From Sphingobacteriaceae bacterium (lineage in GTDB: Bacteria > Bacteroidota > Bacteroidia > B-17B0 > Aurantibacillaceae), in assembly GCA_002319075.1 (NCBI GenBank), contig NVQB01000001.1, positions 3,968,001 to 4,032,000 on the forward strand: 64,000 bases of DNA, given 5' to 3'. This document shows positions 1-64,000 of the stretch, in pieces. Positions within the stretch are counted from its first letter, which is position 1. The number at the start of each line of letters is the position of its first letter. The notes beneath the pieces were generated by a model that was not told the origin of the DNA, did no database searches, and was given only the letters and a program-made list of their open reading frames with translations. A program made the position numbers and the translations under genes.

Positions 1-840
1 GATGGTTATGTAGGTATTGGTATTAATGCTCCAACGGCAGCATTGCATATCGACGCGGGCGCAAACAAACCAGGTTTTCTCTTACATAACGCTGTTGACG
101 TGGTTGGTGGGGCGTTACCTTTTATAATTGAAGCTAACACAGCTTCTCAAACATATGGCAGCAATACCTACGGACGTTTAATGAGGTTAACAAACCTTAC
201 TCAAACTGTAAGTTTTGATTTAGGAATCAGTGGCAATGGAGGGTTTTTTCTGACGACGATAAATAATTATGCTTCCCCAAGTATTTATATATCATCGGGC
301 AGCAATGTAGGGATCGGTACTCCTGCCCCCGTGGCAAAATTAGATGTAGCTGGGAATGTGAAAATTTTTGACGGTACACAAGGCGATGGAAAAACTTTTG
401 TTTCTGATGGTAATGGAGTGGGTGCATGGAAAAGTTCTCCGGCGGCAATTTCATTCAGTGGATTGAATGCAAATAGTGTAACAGTTACTACAAGTCCAAC
501 AACTCTTATAACCAGTGCTATGGTTTTCGCAAAACAATACGCGGCTACCGAAGTACATATTTCTTTGCATTCTTTAATGGGTGGTGGTGTTTTCTCCGGC
601 GCCGGTAGCATTTATTTTGAAATTTATGTAGATGGAGTTGCTGCGGGTGTTACCTCACGCCATTATATAAAATCAACAAATAAAGAAGAATATGTTTCTC
701 TTGAATCCTATTTTTCGGGACTCTCTGTGGGGAATCATACTATCACTATTATTGCTGCTACTGATGCGGGCTCATCTTATCCTGTTACCGCAGATCCAGG
801 TGGGTATAACGGAAGGCTACTCGTAAAAGAAACTTTTTAA
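1..840 (+). CDS. C-terminal part of a secreted beta-repeat adhesin-like protein (5' end outside window)
   Basis: The frame is already open at base 1, so the true start lies upstream; 279 residues are visible. Two copies of a stalk motif can be read, VGIGINAPTAALHI at the edge and NVGIGTPAPVAKLDVAG near residue 101. This motif is typical of long, repetitive surface proteins of Bacteroidota and resembles phage tail-fibre stalks. The last 130 or so residues form a separate beta-rich domain (GLSVGNHTITI, ending GRLLVKETF). There is no S74 chaperone domain and no T9SS sorting domain. The next gene starts 58 bp downstream and carries the same stalk motif, so the two are probably related surface proteins. 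The function as an adhesin is inferred from architecture only. Confidence 0.75.
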   Translation, partial: DGYVGIGINAPTAALHIDAGANKPGFLLHNAVDVVGGALPFIIEANTASQTYGSNTYGRLMRLTNLTQTVSFDLGISGNGGFFLTTINNYASPSIYISSGSNVGIGTPAPVAKLDVAGNVKIFDGTQGDGKTFVSDGNGVGAWKSSPAAISFSGLNANSVTVTTSPTTLITSAMVFAKQYAATEVHISLHSLMGGGVFSGAGSIYFEIYVDGVAAGVTSRHYIKSTNKEEYVSLESYFSGLSVGNHTITIIAATDAGSSYPVTADPGGYNGRLLVKETF

Positions 841-898
841 AACAGAATAACGCTCTCAAAAGTATATATGACCTGAAAATAAATTAAAACGAAACCCA

Positions 899-3800
899 AT
901 GAAAACTATGAAACTCTTATTGGTCCTGGCTTTACAATTAACTGTATTAAGTGTTTTAGCCCAGAGCCCTCCATTAATTAATTATCAGGGTATCGCACGC
1001 GATGCCAACGGACTTCCCATTACAGGTAATATCGATCTTCGTTTTGAATTTCATCAGGGTGGAGTATCTTCTCCTACCGTTTTTTCTGAACAACAAACGG
1101 TAAGCACCACCTCTCTGGGTCTTTTCACTACACAGATTGGAAAAACCTCCAATTTAAATGCTGTTAACTGGGAGTCTGGTTCACTTTTTTTAGAAGTTTC
1201 AGTGAGCTTATCGGGCGCGGGTTATGTAAGTATGGGAACGCAACAATTAGTGAGCGCACCTTATGCGTTGCATGCACAATCTGTTCCTTCAACCTTTACA
1301 AACAATATCCTTACCATAGGTTCAGGAACAAACGCGAAAACCTACTCGCTTACTTCTGTAGGAAGTTCGCCAGGTACCAGTATCACTACCAGTGGTGCGG
1401 CTACCGTTACCAGTTCGGGTACTAATACTTTTAATATCGATGTTCCCGCTACTACTTTTTCTTCAGGAACAAATGTTTCTGTGCAGGGTACGCACCCAAA
1501 TTATACCATCTCTTCAACGCCTAGTTTGAGTATTAATGGAAATAACCTCAGTATATCAGGTGGTAACACAATTCCCATTCCCACGTCAGGAACTATTGCG
1601 GCTGTTAATACAACGGTGGTTACCAGTGGTGCGGCAACCACAACTACGTTAGCACCAAATTCATTCAGTATAAATGTTCCTGTTCCAACATTTACGGGAG
1701 CCGGGCAAACTACTATTTTGGGTTCTTTTCCTAATTACACTGTTAATACACCTACAGTTACAGCCGGTTCCAGTCCCACCATTACCGGTGTCGGGGCAGC
1801 AGTAGTAACACCAACCACGGGTACAAATTTTGTGGTGAGTGTTGCCAATCCAACATTATCAAGTTCAGGAAACAGTGTTACATTAACACAGGGCACACTG
1901 GTAACAACAGCCACTATAGCTGCAACGCCTGCTACGTCTTTATCAGCGGGTACCAACGTTAATATAGCAGGAACAAATCCTTATACCATTGCAGCAACTC
2001 CGACTTTAAATTTATTAACGGCCAACACCTTAAGTATAAGCGGAGGGAATTCAATAACGATTGCTCCTACAGTTTCTGTTTCCGGAAATGGATCATTGAG
2101 CGTGGGACCTTTAACGAACAGTGTAAACATTGCTCCTAATTTATTAGGAACAGGTGCTGTGTCGGTTAGCGGAACCTTTCCAAACTACACAATTTTTGCA
2201 ACTCCGGCCGGAAGTGTGACGGTTATCTCAACAACGGTAACGGGCACCAATCTGGCAAATGTAACTTCTACAGCCACCAATTTATATAATGTAGATGTTC
2301 AGCCTCCCACTTTTACACCAGCGGGTCCGGTAAGTATCAGCGGTACTTATCCTAATTACACAATTAATTCAAGCGCAGGAGTAACGTACACAAATGGAAC
2401 AGGTATTAGTATTACTTCAGGATCTATCATTACCAATACTTCTCCTAACATAACACCTACCATTGTTATAACAAGCACTGCAGCAGCAGGGTCGTCGGTA
2501 ACAAGTTCAGGAAGTTCGTTCAGTATCAATGTTCCACCGGCAATAATCTCCAGTTCAGGAAATACAATTACAGTGACACATGGCACAACCATAACTACAG
2601 CAACGATCTCTGCAGGCCCAACAACAAGTTTAGTTCCGGCAGGTGTTGTAAGTATGACCGCAACAGGCACCAACTCATTTATAGTTGGAGTTCCGGGTCC
2701 AACTTTAACCAGCAATGGTAATACTTTAACCATTACCCAAGGTACAGCAGTAACGTCGGCAACAGTGGCAGGCAGTCCAACAACAAGTTTAGTTCCGGCA
2801 GGTGTTGTAAGTATGACCGCAACAGGCACCAACTCATTTATAGTTGGAGTTCCTGATCCTATTTTAACCAGCACTGGAAATAGTTTAACCATTACACAAG
2901 GTACAGCTGTAAGTACGGCCACCATTCCGGCTTCTATAACTTACACCAACGGAACAGGTATTTCCATCACCTCAGGATCTATCATCACCAATACAAATCC
3001 CGACCAGGTAGTAACTCTTTCCAATGCCGGAAACATGGGGATATCTGGAAGTTATCCGAATTTTAGTTTAGCTGCACCATCCGCCAGTTTCACACAGGGC
3101 GGTATAGCGAACGTTAGCACTATTACAGCAAATTCCTATAGCGTAAGTGTTCCGGGCCCTACTTTAACGAGCACTGGAAATAGTTTAACCATTACCCAAG
3201 GCACAGCGGTGAGTACAGCCACCATTCCTGCTTCTATAACTTACACCAACGGTACGGGTATTTCCATCACCTCAGGATCCGTTATTACCAATGCAAATCC
3301 CGACCAGGTAGTAACACTTGCTAACGGAGCTAATATTTCCGTATCTGGAACTTATCCTGCATTTACTATTGCATCTCCTTCACCAACCTTTACACCAAAC
3401 GGACCAGTAACGATAACCGGCACCTATCCATCTATGACGGTTAACTCCACTGCAGCCCCTGTGTATACAAATGGTGCGGGTATTTCTGTTACAGGATCTG
3501 TGATTACAAATACAAGCCCTAACCAAACAGTAAGCGTTACAAGTGGCTCCAATATTAATGTTTCAGGAACTTATCCGGCTTATACTATTTCCTCTCCAAC
3601 GCCTACTTTCACACCAAATGGTCCGGTAACTATAACAGGAGCGTATCCATCCATGACAGTGAACTCCACTGCAGCACCGGTTTATACAAGCGGTACAGGT
3701 ATCTCAATTACATCTGGAACTATTATTACCAATACAAATCCTGACCAGGTGGTAACCCTTTCTAACGGAGCTAACATTTCCGTTTCGGGAACTTATCCTG

Positions 3801-6049
3801 CATTTACGATTGCATCACCTTCACCCACCTTCACACCAAATGGACCGGTAACAATAACAGGAACTTATCCCTCCATGACGGTAAACTCTACCGCAGCGCC
3901 TTCGGCCAGCTTTACACAAGGGGGTATTGTAAACATCAGTACAATTACAGCAAATTCATATAGTATCAGTGTATTGCCTGCAACCATAGCTGTAACTTTC
4001 TCGGCTGCTGCGAATCCAGCTGTTACAACTACCGGAAACTCTTTTAATATTAATATTCCACCGGCTGTGGCTCCGAATATTACTGTCTCTTCGTCTCTTG
4101 CAGCGGCGGGGATCTCTACAACAAGTGCAAATAATTTTAATATCAATGTTCCTTCTCCAAACATTGTTGTGTCACAAACGGCTGGTGCTGTGGGCATCAG
4201 TACCACAAGTGCAAACAATTACAACATCAACATTCCTTTAGCGAATGGTGCATGGGGACTTTTAGGAAATGCCACCACCACTGCAGGAACCAATTTTATA
4301 GGAACTACAGATGCCAGGGATCTGCAATTTAAAACCAATAACACGCTCGCTATGGTTATTAACACTTTGGGCAGCGTAGGCATAGGAACAACCACTCCAG
4401 GGACAAAATTCCATGTTAGCAATGGTTCCGCAACGGGAGAAACAGGTTATTTTGAAATGACCAATGCTACTGGTGCGGGTCATGGATTAATCGCATTGAG
4501 CGCTTCCAGTAACTCTTTAAGTTATGCGTTTAGGGCCATCAATAACAACGCGGCTCTAACTTCTTTCGGAGCAATAATAGAAGGTGGAGCAATTGTAAGA
4601 GCAAAAAACTCAGCCCTTGCATACGCATTCAAAGCACAGGCTTTTGCAGGTGGAGATCTTGTTACTATTCAGAATAACGGTAATATGGGTATTGGTACAA
4701 ATAGTCCAGACGCATTATTAAATGTGCAGGGTAGCATTGATATTGGGATTACGAATTCGGTAACGGGGATAATGTCAGCCGCTATCGGAACCAGTAATAC
4801 CGTTACCGGCCATCGGTCTTTTGCACTCGGTAGCTCCGCAAGCATTTCAAACCTGGGTAGCATGACCCTGGGAGACTGGGGAGGCGGTGCACCAACCGTG
4901 TTAAATTCTACCGCAGACGATCAGCTATCGGCCCGTTTTAGCGGTGGTTACAGATTTTTTACGGACAACACTTTAACAGCACACAGGGGGATTTACTTTA
5001 CCAGCAATGGTAACGTTGGTATTGGAGTTACCAATCCCGGAACATCAAAATTATTTGTGATGGTGCCAGCTGCAGATGGTACAAATAATATTGGACTTAC
5101 TGCAACCAATAATTACACGGGTACTTCAACAAAATACGGAATTGATGTAAACGTAGATGGAGCAGGAAGCGGAACAAAATATGGTATCAGTTCCACAGTT
5201 GTGGGTCTCGCGCTGGATGGGAGTGCTAATTATGGCTACCAGGTGATAATGACTCCCAATGGCACAGGCTCGGGGTTTGCAAATTATTCATATCTGCAGC
5301 CAGTAGGAACAGGTCCACGTTACGGCCACCTCACATATGTTTACAGCGCTTCTGGAAATACTTCCGATACATATGGACACTACATTGGCATGAGCGGCTC
5401 GAATGCTACCGCTGTAAAACATGGTTTATATGTAACCGGTGAGGATCAAAATTATTTTTCGGGAATGGTGGGTATGGGAACTATTACACCTCAATACGGT
5501 TTAGATGTGAAATACAATGGAGGCGTATACATGGCAGAATTCGAAAACCTAAATACTGGTAGCGGAGCTGATGGGATTAAAATTAGTGTACAAAATGGTA
5601 GTCCGACATCGAGCGCTTACTTCGTAGGATGTTACGCAAATGGACTTAATATCGGGGGCATAAGAGGTGATGGTGCTGGAGGCGTTACATTTCCACAATC
5701 ATCAGATCGCCGTTTAAAACAAAATATAAAAGACTTTAAAAATTCATTAGAAATAATTGGAAATATCCAACCCAGACAATACGAATATAAAAGGAGTCCT
5801 GGTATTACCAGTATAGGGTTTATAGCACAAGAACTTAAACAATACTATCCTTATGCAGTCATCGGTCAGGAGAATTCAGACGTGAATGAAGACCCAATGA
5901 TGGTAGATTATTCAAGGTTAACCCCCTTATTAACAGGTGGTATCAAAGAACTCCACGAAATCGTGAAAAAACAAGACCTCGATATTGAAGAATTAAAAAA
6001 GCAATTAGAAGAACAAAAAAAACTAATTGAGCAGCTTTTAAAAAAATAA
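899..6049 (+). CDS. Giant secreted beta-repeat adhesin with C-terminal S74-type intramolecular chaperone domain
   Basis: This is a 1716-residue protein. A signal peptide (about residues 1-21, ending VLAQ) is followed by a domain beginning PPLINYQGIARDANG, common at the N-terminus of Bacteroidota surface proteins. Roughly residues 130-1110 are Thr/Ser/Gly-rich beta repeats built on units such as ISVSGTYPAFTIASPSP and PVTITGTYPSMTVNS. After that come NVGIGTTTPGTKFHV-type stalk motifs. Residues 1601-1716 match the peptidase S74 / tail-spike chaperone domain: SSDRRLKQNIKDF at its start, GFIAQELKQYYP, and a terminal coiled coil. In that family the Ser and Lys of the SD.RLK motif self-cleave the chaperone after trimer folding. 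Both are present here (about S1602 and K1607). A trimeric stalk is inferred. The gene lies upstream of T9SS-related genes on the same strand. Confidence 0.85.
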   Translation: MKTMKLLLVLALQLTVLSVLAQSPPLINYQGIARDANGLPITGNIDLRFEFHQGGVSSPTVFSEQQTVSTTSLGLFTTQIGKTSNLNAVNWESGSLFLEVSVSLSGAGYVSMGTQQLVSAPYALHAQSVPSTFTNNILTIGSGTNAKTYSLTSVGSSPGTSITTSGAATVTSSGTNTFNIDVPATTFSSGTNVSVQGTHPNYTISSTPSLSINGNNLSISGGNTIPIPTSGTIAAVNTTVVTSGAATTTTLAPNSFSINVPVPTFTGAGQTTILGSFPNYTVNTPTVTAGSSPTITGVGAAVVTPTTGTNFVVSVANPTLSSSGNSVTLTQGTLVTTATIAATPATSLSAGTNVNIAGTNPYTIAATPTLNLLTANTLSISGGNSITIAPTVSVSGNGSLSVGPLTNSVNIAPNLLGTGAVSVSGTFPNYTIFATPAGSVTVISTTVTGTNLANVTSTATNLYNVDVQPPTFTPAGPVSISGTYPNYTINSSAGVTYTNGTGISITSGSIITNTSPNITPTIVITSTAAAGSSVTSSGSSFSINVPPAIISSSGNTITVTHGTTITTATISAGPTTSLVPAGVVSMTATGTNSFIVGVPGPTLTSNGNTLTITQGTAVTSATVAGSPTTSLVPAGVVSMTATGTNSFIVGVPDPILTSTGNSLTITQGTAVSTATIPASITYTNGTGISITSGSIITNTNPDQVVTLSNAGNMGISGSYPNFSLAAPSASFTQGGIANVSTITANSYSVSVPGPTLTSTGNSLTITQGTAVSTATIPASITYTNGTGISITSGSVITNANPDQVVTLANGANISVSGTYPAFTIASPSPTFTPNGPVTITGTYPSMTVNSTAAPVYTNGAGISVTGSVITNTSPNQTVSVTSGSNINVSGTYPAYTISSPTPTFTPNGPVTITGAYPSMTVNSTAAPVYTSGTGISITSGTIITNTNPDQVVTLSNGANISVSGTYPAFTIASPSPTFTPNGPVTITGTYPSMTVNSTAAPSASFTQGGIVNISTITANSYSISVLPATIAVTFSAAANPAVTTTGNSFNINIPPAVAPNITVSSSLAAAGISTTSANNFNINVPSPNIVVSQTAGAVGISTTSANNYNINIPLANGAWGLLGNATTTAGTNFIGTTDARDLQFKTNNTLAMVINTLGSVGIGTTTPGTKFHVSNGSATGETGYFEMTNATGAGHGLIALSASSNSLSYAFRAINNNAALTSFGAIIEGGAIVRAKNSALAYAFKAQAFAGGDLVTIQNNGNMGIGTNSPDALLNVQGSIDIGITNSVTGIMSAAIGTSNTVTGHRSFALGSSASISNLGSMTLGDWGGGAPTVLNSTADDQLSARFSGGYRFFTDNTLTAHRGIYFTSNGNVGIGVTNPGTSKLFVMVPAADGTNNIGLTATNNYTGTSTKYGIDVNVDGAGSGTKYGISSTVVGLALDGSANYGYQVIMTPNGTGSGFANYSYLQPVGTGPRYGHLTYVYSASGNTSDTYGHYIGMSGSNATAVKHGLYVTGEDQNYFSGMVGMGTITPQYGLDVKYNGGVYMAEFENLNTGSGADGIKISVQNGSPTSSAYFVGCYANGLNIGGIRGDGAGGVTFPQSSDRRLKQNIKDFKNSLEIIGNIQPRQYEYKRSPGITSIGFIAQELKQYYPYAVIGQENSDVNEDPMMVDYSRLTPLLTGGIKELHEIVKKQDLDIEELKKQLEEQKKLIEQLLKK
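2618..2853 (+). repeat. 77-bp exact direct repeat inside the adhesin gene, period 159 bp
   Basis: Bases 2618-2694 and 2777-2853 are identical and start 159 bp apart, encoding two copies of a 53-residue unit. A looser 300-bp period follows (around 2874 and 3174, both starting actggaaatagtttaacc). Another near-repeat pairs 3331 with 3768. Identity at DNA level, beyond what protein constraint needs, points to recent unit duplication or gene conversion in the stalk. Confidence 0.9.
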
Positions 6050-6073
6050 AACGCAGACTATTTTAAATTTAAA

Positions 6074-6856
6074 ATGAAAAAACTTTTTATACTCACTGTT
6101 CTCATAGCCAGCTGTAAAGTGTTTGGTCAAAGTCCCAGCATTAGTCCGCAGGTAATAAACTCTGCGGGAGATCACCGGCAGCTCGGCAATACAGGTATTT
6201 ACGTAACCGATAATGTAGGAGAACCCTTTACTGAAACTGTTGGGGGCAATAATGTGATTACGCAAGGGTTTATTCAACCAGAAGTAGTTTCCATTTTTGG
6301 CTTTTCGGCAACCGCACAGGTTAAAAATGTGACCTGTCTCGATAAAAACGACGGTGAAATCCTTATAAAACTCACTAAAGCTACTGAAGCGGCAAGTTAC
6401 GTAGTAACCTATAGCTGGACACCCACAATGACCTGCACAACACGTTGTGATTCACTGACGGACCTTACCCCACAAACTTATACTGTAAATATGTTTATTA
6501 CCTATACCACCAGCGTAGGGGTTGTTAGAAATGATACACTAAAACAGGTGATCGCGCTCACGGGTTCGAACGAAGTTTGTAGTGTAAAAATTTACACCGG
6601 TATCAGCGCTAATAACGATGGCTTAAATGATGTTTTAACGATTGATAATATCGAAGCCTTTCCAAAAAACACTCTCAAAATTTTTAACCGCTGGGGCATT
6701 GAGCTAGCAGATATAAAAGGGTATAATATGAGCACTAATTCATGGCCAACAAAAGATAAGTTGGATAATCTGCTCTCAAGTACTTATTTTTACATCCTTG
6801 ATCTGGGTAATGGAACAAAGCCTATTAAAGGATGGGTTGAATTAATGAAAAACTGA
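6074..6856 (+). CDS. Secreted protein with C-terminal T9SS type B (gliding motility-associated) sorting domain
   Basis: 260 residues with a signal peptide (1-18, ending VFGQ). The N-terminal part (SPQVINSAGDHRQL, NVGEPFTETVGG, TQGFIQPEV) is seen in many Bacteroidota secreted proteins. A middle segment of about 100 residues resembles a repeat of the SprB type (VTCLDKNDGEI, YSWTP, DLTPQTYTV). The C-terminus from about residue 172 is the type B sorting domain: YTGISANNDGLNDVL, then LKIFNRWGIEL, YFYILDLGNG and KGWVELMKN. This domain directs export across the outer membrane by the type IX secretion system. The gene starts 24 bp after the adhesin and 33 bp before porP/sprF, consistent with one transcript. 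Confidence 0.88.
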   Translation: MKKLFILTVLIASCKVFGQSPSISPQVINSAGDHRQLGNTGIYVTDNVGEPFTETVGGNNVITQGFIQPEVVSIFGFSATAQVKNVTCLDKNDGEILIKLTKATEAASYVVTYSWTPTMTCTTRCDSLTDLTPQTYTVNMFITYTTSVGVVRNDTLKQVIALTGSNEVCSVKIYTGISANNDGLNDVLTIDNIEAFPKNTLKIFNRWGIELADIKGYNMSTNSWPTKDKLDNLLSSTYFYILDLGNGTKPIKGWVELMKN

Positions 6857-6889
6857 TAAATCAAGACCTATCACGCAAAACAAAAACAA

Positions 6890-7819
6890 ATGAAAAGAAG
6901 TTTAATCCTCGTTATGAGTATGTTGATTCTTTCCTCAGGAATGAATGCCCAACAAGATCCTCAATACAGTATGTACCAGTTTAACCAGATGATCATTAAT
7001 CCTGCCTATGCCGGAGCACGAGATGCCCTGGCAATTGTGGCATTGCGTCGCGATCAGTGGGTAAGTTTTCCCGGAGCTCCCAAAACAACTTGTCTAAGTG
7101 GCCACGCTCCAATTCTCAATAAAAATATTGGAGTGGGAGCAACCATTATAAGAGATGAAATAGGGCCAAGAAGTACCACAGGTTTCTACGCCAATTTCGC
7201 TTATATTTTAAAATTAAGTCAGAAAATGAAGCTCTCCTTTGGCTTAAACGGCGGGTATAACCGTTACCAGTTCGACTTCAGCAAAATCTCGTTTCAAAGG
7301 GATGAGGCGCCACCGGAATTATTACAAAATCTAAATAAAGGAACACTGGATATTAATGCAGGACTTTATTTGAGAACACATACTTTTTTTACAGGACTTA
7401 GTGCAACCCACATAAATAATCCAAGTGTTTATTCTTATCAAGCACCAACACCAAACGGCGGAAAATTTAGTTACAAAGTACGTACGCACTTATTTTTCAC
7501 CATCGGTAATTCGTTTGTAATAAGTAAAGACCTGGTATTTGCGCCAACACTTTTAATTAAAAACGTAAACAACGAAATTGGAGCCGATTTAAATTTGAAT
7601 TTCTTTTTATTTAAACGTATGTGGCTGGGCGCCTTTTATAGAAATGGATATGGTCCGGGGGCACTCATGCAGTTTTATGCTACTGATAAATTAAGACTGG
7701 GCTTGTCATACGACACCGGGCTTCAGGACGCTCGCAAATTAGGATCCAGTTTTGAAGTAATGGTAGGATTCGATTTTTCAGGCGCTAAAGCAAAAATGAT
7801 TAACCCAAGATTTTTATAA
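6890..7819 (+). CDS. PorP/SprF family type IX secretion membrane protein
   Basis: 309 residues with a signal peptide (1-20, ending MNAQ). The mature protein begins QDPQYSMYQFNQMIINPAYAGAR, the hallmark of the PorP/SprF family. The rest is an outer-membrane beta-barrel pattern with alternating aromatic strands (TGFYANFAYILKLS, KLSFGLNGGYNRYQF, MWLGAFYRNGYGPGAL). Family members help export or anchor particular T9SS cargo on the cell surface and are usually encoded next to that cargo. Here the type B cargo gene is immediately upstream and an OmpA-type protein starts 5 bp downstream. It is therefore likely the dedicated partner of the upstream cargo. Confidence 0.92.
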   Translation: MKRSLILVMSMLILSSGMNAQQDPQYSMYQFNQMIINPAYAGARDALAIVALRRDQWVSFPGAPKTTCLSGHAPILNKNIGVGATIIRDEIGPRSTTGFYANFAYILKLSQKMKLSFGLNGGYNRYQFDFSKISFQRDEAPPELLQNLNKGTLDINAGLYLRTHTFFTGLSATHINNPSVYSYQAPTPNGGKFSYKVRTHLFFTIGNSFVISKDLVFAPTLLIKNVNNEIGADLNLNFFLFKRMWLGAFYRNGYGPGALMQFYATDKLRLGLSYDTGLQDARKLGSSFEVMVGFDFSGAKAKMINPRFL

Positions 7820-7824
7820 GATTT

Positions 7825-10575
7825 ATGCGATACACACAGCTATATTTTTTAGTTTTTATTTTTTCATTTGTCAGTCACTCCTTTGCTCAAATGGCAAAAG
7901 GAGATAAGTTTGTTGAGAATGGAGAATATGTAAAAGCGATTCCTTGTTATAAAAAAGAAACCAGGAATAAAAGCACAGAAAAAAGACAGGAAGCTTTAAT
8001 TAAGCTGGCTAATCTTTACAAGTTAACCAATCAGTATGCTAAGGCGGAAGATTCGTACAGAAAACTCTTCGAATTAAATCCTGATCAGCCAAAAGAAGTG
8101 ATCTTCAACTATGCGCAAATTTTAAAAGCGAATAATAAATATGAAGAGGCTGCAGACCAGTATGCTAACTATATTAAACTTAGTCCAAATGATGAAAATG
8201 CAAAAAATGCCTTGAAATTTTGCAGGGAGATTAAGTATTATCTCTCCAAACCGATGGAGTATAAGGTAGAAAATATAGAGAGCATTAATACCGCTAAATC
8301 CGAGTTCTCTCCTTTTGTAATGAACAATAAATTAATGTTTATTGCTGAAAAAGAACAATTTGATTTCGTGAATTATTCTGTGGATGATTACAGTGGTCAG
8401 CCATTCATGAACATGTACGTTTCTGATATGAACGGCACGGAAGTTGAAAAATCAAAGTTGCTTTCTAAAAAATTAAACTCTTTTTACCATGATGGACCAG
8501 GTTGCATGAGCAGCGATGGTCAGACACTTTATTTTACGCGTGCCGATTATGTAGAGAAAAAAGGCTATGTAAACCGTTCACAGATTTTTTCTGCAAATCC
8601 AAAAGGTAAATCGTGGACGAACATAAAGGCGATTACATTAAATAGTAAGGATTATTCTATTGCCCACCCAAGTATTAGCGCCGACAATAACACGCTTTAT
8701 TTCACTAGTGATATGGCAGGTGGTTATGGTGGAAAAGACCTTTACATGAGTAAAAAAGAAGGAGAAGTTTGGGGCGCGCCGGTTAATTTAGGTCCGGACA
8801 TTAATACTTCGGGCGATGAAATGTTTCCAAGTATTCGTAAGGACGGAACTTTATTTTTCTCCTCTAATGGATTACCCGGATTTGGTGGTCTTGATATTTA
8901 CTCGGCAAAATCTATTAATGGAAAATGGATTCTTACCAGGAATGAAGGGATGGATTTGAACAGCAGTACAGATGATTTTGGCATTACTTTCTTAAACGAC
9001 ACGGTAGGTTATTTTTCCTCTAACCGTGCTGGCGGAAAAGGAAGCGATGATATTTACATCTACCGGTTCAAAAGCAGATCGGCCGTTGTGGAAGGAAATG
9101 TTTTATATACTGAAAATGCAAAAGATTACGCCAAGGGAAAAAAAGTTTTACTATTGGATGAATTGGGTAATGTAGTAGACAGTGTGTACACCGATGCTAA
9201 AGGATACTTTGCATTTAAGAATCTTGACGGCGATAAAAAATACATGGCCGCTGTAATTGAAGAAGATCCTGAACTTGTAAACAAGGCACGTTTTTATCTT
9301 TCGGAAAAAGACAGTGTTATTCACCGTGTAACAAGTAAATATAAGGACAGTAAATTTGTATTCCGCAATTTACCTGTAGATCCAAATGCTTTGCCTGACC
9401 TTTACACGGAAGACGATTTGGTGTTCGCCGGAATATTAAGAGTCGGGAATACCGGAGATCCACTTGTAAATGCTAAACTTAAATTGGTAAATGATTTTGG
9501 TGATGTAGTGGAAGAAGCTACTACAAACGAGTATGGATCTTTTGCTTTTCGTAATATTCCTTCTGATCAAAATTACCTTATAGCTTTAGAAGAAGGCGAT
9601 GTAAAACTGGCAGAGGGTACAAAAATTATTCTAACCAATAAAAGTGGTAAAGACGTAAGAACATTCTATAAAGGAAAAGGAAAATTCACTTTCAAGATCC
9701 TTACAGCTGATAAAACTTTGTTGGACGATATGGATGCCGAAGACGTGAATTTAATCATGGGCATCTATGGTTATATGTACGATCAGGATAAAAAACCGAT
9801 TACCAACGCTAAGTTAAAAGTGAAAGAAGAAGATGGTACAAACGAACAAACCTGGACTACAACCGCTAATGGTAAATTCAACTTCAAAAACTTAGACGCA
9901 GAAAAAAACTACATGTTCGAGACAGAAGAAAATGATCCTAGCCTCGCGAATGTACGACGTATATATATTGCTGACAGCAAGGGCAGGATTTATAAAGTAA
10001 TAGACATGGTTGGAGGCAAATTCTCTTTTAAAATTTTAGAGGTAGATAAATTCTCAATGGGGGAATTTGATGTAGAAGATCCTTCGTTGAAAATTGCAGA
10101 GATTAAAAAACAGAAAGAAGAAGCTGCTAAAAATCCGGTAAAAGAACCAAAAACAAAGGAACCTAAAGTTGCGGCTGCAAAAGAAGAGCCGGAAGAAGAA
10201 TCGGAAATGACTGTAACGATTGTTGAAAGCATCTATTACGCTTACGGTGATTACTCGATAGGTGATGAAGGTAAAGCAATACTTGACAAAGCCGCAGATG
10301 CGTTGGTAGACTATCCAAAATTAATAATGGAGATCAGTTCTCATACCGATTCTCAATCGAGCAGCGAGTTTAATTTAAGCCTTTCTAAGAAGCGTGCGCA
10401 AACAGCCGTAGACTATCTTGTGAAAAAAGGTATTAGCCGTTCACGTTTAAAATCTACGGGCTATGGCGAAACACGTTTATTAAACAAGTGTGAAGATGGC
10501 GTTGAATGTACGGATGCAGAACACAAGGTGAACCGGCGAACTGAATTTAAAATCACAAAGCCCATTAAGAGGTAG
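7825..10575 (+). CDS. OmpA-family protein with TPR, PD40 propeller and carboxypeptidase-regulatory-like repeats
   Basis: 916 residues. A signal peptide (1-21, ending SFAQ) is followed by TPR helices (about 25-135) and a WD40-like PD40 propeller (about 150-420) with repeats such as DGQTLYFTRAD, SADNNTLYFTSDMAGGYGG and DGTLFFSSNGLPGFGG. Three carboxypeptidase-regulatory-like beta domains then follow, each with a TD.KGYFAFKNL-type ending. After a Lys/Glu-rich linker (about 755-795) comes a C-terminal OmpA peptidoglycan-binding domain (about 800-916) with SSHTDSQSS, SLSKKRAQTAVDYL and NRRTEFK. The layout matches the PorE/OmpA partners of PorP/SprF proteins, which tie the outer membrane and T9SS parts to peptidoglycan. 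It starts 5 bp after porP/sprF. Confidence 0.92.
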   Translation: MRYTQLYFLVFIFSFVSHSFAQMAKGDKFVENGEYVKAIPCYKKETRNKSTEKRQEALIKLANLYKLTNQYAKAEDSYRKLFELNPDQPKEVIFNYAQILKANNKYEEAADQYANYIKLSPNDENAKNALKFCREIKYYLSKPMEYKVENIESINTAKSEFSPFVMNNKLMFIAEKEQFDFVNYSVDDYSGQPFMNMYVSDMNGTEVEKSKLLSKKLNSFYHDGPGCMSSDGQTLYFTRADYVEKKGYVNRSQIFSANPKGKSWTNIKAITLNSKDYSIAHPSISADNNTLYFTSDMAGGYGGKDLYMSKKEGEVWGAPVNLGPDINTSGDEMFPSIRKDGTLFFSSNGLPGFGGLDIYSAKSINGKWILTRNEGMDLNSSTDDFGITFLNDTVGYFSSNRAGGKGSDDIYIYRFKSRSAVVEGNVLYTENAKDYAKGKKVLLLDELGNVVDSVYTDAKGYFAFKNLDGDKKYMAAVIEEDPELVNKARFYLSEKDSVIHRVTSKYKDSKFVFRNLPVDPNALPDLYTEDDLVFAGILRVGNTGDPLVNAKLKLVNDFGDVVEEATTNEYGSFAFRNIPSDQNYLIALEEGDVKLAEGTKIILTNKSGKDVRTFYKGKGKFTFKILTADKTLLDDMDAEDVNLIMGIYGYMYDQDKKPITNAKLKVKEEDGTNEQTWTTTANGKFNFKNLDAEKNYMFETEENDPSLANVRRIYIADSKGRIYKVIDMVGGKFSFKILEVDKFSMGEFDVEDPSLKIAEIKKQKEEAAKNPVKEPKTKEPKVAAAKEEPEEESEMTVTIVESIYYAYGDYSIGDEGKAILDKAADALVDYPKLIMEISSHTDSQSSSEFNLSLSKKRAQTAVDYLVKKGISRSRLKSTGYGETRLLNKCEDGVECTDAEHKVNRRTEFKITKPIKR

Positions 10576-10577
10576 AT

Positions 10578-11744
10578 ATGGACTTTGTATTACGCGATGA
10601 TTTCGAAAACTGGAAGGGTTTTCTACCTCTTACCTTCACTAGGCCAATTGCTGAGCTCAGGATCGGGATCTTAACACTGAAAGAAAAATGGGACAAACAC
10701 TTAAATACGGTTTGTACTTATCAAACGCAACCTTACCTTTCTAAAAAATTCCCCGGGATAAGTTCTCAGGCAATTTATATTAGTTCGCATTATTGTCCTG
10801 ATAAAAATCTGGCAGAAGCAATCAAAGGTTTAAAGCAAAACGAAGCTTTATACAAAGACCAAGAGCTTGTTGCCTTTTATGGAGATTTTAAGGACCTTGA
10901 AAAAGTTTCTGCTTTTAAGAAGATTGATTATCCAGCACCCATTTTCTTTATTAAGAATCTCTGGGATATTTTCCAAAAAAACGGCGAGGCTCTTAAAGCA
11001 GATTTTGATTTCCTTACCAAGGGTAGAACCAGTAACCCTTTGAGCGAGTCGGTAACCGTAATAGGAGATAGAAATTTAATTTTCCTGGAAGAGGGTGCAA
11101 AAATTGAAGCCTGCATTTTAAACACAAGTAGTGGACCGATTTATCTTGGTCATGATTCTGAAATGATGGAAGGCTCTGTAATTCGTGGTCCGTTTGCGCT
11201 TTGCGAACATGCTGTGGTAAAATTAAGCACCAAGGTTTATGGCGCTACAACAGTTGGTCCGCACAGTAGAATAGGAGGAGAAGTTAGCAACAGCGTTATT
11301 ATTGGATATAGCAATAAAGGGCACGATGGATTTTTAGGCAACTCTGTACTTGGCGAATGGTGCAATTTAGGAGCAGATACTAATAATAGTAATCTTAAAA
11401 ATAATTACGGCAACGTAAAACTGTATAGTTACGCCAAACAAAAACAAATAGATACTGGTTTACAATTTTGCGGACTCATTATGGGCGATCATTCAAAGTC
11501 TGGTATAAATACGATGTTTAACACAGGTACAGTAGTGGGAGTTGGCTCTAATATTTATGGCGGCGGTTTTCCTCCAACACATGTTCCAGATTTTAGCTGG
11601 GGTGGAAGTGAAGGTTTTGAATCGTATAAACTTGAAAAACTATTTGAAACTGCTGAACGGGTATATGAACGCAGAGGTTTAACGTTTTCTGATACAGAGA
11701 AAGAAATTCTTTCTTATGTGAATGAAGGTAAACTAAAACTCTAG
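10578..11744 (+). CDS. GlmU-like putative sugar nucleotidyltransferase / left-handed beta-helix protein
   Basis: 388 residues starting 2 bp after the OmpA gene stop, so probably co-translated. The N-terminus (FVLRDDFENWKGFLPLTFTRP.AELR) is that of the Bacteroidota 'GlmU family' proteins. The classic pyrophosphorylase signature (G.GTRM.P) is not seen. From about residue 165 there are hexapeptide-repeat turns of a left-handed beta helix (VIGDRNLIFLEEGAKIEA, YLGHDSEMMEGSVI, VIIGYSNKGHDGFLGNSVLG). Known relatives are assigned as sugar-phosphate nucleotidyl- or acetyltransferases by homology only. It ends 2 bp from the convergent methyltransferase gene. Confidence 0.85.
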   Translation: MDFVLRDDFENWKGFLPLTFTRPIAELRIGILTLKEKWDKHLNTVCTYQTQPYLSKKFPGISSQAIYISSHYCPDKNLAEAIKGLKQNEALYKDQELVAFYGDFKDLEKVSAFKKIDYPAPIFFIKNLWDIFQKNGEALKADFDFLTKGRTSNPLSESVTVIGDRNLIFLEEGAKIEACILNTSSGPIYLGHDSEMMEGSVIRGPFALCEHAVVKLSTKVYGATTVGPHSRIGGEVSNSVIIGYSNKGHDGFLGNSVLGEWCNLGADTNNSNLKNNYGNVKLYSYAKQKQIDTGLQFCGLIMGDHSKSGINTMFNTGTVVGVGSNIYGGGFPPTHVPDFSWGGSEGFESYKLEKLFETAERVYERRGLTFSDTEKEILSYVNEGKLKL

Positions 11745-11746
11745 TT

Positions 11747-12553
11747 TTACTCCCTCGTTTTTTCTGCGAGCAAAGCAAAAATCATTGGAATTTTATTTCC
11801 CAGATGCTTGATCCTGAATTTTCCAGGTTCAAATTCTTCTGTATGCCGAAAACAATTGTAAGGTGAATAATCAAATTCTTCGTAAGATAAAAGTCGCAGT
11901 CCGTTTTGTAATAAGCTCGTGAGAACTTCGCCGGTAGGGTGATTCCAGCCCACATATTCTTTATTGATCTGCGCATTTCTGTCGGCATAAGTTCCACTCT
12001 CGGTTTCTATAATGGGACCGGCGTTAAAATAGTTGTAAGCTACTTTTGTAAAATCGTCATCAAACATCCATACAACCGGATGAAACTCTGCGAATACAAA
12101 TTTGCCGCCTGGCTTTAAATAGCGACTTACAATCTTTGCCCATTTGTCAAGATCTGGTAACCAGCCAATGGTGCCATAACTGGTGAATACGATATCATAT
12201 TTTTTATTTAAATGTTCAGGTAGTGAATACACATCGCAACAAATAAATTCTGCTTTTACTCCGGCTTTTTCAGCGAGAAGTTTTGCGTTGTTTATGGCAT
12301 TGTCCGAAAGGTCTACTCCTGTTGCCTCGGCGCCCATCCTGGCAAGTGAAAGAGTATCCTGGCCAAAATGACATTGCAGATGAAGGATACTTTTTCCACG
12401 GATATCGCCAAGAAGATTTAGTTCAACTTCTTTTAAAGACGAGTTACCGGCTAGAAATCCTTTCACATCATAAAATTCTGATTCCAGGTGGTAATCCGTT
12501 CTTCGGTTCCAGGAGTCTTTGTTTTTTTCAAGGTAATTTAATTCTTCAGACAT
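11747..12553 (-). CDS. Class I SAM-dependent methyltransferase
   Basis: 268 residues from the ATG at 12553 (MSEELNYLEKNKDSW). A longer frame from 12577 would run into the upstream gene, so the shorter start is chosen. It leaves a 1-bp gap to that gene. SAM-binding motif I is ILHLQCHFGQDTLSLARMG (about residues 56-74), followed by the acidic GVDLSDNAI. KYDIVFTSYGTIGWL and LKPGGKFVFAEFHPV are the next motifs. The substrate cannot be told; small-molecule methylation is likely by family. It is co-directional with the SRPBCC gene upstream and tail-to-tail with the GlmU-like gene. Confidence 0.85.
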   Translation of the reverse strand: MSEELNYLEKNKDSWNRRTDYHLESEFYDVKGFLAGNSSLKEVELNLLGDIRGKSILHLQCHFGQDTLSLARMGAEATGVDLSDNAINNAKLLAEKAGVKAEFICCDVYSLPEHLNKKYDIVFTSYGTIGWLPDLDKWAKIVSRYLKPGGKFVFAEFHPVVWMFDDDFTKVAYNYFNAGPIIETESGTYADRNAQINKEYVGWNHPTGEVLTSLLQNGLRLLSYEEFDYSPYNCFRHTEEFEPGKFRIKHLGNKIPMIFALLAEKTRE

Positions 12554-12554
12554 A

Positions 12555-13025
12555 TTAGTGGGTTTTAATATCCTCAATGGAAGTGTGCAAAAAAACTTTC
12601 AGGTTTTTAAAAAACTGAAGGTGAGCTTTTTTTAAAATGTTCGCAAAGACCATGCCTATTAGCCTATTGGCGGTGACTTCAAAATTTTCTGTAACAATAA
12701 GGTTTTTGGTTTTATCTTTTGAAAAACGGATATCAACCGTAAGAAAGATGTTTTTTTTAACGGGTGAAGTGTAGCGGATGTGTTTTCCTTTTTCAATTTC
12801 AATAACCTTTGCCGTATAGGTTGGATTATTTTTAATAAAGCCGAAAAAATAAATTTCTTCTACTATTTTGTACTCTCTGTATTCGGGTTTTTCGTCGAGG
12901 AGTTTTACCTCTGTCATAAACGGATGAATCTCACCAAACTTTTTAAAATCGAACAAACTGGCATAAACCAAATCGAAATGATCAGGTAAAGTGTGTTCTA
13001 AAGTAAAAATTGTTTTGGCTGACAT
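12555..13025 (-). CDS. SRPBCC-fold (START/polyketide-cyclase-like) protein
   Basis: 156 residues, no signal peptide. The pattern LPDHFDLVYASLFDFKKFGEIHPFM at the N-terminus, then alternating beta strands (KYREYKIVEEIYFFG, KHIRYTSP, FLTVDIRFS) and a long C-terminal helix (ANILKKAHLQFFKNLKVFL) fit the SRPBCC ligand-binding fold. No catalytic residues or ligand can be named. It is immediately upstream of the methyltransferase (1 bp), so the two are probably co-expressed. It is divergent from the LuxR-type gene at 13113. Confidence 0.65.
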   Translation of the reverse strand: MSAKTIFTLEHTLPDHFDLVYASLFDFKKFGEIHPFMTEVKLLDEKPEYREYKIVEEIYFFGFIKNNPTYTAKVIEIEKGKHIRYTSPVKKNIFLTVDIRFSKDKTKNLIVTENFEVTANRLIGMVFANILKKAHLQFFKNLKVFLHTSIEDIKTH

Positions 13026-13112
13026 CTGATTATTATTTAAACACTCTTGATGTGTTTAACAAAAATATCATTTTTTAGTTAAGTAGTCTTTGAGTATTTT
13101 AGGTTTATTAAA

Positions 13113-13601
13113 ATGGTCCTCCTAATAAAATACAAATCCGCGCTGCTGTATGGCATCTCTCTCGCTGCATTACTTATCCTTTTAAAGCGGTTAGAATGGC
13201 ATTTTTTTATTGTGAACCATGCCCTCGATCTTTATATTGGATCGATCGCCCTGGTATTTACAACGCTGGGAATATGGTTGGCAAGCAAACTTATTAATCC
13301 AAAGCCACTTATTATAGAAAAAACCGTCTATCTGGAAAACCAGGAATTTGAAGTTAATTCGTATCCCGAAGAAGAAAGAGAACCAGATATTGGAGCGCTT
13401 GAAAAATGGGGTTTAAGTAAACGCGAACTTGAAGTTCTGAATCTGATGGCAAAAGGATATAGCAACCAGGAAATAGCCGAAGCTTTATTTGTGTCATTAA
13501 ATACTGTAAAAACACATTCTTCTAAAGTTTTTGAAAAATTGGATGTAAAAAGAAGGACTCAAGCCGTTGAAAAAGCTAAACGCTTGAAAATCATATGTTA
13601 G
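13113..13601 (+). CDS. Membrane-tethered LuxR-family transcriptional regulator
   Basis: 162 residues. Two hydrophobic segments near the N-terminus (about residues 10-25, LLYGISLAALLILL, and about 38-61, DLYIGSIALVFTTLGIWLAS) predict a membrane anchor. A short linker leads to a LuxR/FixJ-type helix-turn-helix (about 98-160) with LSKRELEVLNLMAKGYSNQEIAEA and TVKTHSSKVFEKL. No receiver domain or ligand-binding domain is present, so signalling would have to come through the membrane part or a partner. This compact membrane-HTH form recurs in Bacteroidota. It is divergent from the SRPBCC gene, with an 87-bp shared upstream region. Confidence 0.85.
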   Translation: MVLLIKYKSALLYGISLAALLILLKRLEWHFFIVNHALDLYIGSIALVFTTLGIWLASKLINPKPLIIEKTVYLENQEFEVNSYPEEEREPDIGALEKWGLSKRELEVLNLMAKGYSNQEIAEALFVSLNTVKTHSSKVFEKLDVKRRTQAVEKAKRLKIIC

Positions 13602-13719
13602 TTAAGCTGCTACTTTAGGGTGAAAGCAAGATTATAAGATAAAATCACTCGAAAGTATGAGCGAAAATTACAAGTAAGTCCTGACCTTTGGCCCCCTATA
13701 AACCACTTAAAAAAAGTAA

Positions 13720-14253
13720 ATGAAAAAAAATGTGATTGTCTGCGGACTTATTGGAGGCCTTATTATTTCCATAGGAATGATTATTGGTGCTAGTTTGTGT
13801 GAGAAAAATGCAAACTATGAAGCGAGCATGTTACTGGGCTATGCGACTCAAATTGTGGCCTTCTCTTTAATTTTTGTGGGTATTAAAAATCAAAGAGATA
13901 AAATTAACGGAGGTTCTATTTCTTTCGGAGAAGCCTTCAAAATAGGATTATTTATAAGTCTTATCGCTTCCACACTCTATGTCCTCGTCTGGCTGGTAGA
14001 TTTTTATGTATTTATTCCTGACTTTATGGAGAAGTATTCAGCTCACCAGGTAAAAGCTTTAAGAGAAAGTTCTATCTCTGAAAAAGAAATGGCAATTCAG
14101 CTGGAAGATTTGAATCAAATGAAAGAACTTTATAAAAATCCCCTTATGGTGTTTTTGATCACTTACGTGGAGGTTTTGCCACTGGCCTTAGTCCTGTCAT
14201 TAATTGCCGCCGCTATTCTTCGCCGCAAAAAGAAGCCGGAATTACCTGCCTGA
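13720..14253 (+). CDS. DUF4199 family membrane protein
   Basis: 177 residues with four predicted transmembrane segments: VIVCGLIGGLIISIGMIIGA, MLLGYATQIVAFSLIFVGI, FKIGLFISLIASTLYVLVWL and a last one near residues 143-165 (TYVEVLPLALVLSLIAAAIL). The loop GGSISFGEAFKIGL between TM2 and TM3 and the amphipathic stretch before the last segment are typical of DUF4199, a Bacteroidota family without known function. It lies downstream of the tethered LuxR gene on the same strand (118 bp gap), and co-regulation is possible. Confidence 0.82.
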   Translation: MKKNVIVCGLIGGLIISIGMIIGASLCEKNANYEASMLLGYATQIVAFSLIFVGIKNQRDKINGGSISFGEAFKIGLFISLIASTLYVLVWLVDFYVFIPDFMEKYSAHQVKALRESSISEKEMAIQLEDLNQMKELYKNPLMVFLITYVEVLPLALVLSLIAAAILRRKKKPELPA

Positions 14254-14332
14254 TTTGTTTTATTTGGAAGTGGCTTCAAATAAGCATTTGTAGGACTAAA
14301 TAAACTGTTGTAACTTGAAGAAAAATTCACAA

Positions 14333-14977
14333 ATGATTAAGTTTTTCAAATTAGTATTTCTAAGTCTGGTTATCACAAGTTCGTTTACAGCACAAACTGT
14401 AACTCCTTTGTTTGAAGGAGAGGTTATTTATTCAAATACCTTTAAGAGCAAAAATCCAAAGCTTAAAGAAAAGGAACTTTCAGCAATGATGGGATCAATA
14501 CATAACTATTATGTGAAAAATGGTGATTATAAAACCGTAACCAATGGTGCCTTTGCTCAGTGGCAGCTCTATATTCAAAAGGATAATAAACTTTATAATA
14601 AAATGGTAAGTTCAGACACGCTTTTTTATAATGATGGATTGGATTATGACGATGAAGTGCTAAGTACTAAACTGAATAAAAACGTTACCACTATTTTAGG
14701 TTACCCTTGTGATGAGTTGATCCTTACCTGTAAAAGCGGTGTGCAGAAATACTATTTTAATTCTAAATTAAAAATTGATTCCAGATATTTTGTGAATCAT
14801 AAATATGGGAACTATTATAATTATATTTCAAAAACAAATGCTGTGCCTTTAAAAATGATCATAGAAGATTATGATTTTATAATGGAAAGTGTAGCTACCA
14901 AAGTGGAGCAAAAAAAATTACCGGTAACCGTTTTTCAGTTACCGGTAAATTCTAAAGTTGCCAAGTTTCAATACTAA
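14333..14977 (+). CDS. Secreted protein of unknown function (GLPGLI-like pattern)
   Basis: 214 residues from the ATG at 14333; a TTG 18 bp upstream is possible but would put charged residues before the signal peptide. The signal peptide is FFKLVFLSLVITSSFTAQ. The mature part begins with FEGEVIYSNTF and has a central KNVTTILGYPCDELILTCKSG with two cysteines, then YYFNSKLKIDSRYF and AVPLKMIIEDYDFIMES. That order of strands (product-of-processing motif, then a 'PLKM' strand) is like GLPGLI or DUF4412 proteins of Bacteroidota, but I cannot assign it firmly. It is convergent with argS (16 bp). Confidence 0.7.
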   Translation: MIKFFKLVFLSLVITSSFTAQTVTPLFEGEVIYSNTFKSKNPKLKEKELSAMMGSIHNYYVKNGDYKTVTNGAFAQWQLYIQKDNKLYNKMVSSDTLFYNDGLDYDDEVLSTKLNKNVTTILGYPCDELILTCKSGVQKYYFNSKLKIDSRYFVNHKYGNYYNYISKTNAVPLKMIIEDYDFIMESVATKVEQKKLPVTVFQLPVNSKVAKFQY

Positions 14978-14993
14978 AATTTGTTTATGCCTA

Positions 14994-16775
14994 TTACATG
15001 CGTTCCGGAACTCTTATTCCCAGGAGTTCCATGGCGTTATGAATAGCCTGTGCAGAAAGCTGCGCCAGTTGTAAACGAAATTTTTTGATGTCCAGATTTT
15101 CTTCCTTCAAGATGGAGAATTCGTGATAAAAGCGGTTAAATAATTTCGTTAGTTCGTAAATATAGTTTGCAACAAGCGCAGGACTGAGCGTTTTACCTGC
15201 TTCTTCCACTATAAGGTCAAAATCGTAAATGTTTTTTATAAGTTCTTTTTCAAGAGCGTTCATTTCTACTTCAGAATTATCGGAAGTAAAATCCATCTCT
15301 GCTTTACGTAAAATGGATTTGATACGCGCGTGTGTATATTGCATAAATGGCCCGGTATGACCATTAAAATCAATACTTTCTTTTGGATCAAAAAGCATTT
15401 TCTTTTTTGGGTCAACCTTCAGCATAAAATATTTTAAGGCCCCGAGACTTATAGTGCGGTAAAGTTCTTTAAGTTCTTCTTCTGAAAATCCTTCCACTTT
15501 ACCAAGTTCTTTGGTGGTATTTTCAGCCGTCTCATACATCTCCTGTAAAAGTTCATCGGCGTCTACAACCGTTCCTTCGCGACTTTTCATTTTCCCTTCA
15601 GGCAGCTCAACCATCCCATAACTTAAATGGTAACACTCTTTTGCCCAGTCATAGCCTAATTTCTCAAGGATTTTAAACAATACTTTAAAATGGTAGTCCT
15701 GCTCATTACCTACCGTATAGATCATTTGTTGAAGATCGGGGTAGGTTTTAAAACGTTCGATCGCGGTTCCCAGATCCTGTGTAATGTAAACACTGGTACC
15801 ATCACTTCTCAAAACAATTTTCTCGTCGAGTTTTTCTGCAGTTAAATCAATAGCTACACTGCCATTTTCTTTTTTATAGAAAACGCCTTTGCTTAATCCT
15901 TCCTGCACAATTTCTTTTCCGAGTAAATAAGTATTGCTTTCGTAATATAAAGTATCAAAATCAACACCGAGAATTTTATAAGTTTCGTCAAAACCCTTGT
16001 AAACCCAGTCGTTCATGGTTTTCCACAGACCTACAACCTCTTTGTCACCGGCCTCCCATTTGCGGAGCATGTCCTGAGCTTCTAACATAAGAGGAGCATT
16101 TTTTTCAGCCTCTTCTTTAGTTGCTCCATCGCTTACAAGATCATTAATTTGTTTTTTGTAGGCTTTATCAAACTCTACATAATATTTACCCACCAGGTGA
16201 TCGCCCTTCATACCGGCAGTTTCAGGAGTTTCTCCTTTACCAAACTTTTGCCAGGCCAGCATACTTTTGCAAATGTGTATTCCACGGTCGTTAATAATAT
16301 TGGTCTTTATAACTTTATGTCCATTTGCTTTTAAAATTTGTGCTACAGAATAGCCTAAGAGGTTGTTACGGATATGTCCGAGATGCAAAGGTTTGTTGGT
16401 GTTGGGGGAGGAATATTCCAACATAACGGTTTTACCAGTACTGTTTTCTTTCTTCAGTCCAATAGTTTTCAGGTTCTTAACGGCATTGAAATAATCCATC
16501 CAGAATTTGCCAGAGAGCGAAATATTTAAAAATCCTTTCACAACATTAAAAGCTGAAAAGGTGGGATTAGATTTTACCAGGGCTTCTCCAATCTCTGAAC
16601 CTAATTGTTCAGGAGATTTTTTTGTGTCTTTGGTATAAGGAAAAGTTACGAGTGTAAAATCACCTTCAAATTCTTTTCTTGTTTTTTGAAAGATGATGTT
16701 ATCTGTTTTTAAAGAATAAAGTTCAAGAAGTGTTTTTTGAACGGAATCAAACAATAAAGTCTCTGCGTTAATCAT
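14994..16775 (-). CDS. argS: Arginine--tRNA ligase
   Basis: 593 residues, normal for the family. The ATG at 16775 (MINAETLLFDSVQK) is preferred over a TTG 15 bp upstream. The N-terminal Add-1 domain is followed by the class I HIGH motif as SSPNTNKPLHLGHIRNN (about residue 125) and the KMSKS-equivalent EGKMKSREGTVV (about 385). The C-terminal anticodon-binding DALR domain includes GPFMQYTHARIKSIL and ends ELLGIRVPERM, with the usual terminal Met. It charges tRNA-Arg in the cytoplasm. A TAATTTTG box lies 3 nt before the start codon, which suggests a very short leader. Confidence 0.97.
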   Translation of the reverse strand: MINAETLLFDSVQKTLLELYSLKTDNIIFQKTRKEFEGDFTLVTFPYTKDTKKSPEQLGSEIGEALVKSNPTFSAFNVVKGFLNISLSGKFWMDYFNAVKNLKTIGLKKENSTGKTVMLEYSSPNTNKPLHLGHIRNNLLGYSVAQILKANGHKVIKTNIINDRGIHICKSMLAWQKFGKGETPETAGMKGDHLVGKYYVEFDKAYKKQINDLVSDGATKEEAEKNAPLMLEAQDMLRKWEAGDKEVVGLWKTMNDWVYKGFDETYKILGVDFDTLYYESNTYLLGKEIVQEGLSKGVFYKKENGSVAIDLTAEKLDEKIVLRSDGTSVYITQDLGTAIERFKTYPDLQQMIYTVGNEQDYHFKVLFKILEKLGYDWAKECYHLSYGMVELPEGKMKSREGTVVDADELLQEMYETAENTTKELGKVEGFSEEELKELYRTISLGALKYFMLKVDPKKKMLFDPKESIDFNGHTGPFMQYTHARIKSILRKAEMDFTSDNSEVEMNALEKELIKNIYDFDLIVEEAGKTLSPALVANYIYELTKLFNRFYHEFSILKEENLDIKKFRLQLAQLSAQAIHNAMELLGIRVPERM

Positions 16776-16847
16776 GCGCAAAATTAACAATTATAAAGCA
16801 AAATAGAAGGTAACATGTGCTTAATCCTGTACAAACACACCATAAAA

Positions 16848-16871
16848 AAAGCCGGTTAAATAACCGGCTTT
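16848..16871 (-). terminator. Rho-independent terminator of the gene at 16890-17300
   Basis: Perfect 11-bp inverted repeat AAAGCCGGTTA / TAACCGGCTTT. On the minus strand it is followed by a T run. It lies 18 bp after the stop of the 136-aa secreted protein gene. Confidence 0.85.
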
Positions 16872-16889
16872 CTATGAGAAAATCAAACT

Positions 16890-17300
16890 TTATAGTTTTG
16901 CTACGTCAACAGGCGGGTTGTTGTTGATTTTTACCATTTTAATTCCCACTTTTTTGAAAAAAGCAGCGAACCAGGTTTTATCTTTTACTGATTTAAGCTG
17001 AAGGTTGATCATGTAATAATCGCCGTTATTACCCCCAACTCTTGCCATCATCACATCAGGATCTTTAGCCATTTCAGCTACAATTTTATCAATTTCGCCG
17101 GGTTTGTATATCTCGAAATTGAAGATGGGCGCCATAGAAAAATAAGTAGCAGGATCGTTTGCTGCAGGATGTTTAATAACCACCGTTTTCGGCTGGGTTT
17201 CAGCAATTGCAGTCTGCGGCGGATTAGATTGTGCTGTGCTTACGTTAACTACAGCTGTAGATAGAAAGATAGTAAGGGAAAGAGACTTTAGAATTTGCAT
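16890..17300 (-). CDS. Small secreted protein of unknown function
   Basis: 136 residues with a signal peptide (1-23, ending VSTAQ). The mature part has a Pro/Thr-rich start (SNPPQTAIAETQPKTVV), then FNFEIYKPGEIDKIVAEMAKDP, GGNNGDYYMINLQLKS and WFAAFFKKVGIKMVKINNNPP. The last 75 residues look like a small alpha/beta domain with a helix, strand, helix, strand order. No cysteines or catalytic motif are visible. It is a single-gene unit closed by a clear terminator. I do not recognise the family. Confidence 0.72.
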   Translation of the reverse strand: MQILKSLSLTIFLSTAVVNVSTAQSNPPQTAIAETQPKTVVIKHPAANDPATYFSMAPIFNFEIYKPGEIDKIVAEMAKDPDVMMARVGGNNGDYYMINLQLKSVKDKTWFAAFFKKVGIKMVKINNNPPVDVAKL

Positions 17301-17367
17301 GATAAATTATTTAAAGTAAATAGTATATTGAATATATAAATTTATTCAAAAATTGCACCAAAACCAA

Positions 17368-17820
17368 TTATTTTCGTTTTTGAGCAAAAAAATCCTTTAT
17401 GATTTTCTCGCACTCCTCTGCAAGCACGCCTTTTACAATTTCTGTTTTTGGGTGCAGTACATTTTTTTCAAGCAGAGTAAATCCTTTCTTCATATCAGAG
17501 GCTCCAAACACAATGCCGCTGATCTGACTCCAGGCTAGAGCCCCGGCACACATCAAACATGGCTCCAGAGTTACATAAAGTGTGCATTCTACCAGGTATT
17601 TGCCACCAATGGCATGCGCTGCCGAAGTAATAGCTTGCATTTCGGCGTGGGCAGTAACATCGTTGAGCCTCTCTGTAAGGTTATGAGCGCGCGCAATTAT
17701 TCTGTTATCGGCAACCACAACAGCTCCCACCGGAACTTCGTCCGCATCGTAAGCTTTTTGCGCCTCTTTTAAGGCTTCGCGCATAAAATATTCTGGCGTG
17801 TATAAGGGTGCTATTGACAA
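17368..17820 (-). CDS. tadA: tRNA adenosine(34) deaminase TadA
   Basis: 150 residues of the cytidine/deoxycytidylate deaminase fold. The zinc site is complete: HAEMQAI (about 58-64, with the proton-shuttling Glu) and PCLMCAGAL (about 88-96). The N-terminal YFMREALKEAQKAYDADEVPVGAVVV and the length fit TadA, which converts A34 of tRNA to inosine. Related guanine deaminases share this motif, so the tRNA role is by best family fit. Its start overlaps the 3' end of the upstream 131-aa gene by 10 bp. Confidence 0.88.
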   Translation of the reverse strand: MSIAPLYTPEYFMREALKEAQKAYDADEVPVGAVVVADNRIIARAHNLTERLNDVTAHAEMQAITSAAHAIGGKYLVECTLYVTLEPCLMCAGALAWSQISGIVFGASDMKKGFTLLEKNVLHPKTEIVKGVLAEECEKIIKDFFAQKRK

Positions 17821-18206
17821 TTGCAGGTATTTGTGCTTGTGGTACTGATATCATAAATGCGGGTAATAGTGTCGCAATCGTACATCAATAATTTATAATT
17901 GTAAAGAGAATCGTACCCTTTTTTTGGCTGAATGTAATATTCGCCACAGGGTTCTTTGTGTATGTTGCTGAGATCGTAGTTAATTTCAAAATGTCTTAAT
18001 TCTACTTTAAGCAAGGCTTCGTTTTTACGCAGACATTTTAATTTGCACTGAGCTTTTTCAGAAAGGTTCATGGATTGAGAAACCAGTTGTTCCATTCGTA
18101 CTTCATTCGGCGTAGTGCAGGACCGCTGACCAAAGATTGCGAAAACCATTAGTAATCCAATTCCAAATCCAATACCGTAAAATTTTAAACGTCCCAAAAA
18201 AGTCAT
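17811..18206 (-). CDS. Membrane-anchored small protein, possibly DUF4258-like
   Basis: 131 residues. One N-terminal transmembrane segment (FYGIGFGIGLLMVFAIFGQR, about 8-27) is followed by a Cys and a periplasmic or cytoplasmic domain with seven or more cysteines (for example KAQCKLKCLRKNEALLKV, EPCGEYYIQPK, CDTITRI, CNCQ at the end). The N-terminus and the order VELRHFEINYDLSNIH recall Bacteroidota DUF4258 proteins, but I am only moderately confident. Its end overlaps tadA by 10 bp, so the two are translated from one message. Confidence 0.65.
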   Translation of the reverse strand: MTFLGRLKFYGIGFGIGLLMVFAIFGQRSCTTPNEVRMEQLVSQSMNLSEKAQCKLKCLRKNEALLKVELRHFEINYDLSNIHKEPCGEYYIQPKKGYDSLYNYKLLMYDCDTITRIYDISTTSTNTCNCQ

Positions 18207-18321
18207 GCGGCGAAGTTAAGCGCTATTTTTTAATTGGGGAAAGGAAATTTAAATTCATTTTCGTTTAGGGATGGGTCTGGCACTGGCATTCTTTTTGAGG
18301 TATATTGCTATAAGTCATGTT

Positions 18322-18696
18322 ATGGAAAATGCATCCAGGTTCAATAAAGTAGGAGCTATTTTAAGATTAAAATGCCCAAATTGCGGAAAAACAAACGTTT
18401 TTTATAAGGGTAAGTATCTGCTAGTTGGCACTCCTCAAATGAAAGAGGTTTGCGAAAGCTGCGGATATAGTTTTGATCGTGAGCCAGGCTATTTTCGCGG
18501 AGCAACTTACCTAAGTTACACACTCGCTCTCATTGAAGGGCTGATTGCTTTTTTACTTGCAAAATATCTTATATATGGCATAACAAACGTGGAACTTGTG
18601 CTGGTAACCGTGGCGGCTATTTTGTTATGTGCTGTTTGGAATTACAGGTTGGCAAGAGTCATGTGGATGAACATCGCTCCTGATAAAAATCAATAA
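18322..18696 (+). CDS. DUF983 family membrane protein with zinc-ribbon-like cysteines
   Basis: 124 residues from the ATG at 18322 (MENASRFNKVGAILRLKCP). A longer frame from 18271 adds 17 hydrophobic residues unlike the family. Two CxxC knuckles (CPNCG and CESCG, about residues 18-21 and 44-47) form a likely zinc ribbon. Two transmembrane segments follow the conserved PGYFRGATYLSYTLALIEG. DUF983 proteins have no proven role. The last 7 bp overlap the end of the convergent gene at 18690. Confidence 0.82.
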   Translation: MENASRFNKVGAILRLKCPNCGKTNVFYKGKYLLVGTPQMKEVCESCGYSFDREPGYFRGATYLSYTLALIEGLIAFLLAKYLIYGITNVELVLVTVAAILLCAVWNYRLARVMWMNIAPDKNQ

Positions 18697-19475
18697 CGAT
18701 CGAGACGGTGATAATCTATATCGTATCCTTTCGGAACTATAGGTTCTTTTATGCTTGAAGCAATTTTAGAGTCATTGATTTTAATTGCCGACAAACTGAA
18801 ATTAGAATATTGATACTTATTTTGAAAATCTACCGAATCCATTCTTCTTACCGGTAAAAAACTTTTTTTATCTATATAAATATTTGTAATTCTTTTTTTA
18901 CGATCAGGATCTTGCGAAATAATCTCAATTTTATAACAAACGTAATTCCCTACTTTTTCTTCTTCCAGCATTTTAATCTTGTTACTTTTTTTGAAAAATG
19001 GCTCGTAAGGAATTTTTTCAGTGTAATGATTCATCAAATTAGCAGTAGGAAAATTTTGTTTCAAAAGACTCATCGTTGGTTTTCCTTTTCCCCTTGGGCC
19101 TACTGTATCTATAGTGGCTTTTTTGCGGGTATGATTCATTGTAATATTCTTTTTTCCGTTATAGAAAAGTTCTGTTTTAAAGGTTATAGCGTAAAATTGA
19201 AACTGACTTGTCATTTTCATTTTACAACCTAACAAAGTATCTACACTTTCCCTCTCCATGGAAATAGTTGCTGAAGTTTTAAGTGTGTCATTTCCTCCGG
19301 CAAATTTTTGTACAAAGTTGCAATCGTAATTCACCGACTTCACATTCAATAAAGCAATTCGTGATCTGAGTAAAATATCATCACAGCTCACACGCTTCAT
19401 CTTTACGCTAAATCCAAAAATTAAAAAACTTATGAGGAAAAGAAGGACCGGTGATTTGTATCTGAAAAAATTCAT
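18690..19475 (-). CDS. Secreted or membrane-anchored LolA/MucB-fold-like protein
   Basis: 261 residues with an N-terminal hydrophobic segment (VLLFLISFLIFGFSV). The body is a run of beta strands with a central helix. ELFYNGKKNITMNH, YVCYKIEIISQDPDRKKR and NIYIDKKSFLPVRRMDSVD resemble the curved sheet of outer-membrane lipoprotein-carrier-like proteins, in which a KxxFLPVR-type strand is common. No direct family name can be given from sequence alone. It overlaps the convergent DUF983 gene by 7 bp. Confidence 0.6.
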   Translation of the reverse strand: MNFFRYKSPVLLFLISFLIFGFSVKMKRVSCDDILLRSRIALLNVKSVNYDCNFVQKFAGGNDTLKTSATISMERESVDTLLGCKMKMTSQFQFYAITFKTELFYNGKKNITMNHTRKKATIDTVGPRGKGKPTMSLLKQNFPTANLMNHYTEKIPYEPFFKKSNKIKMLEEEKVGNYVCYKIEIISQDPDRKKRITNIYIDKKSFLPVRRMDSVDFQNKYQYSNFSLSAIKINDSKIASSIKEPIVPKGYDIDYHRLDRY

Positions 19476-19654
19476 GCTTTAATATGTATCGAAATGCCTC
19501 GCGAAGGCAAAGATAACATTTAAAGTTTCGGTGGAGTGTTAGTAAATTATAAAACCGGGTTTTTCCCCTTTTTAATAACGGTTTTCTACTAACATGGAAA
19601 TGTTTATTAAAATTTAGAAGTGAAAAAGTGTATGCATTCTGTTTTCTCTCCTTA

Positions 19655-21262
19655 TCAATTATCCGATAGAATAAAGTTTAGGCCCCGTTCAAAGCCAATT
19701 AAGGGAGTTTCCATGTGTTGGAGTCCGGGATAAATTTCAAAGCGCGATCTTACCCTAAGAAGAGCCAGTTTTTTTTCAAAATCAGTGAATACCCCTATAT
19801 GGGTAGTAAGGTCGTCGTCAAATTCACCAAAACTTAGATAGCATCTTTTTTGAAGCGAAGTTATTTTGGAGGGATTTAGCGTGTTAGTATAATTTAAAAT
19901 ATAATTGTCTGCGTAATTCAACGAGGGGCTGATGCAAACATAATTTTTTATTAAAGTGTTCTCTTCTTTCAAATCAGTCAATAAACTCCAGATAGGGAAA
20001 TATCCTCCAAGCGAATGCCCCATTATGCTTACCTCTTTTTTATTGGTACGGAAACTTTGATGAGCGTAGGGTAGTAATTCCTTTTGAATAAAATCTCTGA
20101 ATTTATCAGCGCCGCCGCAAAGCAAACAACTATCTGCAACAAGGTCCCGGGGAAAAGTGTAATCTCGTTGTCTTAGTGAATCCATTAGGGCTACATTTGC
20201 ATAACCAATACCGATTAAAATAGCTTCAGACAAATGCTCTTTATTTTCGGGATCCCAAAAATCAGAGACGCCAGTGAAGTAGGCATTTGCGTCAAGTAAA
20301 AGAACGAGTGGATACGTTTTAGTTTTATTTTTTTGATAGTTAGACGGCAGATGCACAAAAAGTGAGAACGTATCCTTCACATAAGTTGATATCAGTACCT
20401 TTGTAGCGGAAATTTCCTTTTCATCTTTATCTGAATTTCTATTTGTCTCCGGCGTAAGAGCGGTAAGATTCATTAAATAGTGGTGTGGCGGTACCATCCA
20501 TTCTCCGAGACTTGTTTTTCTGACAAAGCTTTTGCTTCGGCCTCCTAATTTTACTTCAAGAGCGATTGCTTTTTTTCTTTTTTGAGATGGAAGAAATTCA
20601 AAAGCAACAACAACTTCGTTTTTGCCGTAAAGATTATATTCGGAAATAATGCAATGAAGCCAGCCTTCTTTTAATAATGCAGTTTTAAAAATGGGTTGTG
20701 TGTTTAGTCTTTCAGCGGGACGATTACCGTCGAACTTATAAATATTGATCCTGAATTTAACCGAGTCGGCATTGTCTTCATTAATATAGAGATCTACTGA
20801 GTTAAGTTTTGTGTTTGTTGCCGGAAGTTTTATGAGTTGTGCGATCTCAAATATATCATTCTGATTAATGGAAGCATCTATAAAATGAATGGCTGCATGC
20901 TTTGTGAGCCCAAATTTTGCTTCCACTAATTTGCTGGTAGAAATGCTAATTTCCGGTAGAACTGATGCTTGACGGAAGAGAGGAATAACCTTTTTACCGC
21001 TCGCCTCAATGGGGAGTTTAAAGTCGGCATAACCTATCAACGAAAAAGTAAGTGTATCGTTTTGAAAACTGGAAGGAATTGAAATAGAGAAAGTGCCATC
21101 GCTTAAACTCGTTGTCCCTAAATTTTTACCTTTGATTCCAATATTCACATAAGCCAGAGATTCGCGCGATAACGGATCGAGGACCTTACCTGAAATACTA
21201 ATTTGGGCACCTAAGGGTTGAATGAATAAAACGCTTGTAAAGAGTAGGATAAAACGCAGCAT
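19655..21262 (-). CDS. Secreted alpha/beta-hydrolase (esterase) with carboxypeptidase-regulatory-like N-terminal domain
   Basis: 535 residues. Signal peptide 1-19 (ending PLGAQ). A CarboxypepD_reg-like beta domain (about 20-92) has ISGKVLDPLSRESLAYVNI and LSDGTFSISIP. A middle beta domain covers about 100-265. The C-terminal hydrolase (about 290-535) is of the esterase D / enterochelin esterase type. It shows LFVHLPSNY, YPLVLLLDAN, the nucleophile elbow GHSLGG (about residue 414) and a probable catalytic His in PGLQHMETP (about 515). The acid is probably in GEFDDD. The substrate is unknown; a periplasmic or surface ester is plausible. No sorting domain of the T9SS is visible. Confidence 0.85.
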   Translation of the reverse strand: MLRFILLFTSVLFIQPLGAQISISGKVLDPLSRESLAYVNIGIKGKNLGTTSLSDGTFSISIPSSFQNDTLTFSLIGYADFKLPIEASGKKVIPLFRQASVLPEISISTSKLVEAKFGLTKHAAIHFIDASINQNDIFEIAQLIKLPATNTKLNSVDLYINEDNADSVKFRINIYKFDGNRPAERLNTQPIFKTALLKEGWLHCIISEYNLYGKNEVVVAFEFLPSQKRKKAIALEVKLGGRSKSFVRKTSLGEWMVPPHHYLMNLTALTPETNRNSDKDEKEISATKVLISTYVKDTFSLFVHLPSNYQKNKTKTYPLVLLLDANAYFTGVSDFWDPENKEHLSEAILIGIGYANVALMDSLRQRDYTFPRDLVADSCLLCGGADKFRDFIQKELLPYAHQSFRTNKKEVSIMGHSLGGYFPIWSLLTDLKEENTLIKNYVCISPSLNYADNYILNYTNTLNPSKITSLQKRCYLSFGEFDDDLTTHIGVFTDFEKKLALLRVRSRFEIYPGLQHMETPLIGFERGLNFILSDN

Positions 21263-21327
21263 CTGCTTAAACTGTAGGGTGTTGCTTTAAGACGCTTTAA
21301 GATTATGAATGTTACACTTAATTAAAA

Positions 21328-21501
21328 TTATTTTGGTGTTTTTTTATCTTTGACTTTCGATTTTCCATTTTCCTGCAAGGCTTTCTGAAGCAAATACTCG
21401 ATCTGCCCGTTCACGCTTCTGAATTCATCATCGGCCCATTTCTGGAGTTCTTTCAGTGTGTCGGGGTTGATGCGGAGTATGAATGCTTTTTTTTCTGCCA
21501 T
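21328..21501 (-). CDS. Small ribbon-helix-helix (Arc-like) DNA-binding protein
   Basis: 57 residues, read by hand from the ATG at 21501 to TAA at 21328. The start KKAFILRINPDTLKELQKW gives the beta strand and first helix of an Arc/MetJ ribbon-helix-helix. RSVNGQIEYLLQKAL gives the second helix, with the conserved N-G-Q-I-E-Y core seen in Arc-family proteins. A Lys-rich tail follows. Such proteins are dimeric repressors. The nearest upstream gene on the same strand is an SPFH protein, a pairing I know from other bacterial genomes. Its first 54 bp occur twice more upstream in a tandem array (see the repeat feature). Confidence 0.85.
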   Translation of the reverse strand: MAEKKAFILRINPDTLKELQKWADDEFRSVNGQIEYLLQKALQENGKSKVKDKKTPK

Positions 21502-21895
21502 TACACTATTGATAAACCAGTTTCAGAAAGGATTGTTGTTTTAACCACATAGAGACATAGGAGGCATGGAAAAAAGTTAGATTGGCCAAAGGCGCACATA
21601 GTATTAAACCTGCGGTTCAATTTGCGACGACCTGACTCATTGACTTCTTTCAGTGTGTCGGGATTGATGCGGAGTATGAATGCTTTTTTTTCTGCCATTA
21701 CACTATTGATAAACCAGTTTCAGAAAGGATTGTTGTTTTAACCACATAGAGACATAGGAGGCATAGAAAAAAGTTAGATTGGCCAAAGGCGCACATAGTA
21801 TTAAACCTGCGGTTCAATTTGCGACGACCTGACTCATTGACTTCTTTCAGTGTGTCGGGGTTGATGCGGAGTATGAATGCTTTTTTTTCTGCCAT
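21502..21895 (-). repeat. Two tandem 197-bp units, each with a copy of the RHH gene's first 18 codons plus a 143-bp spacer
   Basis: Units 21502-21698 and 21699-21895 differ at only about two positions (for example gcatgg against gcatag, and gggatt against ggggtt). Each holds an ATG, the 54 bp encoding MAEKKAFILRINPDTLKE and a 143-bp spacer with the phrase accacatagagacatagg. The copies create two 65-codon frames (21895 to 21698, 21698 to 21501). Each ends in TAA overlapping the next ATG as TAATG, so the chain could be translationally coupled into the intact gene. The sequence upstream of 21895 differs from the spacer and probably carries the original promoter. Recent duplication is inferred; an assembly error cannot be excluded. 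Confidence 0.85.
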
Positions 21896-22100
21896 TAATT
21901 TAGAATATCTATAAGTATACTACTACAAAATTAAACCACAACTTGAGCCCAACTTATTTCGCGATAGAGACAAAGATAAGGAGAGCAATTACCGGATGTA
22001 AAGAGTTGCACATAATAATACAAGCTTTGCTTCCGTGTGATAGAGTCAAACGCCCAACCTTTTTCCTGCTTCGTATTTATCAAGCTTAAAAATTAATTTG

Positions 22101-22955
22101 CTAGTGGTGCAGTGTACCTGTATTTACAATTGGACTAACCTCTTTATCACCACACAAAACTACCAGTAAATTACTTACCATAGCTGCTTTACGCTCTTCG
22201 TCAAGATGCACAATTTCACGTTCTGATAACTTTGATAAAGCCATTTCAACCATGCCCACAGCACCTTCTACAATTTGCCTGCGCGCTGCCACCACGGCTG
22301 TAGCTTGCTGTCTCCTCAACATGGCACCGGCTATTTCCTGTGCGTAGGCTAAATGACTAATGCGCGCTTCCATAACTTTGATACCTGCGGGGGCAAGACG
22401 CTCAGATAATTCATTCTCTAACAAACGACTTACCTGTTCTGATCCTCCACGTAAAGTTACTTCTGCCGTTTCTTCTTCGAAATTATCGTATGGACAAATG
22501 CTTGCCAGGTGTCGCACCGCAGCTTCACTTTGAATGTTGACATACTTGGTATAGTCATCTACCTCGAAACTCGCCTTTGCCGTATCCTGTACCTGCCACA
22601 CAATAATGGCAGCGATCTCTACCGGATTACCGATTTTGTCGTTTACTTTCAGCGATTGTCCATTCAGGTTTCTCGCTCTGAGGGATATAAATTTTCGGAT
22701 GTAAAAGGGGTTCACCCAATGGAAGCCGCTTTCTTTAACTGTGCCCTTATAAGTCCCGAATAAAATAAGTACGTTGGCTTCATTAGGATTTACTATGAGA
22801 AATCCTTTGCTGAAAAAGAAGACCGGTAGAAGAAGTATTACCGCGAGAGGAATTATATTTAATATGAAAGCAGCAATAGCTCCAACAGTAAGTAATACGC
22901 AAATACCAGCTATTCCGTATCCGGAAAATGGCTGAAGGGATTTTTCTTGAATCAT
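22101..22955 (-). CDS. SPFH (band 7) domain membrane protein
   Basis: 284 residues. Two N-terminal hydrophobic segments (about 13-30 and 33-51) are followed by the SPFH/band 7 domain (about 52-235). Visible parts are [46 protein letters not shown], and [24 protein letters not shown] proteins oligomerise in the membrane and are linked to membrane organisation or protease control. No associated NfeD gene is seen here. The downstream same-strand gene is the ribbon-helix-helix protein, about 600 bp away because of the tandem units. Confidence 0.9.
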
Positions 22956-23321
22956 AAATATGATATTAAATTGATATCACAAAGATATTAGATAAAAAAT
23001 GAGATAAGCAAGCAAAATCGTAAAAAAAGGATGAACGGTGGATTTTCGATTGGAATTTGCTGCGCGCTGGTATCTTGCCACAGATGGGCGAATTAACTGA
23101 ACTGAACTTTTACTTATAGTGCAAAGCACGGAGGGATGTTTTCTTTTATGCGCTGTAAGCCCCCTTCAATTTTCGAAAATTTATCTGGGTCCGCGCGATA
23201 TTCTTATTGCTAAGCAAACCTGCGATGGCAATAGATTTTAAGCTTTCCTTCTGAATGTACTATGGCATCTTCGATATACTATCGTTCGGTTTCGGTTTGA
23301 CCAAGTTGCGGAGAATGCTAC
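22956..23321. other. 366-bp gap without a gene
   Basis: No credible reading frame or structured RNA was seen. It lies between the SPFH start and the helicase stop, both on the minus strand. It contains gctaagcaaacctgc (23209-23223), a 15-base phrase that recurs at 52599-52613 near a hairpin. Confidence 0.6.
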
Positions 23322-24464
23322 TTAAATTCCCTGCAAATCCATCCCCTCACTATCAATCATCGTCACCCATTTGCCCATTTTCTTTTGGATGATTTTAAAA
23401 TGATGTTTGTCTTCTTCTGTGATAAAAGAAATCGCTTCACCAGGTGATTCGGCGCGACCTGTCCTTCCAATGCGGTGAACATAGTCTTTTGGTGAGCGGG
23501 GCAATTCGTAGTTGATGACGTGTGGTAAAAATTTAATATCAATACCACGCGACAATAAATCGGTGGTTACTAAAACACGCAGTGTTCCTTTTTTAAATCT
23601 GCTGAGGGCTTCGGTTCTTGCATCCTGGCTTTTTTTGCCGTGCATGGCCGTTGCCTCAATCCCGTTCTTTCTCAATTTATCAGCAACATTGTCTGCTTTA
23701 TAAACGGAGGAAACAAAGACAAGGACTTGTTTCCAAGCGTTGTGTTTAATGAGGTAACGCAAGAGCGGACCTTTTTTTTCCTCACTCACAAAATACGCGA
23801 GTTGCGAAATAAGATCGATGTTATTTTCTTCCGCTTCAATTTTAATAACAACCGGATCTCTCAATACCAGTTGATTGAGGCCATCGAGATCTTCGCTGAG
23901 CGTTGCTGAAAATAAAAGGTTTTGTCTTTTCCGGGGAAGCAACGAAAAGATTTTCTGCATCTCTTCTTTAAAACCGAGATTCAGCATTTTATCTGCCTCG
24001 TCTAAAACGAGAGTATCTATTTCTGATAAATGCACTGCGTTGCTTTCTACTAATTCGAGTAAACGTCCGGGTGTGGCCACAAGCACATTTACACCTTGTA
24101 AAGCCATCATTTGAGGGTTGATAGAAACACCACCATACACCGCAAGAGATTTTATTTTTTGGGGAAGAGCTAATCCGAATGTCTGGAAGACCTCTCTTAC
24201 CTGCGCCGCCAGCTCACGCGTTGGAACAAGCACTAGAACTTTTACGTGACGGTTTTTTGAAAGTGTATTGCCTTGTAAATTTTGTAAAATTGGTAACACA
24301 TAGGATGCGGTTTTACCCGATCCTGTTTGTGCAATTCCTAAAACATCTTTTCTTTTTAAGATGGCGGGAATTGCTTCTTTCTGAATAGGGTAAGGCTCTT
24401 TGTAGTTTTGCGCTTCGAGAGCCGTTAATAAAGAGGGAGGTAATCCTAAATCAGAAAATGACAT
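23322..24464 (-). CDS. DEAD-box RNA helicase (RhlE-like)
   Basis: 380 residues. The helicase core motifs are in order: Q motif (YKEPYPIQKEAIP), I AQTGSGKT, Ia PTRELAAQ, Ib ATPGR, II DEAD, III SAT, then LVTTDLLSRGIDI and HRIGRTGRA. It lacks the long basic C-terminal tail found in many RhlE proteins. It unwinds RNA in cold adaptation, ribosome assembly or mRNA turnover in related bacteria; which of these applies here is unknown. Confidence 0.92.
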   Translation of the reverse strand: MSFSDLGLPPSLLTALEAQNYKEPYPIQKEAIPAILKRKDVLGIAQTGSGKTASYVLPILQNLQGNTLSKNRHVKVLVLVPTRELAAQVREVFQTFGLALPQKIKSLAVYGGVSINPQMMALQGVNVLVATPGRLLELVESNAVHLSEIDTLVLDEADKMLNLGFKEEMQKIFSLLPRKRQNLLFSATLSEDLDGLNQLVLRDPVVIKIEAEENNIDLISQLAYFVSEEKKGPLLRYLIKHNAWKQVLVFVSSVYKADNVADKLRKNGIEATAMHGKKSQDARTEALSRFKKGTLRVLVTTDLLSRGIDIKFLPHVINYELPRSPKDYVHRIGRTGRAESPGEAISFITEEDKHHFKIIQKKMGKWVTMIDSEGMDLQGI

Positions 24465-24512
24465 AAAGTGAAATTAATTTCCTGTAAATATAACTAATAG
24501 CACAGCGGTATT

Positions 24513-24935
24513 TCAATTTTTTCGTATCACTTCAATCTCCTGATTTATTTCTTTTAATGCACTTATAAAACCTGTTTTATCTTGTGGAGAGATCATCACA
24601 GAATCAAATTTATTATAAAAAAGTTCCAATCTGTCTGTGGAGGCCGCGGGCGATTTAATAATTCCCCATGTTTCTTCGATTTTATAGATGGAAGAAATTG
24701 GAATCTCAAGTTTATAAAATGGTCCCGAGCTAATTAGTAATCTATCTTCAATGATCTTATAACAAATAGAGAAAATGGTATAGAAAGCCACCAGTATAAA
24801 GGGAATCGCAACAAAAAGAGCGGTGTAATCTTTTATATAAATGCATAAAATTAAAATGCCGAAGATTAATAGAGGAAGAGAAATTACAAATCCTAAACCT
24901 ATTTTTGTTTTAAAGTTTTTTGCATTTGTGGTCAT
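24513..24935 (-). CDS. Membrane-anchored bacterial PH-domain-like protein
   Basis: 140 residues with two adjacent transmembrane segments (about 11-32 and 38-58). They are followed by a beta-rich domain starting YKIIEDRLLISSGPFYKLEIPISSIYKIEE, the usual opening of bPH/YdbT-like domains (a strand, a turn, then 'I..IxxI' leading on). The end KTGFISALKEINQEIEVI is the closing helix. Function unknown. It is 11 bp upstream-adjacent to the AHSA1-type gene, so the pair is probably one unit. Confidence 0.72.
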   Translation of the reverse strand: MTTNAKNFKTKIGLGFVISLPLLIFGILILCIYIKDYTALFVAIPFILVAFYTIFSICYKIIEDRLLISSGPFYKLEIPISSIYKIEETWGIIKSPAASTDRLELFYNKFDSVMISPQDKTGFISALKEINQEIEVIRKN

Positions 24936-24945
24936 GTTTCAGGAC

Positions 24946-25431
24946 TTAAATTTCTTCTTTCATTTTCAATAATTCTTCTTCCAGCCTGTCAAAATTTTCT
25001 TCATTAGATGGAACTACCACAGGTTTCAGACTCTTGCAGGTTTGTGGATCATCAAATATCATTTTAAAGGTAAGCTCTGTTTTATGTCCCGGCCTTTCGC
25101 TAAAGGTTGTTACCACCTGGAAGTAGGGTTTGGTATGACGTTTCCAGATGAGTAATTCGGGAGCAACAATCTGAATAAACTCTACTTCGTTATTGTAGTC
25201 TCTTTTATCGGGACCATGCATCGTGAAGACCCATCTGCCGCCGATTTCCAGATCAAATTTATGAAAGCTGTTCGTAAACCCTTTTGGTCCCCACCAGTTT
25301 TTTAAATGTTCTGGATCAGTCCATGCTTTATAAACAAGTTCCTGATGAGCATCAATAATTCTGGTTGTTATAATTTCGCAGTCGGAAGAGGAAGCAGGTG
25401 ATGTTGAAGAAACGTTCATTATGTTATTCAT
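24946..25431 (-). CDS. SRPBCC / AHSA1-like protein
   Basis: 161 residues from the first ATG (an alternative Met lies 4 codons in). The AHSA1 signature is clear: ITTRIIDAHQELVYKAWTDPEHLKNWWGPKGF, then FDLEIGGRWVFTMHGPD and ELLIWKRHTKPYF. The fold binds hydrophobic ligands or acts as an Hsp90-activator-like module. A role in stress or small-molecule handling is only inferred. It is adjacent to a PH-domain membrane protein (11 bp). Confidence 0.83.
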   Translation of the reverse strand: MNNIMNVSSTSPASSSDCEIITTRIIDAHQELVYKAWTDPEHLKNWWGPKGFTNSFHKFDLEIGGRWVFTMHGPDKRDYNNEVEFIQIVAPELLIWKRHTKPYFQVVTTFSERPGHKTELTFKMIFDDPQTCKSLKPVVVPSNEENFDRLEEELLKMKEEI

Positions 25432-25602
25432 ATTTGTTTCTGAAATTTCGGGACTATTTTTGCCGCAGCAAAATTATTTGTGAAATTTTGGTGGGAATTT
25501 TTTTATTAAAACACTATCATTTGCGCCGGGATGCAAATTTCGATAGCCTCTAAACTAAGGATCCAGTGGTTATTAAATTGAAGGTTTGCATTGACAGGTA
25601 TC

Positions 25603-26466
25603 TCACCTTGCAATAACAAGTTTTCTGCAAACGCACCAAATACCGTCAGACATGCGGAGTGTATAAAAACCACGGGGCAAAGAACTAAGGTCAAGTATAG
25701 TCACTTGAGAATTGATGTCTTTTTTTAGAAAAGCCAATTGTCCGAGCTCATTATAAATTTGTGCCTCACAGAACTGAGGGGCGTTTGCAAATTGAAGCGT
25801 TAAATTAGTAACCACAGGGTTAGGGTAAAATAAAAAAGAGTTTTCGTTTTTTAGCTCCTCAACACCTGTTGTTAGTGGTATTGGTGATCGCGCGATTTCG
25901 AAATTATCTATCAGGTTCCAGGAAGAATAACCGGGAACAGTTTTTACAGTAATGTATTCTGATGCCTGCGAAGCCGTGAACGAAAAATTAATTTGCGACC
26001 AGGTATTATAGTTGGGAATAGCCAGGTTTATCTGTGTGCCAAAGGTAGAGTCTGTAAGCGATTCACCGACTTTTACACCGGATATTAAGTTTTGAAAATT
26101 TGAATTTCCGTAAACATAAAAAGATAGATAATAGGTGATACCTGGTGCGAGCGGTGAGTTGAGTTCGATTGCAACTGCGTCAGAAGTTGTTCCGGTGTTT
26201 GATGCAATACCCAGGCACCATCCTCCTTGTTGTGGAGTAAAGCAGAGGGTGTCGAGAATGTCAGTCTCACCGAGATAAGCGGGGTTGCCTGTATTGGTTT
26301 TGCCGAACGCTTTTACATGTGGCATTTTTGTGTTAAACAGTTGATCTGATTGATTACTGGTGCAGGCAGTAAGACTATGGTTTTCGAAACTTCCATTGTA
26401 AAACGATTGCGCTTGAACCGTCAGCGAAAAAACCGAGAACAAAACAACTACTTTGAAATAGCTCAT
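25603..26466 (-). CDS. T9SS cargo protein (type A sorting domain), paralogue A
   Basis: 287 residues. Signal peptide 1-19 (ending TVQAQ). The N-terminal half (SFYNGSFENHSLTACTSN through VKAFG, then GGWCLGIA and YYLSFYVYGNSNFQNL) is a jellyroll-like, carbohydrate-binding-type beta domain by pattern. The last 75 residues are a type A T9SS sorting domain: FLFYPNPVVTNLTLQF, ELGQLAFLKKDI, LDLSSLPRGFYTLRMS. The gene downstream of its paralogue at 26478 is only 11 bp away; the two share about the same layout and three cysteine positions. Substrate unknown. Confidence 0.85.
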   Translation of the reverse strand: MSYFKVVVLFSVFSLTVQAQSFYNGSFENHSLTACTSNQSDQLFNTKMPHVKAFGKTNTGNPAYLGETDILDTLCFTPQQGGWCLGIASNTGTTSDAVAIELNSPLAPGITYYLSFYVYGNSNFQNLISGVKVGESLTDSTFGTQINLAIPNYNTWSQINFSFTASQASEYITVKTVPGYSSWNLIDNFEIARSPIPLTTGVEELKNENSFLFYPNPVVTNLTLQFANAPQFCEAQIYNELGQLAFLKKDINSQVTILDLSSLPRGFYTLRMSDGIWCVCRKLVIAR

Positions 26467-26477
26467 TTTTGGGCATA

Positions 26478-27335
26478 TTATTTTGTTATAATGATTTTTT
26501 TAGAGAGCCATCTGTTGTTATCCAACAGCCGTAATGTGTAGTAACCAGGCGGCAAAGACGAAATATCGAGTTTTGTATTTTCAGACGCCCCGATAGTCTC
26601 ATTTAAAACAGTGAGTCCCATACTGTTGTAAATTCTAAGTTCGGTTTGTGCTTTAGAAGTTTTGAACTGAATGTTCAGTGTTTCCTGAGCGGGATTAGGA
26701 TAAACCTCGAAAAGATCATTTAGAGCGTAATTATCCACTCCCAGCAGGATAGGGTTTTTAGAGATTACAAAATTATCTACCTGAATCCATGAATTATAGC
26801 CGTATACAGGTTTTACAGTAATAAACTGCGAAGTATCAATTGCCATAAAACTAAAACTTGAATTTTTCCAGCTTAAATAATTTGCAGTAACGGTATGAAT
26901 AGGAGTACCAAATAAAAAATTGTAAGGCGACATACCTATGGCGAGATCGCAATCAAAATTTTGAAAAGATTTATTTCCATAACAATAGAACGAAACATAA
27001 TAAGTTGTGCCGGAATCAAGCTGGGCATCTAATTCGATAGCGATGGCATCGGCTAATGGTTGAAACCCTGCTCTTAAACCCACGCACCATTTGCCATGTT
27101 GCGGAACTACAGAACAACCGCTATCCTGAATGCTCGATTTTCCCAGTGGAATGCTAGGGCCGTTATAATTATTTCCAAAGGCAACAACATGAGGCATGTT
27201 GTTGTTGAACTGATGATTATAAAGGGTAGTAGAACAAGTATTTAGAGCGTTGTTTTCGAAACTTCCATTATAAAAATTCTGGGCATAGAAATTTGCGGAA
27301 ATAGAAATAAGAAATAACAGCAAGAGCTTTTTCAT
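26478..27335 (-). CDS. T9SS cargo protein (type A sorting domain), paralogue B
   Basis: 285 residues with signal peptide 1-18 (ending NFYAQ). It is clearly a tandem duplicate of the neighbour at 25603: NFYNGSFENNALNTC, NNNMPHVVAFG, GKWCVGL and YYVSFYCYGNKSFQNF match at the same positions. The C-terminal sorting domain has FEVYPNPAQETLNIQF and LDISSLPPGYYTLRLL. The protein would be carried over the outer membrane by the T9SS. Its start is 125 bp from the sigma-factor promoter, which is divergent. Confidence 0.85.
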   Translation of the reverse strand: MKKLLLLFLISISANFYAQNFYNGSFENNALNTCSTTLYNHQFNNNMPHVVAFGNNYNGPSIPLGKSSIQDSGCSVVPQHGKWCVGLRAGFQPLADAIAIELDAQLDSGTTYYVSFYCYGNKSFQNFDCDLAIGMSPYNFLFGTPIHTVTANYLSWKNSSFSFMAIDTSQFITVKPVYGYNSWIQVDNFVISKNPILLGVDNYALNDLFEVYPNPAQETLNIQFKTSKAQTELRIYNSMGLTVLNETIGASENTKLDISSLPPGYYTLRLLDNNRWLSKKIIITK

Positions 27336-27460
27336 GAGGCGGGTTTGAGTCTTTAACGCAAAATAGTTAAAAATAGTGTTTAGAACTGTTAAACTAATTA
27401 GCTGATTTCCAGATATTATAGTTTGATTTGGAAGGAAAATAAATAAATCTCCTTAATACT

Positions 27461-27488
27461 AGGGGTATTCTGTTATCAGGTTGTCTTA
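27461..27488 (+). promoter_or_regulatory. Predicted ECF promoter of the sigma-factor operon (site 1)
   Basis: AGGGGT at 27461-27466, 15 bases, TGTCTTA at 27482-27488. The same two boxes with identical spacing occur at three further sites (31175, 32483, 32978), each just upstream of a gene. Autoregulation of the sigma gene is inferred. Confidence 0.75.
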
Positions 27489-27547
27489 GCTATGTTCTAT
27501 GAAGTATGATTATTTAATTGAAAGCTTATATTTGCGGAGAAATTCCG

Positions 27548-28126
27548 GTGGAAAAGCAAGTAAATGAACAGCAGTATTGGCAGCAGATCAGCCAGGGCGA
27601 TAAGAAAGCGTTTGAACAGATGTTCAATACTTATTATCAGTCCCTCTGCAACTATGCCTGTTCCATGCTAAAAGACATAGACGAAGCAGAAGAAGTGGTA
27701 CAAAATACTTTTTTTAATATCTGGAATAAGAGGGAGGCTTTGCAAATAAGCTCTTCTTTTAAATCTTATGTATACCGTGCTGTGCATAATGATTGCCTGA
27801 ATAAAATAAAACACGGAAAAGTAAAAGCAGTTTATGCTGCCGATTATAAAAGCAGTATGGGTGGCGGATTTGACGACAGCGCAAAGGTTCTGGAATCAAA
27901 AGAACTTGGTAAACAAATTCATGAGGCTATTTCTTCTTTACCAGAGCAATGCGGAATTGTTTTTAAACTCAGCCGTTTCGAGAATTTAAAATATTCTGAA
28001 ATTGCCGAACACCTGGATATTTCCGTAAAAACTGTAGAGAACCACATGGGTAAGGCTTTGAAAATATTAAGAGGACACCTGAAAGATTATTTACCGCTTG
28101 TAACCTGGTTATTCTTTATTAATTAA
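27548..28126 (+). CDS. RNA polymerase sigma factor, ECF type
   Basis: 192 residues from a GTG at 27548. A TTG at 27518 would add ten residues (KAYICGEIPV), less typical for the family; both lie downstream of the promoter at 27461. Region 2 (KKAFEQMFNTYYQSLCNYACS, DEAEEVVQNTFFNIWNKRE) binds the -10 element. Region 4 (LPEQCGIVFKLSRFENLKYSEIAEHLDISVKTVENHM, about 135-172) binds the -35 box. It is followed by a FecR anti-sigma gene 1 bp later. Four matching AGGGGT/TGTCTTA promoters sit near it and are its probable targets. Confidence 0.92.
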   Translation: MEKQVNEQQYWQQISQGDKKAFEQMFNTYYQSLCNYACSMLKDIDEAEEVVQNTFFNIWNKREALQISSSFKSYVYRAVHNDCLNKIKHGKVKAVYAADYKSSMGGGFDDSAKVLESKELGKQIHEAISSLPEQCGIVFKLSRFENLKYSEIAEHLDISVKTVENHMGKALKILRGHLKDYLPLVTWLFFIN

Positions 28127-28127
28127 G

Positions 28128-29138
28128 ATGAACGCAAATTCAGAACATATAGACGATTTGATCGCTAAAGTCCTTGCCGGTGAAGCAAGCAGGGCAGAGA
28201 TCGATGTGCTCGAAGGCTGGATGAATGAAGCTAAAGAAAACGCGCTTTATTTTGACGAAACCAAAAAGTTATTCACGCAAATTGAAAGTTTCAAGGTAGA
28301 GCATAAAGTAGATACGCTTAAGGCCTGGGAAAAACTCGACACGAGAATTTCTTCGGAGGATAAATATGCACCGCATAAAATAATTCCTTTATTCCAGCGC
28401 CCTGTCTTTAGAATCGCTGCATCCATTATGCTTATTGCTACATTAGCACTTCTTGTCAATTATTATTTTAATAGTCCGGCACCGGTTCCTGCTATTTTTG
28501 CTGCTGAAAAACACATAAAAAGTCAAGGACTTCCTGATGGCACAAAAGTAACTCTGAATAAAAATTCGGAACTCGCCTACATAGTAAATGATAAAAAGAA
28601 AGTGCGCGAGGTTAAATTAAAGGGCGAAGCTTATTTTGAAGTAGTTCACAACGAAGACTTGCCTTTTGAAATTACTATAGACGACATTATTATTAAAGAC
28701 ATTGGAACGGCCTTTAACGTAAAGGCTTTGCCGGGAAGTAATGTGGTTGAAGTTTTAGTAGAAGAAGGAGAAGTACATTTTTATACCACTTCTAATGAAG
28801 GATTAAATTTAGTAAAAGGTGAAAAAGCTTTGTATAATAAAACTTCAAAAGAATTTTCAAAAGTAACTCCTAAGCCTTCAGAAAATACTGTGAGTTATAA
28901 ATCAAAGGCTTTTCAGTTTAAAGGAAGTCTGATGCGTGATGTTGTAAATCAGTTGAATGCTATTTATGATAGCAACATTGTTTTGAGCGACGAACGTTTA
29001 GGTAATTGTCGCCTCACAACCAGGTTCACAGATTTAAGCGTGGATGGTATTGTTGACATTATTGCTGAGACACTTGACTTTGAAGTAGAACGATCTGGTG
29101 GAAAAATAATACTCAAGGGTAAGCCTTGCGTTGAATAA
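28128..29138 (+). CDS. FecR-family anti-sigma factor
   Basis: 336 residues. The cytoplasmic N-terminus (LIAKVLAGEASRAEIDVLEGW) would hold the sigma factor. One transmembrane segment (about 91-108, FRIAASIMLIATLALLVNYY) follows. The periplasmic FecR domain (about 125-220) has SQGLPDGTKVTLNKNSELAY, VKLKGEAYFEVVH and GTAFNVKALPGS. The C-terminal DUF4974 domain (about 258-331) has FKGSLMRDVVNQLN. It starts 1 bp after the sigma gene and ends 3 bp before the STN-domain protein, so these are one operon. In the classic system, a TonB receptor signals through FecR to release the sigma factor. Confidence 0.92.
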   Translation: MNANSEHIDDLIAKVLAGEASRAEIDVLEGWMNEAKENALYFDETKKLFTQIESFKVEHKVDTLKAWEKLDTRISSEDKYAPHKIIPLFQRPVFRIAASIMLIATLALLVNYYFNSPAPVPAIFAAEKHIKSQGLPDGTKVTLNKNSELAYIVNDKKKVREVKLKGEAYFEVVHNEDLPFEITIDDIIIKDIGTAFNVKALPGSNVVEVLVEEGEVHFYTTSNEGLNLVKGEKALYNKTSKEFSKVTPKPSENTVSYKSKAFQFKGSLMRDVVNQLNAIYDSNIVLSDERLGNCRLTTRFTDLSVDGIVDIIAETLDFEVERSGGKIILKGKPCVE

Positions 29139-29141
29139 TGC

Positions 29142-30956
29142 ATGAAAAAATTTGTTTTAATCTCCCTGCTTTTGCTTTGTGTAAATGGCCTGATGGCTGT
29201 TATACCGCCATTGGAAAGAGAAATAAATCTTACTGTATCTAACGAACGCTTTAGCGATGTGCTCTTTAAAATTCAGGAACAAACCGGGTTAATTTTCTCT
29301 TACAATCCAAGTATCATAAGCGGAATTCGGCCGCTCTCTTTGCAGATAAAACACAAAACAGTGCGCGAAGCTTTAGCGATGATGCTTCCAAAAACAATTA
29401 TTTATAAATCGAAAAATAACTACATTATTTTAAAAGAAAAACCGGCTGAGAAAAATCAGAACAAAACGGAGATCAGCGGCTACGTCATCGATAAAAAAAC
29501 AGAAAAAAAGGTAGCAAACGTAACCATTTACGATAAAGAAAGTTTGCAGTCTGTAACCACCGACCAATATGGGTTTTATTCCATCAGCGTTCCTGCAACC
29601 AACGAAAAGATCAGCATCAATAAAGAAAATTACCAGGATACAATTCTCTCTTTAACGGATGTAAAAGACAATAAGATAAATAACATCAGCATAGCACCTG
29701 TTACAGAAGAACAAAGAATCCAGGATTCTATAGTACGAAGAGACAGGCTTAAAGAACTTGGACTTTACACAAGCAATATCTACAAAAAGTTTACAGGATT
29801 TATAAATACAATCAATATTCGTGATACCATTACCAGGCCTATCCAGGTGTCTCTTCTTCCTTTTATTGGAACCAATCACCGTTTGTCGGGATCGGTAGAG
29901 AATAAACTTTCGTTTAATATTTTAGGAGGTTTCTCAAAGGGTACAAAAGGGTTTGAGGTTGGCGGACTATTTAATATTGACAGAGAAAATGTGGTTGGAT
30001 GCCAGGTGGCCACCATTTTTAATATTGTAGGTGACAGTATGAAGGGCACCCAGCTTGCTGCCCTGTTTAATATTACAGGAAATTATATGACCGGATTTCA
30101 GGGAGCTGGACTTCTAAACATTAACAACCGTGATTTTAAAGGTGTGCAGGCTGCCACGCTTTTAAATTTAAATAATCGCAAAGCCGAAGGCGTTAGTATC
30201 GCAGCACTCATGAATATCAGCAACTATGTTAAAGGGGTGCAGGTTTCCTTTTTAGGAAATGTAAGCGATACTTTAAATGGTGTTTCGCTGGGCGGTTTAT
30301 TTAACGTCACCGAACATGCCGTAAAAGCAGTTCAGGCTGGTTTTTTATTCAATAATCAACGCACAGGTACATCTTATGTGCAAGTGGCCGGACTTTTCAA
30401 TACTGCTTGTTACGTAAAAGGCATTCAAATTGCACCAGTTAATTTTGCCGACTCTGCCAGTGGCGTTCCTATTGGTTTTTTTAGCTTCGTAAAAAAGGGA
30501 GTACATCAATTAGAATTAAGCAGCGACGAATTATTTCTTGGAAATGTTTCTTTCAGAACAGGGGTTCCGGCTTTCTATAATATTTTCAGTATTGGATTCT
30601 GGTCGCCGAATACAAAAAGCCTTTCGCAACTTGGGTATGGTGTTGGAAGTTCTTTTCGTATAAAAAACAAGTTACGAGGAGATGTTACTTTAACGATGCA
30701 TCACATTAGCAAGGGAGGCTTTTACTATGGAACTAATGATCTTTACCGCGCTTATTGCGGAATTGAGTATAAATTCAGAAAGAAATTTTCTGTAGCAGCG
30801 GGGCCAACATTTAATCTTTTTATGAGTGATCAATTGTTGCCGGATTATTCGGTTTATGAAACTATTATGCCCTCTTATTTGTTCAGCACCACCAATTCCT
30901 ACGACTTTAATCTGAAGGGATGGCTGGGCGCTAAGATTGCGCTGAGATTTCTTTAG
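29142..30956 (+). CDS. STN-domain protein fused to a LA_2272-like surface-repeat barrel
   Basis: 604 residues. Signal peptide 1-20. An STN domain (about 25-98: FSDVLFKIQEQTGLIFSYNP, LQIKHKTVREALAMML) is the part of TonB receptors that talks to FecR. A carboxypeptidase-regulatory-like domain (about 110-180) has GYVIDKKTEKKVANVTIYD. Then come about ten repeats of 20-23 residues (about 265-480) with the pattern G.Q.A.LFNI, for example GTQLAALFNI, GVQAATLLNL and GVQVSFLGNV, like the LA_2272 surface repeats. The end (FSVAAGPTFNLFMSD) looks like outer-membrane strands. No TonB box, plug or receptor barrel is present. It is the third gene of the sigma/FecR operon, so it may be the sensor that signals to FecR. 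Confidence 0.85.
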   Translation: MKKFVLISLLLLCVNGLMAVIPPLEREINLTVSNERFSDVLFKIQEQTGLIFSYNPSIISGIRPLSLQIKHKTVREALAMMLPKTIIYKSKNNYIILKEKPAEKNQNKTEISGYVIDKKTEKKVANVTIYDKESLQSVTTDQYGFYSISVPATNEKISINKENYQDTILSLTDVKDNKINNISIAPVTEEQRIQDSIVRRDRLKELGLYTSNIYKKFTGFINTINIRDTITRPIQVSLLPFIGTNHRLSGSVENKLSFNILGGFSKGTKGFEVGGLFNIDRENVVGCQVATIFNIVGDSMKGTQLAALFNITGNYMTGFQGAGLLNINNRDFKGVQAATLLNLNNRKAEGVSIAALMNISNYVKGVQVSFLGNVSDTLNGVSLGGLFNVTEHAVKAVQAGFLFNNQRTGTSYVQVAGLFNTACYVKGIQIAPVNFADSASGVPIGFFSFVKKGVHQLELSSDELFLGNVSFRTGVPAFYNIFSIGFWSPNTKSLSQLGYGVGSSFRIKNKLRGDVTLTMHHISKGGFYYGTNDLYRAYCGIEYKFRKKFSVAAGPTFNLFMSDQLLPDYSVYETIMPSYLFSTTNSYDFNLKGWLGAKIALRFL

Positions 30957-30958
30957 GT

Positions 30959-31165
30959 AAACCTGCCGGCTTTAGAGGCAGGACCCTGGTTTCACAGATA
31001 ACGCAGATTAACAAGCAGAGAACTTTCGCCGCAAAAAGTTATTTCTGATCATTGCAGCAATCAAACACCGATCAGCGCAATTGCTACTTAGCGCTTAATT
31101 TTGAGTATACAGGCCAGCGCTATTTGTGAAATCTGCGTACGATCGTAATCAGAAAGAATAATGAA
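30959..31165. repeat. Intergenic word-repeat element with a CCTGCC/GGCAGG hairpin
   Basis: After the operon end, 30959-30982 is aaacctgcc...gaggcagg, a hairpin phrase that recurs at 52606-52622. Then ttcacagataacgcagattaac appears near 30991, and its inverted echo (tgtgaaatctgcgta) near 31124-31140. Nothing codes for protein here. The inverted phrase pair is of the 'periodic word' kind seen in other gaps of this window. Confidence 0.55.
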
Positions 31166-31174
31166 AAGTTAAAT

Positions 31175-31202
31175 AGGGGTATTTTTTATCTGCGTTGTCT
31201 TA
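31175..31202 (+). promoter_or_regulatory. Predicted ECF promoter (site 2), upstream of the second surface-repeat gene
   Basis: AGGGGT at 31175-31180, 15 bases, TGTCTTA at 31196-31202. Start codon is 20 bp further on at 31222. Confidence 0.75.
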
Positions 31203-31221
31203 AGAGCACAACAAAGAAAAA

Positions 31222-32391
31222 ATGCAAAATTTAAACTCCATCACACTGGCGCTATTACTTGCAGGATCTGCAATAAATGCACAACAAGATTCGATAGCCA
31301 TCGGATCGGCAAAAAGTCAAAAACAAGATACAACATCTACCAGATCTAAAGAGTATAAAGAAAGAGCCTTCTCTTTGACTTTCGTGAGTCCTATTGGTAC
31401 TAACGGGTTAGACTGTTATAAAGTTAGCAACCACGTTTCTATCAATATTTTAGCAGGAGTATCAAGAGGTGTAAAAGGCTTTGAAGCAGGAACACTGGCT
31501 AATGTTACTTTAAAGGATATGGAAGGAGCACAGTTTGCTGGTTTCGCTAATGTAGTGCTGGGAAATGTTCATGGCGCTCAATTCTCTTCTTATTTTAATT
31601 ACTGCGGTAAAGATTTGAAAGGCGCGGGCTTCGCCGGATTATGCAATTTTGGTCTCGGCGAACTACACGGTGGACAATTTTCGGCGGGTGTAAACATAAA
31701 CCGTAAAGGTGGCAAAGGTGTGCAGTTAGCTTCATGGACCAATGTCATTCTTGGTGACTTCAAAGGTGCACAGATTGCTGTGGGAACAAATGTCGCACTC
31801 GGAACTTTAGATGGTGCGCAAATTGGTATGGTAAACGTTGCCAAAAAAGTGAAAGGTGTTCAGGTTGGATTTGTAAATGTAGCCGATTCCGTAGATGGAG
31901 CTGCTATTGGCTTTTTAAACATCATCAAACATGGCAAACATCAAGTTGAAATTTCAGGTGACGAATTATTTTATGCCAATCTTTCCTACAGAGCCGGAAC
32001 AGATGCGTTCTACAATATTTTTACAGCAGGATTTAAACCAGGTTCGAAAGATGATCTCTGGCATTTTGGTTACGGCGCAGGAACATCCTTTAAAATAAAA
32101 GAAAAATTAAAAGGGGAGATAAACGCTACAGCCCACCACGTGAGTACCGGAGGATTCTATTGGGGAACCAGCGAATTGATTAGACTTTACTGTGGTGTAG
32201 AGTATAAAATAGCGAAGAAAATTTCTGTAGCAGCAGGGCCAACATTTAATCTTTACATGAGTGATGCTTTGTTATCTGACTACGATACGAAAAAAAATAT
32301 ACCAGCTTACCACATGTTTAACCGCACGACTTCAGATGATTTTAATGTGAAAGGATGGGTTGGTGGAAGAGTCGCTTTGCGTTTTTTCTAA
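31222..32391 (+). CDS. LA_2272-like surface-repeat outer-membrane protein (paralogue without STN domain)
   Basis: 389 residues, signal peptide 1-20 (ending INAQ). From about 80 to 240 there are eight or so repeats such as GAQFAGFANV, GVQLASWTNV, GAQIAVGTNV and GVQVGFVNV. The C-terminal 150 residues (SGDELFYANLSYRAGTDAFYNIF, FGYGAGTSFKIKEKL, AAGPTFNLYMSD) are close in sequence to those of the protein at 29142, so the two are paralogues. It lacks the STN and carboxypeptidase-like domains. It has its own ECF-type promoter and a strong terminator. It probably sits in the outer membrane and may be the effector of the circuit. Confidence 0.85.
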   Translation: MQNLNSITLALLLAGSAINAQQDSIAIGSAKSQKQDTTSTRSKEYKERAFSLTFVSPIGTNGLDCYKVSNHVSINILAGVSRGVKGFEAGTLANVTLKDMEGAQFAGFANVVLGNVHGAQFSSYFNYCGKDLKGAGFAGLCNFGLGELHGGQFSAGVNINRKGGKGVQLASWTNVILGDFKGAQIAVGTNVALGTLDGAQIGMVNVAKKVKGVQVGFVNVADSVDGAAIGFLNIIKHGKHQVEISGDELFYANLSYRAGTDAFYNIFTAGFKPGSKDDLWHFGYGAGTSFKIKEKLKGEINATAHHVSTGGFYWGTSELIRLYCGVEYKIAKKISVAAGPTFNLYMSDALLSDYDTKKNIPAYHMFNRTTSDDFNVKGWVGGRVALRFF

Positions 32392-32411
32392 TACAAACCT
32401 AAATCAAAGGT

Positions 32412-32447
32412 AAAATGGTTAGAGATTAATTCTCTAGCCATTTTTTT
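32412..32447 (+). terminator. Rho-independent terminator of the surface-repeat gene
   Basis: 14-bp stem AAAATGGTTAGAGA with TCTCTAGCCATTTT (one G-T wobble), 5-base loop, then more T residues. It separates this gene from the next ECF promoter. Confidence 0.9.
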
Positions 32448-32482
32448 ATTTTAAAAAGATAAAAAGAATAGTTTAAAAGAGT

Positions 32483-32510
32483 AGGGGTTTAACCTTTCCA
32501 GTTTGTCTTT
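32483..32510 (+). promoter_or_regulatory. Predicted ECF promoter (site 3), upstream of a 33-codon gene
   Basis: AGGGGT at 32483-32488, 15 bases, TGTCTTT at 32504-32510 (last base differs from the consensus). The next ATG is 17 bp downstream at 32527. Confidence 0.7.
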
Positions 32511-32526
32511 ATTACAAATCCACAAA

Positions 32527-32628
32527 ATGACAAAATTTATTTTATTTCTGATAGTAGCCCTGGTTATAAGAATACTGTCAAGGGTAGCAGTAAACGAATT
32601 GTCAGAAGATCAGGAAATAAACAAATAA
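32527..32628 (+). CDS. 33-residue single-pass membrane peptide
   Basis: The frame from ATG 32527 to TAA encodes MTKFILFLIVALVIRILS followed by RVAVNELSEDQEINK. A hydrophobic stretch of about 14 residues (4-17) with a basic flank then an acidic tail fits a small membrane peptide. Its ATG is the first one after ECF promoter site 3, and it ends 14 bp before the next gene. Support rests on this context, as such short frames arise by chance. Function unknown. Confidence 0.5.
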   Translation: MTKFILFLIVALVIRILSRVAVNELSEDQEINK

Positions 32629-32642
32629 ATAAATCCAGAGCC

Positions 32643-32969
32643 ATGAAGAATTTAAAAATACTAGCGGTGCTTGTTTTAGTTGTAGTCAATCTACAAGCAC
32701 ATGCGGGCATTCCAGGAGCAGCTACGCTTGAACATAAAAAAGCAGTTTCTTTCGACATTAAACTCGGACGTCTTTCGCTGATCCGTCAAAAGAGTTTGGA
32801 GCAGCAATCTTCTTCGCTTATCTTTAGGAGTGGTAATTTGGATGCAGGTTTTATTAGCGGATTGCAAAAGAAGACTAAAAATTCCTATCTGGATGGAATT
32901 CTGAAGTGGGATTTTAAAGTAAAATTCAAATTGAATAAAAATATGAATATTATTTTCTCTTATAATTAA
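32643..32969 (+). CDS. Small secreted protein of unknown function, ECF regulon member
   Basis: 108 residues with a signal peptide (1-21, LAVLVLVVVNLQAHA). The mature part is basic (KKAVSFDIKLGRLSLIRQKSLEQ, KKTKNSYLDG) and ends with alternating strands (LKWDFKVKFKLNKNMNIIFSYN), the last ending in an aromatic, as in outer-membrane strands. No family is recognised. It lies 14 bp after the 33-codon gene and shares its promoter. It is followed by a separate ECF promoter (site 4). Confidence 0.75.
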   Translation: MKNLKILAVLVLVVVNLQAHAGIPGAATLEHKKAVSFDIKLGRLSLIRQKSLEQQSSSLIFRSGNLDAGFISGLQKKTKNSYLDGILKWDFKVKFKLNKNMNIIFSYN

Positions 32970-32977
32970 TTCGCAAT

Positions 32978-33005
32978 AGGGGTAAAAAAAGAATTGAGTG
33001 TCCTA
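32978..33005 (+). promoter_or_regulatory. Predicted ECF promoter (site 4), upstream of the head-GIN lipoprotein gene
   Basis: AGGGGT at 32978-32983, 15 bases, TGTCCTA at 32999-33005. The ATG of the lipoprotein gene follows 19 bp later. Confidence 0.72.
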
Positions 33006-33024
33006 ACTATATAAAAACAAAAAA

Positions 33025-33759
33025 ATGAAATCTTATAAAACATCTAAACTTATTTTAATTCTTGCAATTACAGCTTCTGTTTTTTCAGCTTGTCGCAAAG
33101 GTGGTCCATGGGGTATTAAAGGAAAAGGCGAAAATGTAACAGAAACAAGGTCGGCAACAGGCTTTGATCAAATTGATCATTCTATCGACGCTGATATTTA
33201 TTACACCCAGGATTCTATTTATAAAGTTGAAATATCTGCGCAACCAAACATACTTGCCGTTTTAAAAACGGAAGTAAAAAATGGCATATTGTTTTTTGAC
33301 TACAGGAGAAATGTTTGGGATCACAATACGGTTAAAATTACCATTCACGCACCCAAATTAAAAGAAATCGCACTTAGCGGAAGTGGGGACATGAATTTTC
33401 AAAACGAAATCATTGCTGCAGATATGAAGATAAAGATCAGCGGTTTAGGTGAAGTCTATTTTCCAAAATTAACAGCACAAAATTTGAATATTAACATCAG
33501 TGGCAGTGGCAGTGTAAAGATTGCTGATGGTGCAGTGAAAAGTGAAAATTGTGAGATTAGTGGGTTGGGAAGTGTGGATGCTTTGGGCTTAGTTGCCGAA
33601 AATGCAGAGTTGGAAATAAGCGGTTCGGGCGACATGAAGGTGAATGTTACTGAAAATCTCGATATCAGCATTTCAGGAAGTGGAAGCGTTAGTTATAAGG
33701 GAAATCCCCGCCTTAGCAAAAGCATTAGCGGCTCAGGAAAAGTAATTCATCTTAATTAA
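33025..33759 (+). CDS. Head-GIN (DUF2807) domain lipoprotein
   Basis: 244 residues. A lipobox (SVFSAC, Cys at about 22) marks a lipoprotein. The rest is a GIN-type beta-solenoid: GFDQIDHSIDADIYYTQ, LKEIALSGSGDMNF, LNINISGSGSVKIA and the closing ISGSGSVSYKG. ISGSG-type repeats recur about every 20 residues. The family is found in adhesin-like and cell-surface proteins of Bacteroidota, but its biochemical role is unproven. It has its own ECF promoter, placing it in the same regulon as the two surface-repeat proteins. Confidence 0.9.
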   Translation: MKSYKTSKLILILAITASVFSACRKGGPWGIKGKGENVTETRSATGFDQIDHSIDADIYYTQDSIYKVEISAQPNILAVLKTEVKNGILFFDYRRNVWDHNTVKITIHAPKLKEIALSGSGDMNFQNEIIAADMKIKISGLGEVYFPKLTAQNLNINISGSGSVKIADGAVKSENCEISGLGSVDALGLVAENAELEISGSGDMKVNVTENLDISISGSGSVSYKGNPRLSKSISGSGKVIHLN

Positions 33760-33823
33760 TCTTACATCTTAAATCCTTATTCCCCGGTACTCTCTTGTTT
33801 TACCACATAGATAGTACCCAGGG

Positions 33824-33849
33824 TGAGGCATGTCCTCACGTACCGTTTT
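33824..33849 (+). terminator. Possible terminator after the head-GIN gene
   Basis: Six-bp stem GTGAGG / CCTCAC with a 5-base loop, then GTACCG and a T run. The gap between stem and T run makes it a weaker call. The preceding word accacatagatag resembles the periodic words elsewhere. Confidence 0.45.
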
Positions 33850-33871
33850 TTTTTACCTAAACTAAAATCCT

Positions 33872-36241
33872 ATGAAACTTATTTATACCAGGCTCATAAT
33901 AGTTTTTCTATTTATAATTAGCAACACTCCAGCCAAGGCACAAACCATTACGCAAACTGTGCGGGGAACCGTAGTGGACAAAATCTCTCAGACGCCTATT
34001 CCAGGCGCAGTGGTGCAGGTGTTGAATTCCGATCCTCTTAGTGTGGCTACCACTAATGCCAATGGAGAATTTTCTCTGTCAAATGTTCCGGTGGGCAAAC
34101 AGAGCGTAAAGATCACATTCATAGGTTACAAAGAAATCATTATGAATAATCTTTCGGTAAATGCAGGAAAGGAACTTGTTTTTACTGCCGGAATGGAAGA
34201 GGAAGTTACAAAAATGGAAGAAGTGGAGATCACGGCAAAGGTTGAAAAAAATAAACCGCTTAATGATATGTCTACTGTAAGCACAAGGGCGTTTTCTGTA
34301 GAAGAAACTCAAAAATTCGCGGCAGCGGCGAATGATCCGGCGCGTATGGCCCTGGCTTTTGCAGGTGTTGTATCTACCGGAGATGGTAATAATATCATTT
34401 CTGTCCGCGGAAATTCACCCAACGGTTTGTTATGGCGCATGGAAGGCGTGGAGATTCCCAATCCCAACCATTTCGCCAATGTTGGTACATCAGGTGGAGG
34501 TATTTCCATTATAAGTTCGCAACTTTTAACCAATTCAGATTTTTCAACGGGCGCTTTTGCAGCGGAGTACGGTAATGCACTGTCAGGCGTTTTTGACCTC
34601 AAACTTCGCAAAGGCAATAATCAAAAAAGAGAATATACCGTGCAGCTGGGTGTTCTTGGACTTGACCTTGCAGCAGAAGGCCCGTTCAAAAAAGGTTATG
34701 GAGGTTCTTACCTTATCAATTACCGTTACTCCACCTTATCTGTACTTGGTAAGATCGGCGTGCCCCTGGGAGATGCGATCACAAATTTTCAGGATCTTTC
34801 ATTTAATATTTCGCTTCCCACAAAAAAAATTGGAACGTTTGGACTCTTCGGTTTTGGCGGCCTGAGCGACCAAATAAGTTACGCAAAAAAAGATTCTACA
34901 CTTTGGAAAGAAGATGACTTTAATCGCTACGATTCGAAGTTTTATAGCAATACCGGCGCAGTGGGACTAACTCATACAAAACTTTTCGGAAATCAATCTT
35001 ACCTGAAAACGGCAATGGTTTTATCCGGAAGTCAAAATGGGTATTCCCAGCTGAAAATGCTTAACAACTATGAGAACTTTATAAAGGACTATGAGCAGAA
35101 GTATGATCAGACAAAAGTTACCCTGTCTACAGTATATACCCAGAAGCTAAGTCCGAAAAGTAATATACGTGCAGGGTTTATTCTCAATCGCCTGGGATAT
35201 AATTTAAACCAAAAAGACATGACCGATACTACTGTGCTTCTTGAAAAGATTCGTGTGAAAGGAAATACACAAACCGCTCAGCTTTTTTTTCAATGGAATT
35301 ACAGGCTTACTTCTAAATTAACCACCAATGTTGGACTCCATTATTTTCAACTATTTTTAAATAATTCGAATTCGGTAGAGCCACGGGCCTCTTTGAAATA
35401 TGCCCTTACGCAAAAAAATGTGTTTACCCTGGGTTATGGTCTTCACAGTCAATTACAGCCAATCGGCGTATATTTTGCAGAGAAGACAAGCTCCGACAAT
35501 GCTACACTACAACCCAATAAAAATCTTGAACTCAGCAAGGCACATCATCTTGTTTTGGGCTACGATCACGTGCTCAATGAATTTTCTCATGTAAAAACAG
35601 AAGTATACTACCAGCACCTTTTTGATGTTCCGATTATCAAAGATCAAACCAGTACATATTCTATTCTAAACGTTACCGAAGGGTACAATACTGAAGCGCT
35701 TACGAATAAGGGGCTCGGTCGTAACTACGGCGCTGAGCTTACTTATGAGCGCTTTCTGCATCGTAACCTTTATTATTTACTGTCGGCTTCACTTTACGAT
35801 TCAAAATACAGAGCCCCTAACGGAAACTGGTACAATACACGTTTTAATACGAACTATGCCCTGAGTTTTACTGCGGGAAAGGAATGGACTTTATCGGCAA
35901 AACACAAAAGCCGGATCATTGGATTTAATATTAAGTCTATTTACGTAGGAGGCTTTCGTTACACGCCAATAGACCTTCCTGCATCTGTGGCTGCGGGCGA
36001 ACAAAAATTAAATGATGCTAGAACCTTTGCGGATCAAAATCCGGCTTATTACAGGTTAGACGTACGTATCAGTGTTAAGCGAAATTACAAACACGTTACA
36101 AGCACTGTGGCTTTAGATCTTCAGAATGCTACGAACCGCAAGAATGTGGGAGGCCAATATTTCGATGCAAATACAGGAGCAATAAAATACTGGTATCAAA
36201 CACCGCTTTTGCCATTGCTGAGTTATAGACTGGAGTTTTAA
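33872..36241 (+). CDS. TonB-dependent receptor with carboxypeptidase-regulatory-like N-terminal domain
   Basis: 789 residues. Signal peptide 1-24 (ending AKAQ), then a CarboxypepD_reg-like domain (about 30-115: VRGTVVDKISQTPIPGAVVQV, GEFSLSNVPVGKQSVKITFIGY). A plug domain covers about 120-250 (DPARMALAFAGVVSTGDGNNIISVRG, DFSTGAFAAEYGNALSGVFDL). A beta-barrel ends LLPLLSYRLEF, with the terminal aromatic. There is no STN domain, so no direct FecR contact is expected. It has no match to the AGGGGT/TGTCTTA boxes, so it is probably not in the neighbouring regulon. The ligand is unknown. Confidence 0.9.
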   Translation: MKLIYTRLIIVFLFIISNTPAKAQTITQTVRGTVVDKISQTPIPGAVVQVLNSDPLSVATTNANGEFSLSNVPVGKQSVKITFIGYKEIIMNNLSVNAGKELVFTAGMEEEVTKMEEVEITAKVEKNKPLNDMSTVSTRAFSVEETQKFAAAANDPARMALAFAGVVSTGDGNNIISVRGNSPNGLLWRMEGVEIPNPNHFANVGTSGGGISIISSQLLTNSDFSTGAFAAEYGNALSGVFDLKLRKGNNQKREYTVQLGVLGLDLAAEGPFKKGYGGSYLINYRYSTLSVLGKIGVPLGDAITNFQDLSFNISLPTKKIGTFGLFGFGGLSDQISYAKKDSTLWKEDDFNRYDSKFYSNTGAVGLTHTKLFGNQSYLKTAMVLSGSQNGYSQLKMLNNYENFIKDYEQKYDQTKVTLSTVYTQKLSPKSNIRAGFILNRLGYNLNQKDMTDTTVLLEKIRVKGNTQTAQLFFQWNYRLTSKLTTNVGLHYFQLFLNNSNSVEPRASLKYALTQKNVFTLGYGLHSQLQPIGVYFAEKTSSDNATLQPNKNLELSKAHHLVLGYDHVLNEFSHVKTEVYYQHLFDVPIIKDQTSTYSILNVTEGYNTEALTNKGLGRNYGAELTYERFLHRNLYYLLSASLYDSKYRAPNGNWYNTRFNTNYALSFTAGKEWTLSAKHKSRIIGFNIKSIYVGGFRYTPIDLPASVAAGEQKLNDARTFADQNPAYYRLDVRISVKRNYKHVTSTVALDLQNATNRKNVGGQYFDANTGAIKYWYQTPLLPLLSYRLEF

Positions 36242-36246
36242 ACGCC

Positions 36247-36969
36247 TTATTTCGTAGCGACAAACGTTACAAAACCATCTTTTTCGTTTGCGTGTAAAAT
36301 AGTCATGTTGTTATTTTCGAGCATTTCTTTTACATCCTCAGCGCTGATCCTGAATTTATTATAAGAACTCACTTTTTGATGCCAGGTGCTTCCATCGAAT
36401 TCATAGATCAGATCACTAACAACAACATGCGTGGGTGAATAGTCTAAAAAACAAGTCATAATGCGTGTAGTATCGCTTTTTACAGGAATAAAGCGTTCGT
36501 TGCCAACACGTTTTTCAGAATAATCACGAAAGGATAAGATAAATTTCCCCCCGGCTTTTAATATATCGCAGGAATAATCAATAAAGCGTTCGATGTCGCT
36601 TTCATTTTCAAGGTGGGTTAAAGTGTCGCCCCAGCAAACCAACACTTCGGGATTAAGATCTTCGTGTTTTGTAACAAGGCGCATGTCCTGCTCAACAGGC
36701 GTAATCTCTAACCCTCCGCAATTTGTTTTTAATTCTTCGAGTAGGGTAGTACTTGAGTCCACAGCCCAAACTTTATAACCTGCGTTGGCCAGCGCTGCAC
36801 TCTGAGCGCCGTCTCCCGCACCCAGATCAATCGCTACTTTTGTGCTTGCCGGAAAAATATGTTGCTCTTTCAGAAAATCAGAAAATTCTTTCTGGCGCGT
36901 TTCAAAATCGCCTGCCATCCAGGAGTATATCTTCGCGAGGTGATTTTCGTAGTGTTCTTTAGCGTTCAT
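36247..36969 (-). CDS. Class I SAM-dependent methyltransferase
   Basis: 240 residues. SAM motif I is VAIDLGAGDGAQSAALANAG (about 45-64), followed by VWAVDSSTTLL. LVCWGDTLTHLENESDIERF and LKAGGKFILSFRDYSEK are the later motifs. This is a plain Rossmann methyltransferase; the substrate cannot be told. It lies 5 bp from the end of the convergent TonB receptor gene. Confidence 0.8.
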   Translation of the reverse strand: MNAKEHYENHLAKIYSWMAGDFETRQKEFSDFLKEQHIFPASTKVAIDLGAGDGAQSAALANAGYKVWAVDSSTTLLEELKTNCGGLEITPVEQDMRLVTKHEDLNPEVLVCWGDTLTHLENESDIERFIDYSCDILKAGGKFILSFRDYSEKRVGNERFIPVKSDTTRIMTCFLDYSPTHVVVSDLIYEFDGSTWHQKVSSYNKFRISAEDVKEMLENNNMTILHANEKDGFVTFVATK

Positions 36970-37101
36970 AAAATTCTTTATAACTCCACGTTTTATTCGG
37001 GTAAAAAATAAAGTGGTTTTAATTTAGTAAAAATAAACTCTTTTTTTTCTAATAGTTAGCGATTAATGTGAAATTAGTTTAAGAAGAGACAAACTTAATA
37101 A

Positions 37102-37109
37102 TAACTTTG
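37102..37109 (+). promoter_or_regulatory. Predicted TAnnTTTG promoter box of rluF
   Basis: TAACTTTG ends 4 nt before the ATG of rluF. In Bacteroidota this box is the -7 element, so a very short or absent leader is implied. No clear TTG element was found upstream. Confidence 0.4.
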
Positions 37110-37113
37110 AAAG

Positions 37114-37809
37114 ATGAAAATTGACAAATATATCGCCTATTATGGCTATACCTCGCGTCGCAAAGCTTGTGATCTGATAGAAGAAAAACGCGTGCTTGTA
37201 AATGGCAAAGTAGCGAATTTTAGTACAAAATTTAAAGAAGGTGATGTGATAGTAATAGATGGCGAAGAATTAAAGCCAAGAACGTTTACACCTACTTACA
37301 TCGTGTATAATAAACCGAAAGGAATTGTTTGCACCACGGAAAAGATCCAGGGAAATATTGTAGATGCCATAAATCACACGGAAAAGGTGTACCCGGTGGG
37401 TAGACTGGATAAGGACTCAGAAGGGCTCATCTTATTAACCAACCAGGGTGAGATGATCGATAAAATTGCCAATGCAGCGCACGGACATGAAAAAGAATAC
37501 ATCGTCACGTTAAATTTACCGGTTCGTACTCAGTTCCTGAAAGAAATAGCAGAAGGTATAGAAATACAAGGCGAAAAAACAAAACCATGCACTGTGAGTC
37601 TGGAGCCCAATGCAAAAAGAATTTTCAGAATAGTATTGACTCAGGGAATGAATAGACAGATTCGTCGCATGTGCAATGCTTACGATTACCAGGTATTAAA
37701 ACTTCAAAGAGTAAGGGTAATGAATATTTTGCTTGGTAAATTAAAACCAGGCGAATGGCGTGACCTTACTAAAGAAGAACTGGAAAGTCTCCTGTCTCAG
37801 TTAAATTAA
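37114..37809 (+). CDS. rluF: 23S rRNA pseudouridine synthase, RluF-type
   Basis: 231 residues. An N-terminal S4 RNA-binding domain (MKIDKYIAYYGYTSRRKACDL, about 1-48) is followed by the pseudouridine synthase core. PVGRLDKDSEGLILLTN carries the catalytic Asp at about residue 96. HEKEYIVTLN and QGMNRQIRRMC, then GEWRDLTKEEL at the end, match the RsuA/RluB/E/F group and best fit RluF. It would modify 23S rRNA (U2604 in E. coli). Exact site specificity is not proven by sequence. Confidence 0.9.
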   Translation: MKIDKYIAYYGYTSRRKACDLIEEKRVLVNGKVANFSTKFKEGDVIVIDGEELKPRTFTPTYIVYNKPKGIVCTTEKIQGNIVDAINHTEKVYPVGRLDKDSEGLILLTNQGEMIDKIANAAHGHEKEYIVTLNLPVRTQFLKEIAEGIEIQGEKTKPCTVSLEPNAKRIFRIVLTQGMNRQIRRMCNAYDYQVLKLQRVRVMNILLGKLKPGEWRDLTKEELESLLSQLN

Positions 37810-37872
37810 GACCAACGACGGGTGGACTTTCAGAATAATTTCTAATTTTATGTGGACTTTATTTTGAACCTT

Positions 37873-38316
37873 ATGAAAGAATTTTACAAAGAATTGTTTG
37901 ACTACAATCACCAGGTGAATCAAAAACTTCTAATCGCTTTTAACGAACATTCTGACAAAGCGTCGGAGAAATCGGTTCAGTGGATCAATCATATTTTAAA
38001 TGCTCACCAGGTTTGGATTAGTCGCATCGATGAGCAGGAAGAGCCGTTGAGTCCCTGGCATGTTCACTCACTGGGATATCTTAAAGACATAGATCTTTCA
38101 AACTATAACAGATCATTGGCTGTTATTTCTAATACAGATTTTACACAAGTTATTTCCTACGTTAATTCTGTTGGAAAATCTTATAAAAATAGTGTAAAAG
38201 ATATTTTATTTCACGTGATTAATCATTCTACTTATCACCGGGGTCAGATTGCCACTGATTTTAAAAACTCCGGCCTGTCACCCCTGGTTACCGATTACAT
38301 TGCATTTAAAAGATAA
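37873..38316 (+). CDS. DinB-family metal-dependent protein
   Basis: 147 residues from ATG 37873; a GTG 21 bp upstream is possible but less likely. DinB family features: a four-helix bundle with metal-binding histidines, here HILNAHQVWISRID (about 45) and VINHSTYHRGQIATD (about 117-131, with HxxxHRGQ). Members include thiol-dependent enzymes such as bacillithiol transferases. Which activity applies here is unknown. It stands alone, downstream of rluF. Confidence 0.83.
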   Translation: MKEFYKELFDYNHQVNQKLLIAFNEHSDKASEKSVQWINHILNAHQVWISRIDEQEEPLSPWHVHSLGYLKDIDLSNYNRSLAVISNTDFTQVISYVNSVGKSYKNSVKDILFHVINHSTYHRGQIATDFKNSGLSPLVTDYIAFKR

Positions 38317-38368
38317 CACTTTAATACTAACTTAAGAGGAATGGCGTTATGGCAATAGCATTCTACTA

Positions 38369-38446
38369 ATGATGAAGTTTTTTTACCCATTTATTTTTAT
38401 CTATTCATTTTCTGTCGCACAGCAATTCAATCGCAGCTCTTTATAA
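38369..38446 (+). pseudogene. 25-codon frame resembling a bare signal peptide (gene remnant?)
   Basis: The frame encodes MMKFFYPFIFIYSFSVAQQF and five more residues, then TAA. The hydrophobic core with a VAQ-type cleavage site looks like a secreted protein's first 20 residues, but nothing follows. It may be a decayed gene or chance. No frame continues it downstream. Confidence 0.3.
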
Positions 38447-38543
38447 AACTGAACTAAATTTTCCTTAAAATTTCTCGGTTTTTTTTTGAATCGTATAAAA
38501 ATATAGTAATAATACCGATATTAGAGCCTACCTATTACTTATT

Positions 38544-39068
38544 ATGGAATATTTCATCGACATTCTTAAAATTATTTTACCTGCAGGACTCGTTTTTGCA
38601 GCGGCCTATTTTATCATCAAAAGCTTTTTAGACAACGATCAGAAGAGAAGAGATAGTGAAATGAAAAAGCATAACCAGGCTACGATTACGCCCTTACGTT
38701 TACAAGCTTACGAACGCATTGTTCTTTTTTTAGAGCGTATCAATCCAAGTTCACTTGTAGTGCGTGTAAATAAAAATGGGATGACAGCTCAACAGCTCCA
38801 TCTTGAATTGATTAAAGCGGTTAAAAGCGAATACGAACATAATTTATCGCAGCAAATTTATGTTGGCGCAGGAGCCTGGGAGCTTGTTAAGAACGCAAAA
38901 GAAGAAGTTATAAAACTGGTTAATATTTCTTCCACAAAAGTACCGCATGATAGTAGCAGTAACGAACTGGCCATGATGGTTATTAATATCGCCTCCAATC
39001 TCGGAAAAAAACTACCAAGCGAAATCGCATTGGACTACATTAAAAAAGAAGCCAGTCTGATTTTTTAA
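38544..39068 (+). CDS. Conserved Bacteroidota protein upstream of mutA (DUF7935-like)
   Basis: 174 residues. One N-terminal transmembrane segment (about 8-28, ILKIILPAGLVFAAAYFIIKSF) is followed by a basic linker and a mostly helical soluble domain (LRLQAYERIVLFLERINPSSLVVRV, HLELIKAVKSEYEHNLSQQIYV, AWELVKNAKEEVIKLVN). I recall such a protein next to methylmalonyl-CoA mutase genes in other Bacteroidota. The family name is a recollection and not certain. It lies 110 bp upstream of mutA on the same strand. Confidence 0.7.
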   Translation: MEYFIDILKIILPAGLVFAAAYFIIKSFLDNDQKRRDSEMKKHNQATITPLRLQAYERIVLFLERINPSSLVVRVNKNGMTAQQLHLELIKAVKSEYEHNLSQQIYVGAGAWELVKNAKEEVIKLVNISSTKVPHDSSSNELAMMVINIASNLGKKLPSEIALDYIKKEASLIF

Positions 39069-39178
39069 GTTTCCTTCGTTTCAACAGTCGTTTTATAGCT
39101 TTTTTAAAGCAGCAGGCCATTTAACAGGGCTCTCAAATTGGGTTTTTTGCGTAACTTGGCCGTATAATTGAAGCCCTT

Positions 39179-40504
39179 ATGCAGAAACTATTTAGCGATT
39201 TTAAACCAACTACCGCCGCAGAGTGGAAAGTTCAGCTTCTTAAAGATCTTAAAGGCGATACTTACGAAAATCTTGTGTGGCAAAACGATAATGGATTTGA
39301 CATTCAACCGTTCTACACAGCGGAGGATTTAAAACAAAGCTATGAACCGGTTTTTACACACGCTGCCTGGGAAATTTGTGTTTTTCCAAAATTAAAAGAT
39401 TCCAAAAAAGTAAATGAACAATTGCTCCTGCAACTTAATGCAGGCGCAACAGCCATCTCTTTAAATCTTAACGGACTGGATCTGGAAGTTGCTTTAAAAG
39501 ATATTCAGTTAAATTATATTCAATCCACTTTTTTTGTCAATTCAAATGCTCTCGAATCGCTAAAACTATATCTTGAAAATCACTACGATGTTAGTGCGCT
39601 GCAGTGTTCACTTTTTCCGGAAGATTTAAAAACATCATCCGACATGGAAGCCTGGTTTAATGGAAGCAGAGAATTCTATAATTACGAAGGAATAAAAACA
39701 TTAAGCGTCAACGCTCTTTCGTACCATAACCAGAATTGCCTGGCGTATTACGAGATAGCGATTGTTTTATCGCAACTAACCGAATACATAGAATTCTTTA
39801 TCGCGAAAAAGGAAAGTCTTCCCGCTTGTAAATTTGTCGTTAAAACAGGTGTGAGTTCCGATTATTTTATTCAGATGGCTAAGTTGAGAGCTATCAGGCG
39901 TCTTTGGACTCTTCTGAAAAAAGAATATGAGCTGAAAAACGACCTTTATTTAATCGTAGAAACCACACTTACCAATAAATCCATTTCAGATAGTTATAAT
40001 AATTTATTGCGCACAACCGTTGAGTCTATGGCCGCCATTTCAGGTGGTTGCGACGAATTATTAGTCACTGATTTTGATGTTCTTTTTCCTGCAAATAAAT
40101 CCTTGGCTGAACGCATGTCCGTTAATCAACAACTGGTTTTGCGCGAGGAAAGTTATTTTGATAAAATGGCCGATACGGCCTGCGGATCTTTTTATATTGA
40201 AAGTATTACGGATGCTTTGGCAGAAAAAGCCTTAGCAACTTTTAAACGTTTCGAAAAAGAAGGAGGCTATTTTAAATGTCTTGAAAAAAATATCTTCTCT
40301 CAGGAAATAAAGGTTCAGGCAATGCAGAAAGAAGAACTGGTAAGGGGGCAGAAACAAATTTCTATTGGGGTGAATAAATTTAAGAATGAAAAAGAGAAAA
40401 TAGAAATAAGTGCTTCTGATCTGAAAGCCCTGAAAAAATTAGACCTGAATAACCCAGTTTTAAAATTTGAATTGGAAAACTTTTTTGACAAAACCAATGC
40501 GTAG
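39179..40504 (+). CDS. mutA: Methylmalonyl-CoA mutase, small (beta) subunit
   Basis: 441 residues. The sequence follows the mutase TIM-barrel fold without a cobalamin-binding domain: [23 protein letters not shown] at the start, [39 protein letters not shown] and the ending in EKEGGY and FKRF. The small subunit is catalytically inactive and structural in characterised two-subunit enzymes. It pairs with MutB to interconvert succinyl-CoA and methylmalonyl-CoA, in propionate metabolism. Its stop overlaps the start of mutB by 8 bp (ATGCGTAG). Confidence 0.93.
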
Positions 40505-42626
40505 ATCTTTAGAAAACCTTCATTATACTCCAAAAGGAGAAACAAATAATAGTGTTACAGAACACTATACAACCGCTGAACAGATTGATATCGCTACGAA
40601 CTACCAGTCTTCAGACGTAAAAGATCTCGAACACATAAATTATACGGCAGGTTTACCTCCTTTTTTACGCGGACCCTATACCAGTATGTATGTGAAGAAT
40701 CCCTGGACCATTCGTCAGTACGCGGGATTCAGCACCGCAGAGGATAGCAATGCTTTTTACAGAAGAAACTTAGCTGCCGGACAAAAAGGATTGTCAGTGG
40801 CCTTTGACTTGGCTACGCACCGGGGTTACGACAGTGATAACGAGCGGGTAGAAGGAGATGTCGGGAAAGCCGGCGTTGCCATTGATAGCATTTTGGACAT
40901 GAAGATACTATTCGACCAGATTCCTCTCGATGAGATGAGTGTTTCGATGACTATGAACGGTGCAGTTTTACCCATATTGGCGTTTTACATTGTAGCCGCG
41001 AAAGAGCAGGGTGTAAGTATGGACAAACTAACCGGCACAATACAAAATGATATTCTAAAAGAATTTATGGTGCGGAATACATACATCTATCCCCCTGCGC
41101 CCAGTATGAAAATTATCGCAGATATTTTTGAATACACCTCTAAAAATATGCCGAAGTTTAACTCCATCTCTATAAGTGGTTATCACATGCAAGAGGCCGG
41201 AGCCACCGCAGATATTGAGCTAGCCTATACTTTAGCAGATGGTTTAGAGTATTTAAGAACAGGAGTAAATTCTGGTTTAGACATAGATACATTTGCTCCA
41301 CGCTTATCCTTTTTCTGGGCTATTGGCATGAATCACTTTATGGAGATTGCCAAGATGCGCGCCGCGCGTATGTTATGGGCCAAGATCGTAAAACAATTTA
41401 ATCCTAAAAACGCAAAGTCACTGGCTTTAAGAACACACTGTCAAACCAGTGGCTGGAGTCTTACAGAGCAGGATCCTTTTAATAATGTTACCCGCACAGC
41501 TGTGGAGGCTATGGCTGCTGCCATGGGACATACGCAGAGTTTGCATACCAACGCCTTAGATGAGGCAATTGCGTTGCCTACAGATTTTAGCGCGCGTATA
41601 GCACGTAATACGCAGTTGATCTTACAAAACGAAACCAATATCACAAAAGTGGTTGATCCCTGGGGCGGAAGTTATCATGTTGAAAAACTGACGCATGAAC
41701 TGGCGCATAAAGCGTGGACTTTAATTGAAGAAGTGGAGAAACTTGGCGGCATGGCCAGGGCCATTGAAACCGGTGTACCAAAGATGCGAATTGAAGAGGC
41801 AGCGGCACGTAAACAAGCACGTATCGACGGTGGAAAAGATATTATTGTGGGAGTAAATCGCTTCCAGGTAAATGATACCACGCAAATGGATATTCTTGAT
41901 GTGGACAATACGAAAGTAAGAACACAGCAAATTGAGCGTCTGAAAAAATTAAAAGCTGAACGTGATACTTCTAAAGCAGAAGCTGCATTGAATGCCTTGA
42001 CAGAGGCTGCAAAAACCGGTAAAGGAAATTTACTGGAATTAGCAGTAATTGCAGCAGAACTAAGATGTACACTTGGTGAAATTTCTTCGGCACTCGAAAA
42101 AGAATTTGGAAGATACAAAGCACAAATCCGCTCTATTGCCGGAGTCTACAGCAAAGAAATTAAAATGGATAAAGATTTTTCAAAAGCGAAAGACTTAGCC
42201 GATCAGTTTTCTGAACTCGATGGCAGACGTCCACGTATTATGGTTGCCAAGATGGGACAAGATGGACATGATCGCGGTGCCAAGGTAATAGCAACGAGCT
42301 TTGCCGATATGGGTTTTGACGTGGATATTGGTCCATTATTTCAAACACCATTTGAAGCTGCAAAACAAGCAGTAGAAAATGATGTGCATATTTTGGGAGT
42401 TTCTAGTTTAGCAGCAGGCCATAAAACTTTAGTGCCACAAGTAATTGCAGAACTTAAAAAGTTCGGACGTGAAGATATTATGGTAGTTGCCGGTGGCGTC
42501 ATTCCTCAGCAGGATTATGAATTCTTATTCAAAGCCGGTGTAGATTTTATTTTTGGTCCGGGTACCGTTATTAGCAAGAGCGCCATTGATATTTTGAATA
42601 AATTAATTGAGAAAGTAAAGAATTAG
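40497..42626 (+). CDS. mutB: Methylmalonyl-CoA mutase, large (alpha) subunit
   Basis: 709 residues from ATG 40497, which overlaps the mutA stop. The longer frame from 40467 is not used, since it would run deeper into mutA. The N-terminal catalytic barrel has [20 protein letters not shown] and [37 protein letters not shown] is typical. The C-terminal B12-binding domain (about 575-705) has [15 protein letters not shown], with the DxHxxG cobalt-ligand His, and [13 protein letters not shown]. It catalyses the adenosylcobalamin-dependent rearrangement of methylmalonyl-CoA and succinyl-CoA. A LytS-type kinase starts 10 bp downstream. Confidence 0.97.
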
Positions 42627-42636
42627 ACTTTAGTAG

Positions 42637-43407
42637 TTGGACAAGAACTTAAATATTTCCATAAATCCTCTGTATAGTATTTGCAGTATTTTCCTGATCG
42701 CTGCCGGTATTATTATTTGGTATGCTCAGCGTTTAAAAAAGGAACGGAAACAAAAAAAAGTAATTGAAGATAAATACAACGAACTGGAGTTAAAAGTAAA
42801 TTCTCTGGAACTTGATAGTATCAAGTACAAACTCAATCCGCATCTTTTTAAGAATACTTTAAACTCTATTCAATCACATGCGTACCAAACATATTATGCT
42901 TTAGATAAACTTTCAAATGTACTCGATTTCATTTTATATGAAAGCGACCGTACTTTTGTCTCTCTAAAAGAAGAAATAGGATTTGCTCTGAGTTTGATAG
43001 AAATCAACCGTTTAAAAGTCAGTCCTCTTTTTGATTTAAGAATTAAGAATAAAATTGGTGAAACAAATCCTCTGTACGAACAAGAACTTATTGCTCCATT
43101 GATAACCATTGATCTAATTGAGAATGCTTTTAAACATGCCGATCTTCAAAGTGACGGTGCCTTTATTTCTATTGTGTTTGAATTAAAAGACGAGGTGTTT
43201 TCGTTAACGGTCTCAAACAAAATGAGCAGCCGTCCTGCAATGAAAAAAACGAAAGGCGGATTTGGTAAAAAAAGTTTTGAAAAACGTCTCTCGATTATTT
43301 ACAAAGATAATTACACGCTCGACCAGTTTACGGAAGACGATATTTATATTTCTCATTTAAAGATTAATTTACTTGAACACAAAGCTCAGATGCTTGCTAT
43401 TGGATGA
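42637..43407 (+). CDS. LytS-type sensor histidine kinase (short, one membrane segment)
   Basis: 256 residues from a TTG start, 10 bp after mutB; no in-frame ATG is suitably placed. One transmembrane segment (about 11-28) is followed by a coiled coil (about 33-63). The His_kinase domain has KYKLNPHLFKNTLNSIQSH, with the phosphorylated His in PHLFKN. An HATPase part has APLITIDLIENAFKHADL and GGFGKKSFEKRLSIIY. There is no separate sensor domain, so the signal is unknown. The response-regulator gene overlaps its end by 35 bp. Confidence 0.85.
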   Translation: MDKNLNISINPLYSICSIFLIAAGIIIWYAQRLKKERKQKKVIEDKYNELELKVNSLELDSIKYKLNPHLFKNTLNSIQSHAYQTYYALDKLSNVLDFILYESDRTFVSLKEEIGFALSLIEINRLKVSPLFDLRIKNKIGETNPLYEQELIAPLITIDLIENAFKHADLQSDGAFISIVFELKDEVFSLTVSNKMSSRPAMKKTKGGFGKKSFEKRLSIIYKDNYTLDQFTEDDIYISHLKINLLEHKAQMLAIG

Positions 43408-44080
43408 TGAATTGCCGGGTTTAACCTACCTGCGCATGCTCTGTGAACAAATTTCTGAAGTGGAAGTAGTTCGTGCTTTTAATGATCCAATAAAGTTTGT
43501 AGAAGAAAGTAAAAATCTGGACTTCGATTTCTGCATTCTTGATATTGAAATGCCAGGACTTAGCGGACTGGAGGTTGCACGTATTTTAAAAAACAAACCT
43601 GTAATTTTTACATCTGCATACAAGGAATATGCAGCCGAGGCCTTTGACATAGACGCTGTTGATTATGTCAGAAAACCCATTGAGAAAGTCCGTCTTGAAA
43701 AAGCCATTCAGAAAATCGTCAGCCAGCTAAATGAATCTCCAAAAGAAAAAGAAAAACAATTTATTCAATTGAACACGAATAAGGGTAAAGCCTTGTTGAG
43801 TTTTAGTCAACTCATCCAGGTCACAAATTCTTCTACTGACAAAAGGGATAAGCTGGCAATTCTGGAAACAGGTGAAGAACTCGTTCTTAAAAATATTTCT
43901 TTCGGCCAATTACTTTCCTTTCTGCCGACAAAAGAGTTTTGTCGCATTAATAAAAAGGATGTTATCGCTATGCGGGCCGTAAAATTTTATTCGCATACTA
44001 ATATTAGCCTTATTAATAATCAGGTATTGACACTCAGCGATAATTTTAAAAATGATTTTATTACGAAGTTGAGGCTTTAA
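43373..44080 (+). CDS. LytR/AlgR-type response regulator with LytTR DNA-binding domain
   Basis: 235 residues, starting TTG at 43373 inside the kinase gene (35-bp overlap). The receiver domain (about 1-115) has LLLDDELPG and CILDIEMPGLSGLE, with the phosphoacceptor Asp at about 57, and FTSAYKEYAAEAF. Residues 135-235 form a LytTR domain (FIQLNTNKGKALLSFSQLIQV, FCRINKKDVIA). Targets are unknown. The overlap implies tight co-translation with its kinase. Confidence 0.88.
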   Translation: MNTKLRCLLLDDELPGLTYLRMLCEQISEVEVVRAFNDPIKFVEESKNLDFDFCILDIEMPGLSGLEVARILKNKPVIFTSAYKEYAAEAFDIDAVDYVRKPIEKVRLEKAIQKIVSQLNESPKEKEKQFIQLNTNKGKALLSFSQLIQVTNSSTDKRDKLAILETGEELVLKNISFGQLLSFLPTKEFCRINKKDVIAMRAVKFYSHTNISLINNQVLTLSDNFKNDFITKLRL

Positions 44081-44128
44081 TTGCCCTTTTTCAGGTTTTG
44101 TAATATCTTTATTTGATTTATTTAACGC

Positions 44129-44689
44129 ATGGAATTCGAAAGCCTTTATACAGAGCGTCTTCAACTAAAAAAGTTCACACCCGAGGGACTTAAATACGTA
44201 TTTGATACTTTTTCTAAGGAAGAAGTAAGAAAGAAATTGGGCCTTTTAAGCGACGAGGAATTTGAACGCGAAAAAATGAAAATAGAAGGGGGTTTTAAAA
44301 CCTACGACAGAACTCTTGTACATTTTAAACTAATTTTAAAGGAAAGTAACGACGTGATAGGAGCAGGTGGCTTTCATAACTGGTATGCCATTCACCGCAG
44401 AGCAGAGTTAGGTTATATGTTGAATAAAGACGATTATAAAAAGAAGGGCTATATGCACGAAGCTGTATGCGCAATGTTGGATTATGGATTTACAACTATG
44501 GATCTAAACAGAGTAGAAGCTTCCATAGCTCCGGAAAATGTGGCTTCACAAGCACTCATACTTAAAAATGGATTTACGCGGGAAGCTTATTTAAAACAAA
44601 ATTATATAAGTGATGGTATAATTTTTGACTCTGTGATTTATCGTTTATTGAAGGAGGAATATGAAATCCATAAAAGGTCGAAAGTATAA
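44129..44689 (+). CDS. GNAT acetyltransferase, RimJ/RimL-like
   Basis: 186 residues. The start FESLYTERLQLKKFTPEGL is the RimJ/RimL N-terminus. The acetyl-CoA-binding region has RRAELGYMLNKDDYKKKGYMHEA (about 90-112), then LNRVEASIAPENVASQALILKNGFTREA. It acetylates the N-terminal or lysine amine of a protein or small molecule; the target is unknown. It starts 48 bp after the response regulator and may be in the same transcript. Confidence 0.85.
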   Translation: MEFESLYTERLQLKKFTPEGLKYVFDTFSKEEVRKKLGLLSDEEFEREKMKIEGGFKTYDRTLVHFKLILKESNDVIGAGGFHNWYAIHRRAELGYMLNKDDYKKKGYMHEAVCAMLDYGFTTMDLNRVEASIAPENVASQALILKNGFTREAYLKQNYISDGIIFDSVIYRLLKEEYEIHKRSKV

Positions 44690-44973
44690 ATAGGATCAGA
44701 AACTAAAATTATTAATGCAAATAACTTCAGGGAGCTATATTGCTGTTCTGAAGGTTAGCAAGGGTGAATAAGTCGACACGAAGATGTATAATAGCTCACG
44801 AATTAGTATATTTTAGGGATATGATCTTGTACGGAAAACGCGAAGAATTTACAGCTTCCAGGTAGAATGAGCCCTCACTCATGCTGGCAATTGGGAGTAC
44901 CTGATGCTTAACTTTTGTTGATGCCGCTAAATTGTTTCCGTAAAACCGTAAGAGGCATGTGTTAACGAACCTG

Positions 44974-45918
44974 TTATGAAGCGTTATGTGTACTGCTCAA
45001 ACTTATCGGGCTTTTCTCTACGCCTTGTAAAATCAAATAGTCTTTAATGCCCGTCCACCTCATAGTGTAGCGCAAATTATCGTGGTGATTGAGAACAGCT
45101 TTGCCCTCCATCATGTCCCTCATATATTGCATACCTTGCCATGCGGGATAGAGTTCTGTTTTAGAACGGTCGAAAAGTTTAGCGATGTGAATAATCGCAT
45201 TTAAAAGTGAAATGCCGCCTGGTCTGAATAATTTGTAAGGCGAAGTACTTAGTTCAGTCATTATCTTTCTAACGTCTTCTGTACTTGCACTGTCACCTGC
45301 TATTCTTAAATAACGTGGTGTTTCATCATCTAAAGCAACTTTGGCAGTATATTCAGCAACGTTTAAAGTGGTTGTAAAATCCATCTTAATAGTTGAGTTT
45401 CCCCAGCTAAGAATTCTTTTTTTCTTAAAAAGGATTAAAGGCATATCGGTTGTCAGGAGATCCATGAAAGCCCCGTTAAAAATTGTAGTCGCTTTTATGG
45501 GTGCTTTATCCAGGTAGGTATGAAATTCTCGCCTCAAATCTAAATTGCGGTTTTTACCCGGACTAAGACGAGTGAAATCAGTAGAAAAATCGCTTGGAAT
45601 AAAACGCGGTACACCGGCCAGCAAGGCGCCATCTAGTAAAACTTTTTGTGCTTTAATTACCGTGTCTTCTAATCCTGCAAGTACCGAAACTACGCAACTT
45701 GCTCCAAGACACGCTTTAGCAATTTCGTTTTTATCGTGCATGTTGATTTGAAAAACTTTTATCCCTTTTTGTTCAAGGCTTGAAATTTTTAGTGTATCGC
45801 TCGTTTTTCTCACCAGAGCCCTTATCTCTAATCCTAAAGGCGCATTAGCTAATAAAGCATCAACGATTTTAGTCCCTATGTTACCGGTAGCACCAGCCAC
45901 TACAATAATTTTTTCCAT
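44974..45918 (-). CDS. NmrA-like NAD(P)-binding reductase (isoflavone reductase type)
   Basis: 314 residues from ATG 45918 (MEKIIVVAGATGNIG); a longer frame from 45957 is not supported by the family. The glycine-rich GATGNIG (about 8-14) begins an atypical short-chain dehydrogenase fold. LVRKTSD follows at the second strand, and VVSVLAG, FIPSDFSTDF and GAFMDLLTTD occur later. Members act on aromatic alcohols or serve as redox sensors; the substrate here is unknown. Confidence 0.82.
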   Translation of the reverse strand: MEKIIVVAGATGNIGTKIVDALLANAPLGLEIRALVRKTSDTLKISSLEQKGIKVFQINMHDKNEIAKACLGASCVVSVLAGLEDTVIKAQKVLLDGALLAGVPRFIPSDFSTDFTRLSPGKNRNLDLRREFHTYLDKAPIKATTIFNGAFMDLLTTDMPLILFKKKRILSWGNSTIKMDFTTTLNVAEYTAKVALDDETPRYLRIAGDSASTEDVRKIMTELSTSPYKLFRPGGISLLNAIIHIAKLFDRSKTELYPAWQGMQYMRDMMEGKAVLNHHDNLRYTMRWTGIKDYLILQGVEKSPISLSSTHNAS

Positions 45919-46096
45919 ACAATAAACCCAGTAATTACGAAGTCTGTTGGTAAACAATCAAAAGCGTGAATTGTTTAACTAGCAACGCGCACCTGCCTTG
46001 TTACATTTTTCTCCTGCTTTATTACATTTCTTGATTTATTCGCGTTTGTATCCTTCTATAACCCCGATTTACAAATTACCTTTGCTAACTATAGCT

Positions 46097-46591
46097 ATGA
46101 AATTCTTTATTTTTAGTCTGACCCTCCTTCTAGCGGGAGTTATGTCTGCCCAAACAGGTGCAGGCGTTGGACTCTACGCTACAGGTTCAGAAACAGGAAT
46201 TGGCTTTCGTTCGGGTAAAGAAACGCGTTGGGTAATCGACGCGCGCATTGCAAAGGCTAATATTTACAGTGAAAAAAACAAAGCTTCGTCTTTCAGTACT
46301 GAACTTTCTGGCGTTTGCAGAATTGTGAAACTCGAGAAAGTGCGTTTTCATTTGGGATTGGGTTATAAAGCAGAATGGAACATACATGCTGAAAACAGAC
46401 ATGGGCTGGTAGTGCCGGTTGGTGTAGAAGCATTTCCCTTTCCATTTCAAAACGCAGGTTTATTTTTTGAAGCTGCTGCCTTCTGTATGTCAGATCCACA
46501 GCAAAATTATTATTCCGGTATTCGCACTTCTGCTGGATTTGTCTTTTATTTTATTCGCAAACCAAAACTTTCTAATACAACGGCTCCTTAA
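46097..46591 (+). CDS. Outer-membrane beta-barrel protein, small
   Basis: 164 residues from ATG 46097 (MKFFIFSLTLLLAGVMSAQ). A longer frame from 45998 has no signal peptide pattern. After the signal peptide there are about eight alternating strands (GVGLYATGSETGIGFRSG, KVRFHLGLGYKAEWNIH, AGLFFEAAAFCMS, IRTSAGFVFYFI), fitting an 8-stranded barrel. TACCTTTG, a -7 box, lies 12 nt upstream. Its TAA overlaps the antiporter ATG (TAATG), so the two are translationally coupled. Confidence 0.7.
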   Translation: MKFFIFSLTLLLAGVMSAQTGAGVGLYATGSETGIGFRSGKETRWVIDARIAKANIYSEKNKASSFSTELSGVCRIVKLEKVRFHLGLGYKAEWNIHAENRHGLVVPVGVEAFPFPFQNAGLFFEAAAFCMSDPQQNYYSGIRTSAGFVFYFIRKPKLSNTTAP

Positions 46592-48864
46592 TGAAAAATT
46601 TTAAAAATACTTTATTCTACATCGTCATCATTGGTGGATTTTCGGCCATCATGTATTTTATTCTTATTCAAGGCAAAGGACAAGAAGCAGGACGCTTTTT
46701 CCAGGAAACCAAAGCATCCGGCTCCAACGTTTGGGAGACATTGGTAACTACTTATCACTACAATGTAACACATCCGCTTGCCATTTTACTTCTGCAAATT
46801 ATTACTATCATTCTTGTGGCCAGGTTCTTTGGATTTATTTGTAAGAAAATAAAACAGCCTACCGTAATCGGAGAAATCGTAGCTGGAATTTTTCTTGGCC
46901 CTTCTTTTATCGGGTCTTATTTCCCTGAATTTTCCGGTTTTCTTTTTCCTAAACAATCCCTTAGTAATCTGCAGTTTTTAAGCCAGATAGGTCTTATCCT
47001 GTTTATGTTTATCGTGGGAATGGAGCTCGATTTAAAAATGCTTAAAAACAAAGCAAAAGATGCTGTTATCATCAGTCATGCCAGTATTATTTTTCCTTTT
47101 ACATTAGGATTAGGGTTAGCATACTATATCTATCAAATATTTGCTCCGCCCACCATTAATTTTTTATCCTTTGCTTTGTTTACCGGAATCGCCATGAGCA
47201 TTACCGCCTTCCCGGTGCTCGCGCGCATTGTGCAAGAGAAAGGATTAACCAAAACAAAACTGGGAACCATTGTTATTACCTGTGCCGCGGCTGATGATAT
47301 AACCGCCTGGTGTATTCTGGCCGCCGTTATTGCTATCGTAAAAGCAGGCTCCGTGATAAGCTCGCTTTACACTATTGCAATGGCACTCGCTTACGTATTT
47401 ATCATGCTTAAACTGGTGCGGCCATTTTTGAAAAACGTAGGTGATAAATACTCTAACAAAGAAGGTCTTAGTAAACCGGTAGTTGCGGTGTTTTTTATAA
47501 CACTTTTATTATCTTCCTACATTACAGAAGTAATTGGTATTCACGCTTTGTTCGGAGCATTTATGGCGGGTGTTATTATGCCTGCTACCACAAGCTTCCG
47601 TAATATTTTTATTGAAAAGGTGGAAGACGTTTCTCTGGTGCTCTTACTTCCGTTATTTTTTGTTTTCACCGGTTTACGAACGCAAATAGGTTTATTGAAC
47701 GAACCTTACCTTTGGCAAATATGCGGTTTAATAATCCTTGTTGCCGTTACAGGAAAGTTTGTAGGAAGTGCGCTGGCCGCAAAATTTGTGGGACAAAGCT
47801 GGAAGGAAAGTTTGATGATCGGAGCCTTGATGAATACACGCGGACTTATGGAACTGATAGTTCTTAATATTGGTTACGATCTTGGTGTTCTTAATCCTCA
47901 GGTTTTCGCTATGATGGTAATTATGGCACTGGTAACTACATTAATGACTGCTCCAGCCCTGGAATTGATTAATTGGTTTTTTAAGGAAAAGGTTGCAACA
48001 ACTATAAACGAAGGAATCAGAACTTCAAAATACAATATTCTCGTTTCCTTTGGTAGTCCGCAAAAAGGAGTGTCCCTCTTAAAACTCGCCAACAGTTTGG
48101 TGAGAAAATCTATAGAGACTTCCAATATTACGACGATGCATCTTACGCCAAGCACCGAGATAAACCAATTTAATTTCCAGGAATATGAAAAGGAAAGTTT
48201 CAGACCAGTGAAACTCGAAGCAAAAAAACTAAATCAGCCTATTCATGTTTTTTTCAAGCCTTCACCGGATATTGAAGGAGAAATTATTCAAACTACCAAT
48301 GCAGGCAATTATGATCTTCTTTTAATCGGTATTGGTAAATCTGTGTTTGAAGGTTCTTTATTAGGCGAAATTGCAGGTTTTACATCCAAGATCATAAACC
48401 CTACAAGGTTTATTGAAACTGTAACAGGTAAAGAAAAGCTTTTTGAAAGTGCACTTTTTGACGAAAAAATTAAATACATCATAAAGTCTTCTAAAGTTCC
48501 GGTTGGAATTTTGATAGATAAAAAATTAGATAAAGTTGAGCGTGTTTACGTTCCTATTTATTCTATAAGTGATAGTTTTTTGTTGGTGTATGTACAGAAA
48601 CTAATAGTTAACAGCCAGGCACAGGTAAGTATCTTAGATGTGGTAGGAGTAATTCGTCAAACTCCCGAACTTTATGAAACGATCCGTTCTATTGAACAAA
48701 AAGCTCCTAATCAAATAGCTCTTCAGGATGATAAGATTGTTGACGAAGAGTTTTTAAATGAACAGGATCTGATGTTGATCAGTCTCGACAGCTGGAAAAG
48801 AGGAATAGAAGAGGAAAGCCTCAGAATTTCAGAGAAAAGTTCTGTGCTAATTTTGAAACCCTGA
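46591..48864 (+). CDS. Cation:proton antiporter (CPA2/KefB-type) with cytoplasmic USP-like tail
   Basis: 757 residues. About 12 membrane segments between 10 and 470 form the antiporter core (VIGEIVAGIFLGPSFIGSYF, LILFMFIVGMELDLKML, TCAAADDITAWCILA with the paired Asp, LMNTRGLMELIVLNIG). The last 270 residues are a soluble region with NILVSFGSPQKGVSLLKLA and DLLLIGIGKSVFEGSL, like a universal-stress domain. It exchanges H+ for K+ or Na+ across the inner membrane. The start overlaps the small barrel's stop (TAATG). Confidence 0.9.
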   Translation: MKNFKNTLFYIVIIGGFSAIMYFILIQGKGQEAGRFFQETKASGSNVWETLVTTYHYNVTHPLAILLLQIITIILVARFFGFICKKIKQPTVIGEIVAGIFLGPSFIGSYFPEFSGFLFPKQSLSNLQFLSQIGLILFMFIVGMELDLKMLKNKAKDAVIISHASIIFPFTLGLGLAYYIYQIFAPPTINFLSFALFTGIAMSITAFPVLARIVQEKGLTKTKLGTIVITCAAADDITAWCILAAVIAIVKAGSVISSLYTIAMALAYVFIMLKLVRPFLKNVGDKYSNKEGLSKPVVAVFFITLLLSSYITEVIGIHALFGAFMAGVIMPATTSFRNIFIEKVEDVSLVLLLPLFFVFTGLRTQIGLLNEPYLWQICGLIILVAVTGKFVGSALAAKFVGQSWKESLMIGALMNTRGLMELIVLNIGYDLGVLNPQVFAMMVIMALVTTLMTAPALELINWFFKEKVATTINEGIRTSKYNILVSFGSPQKGVSLLKLANSLVRKSIETSNITTMHLTPSTEINQFNFQEYEKESFRPVKLEAKKLNQPIHVFFKPSPDIEGEIIQTTNAGNYDLLLIGIGKSVFEGSLLGEIAGFTSKIINPTRFIETVTGKEKLFESALFDEKIKYIIKSSKVPVGILIDKKLDKVERVYVPIYSISDSFLLVYVQKLIVNSQAQVSILDVVGVIRQTPELYETIRSIEQKAPNQIALQDDKIVDEEFLNEQDLMLISLDSWKRGIEEESLRISEKSSVLILKP

Positions 48865-48872
48865 TCCTTGGC

Positions 48873-49505
48873 CTATTTTTGACCAGAGGTTATAGGACGA
48901 TTTGCTGTTTTATTAAATCCTACTTCCTGTATTTGAATGCCATTGGTAGATAATGGATTTATACGTATGTAGCCGAAATTGTTGCCAATTTTCACCCCAA
49001 CGTACCCTGCACTGAAATCCCAGCTTGCAGAGCATTGCTGTAAACGCAGAGCTATAGAATTTACCCATACATTTTCCTGGCCAATCACGATTGACTCTTT
49101 GAAAATTTTCGCTCCGGGACTAGTGTTTTGCGCGGCTAAAGAACTTTGTGAATTTAGCGCAGAAATAACAACCAGGTAATTGTAAGTTGGACAGTGTCCA
49201 CAATACTCGCTACCGGTATATAGACTATGACTCGCTTTCAACAAGTAATCTGCAACCTGATCTCCGTTTACATCCAGATTATATGTAGTGGTTGAATCGG
49301 AAGGTAGTGGGTAAGTGTAGGCACAGGCGGAATTGTTGAACGAGTAGGAGAGCACCGACTGTATAGTAATTCCGCTTTTAAATTCTGAATAAATAATTTC
49401 ATCTTTTGGTTCTTCCGTTTGAATTGCAGGATTTTCAGATTTTTTCTTGCAGGATAGGCTAAAAAGAAGACTTAGAGTTAAGATACCTGAAATATAATTT
49501 TTCAT
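48873..49505 (-). CDS. Hypothetical lipoprotein
   Basis: 210 residues with a lipobox (LSLSC, Cys at about 19), a Lys/Glu/Ser linker, then a beta-rich domain of about 150 residues. Visible pieces are YNLDVNGDQVADYLLKASHS, CGHCPTYNYLVVISAL and GYVGVKIGNNFGYIRINPL. The N-terminal DVNGDQVADY resembles a calcium-loop type motif, and the CGHC pair could form a disulphide. I do not recognise the family. It is convergent with the antiporter (8 bp). Confidence 0.7.
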   Translation of the reverse strand: MKNYISGILTLSLLFSLSCKKKSENPAIQTEEPKDEIIYSEFKSGITIQSVLSYSFNNSACAYTYPLPSDSTTTYNLDVNGDQVADYLLKASHSLYTGSEYCGHCPTYNYLVVISALNSQSSLAAQNTSPGAKIFKESIVIGQENVWVNSIALRLQQCSASWDFSAGYVGVKIGNNFGYIRINPLSTNGIQIQEVGFNKTANRPITSGQK

Positions 49506-49546
49506 AGCGCTTGGGATTAATTGGTTGCTAAAGATCTATACGTGCT

Positions 49547-50011
49547 TCATCGCCTTAGGGTTGGGTTATAGTTCATTTTATATAAGTCTAAACCCGGAGC
49601 CCAGTAATTTTCTATAACTTCCATCAATTCAAATCCTTTTTTTTCGTAGAATTTGTAAACTAATTGGGTAGTTCTTACTATAATGGTTTTCAGCTCGGTA
49701 AATTCTTCCAGCTTTTTTAACCTGTAATCAAATAAGGTACTTCCGAGAGATTTACCCTGGTAATCGGGGTGAAAAATATCCCAACTTATCTTTCCTACAG
49801 CAGCATTCCCGGAAAAATTAAATCCCCCACAGCCAACAATACTCTCCTCATATTCAAGAACGAAATAATATTCAAGTTCATTCTCTAAATAATAACTAAA
49901 ATCTTTTTCTTCTTCGGGCGCAAAGTAGCGTGGTGTATTTAGGCGCAGCAAATTTAAAACCTGCTGCTTATCTTCGGCTGTATATGTTCTGATTCGTGTC
50001 TCACTACCCAT
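49547..50011 (-). CDS. GNAT N-acetyltransferase
   Basis: 154 residues. ETRIRTYTAEDKQQVLNLLRLN at the start, FVLEYEESIVGCGGFNFSG for the central strand, and DIFHPDYQGKSLGSTLFDYRL (the acetyl-CoA loop, Q-G-x-x-L-G) mark the GNAT fold, and VYKFYEKKGFELMEV closes it. The substrate is unknown. It lies 38 bp downstream of the gene at 50050 on the same strand. Confidence 0.82.
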   Translation of the reverse strand: MGSETRIRTYTAEDKQQVLNLLRLNTPRYFAPEEEKDFSYYLENELEYYFVLEYEESIVGCGGFNFSGNAAVGKISWDIFHPDYQGKSLGSTLFDYRLKKLEEFTELKTIIVRTTQLVYKFYEKKGFELMEVIENYWAPGLDLYKMNYNPTLRR

Positions 50012-50049
50012 ATAAACTAAAATTTAATTGCTATCACTAATTTCAGATA

Positions 50050-50604
50050 TTAATCGGAAAGGTATTCACAAACATGTAAAATGTTTTTATCACTCAACCA
50101 AAGAACTAAGAAGTAAGGATTATAAATAATACCATCATAAAGCAATTTATAATTTTCAAAATAAGTATCCACAGGAAGTTCTGTGTCGAAAAAATCTCTG
50201 GAGATCACGTAAAAGGCAGGGGAAGTTGAGAGAGTTAGGATATCTATAAATTTATCGAGGAGGTATCTTTCTTCTTGTTCCAGCGGTACTAAAGAGTTTT
50301 TAGGAATTTGTCTATCAAAAAAATGAACGGCTTCGTTTTTAGAAAATTTCCTAAAGTCAGAAAGACTTATCTGTTCAAGATTTAAAGCATGACCCAGAAA
50401 GTTTCTTGTGGGATCTTCGTTAAGACGAATGATTTTATGAAAGTCTTCATGCTTAAAATTTTCAGGAGTCAGAAAATCGTTCATGATTTTTTCGCCATCG
50501 GCTTCTGATGCGATAGCTATCGGATTTATTTGATAGTCATTGATGGAAAAAATAGAATAGGTTGAAGTTGTTTCGCTACGGCTTAATAGTTTAAAGCTTG
50601 TCAT
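50050..50604 (-). CDS. Hypothetical soluble protein
   Basis: 184 residues, no signal peptide or membrane segment, mixed alpha/beta. Notable stretches are IFSINDYQINPIAIASEADGEKI, SLSDFRKFSKNEAVHFFDR and EERYLLDKFIDILTLSTSPAFYVI. No motif points to a known family. It sits 16 bp downstream of the ABM monooxygenase gene and 38 bp upstream of an acetyltransferase, all minus strand, so the three may form one unit. Confidence 0.65.
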   Translation of the reverse strand: MTSFKLLSRSETTSTYSIFSINDYQINPIAIASEADGEKIMNDFLTPENFKHEDFHKIIRLNEDPTRNFLGHALNLEQISLSDFRKFSKNEAVHFFDRQIPKNSLVPLEQEERYLLDKFIDILTLSTSPAFYVISRDFFDTELPVDTYFENYKLLYDGIIYNPYFLVLWLSDKNILHVCEYLSD

Positions 50605-50620
50605 ATCTACACGATACAGT

Positions 50621-50929
50621 TTAAACTCCTAGGCCCCCAACGATTTCCAGCTCCTGCCCTTTCTGCGGCATGCCATCCAAAATAGGCATAGCCTTCATAA
50701 TAACCGATCTCACACTTTCAAGTTTTAAAGAATTATCGTGATCTTCTTTCGTATGCCAGATTTCTGTTACCCAAACAGAATCAGTATCATTCGCGTCTTT
50801 TCCAATAGCATAAAGGTCGCAACCTTTAGCCGCGGTTAACGTTTGCGCGGCTTCGAGTAGAATAGAGGAGAGCTCTTCTCCTTTTCCTTCTTTCGCTTTT
50901 AATTTTCCGTGTAGCAAATATTTTTTCAT
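50621..50929 (-). CDS. ABM-type (antibiotic biosynthesis monooxygenase) small protein
   Basis: 102 residues with the dimeric alpha/beta ABM fold. KKYLLHGKLKAKEGKGEELSSILLEAAQ is the first strand and helix, CDLYAIGKDANDTDSVWVTEIWHTKEDHDNSLK is the core, and VRSVIMKAMPIL is the last helix. The WHTKEDHDNS stretch, including the H-x-x-S region, is characteristic. Members include quinol monooxygenases of the YgiN type. The reaction here is not known. Confidence 0.82.
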   Translation of the reverse strand: MKKYLLHGKLKAKEGKGEELSSILLEAAQTLTAAKGCDLYAIGKDANDTDSVWVTEIWHTKEDHDNSLKLESVRSVIMKAMPILDGMPQKGQELEIVGGLGV

Positions 50930-51040
50930 GTACTTTTTAATAAGGACTTAAATTAAGAATTTATAGCAGGCATTAAAATTAAATTTTCTTTTGGCATATA
51001 CTGGAAATGTCAATGTTTTCGAGCAAAATCGTGAAGTGAA

Positions 51041-51057
51041 ATTTGCCAACGGCAAAT
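51041..51057 (+). repeat. Short perfect hairpin in the accC-ABM gap
   Basis: ATTTGCC / GGCAAAT with a 3-base loop lies in a 288-bp gap. The same gap has the words atccgtgaaattc and atcagcgaaatcag, like the periodic phrases elsewhere in the window. Confidence 0.5.
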
Positions 51058-51170
51058 TAATCCGTGAAATTCTTAGCCTAACAGATCAGCGAAATCAGTA
51101 GGGTCAGCGTCAGAACTGTTTAAACAGAACAGCATTCGCCATGGTGAAACTGCGCAACCTGTACTACAAC

Positions 51171-51197
51171 AAAAAAGCCACCCTGGGGTGGCTTTCT
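51171..51197 (-). terminator. Terminator of accC
   Basis: Nine-bp stem AAAGCCACC / GGTGGCTTT with a 4-base loop. On the minus strand it is followed by a T run, 21 bp after the accC stop. Confidence 0.88.
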
Positions 51198-51217
51198 ATA
51201 TTATCGCATTTTGTCAA

Positions 51218-52561
51218 TTAAGCGTTTTTAAAATCCCAGGTCTCCATAAACTTCGTAGTATAATCTCCTGCTTTAAACTGCTCGTTCTGCATCAATTTAA
51301 TATGAAACGGAATAGTGGTCTTAACCCCTTCAATTACATATTCACTTAAAGCACGGTGCATTTTTGCAATCGCTTCTTCACGGGTTTGTGCTACGGTAAT
51401 TAATTTTCCAACCATACTGTCGTAGTTTGGTGGAATTCTGTAACCACTGTAAACGTGCGAATCCACGCGAATACCATGTCCACCCGGTGTATGAAGTGTA
51501 GTAATTGTTCCCGGTGAAGGAGCAAAATTCATAAACGGATTTTCAGCGTTTATACGGCATTCGATAGCGTGTAATTGCGGGTAATAATTTTTACCTGAAA
51601 TTGGTACACCAGCCGCCACTAAAATTTGTTCGCGAATTAAGTCGTAATTAATTACTTCTTCTGTGATAGGGTGTTCCACCTGAATACGGGTGTTCATCTC
51701 CATAAAGTAGAAGTTACGGTGTTTGTCCACCAAAAACTCAACTGTTCCTACACCTTCGTAAGCGATAGATAAAGCAGCTTTTACTGCAGCATCACCCATG
51801 GCATCACGCAGTTCAGGGGTCATAAATGGCGAAGGCGTTTCTTCTACCAGTTTTTGGTGACGACGTTGAATACTGCAATCACGTTCACTTAAGTGACAAG
51901 CTTTACCGTATTGATCGCCCACAATCTGAATTTCGATGTGACGAGGCTCTTCGATGTATTTTTCCATGTACATGGCTCCGTTACCAAATGCGGCTGAAGC
52001 TTCGTGAGTAGCGCTGTCCCATGCTGGTTGAAATTCTTCTTCATTCCATACAATGCGCATTCCTTTTCCACCTCCACCGGCTGTGGCTTTTATAATAACA
52101 GGATATCCTATGCCTTTAGCAAGTTCTTTTCCCTGGTCGGCGCTTTCGAGCAGACCTTCGGAGCCAGGTACGCAGGGTACGCCAGCTTCTATCATGGTTG
52201 CTTTAGCATTGCTCTTATCTCCCATCTTGTTAATCATTTCGGGAGAAGCACCAATAAATTTAATTTTATTCTGACGGCAAATTTCAGAGAACTTGGCATT
52301 TTCACTTAAGAATCCATATCCCGGGTGAATAGCGTCAGCATTTGTAATTTCGGCAGCAGCAATAATGCTGGCCATGTTAAGGTAACTTTCTTTACTTGGC
52401 GGGGGCCCAATACATACGGCTTCATCGGCAAACTTAACATGCAGAGAATCTTTGTCAGCGGTTGAATATACCGCTACCGTCTTAATTCCCATTTCGCGGC
52501 AGGTACGTATAACCCTGAGCGCAATTTCGCCACGATTTGCTATTAATATTTTTTTAAACAT
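51218..52561 (-). CDS. accC: Biotin carboxylase (acetyl-CoA carboxylase subunit AccC)
   Basis: 447 residues from ATG 52561 ([20 protein letters not shown]). A longer frame from 52627 is in the accB-accC gap and is not used. The ATP-grasp motifs are in place: [10 protein letters not shown] (about 163-172), [44 protein letters not shown], and [13 protein letters not shown] at the end. It carboxylates the biotin on AccB in fatty-acid synthesis. It lies downstream of accB (104-bp gap with a hairpin) and is closed by a clear terminator. Confidence 0.96.
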
Positions 52562-52605
52562 ACTTTTAGAGTTTATGGTTTGAGGTTCCAGGTTTCTGGC
52601 TAAGC

Positions 52606-52622
52606 AAACCTGCCAGAGGCAG
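52606..52622 (-). repeat. CTGCC/GGCAG hairpin in the accB-accC gap
   Basis: aaacctgccagaggcag forms a small hairpin. It shares its left phrase (gctaagcaaacctgc, 52599-52613) with 23209-23223, and its AAACCTGCC...GAGGCAG core with 30959-30982. A role in partial termination between the two genes is a guess. Confidence 0.5.
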
Positions 52623-52665
52623 CGCAACCAGATACAAGAAACTTAGAAACTTCAAACATTAATAA

Positions 52666-53154
52666 TTAAGAAGGGTCTACCAAAAATAATGGTTGATCGT
52701 ATTCTACAGGAGTAGCGTCGTTTACAAGAACTTTTACAATTTTGCCTTTCACGTCACTTTCAATCTCATTGAATAATTTCATGGCTTCAATAATACAAAC
52801 TGCTTTTCCTACAGCGATTTCATCACCTACATTTACAAATACAGGTTTATCAGGACCTGCAGAACGGTAAAAAGTACCGATCATAGGCGATTTAATAGTA
52901 ATATATTTTGACTCATCAATGCCACCTGTGGTAGTACCTTTGTCAGTAGCTCCAGGCGTTACAGCAGGTGCAGCTGCTTGCGCTACCGGAGTTGCCACCG
53001 GCGCTGCTATCATTGGCGCTGCCTGCATCATTACTGGCTGTCCGCTCTTAGGGGTGCGGATAACGATCTTAATTTCCTTTGTTTCCAATTCAACTTCGCT
53101 CACGCCGCTTTTAGAAACAAATTTAATGAGATCCTGAATTTCTGTTAACTTCAT
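52666..53154 (-). CDS. accB: Biotin carboxyl carrier protein of acetyl-CoA carboxylase
   Basis: 162 residues. An N-terminal domain (LTEIQDLIKFVSKSGVSEVELETKEIKIVIRTP) is followed by an Ala/Pro/Val linker and a C-terminal biotinyl domain with the site EAMKLFNE (Lys at about 124). KSPMIGTFYRSAGPDKPVFV and NVGDEIAVGKAVCIIEAMKL are typical. It carries the carboxyl group made by AccC. A CAAAAGTA motif (TAnnTTTG on the minus strand) lies about 85 bp upstream and may be its promoter. Confidence 0.96.
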   Translation of the reverse strand: MKLTEIQDLIKFVSKSGVSEVELETKEIKIVIRTPKSGQPVMMQAAPMIAAPVATPVAQAAAPAVTPGATDKGTTTGGIDESKYITIKSPMIGTFYRSAGPDKPVFVNVGDEIAVGKAVCIIEAMKLFNEIESDVKGKIVKVLVNDATPVEYDQPLFLVDPS

Positions 53155-53239
53155 TTGTGTAGTTTTTAGTTAGTAATTAAATCCTTCGTGCCGGGAAAAG
53201 GCTCCAGGATTTTCTGGTAATTATTTGTAGTTAGTGGGG

Positions 53240-53247
53240 CAAAAGTA
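53240..53247 (-). promoter_or_regulatory. Possible TAnnTTTG promoter box upstream of accB
   Basis: TACTTTTG on the minus strand, 85 bp before the accB start. No clear TTG element at 17-23 bp. A leader of about 80 bases would result. Confidence 0.35.
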
Positions 53248-53344
53248 GAAGTAATTTTGATTAAAAAAAGTCTTTTTTAGCTTGATTTATAACAAAATGA
53301 GTGTTTTTAAGTCGTTTTTGCCCAAAAAGGACATATTTAACACA

Positions 53345-53378
53345 AAAAAATCCGTTTCACTTAAAAGTAAAACGGATT
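53345..53378 (-). terminator. Terminator of the PorT-like gene
   Basis: Fourteen-base arms AATCCGTTTCACTT and AAGTAAAACGGATT (one G-T pair) fold into a long hairpin. On the minus strand a T run follows. It lies 18 bp after the stop of the gene at 53397. Confidence 0.9.
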
Positions 53379-53396
53379 CCTGAATTTTTAAAGGTT

Positions 53397-54260
53397 TTAG
53401 AACAAAATTCCCACATTTATGCGAATTCCACTCGCTTTTAGGTTTTGTTTGATAAAAGTAGATTTTCCAGAACTAGCTTCTGTTTTATAGAAAGTATATT
53501 CCGATTCGCTCTTAGTTTGATTTAAAAGACTTCTGAAATAATTAATATTGATGAATACAGAAGTTGAACCGGCAATACGGTATTCTGCACCTAAACCTGC
53601 GTTAAAACAAAGTCTTAAGGGAGCAAAGTCTTTGCTTACATCAATATCTGTTTGAGAAGATGCACCAGATGTTGGAACATACGTGAAAGTCGAATCAAAT
53701 TTACCTGAGCTTAAGTAAGAATCCTCGGCAGTAGCTTTTAAACGAATGCCAAGTTCTCCGCCAAACATTCCGAAATATTTAAAGCCACTATATTCTTTAG
53801 TAGAAAGCTTTAACATAATAGGAATTGTTACGTAAGATGTTTTAACCGTTCTACCTTCTAAGATAAATGCCGTGTTAGATTTAACCTGTTTATTATTCGT
53901 TCCATCGGTTTTGTTGTTAGGGGCCACAAATACATTGCTTTCGTCTAAAAGATAGGTTACCTGGTAATTATTCACAGGGTCATTTCTGAAAGTGTATTTC
54001 CCACCTTCAAAGTCCCCGCCAATTCCTGTAAGGAATGAGGCTACATCTGACATCCTGAATTCAAGATTTAATCCAAATCCAAATCCAAATTTTGCTCCGT
54101 TGGGCGTAGCGTTTTTATCTCCCGAAGTAAACCAGGTAGGTTGCGGACTAACTCTTAATCCAAAGCGTACTTTACTGGGTTTTGATGCAGGATCCTGAGC
54201 TAATAAAGAGGTGCTTATGAGAGAGAACGTTATTAGGGAGAATAATAATTTTTTCATCAT
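53397..54260 (-). CDS. PorT-like outer-membrane beta-barrel protein
   Basis: 287 residues with a signal peptide (1-21, ending LLAQ). The mature protein has alternating-strand segments (KVRFGLRVSPQPTWFTSG, AKFGFGFGLNLEFRMSD, SFLTGIGGDFEGGKYTF, YVTIPIMLKLSTKEYSGFKYFGMFGGELG, LGAEYRIAGSTSVFININYFRSL). This fits the PorT / outer-membrane beta-barrel family. The exact role is unclear; PorT itself helps in T9SS, but many such barrels exist. It is divergent from gldB (51 bp). Confidence 0.78.
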   Translation of the reverse strand: MMKKLLFSLITFSLISTSLLAQDPASKPSKVRFGLRVSPQPTWFTSGDKNATPNGAKFGFGFGLNLEFRMSDVASFLTGIGGDFEGGKYTFRNDPVNNYQVTYLLDESNVFVAPNNKTDGTNNKQVKSNTAFILEGRTVKTSYVTIPIMLKLSTKEYSGFKYFGMFGGELGIRLKATAEDSYLSSGKFDSTFTYVPTSGASSQTDIDVSKDFAPLRLCFNAGLGAEYRIAGSTSVFININYFRSLLNQTKSESEYTFYKTEASSGKSTFIKQNLKASGIRINVGILF

Positions 54261-54311
54261 TATTTTTTTTATTGATTAGTTTTACAAATATAAAAAATAG
54301 ATCTTCCTGCT

Positions 54312-55328
54312 ATGAAAAAAAGAATTCTTTTTATTGCTGCTCCATTGTTCATTCTTTTTGCCTGTGAACCAGATAAACTGGACGTAGATGTTTCTGAAGT
54401 AAAAACAGAATCTCTCAAGTTAATGCGCCTTGAAGACGATCTTTTTCAATTAAACCCGTCAAATTTTGACGCAAAAGCACCAGGTGTTAAGGCTAAGTAT
54501 GGGGCTTTCTACGAACATTTTCTTATTAATCCGCTTGGTCTTAACGGTACAAAGGACACCGCCTATAAAGCCATGGTGCTTGATTTCGTTGGTAATAAAG
54601 ATGTGAAAGAAGCCTACGCTGACGTGAAGACTTTGTATCCTGCTTCGAAATTCGAAAAAACAGCTTCGGAAGTGGAGGCCATGATCAAACGGTTTCACTA
54701 CCATTTTCCCACAAGGAAATTACCAACACGACTTATTACCTGCACTACCGGATGGAATTATGCTTTTGCTTATCTTGACAGTGCACTGGTTGTTAGTCTG
54801 GATATGTATCTGGGAGAGAATTCGAAATTTTACCAGATGTTGAACTATCCACAATACCAGGCGAGGAAAATGAACGAGGCACATTTACTACCAGATATAG
54901 CGCGCGGATGGATACTAACAGAGTTTGATAAAACTACACCGGAGAATACTTTGCTCAATCATACCATTTTTTACGGAAAACTTTATTATGCTGTCAATGC
55001 GTTAGTGCCAGACCTCGCGGACAGTCTTATAATAGGGTATACGGCCAAACAAATGAAATCTTGTGAAATGTATCAGAAAAATTACTGGAGTTATTTCGCT
55101 GAAAAAAACAGGTTGTACGAAAACAATATGAACACCATTCGTGAACTCACGAGTGAAGGTCCTTTTACAGCAGCCATCAGCAGAGAGTGCCCGCCCCGCA
55201 TAGCTATGTGGATTGGTTGGCAGATTGTAAGAAGCTACATGAAGAATAATAAAGAGGTAACGCTTGAGCAGTTAATGGACGATACCAACGCGCAAAAAAT
55301 TCTCTCAAAAAGCAAGTACAGGCCTTAG
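54312..55328 (+). CDS. gldB: Gliding motility lipoprotein GldB
   Basis: 338 residues with a lipobox (LFAC, Cys at about 18). The family pattern is visible: EDDLFQLNPSNF, FPTRKLPTRLITCTTGWNYAFAYLDSALVVSLDMYLGENSKFY (about 135-175), and WIGWQIVRSYMKNNKEVTLEQLM near the end. GldB is needed for gliding motility in Flavobacterium johnsoniae, where gldC usually follows. No gldC is seen here. It may also be conserved in non-gliding species. Confidence 0.9.
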   Translation: MKKRILFIAAPLFILFACEPDKLDVDVSEVKTESLKLMRLEDDLFQLNPSNFDAKAPGVKAKYGAFYEHFLINPLGLNGTKDTAYKAMVLDFVGNKDVKEAYADVKTLYPASKFEKTASEVEAMIKRFHYHFPTRKLPTRLITCTTGWNYAFAYLDSALVVSLDMYLGENSKFYQMLNYPQYQARKMNEAHLLPDIARGWILTEFDKTTPENTLLNHTIFYGKLYYAVNALVPDLADSLIIGYTAKQMKSCEMYQKNYWSYFAEKNRLYENNMNTIRELTSEGPFTAAISRECPPRIAMWIGWQIVRSYMKNNKEVTLEQLMDDTNAQKILSKSKYRP

Positions 55329-55332
55329 TTGG

Positions 55333-55417
55333 AGGCAGGACTTAAGGGACTTAAGAGAACCAGGATAGAAAAATCAGTCTTGTTTCTCTTATGTCTTGAA
55401 TCCCTTCAGTCCCGCCT
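55333..55417. repeat. Inverted word-repeat element after gldB
   Basis: Left arm ggcaggacttaagggactta (from 55334) and right arm tcttgaatcccttcagtccc (55394-55413) are near-reverse complements. Both follow the 'acttaagggacttaagaga' short-period word style. They would form a long imperfect hairpin downstream of gldB, and may serve as its terminator. Confidence 0.65.
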
Positions 55418-55421
55418 AATG

Positions 55422-55446
55422 TTACTTTTCGTAACACTTTTTCATA
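55422..55446 (-). pseudogene. Duplicated 3' tail of the SRPBCC gene
   Basis: On the minus strand ATGAAAAAGTGTTACGAAAAG ends with TAA and encodes MKKCYEK, the same end as the intact gene at 55596. The 25-base segment matches 55596-55620 with one mismatch (ttactt[t/c]tcgtaacac...). Upstream of it another CYEK-like phrase reads (cgtagcaatt on the plus strand). It is a short fragment, not a gene. Confidence 0.6.
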
Positions 55447-55489
55447 AAAGAAAAATGATTAGCCTTCTCGTAGCAATTATAGACCCCTA

Positions 55490-55595
55490 GGCAATTTACC
55501 ACTAAGGTCCTCAGTTCACTGAGGTGCACTAATAAAAAGAGAGCGTCTGCCGTAGAGAACTAAGTGTTTCTAAGTGATCTTAGTGCCTCAGTGGT
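55490..55595. repeat. Word-repeat element with inverted ends between the two SRPBCC tails
   Basis: It begins tttaccactaaggtcctcagt and ends cttagtgcctcagtggttta; the ends are inverted relative to each other. In between are words such as actaagtgtttctaagtgat. This is the same style as the gldB element, and it lies between the two copies of the SRPBCC 3' tail. Confidence 0.6.
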
Positions 55596-55988
55596 TTACT
55601 TCTCGTAACACTTTTTCATATACGCAAAGTAATGATCTTTCCAACCCTTTTTAAGACTCTCGCCCTGTCCTTCCGGAATGTTAGTGTGTGTAATAGTCAC
55701 CAACGTGTGATCGTCTTTGTAGGTGAAAAATAATTCGATAAGCGAATCTTCATCATTTGCTGCGAAGTCAGTAGTTCGCCATTTTTGAATAATTTTTTTG
55801 TAAGGGAAGATTTCTACGTTAGTGCCACTGATGAAACCATCCCAGGCTGTAAATCTCCCGCCTTCATTAGGACTTGTAGTTGCTTTAGAACCTCCTGTAA
55901 ATTCTGAGTGCGTTTTGTCGTTTAGCCAGCCTGTAAATACTTCTTTAGCTGCGCAGTGTAATTTCACAGATACTTTAAATTTTTCCAC
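55596..55988 (-). CDS. SRPBCC / AHSA1-like protein
   Basis: 130 residues. VKLHCAAKEVFTGWLNDKTHSEFTGGSKA at the start, FTAWDGFISGTNVEIFPYKKIIQKWRTTDF, then LVTITHTNIPEGQGESLKKGWKDHYF with a C-terminal helix. This fits an AHSA1-type SRPBCC fold, with the typical closing W-x-x-x-Y/F motif. It begins 3 bp after the dxs stop on the same strand, so it is translated from the dxs message. No link to isoprenoid synthesis is known. Confidence 0.83.
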   Translation of the reverse strand: MEKFKVSVKLHCAAKEVFTGWLNDKTHSEFTGGSKATTSPNEGGRFTAWDGFISGTNVEIFPYKKIIQKWRTTDFAANDEDSLIELFFTYKDDHTLVTITHTNIPEGQGESLKKGWKDHYFAYMKKCYEK

Positions 55989-55991
55989 TAA

Positions 55992-57974
55992 TTATGCTTG
56001 TTTTTTGCCAGGAAGCGTATCTGGGCTTTGCTTCCTAACTGGTTGTTTTTCCTCTAAGATTTGAATCGCTGTTTCTGCAATTTTCTTTGGGGAAAAACCA
56101 CATTCTTCGTAAAGTTCGGCCTGTTCGCCGTGCTCTATAAATTGATCAGGTATGCCTAAACGCACTACCCTGGCAGAATACTGATGGTCTGCCATGAATT
56201 CCAGCACAGCACTGCCCATTCCACCCATGATACAGCCGTCTTCAACGGTGATCACTTTATTATATGTTGAAAATACTTCGTGTAATAATTCTTCGTCGAT
56301 AGGTTTTGCGAAACGCATATCGTAATGTGCCGGATCAATGCCTTTTTCTTTTAAAAGCTCAAGGGCCTGAGTAACCAGGTTACCCGGGTGTCCAAGCGAC
56401 AAGATCGCAACGTCTTTTCCGTCTTTAATTTTTCTTCCTTTTCCAATTTCAAGTTTGGCAAAAGGCGTTTTCCAGTTTACCATCACACCTTGTCCGCGTG
56501 GATAACGAATACTGAAAGCGGTTTTTACTTCATCCAGTTGAGCCGTGTACATTAAGTTGCGCAACTCCTCTTCATTCATAGGTGCACTCACAATCATGTT
56601 GGGAATACATCTGAAATAAGCGATGTCGTATGCCCCGTGATGCGTGGGACCATCGGCACCTGCAAGACCACCGCGATCAAGACAAAATATGACTTTTAAA
56701 TTTTGTAGTGCTACATCATGAATCACCTGATCATAGGCCCTTTGCATGAAAGAGGAATAGATGTTGCAAAAAGGAACAAGTCCCTGCGTTGCTAATCCGC
56801 CACTAAAAGTTACTGCGTGCTGTTCTGCTATGCCAACGTCAAATGCGCGATCGGGCATAGCTTTCATCATAATGTTCAAAGAACATCCGGATGGCATGGC
56901 AGGTGTTATTCCTACAATAGATAAATTTTTTTCGGCTAGTTCAACAATTGTGTGACCAAAAACATCCTGATATTTGGGAGGCTGAGGCGTTTTAGGAATT
57001 ACTTTGATAATCTCCCCGGTTTCTTTATTAAACAATCCTGGAGAATGCCAAATAGTTTCATTTCCTTCTTCGCTGAACTTATAACCTTTTCCTTTTTTTG
57101 TAAGAATGTGCAATAATTTCGGACCCGGAATATCTTTTAAATCGGCAAGCACCTTTGTAAGGCGCACCACGTCGTGCCCGTCAACAGGACCGAAATAACG
57201 GAATTTTAAAGATTCAAATAAATTACTTTGTTTTAATAAACTCGTCTTAACAGCATTTTCTACTTTGCTTGCAATTTCTTGCGCGTTCGGGCCAAATTTA
57301 CTGATCTTGCCGAGCAATTCCCAAATCTTGTCTTTCGCTTTGTTGTAAGTATGTGAAGTGGTAATGTCGGTTAAATATTCTTTTAATGCTCCAACATTCG
57401 GATCAATGCTCATGCAATTGTCGTTGAGCACTACTAACAGATTGGCATTTTGAACACCGGCGTGATTTAATCCCTCGAAGGCTAAACCGGCCGTCATCGC
57501 TCCATCGCCAATTACAGCAATGTGTTGCTTGTCATTTAATTCTTTGTATTTGCTGGCAACCGCCATTCCTAAGGCTGCACTAATGGAAGTAGAGGAGTGA
57601 CCAACGCTGAAAGTATCGTATTCACTTTCACTTCTTTTAGGAAATCCGCTTATGCCTTTATAAACGCGGTTCGTATGAAAAACGTCACGACGTCCGGTTA
57701 AAATTTTATGTCCGTAAGCCTGGTGGCCTACATCCCAAACCAATTGGTCGTATGGTGTGTTAAAGATATAATGTAAGGCAACGGTTAATTCAACAACACC
57801 GAGAGAAGCTCCAAAGTGCCCTCCTTTTACAGAAACGAGGTCGATAATGTATTGTCGTAATTCTGAACTAAGTTGTTCTAGTTGGTCTTCGTTTAATTTT
57901 TTTACATCCGAAGGAGAATTAATTTTCGCTAATAATTCCCCTGGAATAAATCCAGAACCTTTTACAATTTCCAT
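55992..57974 (-). CDS. dxs: 1-deoxy-D-xylulose-5-phosphate synthase
   Basis: 660 residues from ATG 57974 (MEIVKGSGFIPGEL); a TTG 39 bp upstream is not favoured. The thiamine-diphosphate site is VIGDGAMTAGLAFEGLNHAG, then LNDNCMSIDPNVGAL. FDVGIAEQHAVTFSGGLA is the transketolase pyrimidine-binding part and DRGGLAGADGPTHHG follows. It condenses pyruvate and glyceraldehyde-3-phosphate, the first step of the MEP isoprenoid pathway. A TATCTTTG box lies just 5 nt before the ATG. Confidence 0.97.
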   Translation of the reverse strand: MEIVKGSGFIPGELLAKINSPSDVKKLNEDQLEQLSSELRQYIIDLVSVKGGHFGASLGVVELTVALHYIFNTPYDQLVWDVGHQAYGHKILTGRRDVFHTNRVYKGISGFPKRSESEYDTFSVGHSSTSISAALGMAVASKYKELNDKQHIAVIGDGAMTAGLAFEGLNHAGVQNANLLVVLNDNCMSIDPNVGALKEYLTDITTSHTYNKAKDKIWELLGKISKFGPNAQEIASKVENAVKTSLLKQSNLFESLKFRYFGPVDGHDVVRLTKVLADLKDIPGPKLLHILTKKGKGYKFSEEGNETIWHSPGLFNKETGEIIKVIPKTPQPPKYQDVFGHTIVELAEKNLSIVGITPAMPSGCSLNIMMKAMPDRAFDVGIAEQHAVTFSGGLATQGLVPFCNIYSSFMQRAYDQVIHDVALQNLKVIFCLDRGGLAGADGPTHHGAYDIAYFRCIPNMIVSAPMNEEELRNLMYTAQLDEVKTAFSIRYPRGQGVMVNWKTPFAKLEIGKGRKIKDGKDVAILSLGHPGNLVTQALELLKEKGIDPAHYDMRFAKPIDEELLHEVFSTYNKVITVEDGCIMGGMGSAVLEFMADHQYSARVVRLGIPDQFIEHGEQAELYEECGFSPKKIAETAIQILEEKQPVRKQSPDTLPGKKQA

Positions 57975-57979
57975 TGGTA

Positions 57980-57987
57980 CAAAGATA
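57980..57987 (-). promoter_or_regulatory. Predicted TAnnTTTG promoter box of dxs
   Basis: TATCTTTG on the minus strand, 5 nt before the dxs ATG. A TTTG lies 23 bp further upstream (58011-58014), within the 17-23 bp known for Flavobacterium promoters. The leader would be almost absent. Confidence 0.6.
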
Positions 57988-58087
57988 AAATTATTTAACT
58001 CAATCTTAGCCAAATCTATTGTCTAATAAAGAGTAGTATTTTCCCTGTTTAGTATTTATTAACTGTCGCGATTAAACGCGTTCCTAT

Positions 58088-59713
58088 TCAGGGTTTCTTT
58101 AACAGGTAGCCTTTTTCAAGTATAACTGTTTCTTTTTCACTAAGGCCAAGGTCTATATTTTCAGTGATCTCAGTATATCCTTTTTTCTTCACTACTAAAG
58201 AGTATTTACCGCCACGCATCGTAAAAAAATATTCTCCGGTTTCATTTGTATTAGCTGAGGCAACTTCATTGTTGTCTGCATCTTTTACAATTACCACAGC
58301 ATCCTGAACACCATACCCTTCGTTCCCTTCGCGAATAGTGCCTTTTAAAATGCTTAAACCATTGCTTGTTTTTACTTTGCCATCTGGCTCTAAAATAGCG
58401 TAATCTTTTAAATCAATTTTATAGATATCGGCGTCTCCAAGCCCTCCTTTACGATTGCTTGAAACGTAAGCGAAACGGCCGTCGGCACTCATGGATAATT
58501 GCCCTTCTTTACCGCTGCTGTTAATTGGATAACCCACATTTACCGGGGTACTCCATTTGCCTTTTGAATAAACCGTTTTAAAAACATCGTAACTCCCCAT
58601 ACTTCCGGGGCCATTGCTGCAAAAGAAAAGCGTTTTGCCATCCGGTGCTAAAAACATGCCACCTTCGTCGTAAACGGTGTTAATCTCTGAGCCAAGATTA
58701 ACCGGGGTTCCCCATTCTGCTTTACTCACTTTCTCTACCATCCAGATGTCGCTCCCACCGAAACTACCTTTGCGCTCGCTGGTAAAAAAATAACGCTTAC
58801 CATCAGGAGACACGCAGGCGCCACCTTCCCAATAGGAAGAGTTAATAGGTTTGCCCAGACTTTCAGGAGCTTTCCATTTTCCATTTGCTACTTTACTCAC
58901 GAATACACTTCCACCGCGTTTGTCGGCAACTTTAGCATCGTTGTAATAAATAAAAATTTGTTTTCCATCGGGCGAAATACTTGTTACCGCATCGTGCGCT
59001 TTGGTGTTGATAGAATTACTAACACCTGAAGCTTTTGAAAAATTCCGAGTGGTGGAATCTAAAGTAGCAGTGTAAATGTTTTCGAAATATTTTCCGTCAC
59101 CTTCTACATCTGTTGGGTCGTTGGTTGTTTCAGGACGGCGTGTTGTGAATACAAGACGACTTCCGTCTGCGGTAACACATGGGTTTTTATCATCAAATTT
59201 ACTGTTGATATCAGTACCAAGATTTGTAATAATAACATTTACAGGTGCAGCCATCATCTTTTTTGCGTTTTCGCATTGACTCAGGTAAGTGTCAGCGTCT
59301 TCTTTCGTTTCTTTATCTTCAACAGGCGAAGCTTTAAAAAGTTTAAATTCCTGAATAGCTTTGTCTATGCTGTCTTCTGCCTGGTAAATTCGTCCAAGCA
59401 AAAAATGTGTTTCAGGCTTCACATCCTTAGGTGCTGCAAGAGCCTTTAAAAGGCTGGTTTTGGCGTTTTGCGTTTGACCTAAGTTATAATAACACTCGCC
59501 TATGTAATATTTTATGACCGAGTTAGTGGGATTGCTTTTTTCAACTTCTCGGAATGAATTCAGAGCACTCACATACTGGTGACCCAATAATTTTTGCTTG
59601 GCTGAAAATATTTTGGCGTCATCAGAAGCCGAAGCAAATACGTTTCCTTTGTTCTCTTTTTGTCCAAATGTATAAACAGAGATTAAAAGTAAAAGACAGG
59701 TAATTTTATTCAT
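58088..59713 (-). CDS. TPR and PD40-propeller protein with carboxypeptidase-regulatory-like C-terminus
   Basis: 541 residues, signal peptide 1-17 (ending TFGQ). TPR helices (about 35-150) are followed by a PD40 propeller (about 165-440) with repeats such as PDGKRYFFTSERKGSFGGSD, PDGKTLFFCSNGPGSMGSYD and ADGRFAYVSSNRKGGLGDAD. The C-terminal domain (about 455-541) begins LKGTIREGNEGYGVQDAVVIV and has TNETGEYFFTMRGGKYSL. The layout is that of the OmpA protein at 7825 but without the OmpA domain. It may act in envelope or T9SS assembly; this is inferred. Confidence 0.85.
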   Translation of the reverse strand: MNKITCLLLLISVYTFGQKENKGNVFASASDDAKIFSAKQKLLGHQYVSALNSFREVEKSNPTNSVIKYYIGECYYNLGQTQNAKTSLLKALAAPKDVKPETHFLLGRIYQAEDSIDKAIQEFKLFKASPVEDKETKEDADTYLSQCENAKKMMAAPVNVIITNLGTDINSKFDDKNPCVTADGSRLVFTTRRPETTNDPTDVEGDGKYFENIYTATLDSTTRNFSKASGVSNSINTKAHDAVTSISPDGKQIFIYYNDAKVADKRGGSVFVSKVANGKWKAPESLGKPINSSYWEGGACVSPDGKRYFFTSERKGSFGGSDIWMVEKVSKAEWGTPVNLGSEINTVYDEGGMFLAPDGKTLFFCSNGPGSMGSYDVFKTVYSKGKWSTPVNVGYPINSSGKEGQLSMSADGRFAYVSSNRKGGLGDADIYKIDLKDYAILEPDGKVKTSNGLSILKGTIREGNEGYGVQDAVVIVKDADNNEVASANTNETGEYFFTMRGGKYSLVVKKKGYTEITENIDLGLSEKETVILEKGYLLKKP

Positions 59714-59921
59714 AGAGTAACAGTTTAGCGAACCTAAAATACAGGTTATTTTGCTAAAGTAGCGTTATTGTGGAAAAAGTTTTATGTTTTTCGATCAGGT
59801 TTCTGAGCTAAATTTTAAAGCTTATGAAGTGTTGAGGTAATTGAAATTTCACTAAATTTGAAAATCTCAAAAGAAATTTCTGGATTTATTATTAATGGAT
59901 TTTTTTTAGAAGATTTAAACT

Positions 59922-60308
59922 ATGAAGAAAAAACTATTTATCCTGGGTGCCACTGCTGTTGCTTTTACAGCTCTTGTTTTAGCGAGTTGTGCAAAAGACA
60001 TGGGCAAACTGCCTGAGCCTGCACCTGCAGGAACTTTAAGCTGTGATACTATTACGTATACAAAACATATTAAAGCTATTGTGGATGCCAACTGTGCAAT
60101 TCCTGGCTGTCATGATGGTTCCAACTCAAATCCTTTAATGAGCACTTATGAGCAGGTAAAGGATAGAGCAGAAGCAGGAAGAATTCAGGCACGTGTTATT
60201 GATCAGCAACCCTCGTCTATGCCGCCATTAGGAAATTCTAATCCTGTGTTGACGGCTGAACAGAAAGCTTTGATAAGCTGCTGGCTTGGCAATGGTTATA
60301 AAGAGTAA
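59922..60308 (+). CDS. Lipoprotein with a CX4CH heme-like motif (cytochrome c-like)
   Basis: 128 residues with a lipobox (LASC, Cys at about 23). The mature part has TYTKHIKAIVDANCAIPGCHDG, giving C-x4-C-H rather than C-x2-C-H, and later RVIDQQPSSMPPLGNSNPVLTAEQKALISCWL with a Met that could be the second heme ligand. The arrangement (His, then Met in a P-P-L-G setting, then a closing helix) is that of a small class I cytochrome c. Heme attachment with a CX4CH site is uncertain. It is convergent with der. Confidence 0.7.
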   Translation: MKKKLFILGATAVAFTALVLASCAKDMGKLPEPAPAGTLSCDTITYTKHIKAIVDANCAIPGCHDGSNSNPLMSTYEQVKDRAEAGRIQARVIDQQPSSMPPLGNSNPVLTAEQKALISCWLGNGYKE

Positions 60309-60314
60309 ACTGCT

Positions 60315-61622
60315 CTAGGTTTTTTTACGCATACTTACTACGATCGGCACACCAGAAAAGTCGTAGTTTTCACGTATTTTATTTTCAAGAAAACGTTTGT
60401 AAGCTTCAGTCACGTACTGCGGCAGGTTGCAATAGAACATAAATAATGCTTCCGTTTTTAATTGTGTAATGTATTTTACTTTTACGTACTTACCCTTCAC
60501 CGCCTGCGGTGGTGTGCTTTCAATAAGGGGCAGTAAAAAGTCATTCAACTCACGGGTAGGAATGTGACGTGTTTTATTTGCATAAACAGTCATTGCAATT
60601 TCCACCGCTTTCATAATTCTTTGTTTGTCGTGAACGGAAATAAATAAAATGGGAATATCTTTAAAAGGCTTAATGCGCTCGCGGATCTTTTCTTCGTATT
60701 CTTTAGCTGTCTTGGTATCTTTTTCAATTAAGTCCCACTTGTTTACGATGATAGCAACGCCTTTACGGTTTCTTTCGATAAGGCTAAGAATGCTCAGATC
60801 CTGAGCTTCTACACCTTGCTCTGCATCAATCAAAAGTAAACATACATCACTTCTTTCAATGGCATTCACACTGCGCATTACACTGTAAAATTCAAGGTCT
60901 TCATGCACTTTAGCCTTACGGCGAATGCCTGCAGTATCAATTAACCAAAAATCATGGCCGAATTTGGTATAGCGTGTATTAATAGTATCGCGGGTTGTTC
61001 CGGCTACAGCTGTAACAATATTTCTTTCTTCTCCCAATAAGGCATTTGTTAATGAAGACTTTCCTACATTAGGCCTCCCTACAATGGCAATGCGTGGAAT
61101 ATTTATTTCTTCAAGTCCGCCTTCGTCCTTAGGAAGCATAGCTACCAAAGCATCTAACATGTCGCCTGTGCCGCTTCCACTGATAGCGGAAATAGGAAAA
61201 ACATCTCCTAAACCGAACTGGTAAAATTCTGCTGAATACGCAGCTTTTTCGTGACTGTCAACTTTATTAGCAACCACAATGCACTGCTTTTTACTTTTGC
61301 GAATGATCTTGGCTACTTCTGTGTCATACTGAGAAACGCCTTCTACCACATCCACCACAAATATCAAGGCCGAACTTTCGTCGATCGCAATCTGAACTTG
61401 TTTGCGGATCTCGCCCTCAAAAATATCCTCGCTGCCTCTGATATAACCACCTGTGTCTATAACACTAAACTCAACACCCTGCCATTCTGCTTTACCGTAG
61501 TGACGATCACGGGTAACACCCGCAACTTCGTCAACAATAGCCTGACGGGTTTCGGTTAAACGATTAAAAAGTGTCGATTTACCAACATTGGGTCTTCCTA
61601 CTATAGCTACTACATTTGACAT
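60315..61622 (-). CDS. der: Ribosome biogenesis GTPase Der
   Basis: 435 residues with two GTPase domains. The first P-loop is GRPNVGKST (9-17), and the second GRPNVGKSS (about 182-190). DTGGY and DTAGI are the G3 motifs, and NKVD and NKWD the G4 motifs. A C-terminal KH-like domain (about 350-435) has [19 protein letters not shown] and [23 protein letters not shown]. Der acts in 50S ribosome assembly. A TACTTTTG box lies 7 nt before the start. Confidence 0.97.
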
Positions 61623-61724
61623 AAGGGCGCAAAAGTACGAAATTTAACCCAAATAGGTAGCAGAAAGGTGAGTATTGACTAAAGTATTGGGCGCTGTCAT
61701 CTTGTGAAATAAACCTAATTCTTG

Positions 61725-61732
61725 TATATTTG
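61725..61732 (+). promoter_or_regulatory. Predicted TAnnTTTG promoter of the propeller gene
   Basis: TATATTTG ends 4 nt before the ATG at 61737. TTG at 61702-61704 is 20 bp upstream of it, a standard Bacteroidota spacing. It implies a transcript with almost no leader. Confidence 0.65.
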
Positions 61733-61736
61733 ATTA

Positions 61737-64000
61737 ATGTCCAATAAACTGCTCCTAATACTTCTCTCTTTCGGATGTTTTTGCCTCTCCCACGCCCAAA
61801 GTGATAGTAATCCCCGTGTTGTTAGTCCCCACGTTAGCCCGGCCCTAAAACTCACAGAAAATCTTGGTCAGTGGCAATCTGAGGTGCTTTTTAAGGCACA
61901 GTTAGATGGTGGAGCGCTTTACGTCGAAAAGGCCGGTTTAACTTTTAATTTTTACGATAAGAAAAAATACAGGGCTATTCACCATGGGGGGGCGCTTAAA
62001 AACAAGTTCAGTAACCTTGATATTAATTGTCACGCTTATAAAATTAAGTTTGAGAAGTGCAATACGGCAGCAGCCATAGATAAATTTCAAGCTGGACCAG
62101 ATTACGAGAATTTTTTTCTCGGAGGCGATAAAACAAAATGGAAAAGTGGGGTAAAAAACTATCATCAGATTTTCTTAAGGAATTTATATCCGGACATAGA
62201 TTATGAACTCATTACCGCGGTGAATGGCCTTAAATATAATTTCCATGTAAAAGCGAAAGCTGATCCTTCCTTAATTAAGATGCGCTACCAGGGGATAGAC
62301 AAACCAAGATTAAAAGACGGGACTTTGGTTTTATCGCTATCTGTAAACGAGGTCATAGAGCAAAGACCTTATGCTTACCAGCTAATTAATGGAGTAGTAA
62401 GGGAAGTGAAATGCGACTATCGATTGAGAGATAATGTAGTAAGTTTTGAATTTCCTGAAGGCTATGATAAAAACCACGAATTGATAATCGACCCAATCCT
62501 TGTTTTTGCAGCTCAATCGGGCTCAAATGCCGATAATTTTGGAATGACCGCTACTTATGATAACCAGGGAAACTTATATTCAGGAGGCACCATTTTTGAT
62601 GTAGGTTATCCCACAACTACCGGAGCGTACAGCTCTTCTTTTAATGGCCCTGCATACTACGGTAATACGGATGTGGTAATTACTAAATACAGCTCGAGTG
62701 GAAGCAGTTTGTTATTTTCCACCTATTTTGGAGGCGGGTTTACTGAAACAATTCACAGTATGATTGTGGATGGATCTGGTGATCTTTGCATTTACGGTGT
62801 AACAAGCAGCAGTAATTTTCCAATGCTATCAAACAGTTATGATCCTACCTTTAATGGGGGGTCATTTATAATGTTTGTAGCAAATGGTCAACGTTTTGTA
62901 AACGGAACAGATATTTATGTTTCAAAATTTAATTCTTCCGGAACCAGCCTCCTTGCTTCCACCTATATTGGAGGAAGTGCTAACGACGGATTAAATCATA
63001 GCAATTCAGCGTCAGGTTTCTACCAGGTGCCCGCAACACCACCTGCAACAGGCGTTATAACAGTGGCCGAACCCGATTATGTAAATTTGCAATATAATTA
63101 CGGCGACCAGTGCAGGGGCGAAATACAAGTAGATTTGCTTGGCAATATTTACATTACAAGTTCTACCCGCTCTTCCGATTTTCCAACTACCAATGGGTTT
63201 GACAGCAACTTAGGAGGAACACAGGATGGGATATTGGCGAAATTTAATTCGGGCCTTAGTTCTTTACTTAACTCTTCATTTATTGGCGGTAGCGGATTAG
63301 ACGCCGGCTACGGTCTTATTGTGAAAGATAATTTTGAAGTCTATGTCACCGGTGGCACAACCAGCAACAATTTCCCGCATGCATCTGGTGGCTATCAGTC
63401 TGCCTATCAGGGTGGAGCGGCGGATGGTTATGTAATTCGGGTGAATCCTGCCGGAAATAGTGTTATGAATGGCACCTATTTCGGGACCTTTCAATATGAT
63501 CAGTCTTTTTTTATTCAGTCCGACAAATATGATAACGTTTACATTTATGGACAATCCCTCGGTAATATTCCTGTGGTTGTGGCGTCAAATGCAGCAAGCG
63601 TTTTTTCCGTTTCTGGCACGCATCAGTTTATTTCGAGATTTAATGCATCGTTGAATGTTTTAAATTTGTCTACAGTCTTTGGGAATTATTCAAACACTAC
63701 TGACATTTCTCCTTCAGCTTTCGCAGTAGATAAGTGCAATAATATTTACATTTCAGGGTGGGGAGGTAATGTTATAGGAAATCCTTCTCCTTTGTCAAAC
63801 ATGCCCTTGATGATCCCCACCCAATCAAGTACAGATGGCTTTGATTTTTATTTTATGGGTCTGGATTCAAATGCCGTGAATCTTCAATATGGGTCTTATT
63901 TTGGAGGCAGCTTTAGCGATGAGCACGTAGATGGAGGTACTTCCCGTTTTGATCCGGGCGGACGCATTTATCAGTCGGTATGCGCGGGTTGCGGAGGGAA
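61737..64000 (+). CDS. Large secreted SBBP beta-propeller protein (3' end outside window)
   Basis: 754 residues are visible from ATG 61737, and no stop occurs before the window end. A signal peptide (1-21, ending LSHAQ) is followed by an N-terminal domain up to about 255 (LTENLGQWQSEVLFKAQLD, KNYHQIFLRNLYPDIDYELI, PYAYQLINGVV), which fits the domain often placed before SBBP repeats (DUF7948). SBBP-type repeats follow: FSTYFGGGFTETIHSMIVDG, ASTYIGGSANDG, NSSFIGGSGLDAGYGLIV. Such proteins usually end in a T9SS type B sorting domain, which would lie outside this window. Extracellular function unknown. Confidence 0.88.
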   Translation, partial: MSNKLLLILLSFGCFCLSHAQSDSNPRVVSPHVSPALKLTENLGQWQSEVLFKAQLDGGALYVEKAGLTFNFYDKKKYRAIHHGGALKNKFSNLDINCHAYKIKFEKCNTAAAIDKFQAGPDYENFFLGGDKTKWKSGVKNYHQIFLRNLYPDIDYELITAVNGLKYNFHVKAKADPSLIKMRYQGIDKPRLKDGTLVLSLSVNEVIEQRPYAYQLINGVVREVKCDYRLRDNVVSFEFPEGYDKNHELIIDPILVFAAQSGSNADNFGMTATYDNQGNLYSGGTIFDVGYPTTTGAYSSSFNGPAYYGNTDVVITKYSSSGSSLLFSTYFGGGFTETIHSMIVDGSGDLCIYGVTSSSNFPMLSNSYDPTFNGGSFIMFVANGQRFVNGTDIYVSKFNSSGTSLLASTYIGGSANDGLNHSNSASGFYQVPATPPATGVITVAEPDYVNLQYNYGDQCRGEIQVDLLGNIYITSSTRSSDFPTTNGFDSNLGGTQDGILAKFNSGLSSLLNSSFIGGSGLDAGYGLIVKDNFEVYVTGGTTSNNFPHASGGYQSAYQGGAADGYVIRVNPAGNSVMNGTYFGTFQYDQSFFIQSDKYDNVYIYGQSLGNIPVVVASNAASVFSVSGTHQFISRFNASLNVLNLSTVFGNYSNTTDISPSAFAVDKCNNIYISGWGGNVIGNPSPLSNMPLMIPTQSSTDGFDFYFMGLDSNAVNLQYGSYFGGSFSDEHVDGGTSRFDPGGRIYQSVCAGCGG

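Follow-up and report, generated by a model that had tools for sequence, protein, structure and literature searches.

Why does the start of a regulator gene occur three times in succession? In the stretch of DNA analyzed here (64,000 nucleotides, termed the window), an Arc-like ribbon-helix-helix (RHH) gene is preceded by two units, each of which opens with a copy of its first 18 codons and closes with a stop codon that overlaps the next ATG. A sequence-only reading of this locus had taken the three starts for a chain that could be read by re-initiation, either altering the dosage of the regulator or yielding two short, possibly inhibitory by-products. The question is whether the copied gene start is a switch or an accident; the evidence below indicates that it is probably an accident.

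Architecture of the array

The 54-143-54-143-54 bp layout on the minus strand was confirmed, with two 197-bp units ahead of the RHH gene. Read 5' to 3' on that strand, the order is the SPFH/Band_7 gene, 205 bp of intergenic DNA, a 54-bp gene piece, a 143-bp spacer, a second gene piece, a second spacer, and the native 54 bp with the remaining RHH gene, which ends at 21328. The features are listed by their positions in the window.

21328..21501, minus strand: RHH gene, Arc-like ribbon-helix-helix, intact, 57 aa (RHH_5 match; pN/pS against four relatives)
21501..21698, minus strand: proximal unit frame, 65 aa, TAA overlapping the RHH ATG (ORF and direct-repeat search; no Pfam or NCBIfam family)
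21698..21895, minus strand: distal unit frame, 65 aa, TAA overlapping the next ATG (ORF and direct-repeat search; no Pfam or NCBIfam family)
21645..21698, minus strand: proximal copy of the first 18 RHH codons, one difference from the gene (position 36)
21842..21895, minus strand: distal copy of the first 18 RHH codons, identical to the gene
21539..21622, minus strand: right half of the interspersed repeat in the proximal spacer (spacer positions 23-106; matches in genus genomes)
21736..21819, minus strand: right half of the repeat in the distal spacer (matches in genus genomes)
21926..22032, minus strand: diverged second copy of the same kind of repeat, upstream of the array (79-81% over 32-53 nt to copies in genomes G017, G001 and G000)
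21926..21933, minus strand: TAATTTTG, an exact TAnnTTTG (Bacteroidetes -7 consensus), 30 nt before the distal ATG
22101..22955, minus strand: SPFH/Band_7 gene, the usual upstream partner of the RHH gene

The direct-repeat and TRF searches were concordant in giving a 197-nt unit present twice and a 59-nt copy present three times at a spacing of 197 (TRF: 21448-21897, 2.3 copies, score 886), and the repeat is far beyond chance. The two units differ from each other at only 2 of 197 positions (36, C/T, synonymous; 131, T/C). The first 54 nt of the native RHH gene are identical to the distal copy and differ from the proximal copy by the single mismatch at position 36. The two near-identical units with TAATG junctions are confirmed, and their recent origin by tandem duplication is supported.

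TAATG was found at all three starts. The TAA of each unit shares its last A with the ATG that follows, giving a stop-start overlap of co-directed frames at 21499-21503 and at 21696-21700. All three start copies have the TA before the ATG in common; the DNA further upstream of the first (distal) copy is unrelated to that preceding the other two, and the TAA at this start therefore closes no unit.

The RHH gene and its usual setting

The RHH product matched RHH_5 with 30.1 bits (cut-off 26; E 3.9e-07) over residues 16-45, while its score against Pfam Arc (16.6 bits) fell under the cut-off of 20.4, and no solved structure was related to it by sequence at E<=0.1. A match to the NCBIfam family cas3_cyano (17.6 bits versus a cut-off of 69.1) was dismissed as chance. 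Compared with four relatives, the gene gave pN values of 0.06-0.17 and pS values of 0.63-0.84, which speaks for purifying selection. Its occurrence is patchy, with a match in 16 of 87 genomes of the order and in 17 of 60 relatives. Truncated extra copies were seen only in the window's own genome; the two matches of genome G009 each lie close to a contig end.

The setting of the gene was analyzed at 100 RHH loci (L006-L022 and L055-L137); one scan for relatives kept the best 80 of at least 568 confirmed, and at least one genome is apparently represented twice (L010 and L076, on contigs of equal length). The SPFH gene lies upstream on the same strand in 97 of the 100. The gap between the two genes is 20 nt or less in 50 of these 97 and 10 nt or less in 45, a joint that, from its length, might be tight enough for translational coupling in many relatives. 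Scoring for a copied gene start covered 99 loci (L022, with the gene at a contig end, was left out; L135 has 173 nt upstream), and none carried one, the best self-match covering 31 of 54 positions, where the window scores 53 and 54. Of the genomes examined, only the window's own thus has the array.

Of the relatives that have lost the tight joint, L006 and L007 come nearest in RHH identity. The 63-nt gap of L006, the nearest relative of all by this measure, contains the repeat of the array's spacer as a short, complete copy, AACCACATAG...CTATGTGGTT. The 87-nt gap of L007 is filled by a different, hairpin-like A/T-rich repeat (read by eye), so that the SPFH-RHH joint evidently tolerates insertions.

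The repeat in the spacer

In each 143-bp spacer, about 84 bp are similar to the right half of an interspersed repeat that has an inner hairpin and the end CTATGTnnCTATGTGGTT. Weak matches (70-73%) cover spacer positions 23-106 in G006, 23-105 in G019 and 40-106 in G035, and strong ones (81-100%) about positions 70-106 or 83-106. Among the matches listed, 37 of the 40 genus genomes match the spacer at E<=1 (a few outside the repeat part), and 19 of the 40 do so at E<0.01 inside the repeat part (hand count). The exact right-end pattern was present in all eight relatives searched. Complete copies, as read in L144, L148 and L149, have inverted ends (AACCACATAGnnACATAG and its mirror) flanking the inner hairpin. 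The spacer in the window holds the right half only, the left inverted end being absent, and the 205-bp region upstream of the array holds a second, diverged copy.

Of the 47 right-end matches examined, which are not independent since arrays are included, 17 have a hairpin of at least 7 pairs upstream, and 13 of these 17 hairpins reach CTATG within two bases. The mean best stem at right-end matches is 5.5 pairs, versus 4.3 in shuffles. The window copies have 4 uninterrupted pairs, or 8 with a G-U pair in the RNA fold. Among L185-L200, the stem sequence of the long hairpins (the same 17 of 47 matches) varies by locus without loss of complementarity, as though the structure of the palindrome were what is conserved.

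Rfam gave no match at gathering score in the window, L185, L186, L200 or L148. The phage and plasmid collections gave no DNA match, and an origin of the array from either was rejected on this ground.

In G019, exact right ends number 82 among the matches listed, and 44 of these form 22 outward-facing pairs, each within 200 bp (hand count); the pairs are read as complete elements from their arrangement.

Other arrays carrying the repeat

With up to 2 mismatches allowed, the right-end pattern matched 43 times in the window's own genome, compared with 2 for the reversed control. The 43 matches correspond to 22 loci (hand count), of which 16 were examined (15 and the window); the other six are each a single two-mismatch match. 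Tandem arrays were detected by TRF at 5 of the 16 (copies x period).

L185: 4.4 x 215
L186: 4.9 x 214; 979-2035 (own genome, C1, about 2,513,578-2,514,634)
L187: 9.0 x 104; 979-1911 (own genome, C1, about 3,095,178-3,096,110)
L188: 2.0 x 239; 1205-1685 (own genome, C1, about 962,004-962,484)
window array: 2.3 x 197

The repeat and a gene end are tandemly repeated together at several of these loci, whichever gene end is involved. In L185, each of the five copies includes about 109 nt from a neighbouring ORF's 3' end, of which 45-60 nt match at 85% or better and the remainder has diverged; in L186, each of the five includes the final 97 nt of an ORF named radical-SAM-like by eye, and most have an 8-bp hairpin. 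In L187, the unit overlaps an ORF 3' end by 15-19 nt, a weak case. The units of L188 contain the repeat and no piece of any listed ORF, so that this locus offers no gene junction to name. From the end of the gene piece to the start of the hairpin, the distance is about 3 nt in L186, up to about 5 nt in L185 and 21-23 nt in the window; a junction at the hairpin foot is clear in L186 and L185 only. Since the same repeat makes arrays with gene 3' ends, duplication goes with the repeat and not with the regulator.

As an observation on its own, L187 presents nine near-identical 104-bp units, each with the right end of the repeat, between two convergent ORFs.

In the control, 20 stretches of 20 kb from the same genome contained one array of period 80 or more, which lacked the repeat; the enrichment of arrays at the repeat rests on 5 loci in one genome. 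The control array (L215 114-483; C1, 3,380,114-3,380,483) comprises 2 x 183 bp and lies largely outside ORFs of at least 100 aa. In the window itself, the other long-period arrays are inside ORFs and without the interspersed repeat; tandem repeats within ORFs occur at 2618-2912 (period 159) and 3248-3901 (about 220).

Arrays were also seen in relatives, at L200 (2.0 x 153), L201 (2.4 x 123) and L202 (several of 110-119), three loci chosen because their right-end matches clustered. Unlike in the window's own genome, none of the 82 matches listed for G019 has a same-strand neighbour within 400 bp. Array formation is not a property of every copy or genome, given that the G019 copies form no arrays.

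Origin of the array

The array is, in our judgement, likely to be a by-product of tandem duplication linked to an interspersed hairpin repeat, one that came to lie between the SPFH gene and the RHH gene. Near the inner hairpin, replication would have slipped or changed templates, copying a stretch of the repeat together with the adjoining gene end, and slippage or unequal exchange would then have increased the number of units. In the window, the adjoining gene end would have been the 5' end of the RHH gene, and start codons were copied because the adjoining end happened to be this one. The RHH protein is presumably still made, through direct use of its own ATG, through re-initiation at TAATG once the two short frames have been read, or through both; the 65-aa peptides would be non-functional.

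Several observations count against this account. In the window, the hairpin is short, and 21-23 nt separate its foot from the gene piece. Ahead of the first gene piece lies unrelated DNA with another, diverged copy of the repeat, an arrangement that does not fix the order of events. The lack of a gene junction in L188, an enrichment drawn from 5 loci of a single genome and the absence of arrays among the G019 copies count against it as well.

Extended to the genus, the account would read as follows: the half-repeat with its inner hairpin repeatedly seeds arrays, copying the adjoining gene end with a junction near the hairpin foot and with no Y1 transposase, and at a gene start this creates a translatable start-codon chain of frame-neutral, variable number. 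We put this forward tentatively, as a rule that may well prove too broad.

The locus would exemplify a local and recent route by which an interspersed repeat copies pieces of neighbouring genes, start codons included, and thereby creates upstream reading frames. The five arrays in one genome offer material for a direct test of a breakpoint rule at the hairpin. For the regulator, the lesson would be that a striking start-codon chain can arise without a regulatory purpose.

The start-codon chain and other explanations

The alternative that survives best is a translational leader, in which ribosomes would load at the distal ATG and re-initiate twice, the units setting the RHH dose and replacing a lost coupling to the SPFH gene. 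The geometry permits such a chain: each unit ends in TAATG, the frame is open through the spacer, and stop and start overlap by 1 nt, which is the commonest arrangement after the 4-nt overlap in a study that also reports that short overlaps favour translational coupling (PMC10666635). According to the same study, little coupling is left in H. volcanii and E. coli when the gap is 20-38 nt, and coupling to the SPFH gene across the 205 nt present here is therefore unlikely (PMC10666635); the short gaps in many relatives might permit it.

The probability of the chain arising by chance was estimated from two components. The spacer stays open in 8.07% of 20,000 dinucleotide shuffles, given TAATG in frame, and a unit length that preserves the frame (modulo 3) is a one-in-three event, giving about 0.03 (0.08 x 1/3) for the chain of frames. 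As the two units are near-identical copies, the TAATG chain counts as one event. The value is suggestive at most; it leaves room for selection and counts against the by-product reading. RNA folding of the starts and spacer revealed nothing unusual, the folds being less stable than those of shuffles (z 0.8 to 1.7).

The -33/-7 consensus is given as TTTG/TANNTTTG in a source that also describes Kozak-like initiation in Flavobacterium johnsoniae (PMC6847099). Exact TAnnTTTG occurs at two sites (21926-21933 and 21971-21978), both in the 205-bp region upstream of the distal ATG, and at none inside the units, which fits loading at the distal start; shuffles of 774 nt gave an expectation of 0.25 sites, with at least one in 22% of them. 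No convincing -33 element was seen by eye. Across 21250-22150, the sigma-70 search returned 2 promoter-like sites (2.3 expected), and the terminator search returned one terminator-like site, on the plus strand (0.6 expected).

Against the leader, the case is a single instance with two near-identical copies, it has no counterpart at the 99 scorable RHH loci, and ribosomes could equally well initiate directly at the RHH ATG. The spacer is largely a dispersed repeat that makes arrays over other gene ends. These arrays include gene 3' ends, where no start is involved, and for this reason the regulatory start-codon chain was demoted from its place as main explanation. A leader of this kind is accordingly regarded as unlikely: the re-initiation chain remains permitted by its geometry, and its proposed role in dosage control finds no support.

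Insertion of the spacer by a mobile element whose target duplication, at 54-56 bp, would be unusually long, followed by amplification, would account for the order gene piece-repeat-gene piece seen in the window and in L185, for the dispersal of the repeat, and for the many right ends of G019 that stand in close outward-facing pairs among the matches listed. The unit, however, lacks the left inverted end, and the length of the gene piece varies between loci. The Y1_Tnp family (PF01797, the RAYT domain), the only transposase family searched, had no match in the window's own genome, while the control was positive in 5 of 14 genomes. We consider such an insertion improbable. Mobilisation of the REP/RAYT type was rejected, and the repeat was not filed as REP/RAYT, because the genome is without Y1_Tnp.

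An assembly artefact, with one unit or none in the cell, is very improbable, given that the units differ at two sites and that the contig, of 5,648,308 bases, holds arrays of up to about 1 kb. The suggestion that the 65-residue peptides, having the strand but no dimer helix, act as inhibitors of the RHH protein is barely credible and found no support: although the first 18 codons cover what we take, from the Arc fold, to be the N-terminal strand region, the Arc/MetJ-type RHH fold requires both helices, 47 of the 65 residues of each peptide are translated spacer DNA, and neither peptide matches any family in Pfam or NCBIfam, RHH included.

Comparison with known systems

Three known systems bear comparison with this locus. 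Gene pairs with termination-reinitiation at 1-nt overlaps (PMC10666635) share with it the TAATG overlap of co-directed frames; they differ in that the upstream frames here are duplicated fragments of the downstream gene joined to repeat DNA, and coupling is putative. The bacterial triplex-motif repeats (PMC4666352) are likewise short intergenic repeats linked to local rearrangement and genome instability, but their motif is different, and the main text of that report makes no mention of Bacteroidetes.

The closest known kind is that of the REP elements and BIMEs, which are interspersed, palindrome-bearing extragenic repeats, often found in composite repetitive structures (PMC3733652, PMC2817692), with the REP sequence tags GTAG/CGTC (PMC3733652). 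The present repeat resembles them in distribution and clustering only. Of their traits, its copies are interspersed, their position relative to genes was seen at the fetched loci only, and a hairpin of at least 7 pairs is present in 17 of 47 matches though not in the window copies. In contrast to REP elements and BIMEs, the element described here is larger, and some of its units copy parts of the neighbouring genes.
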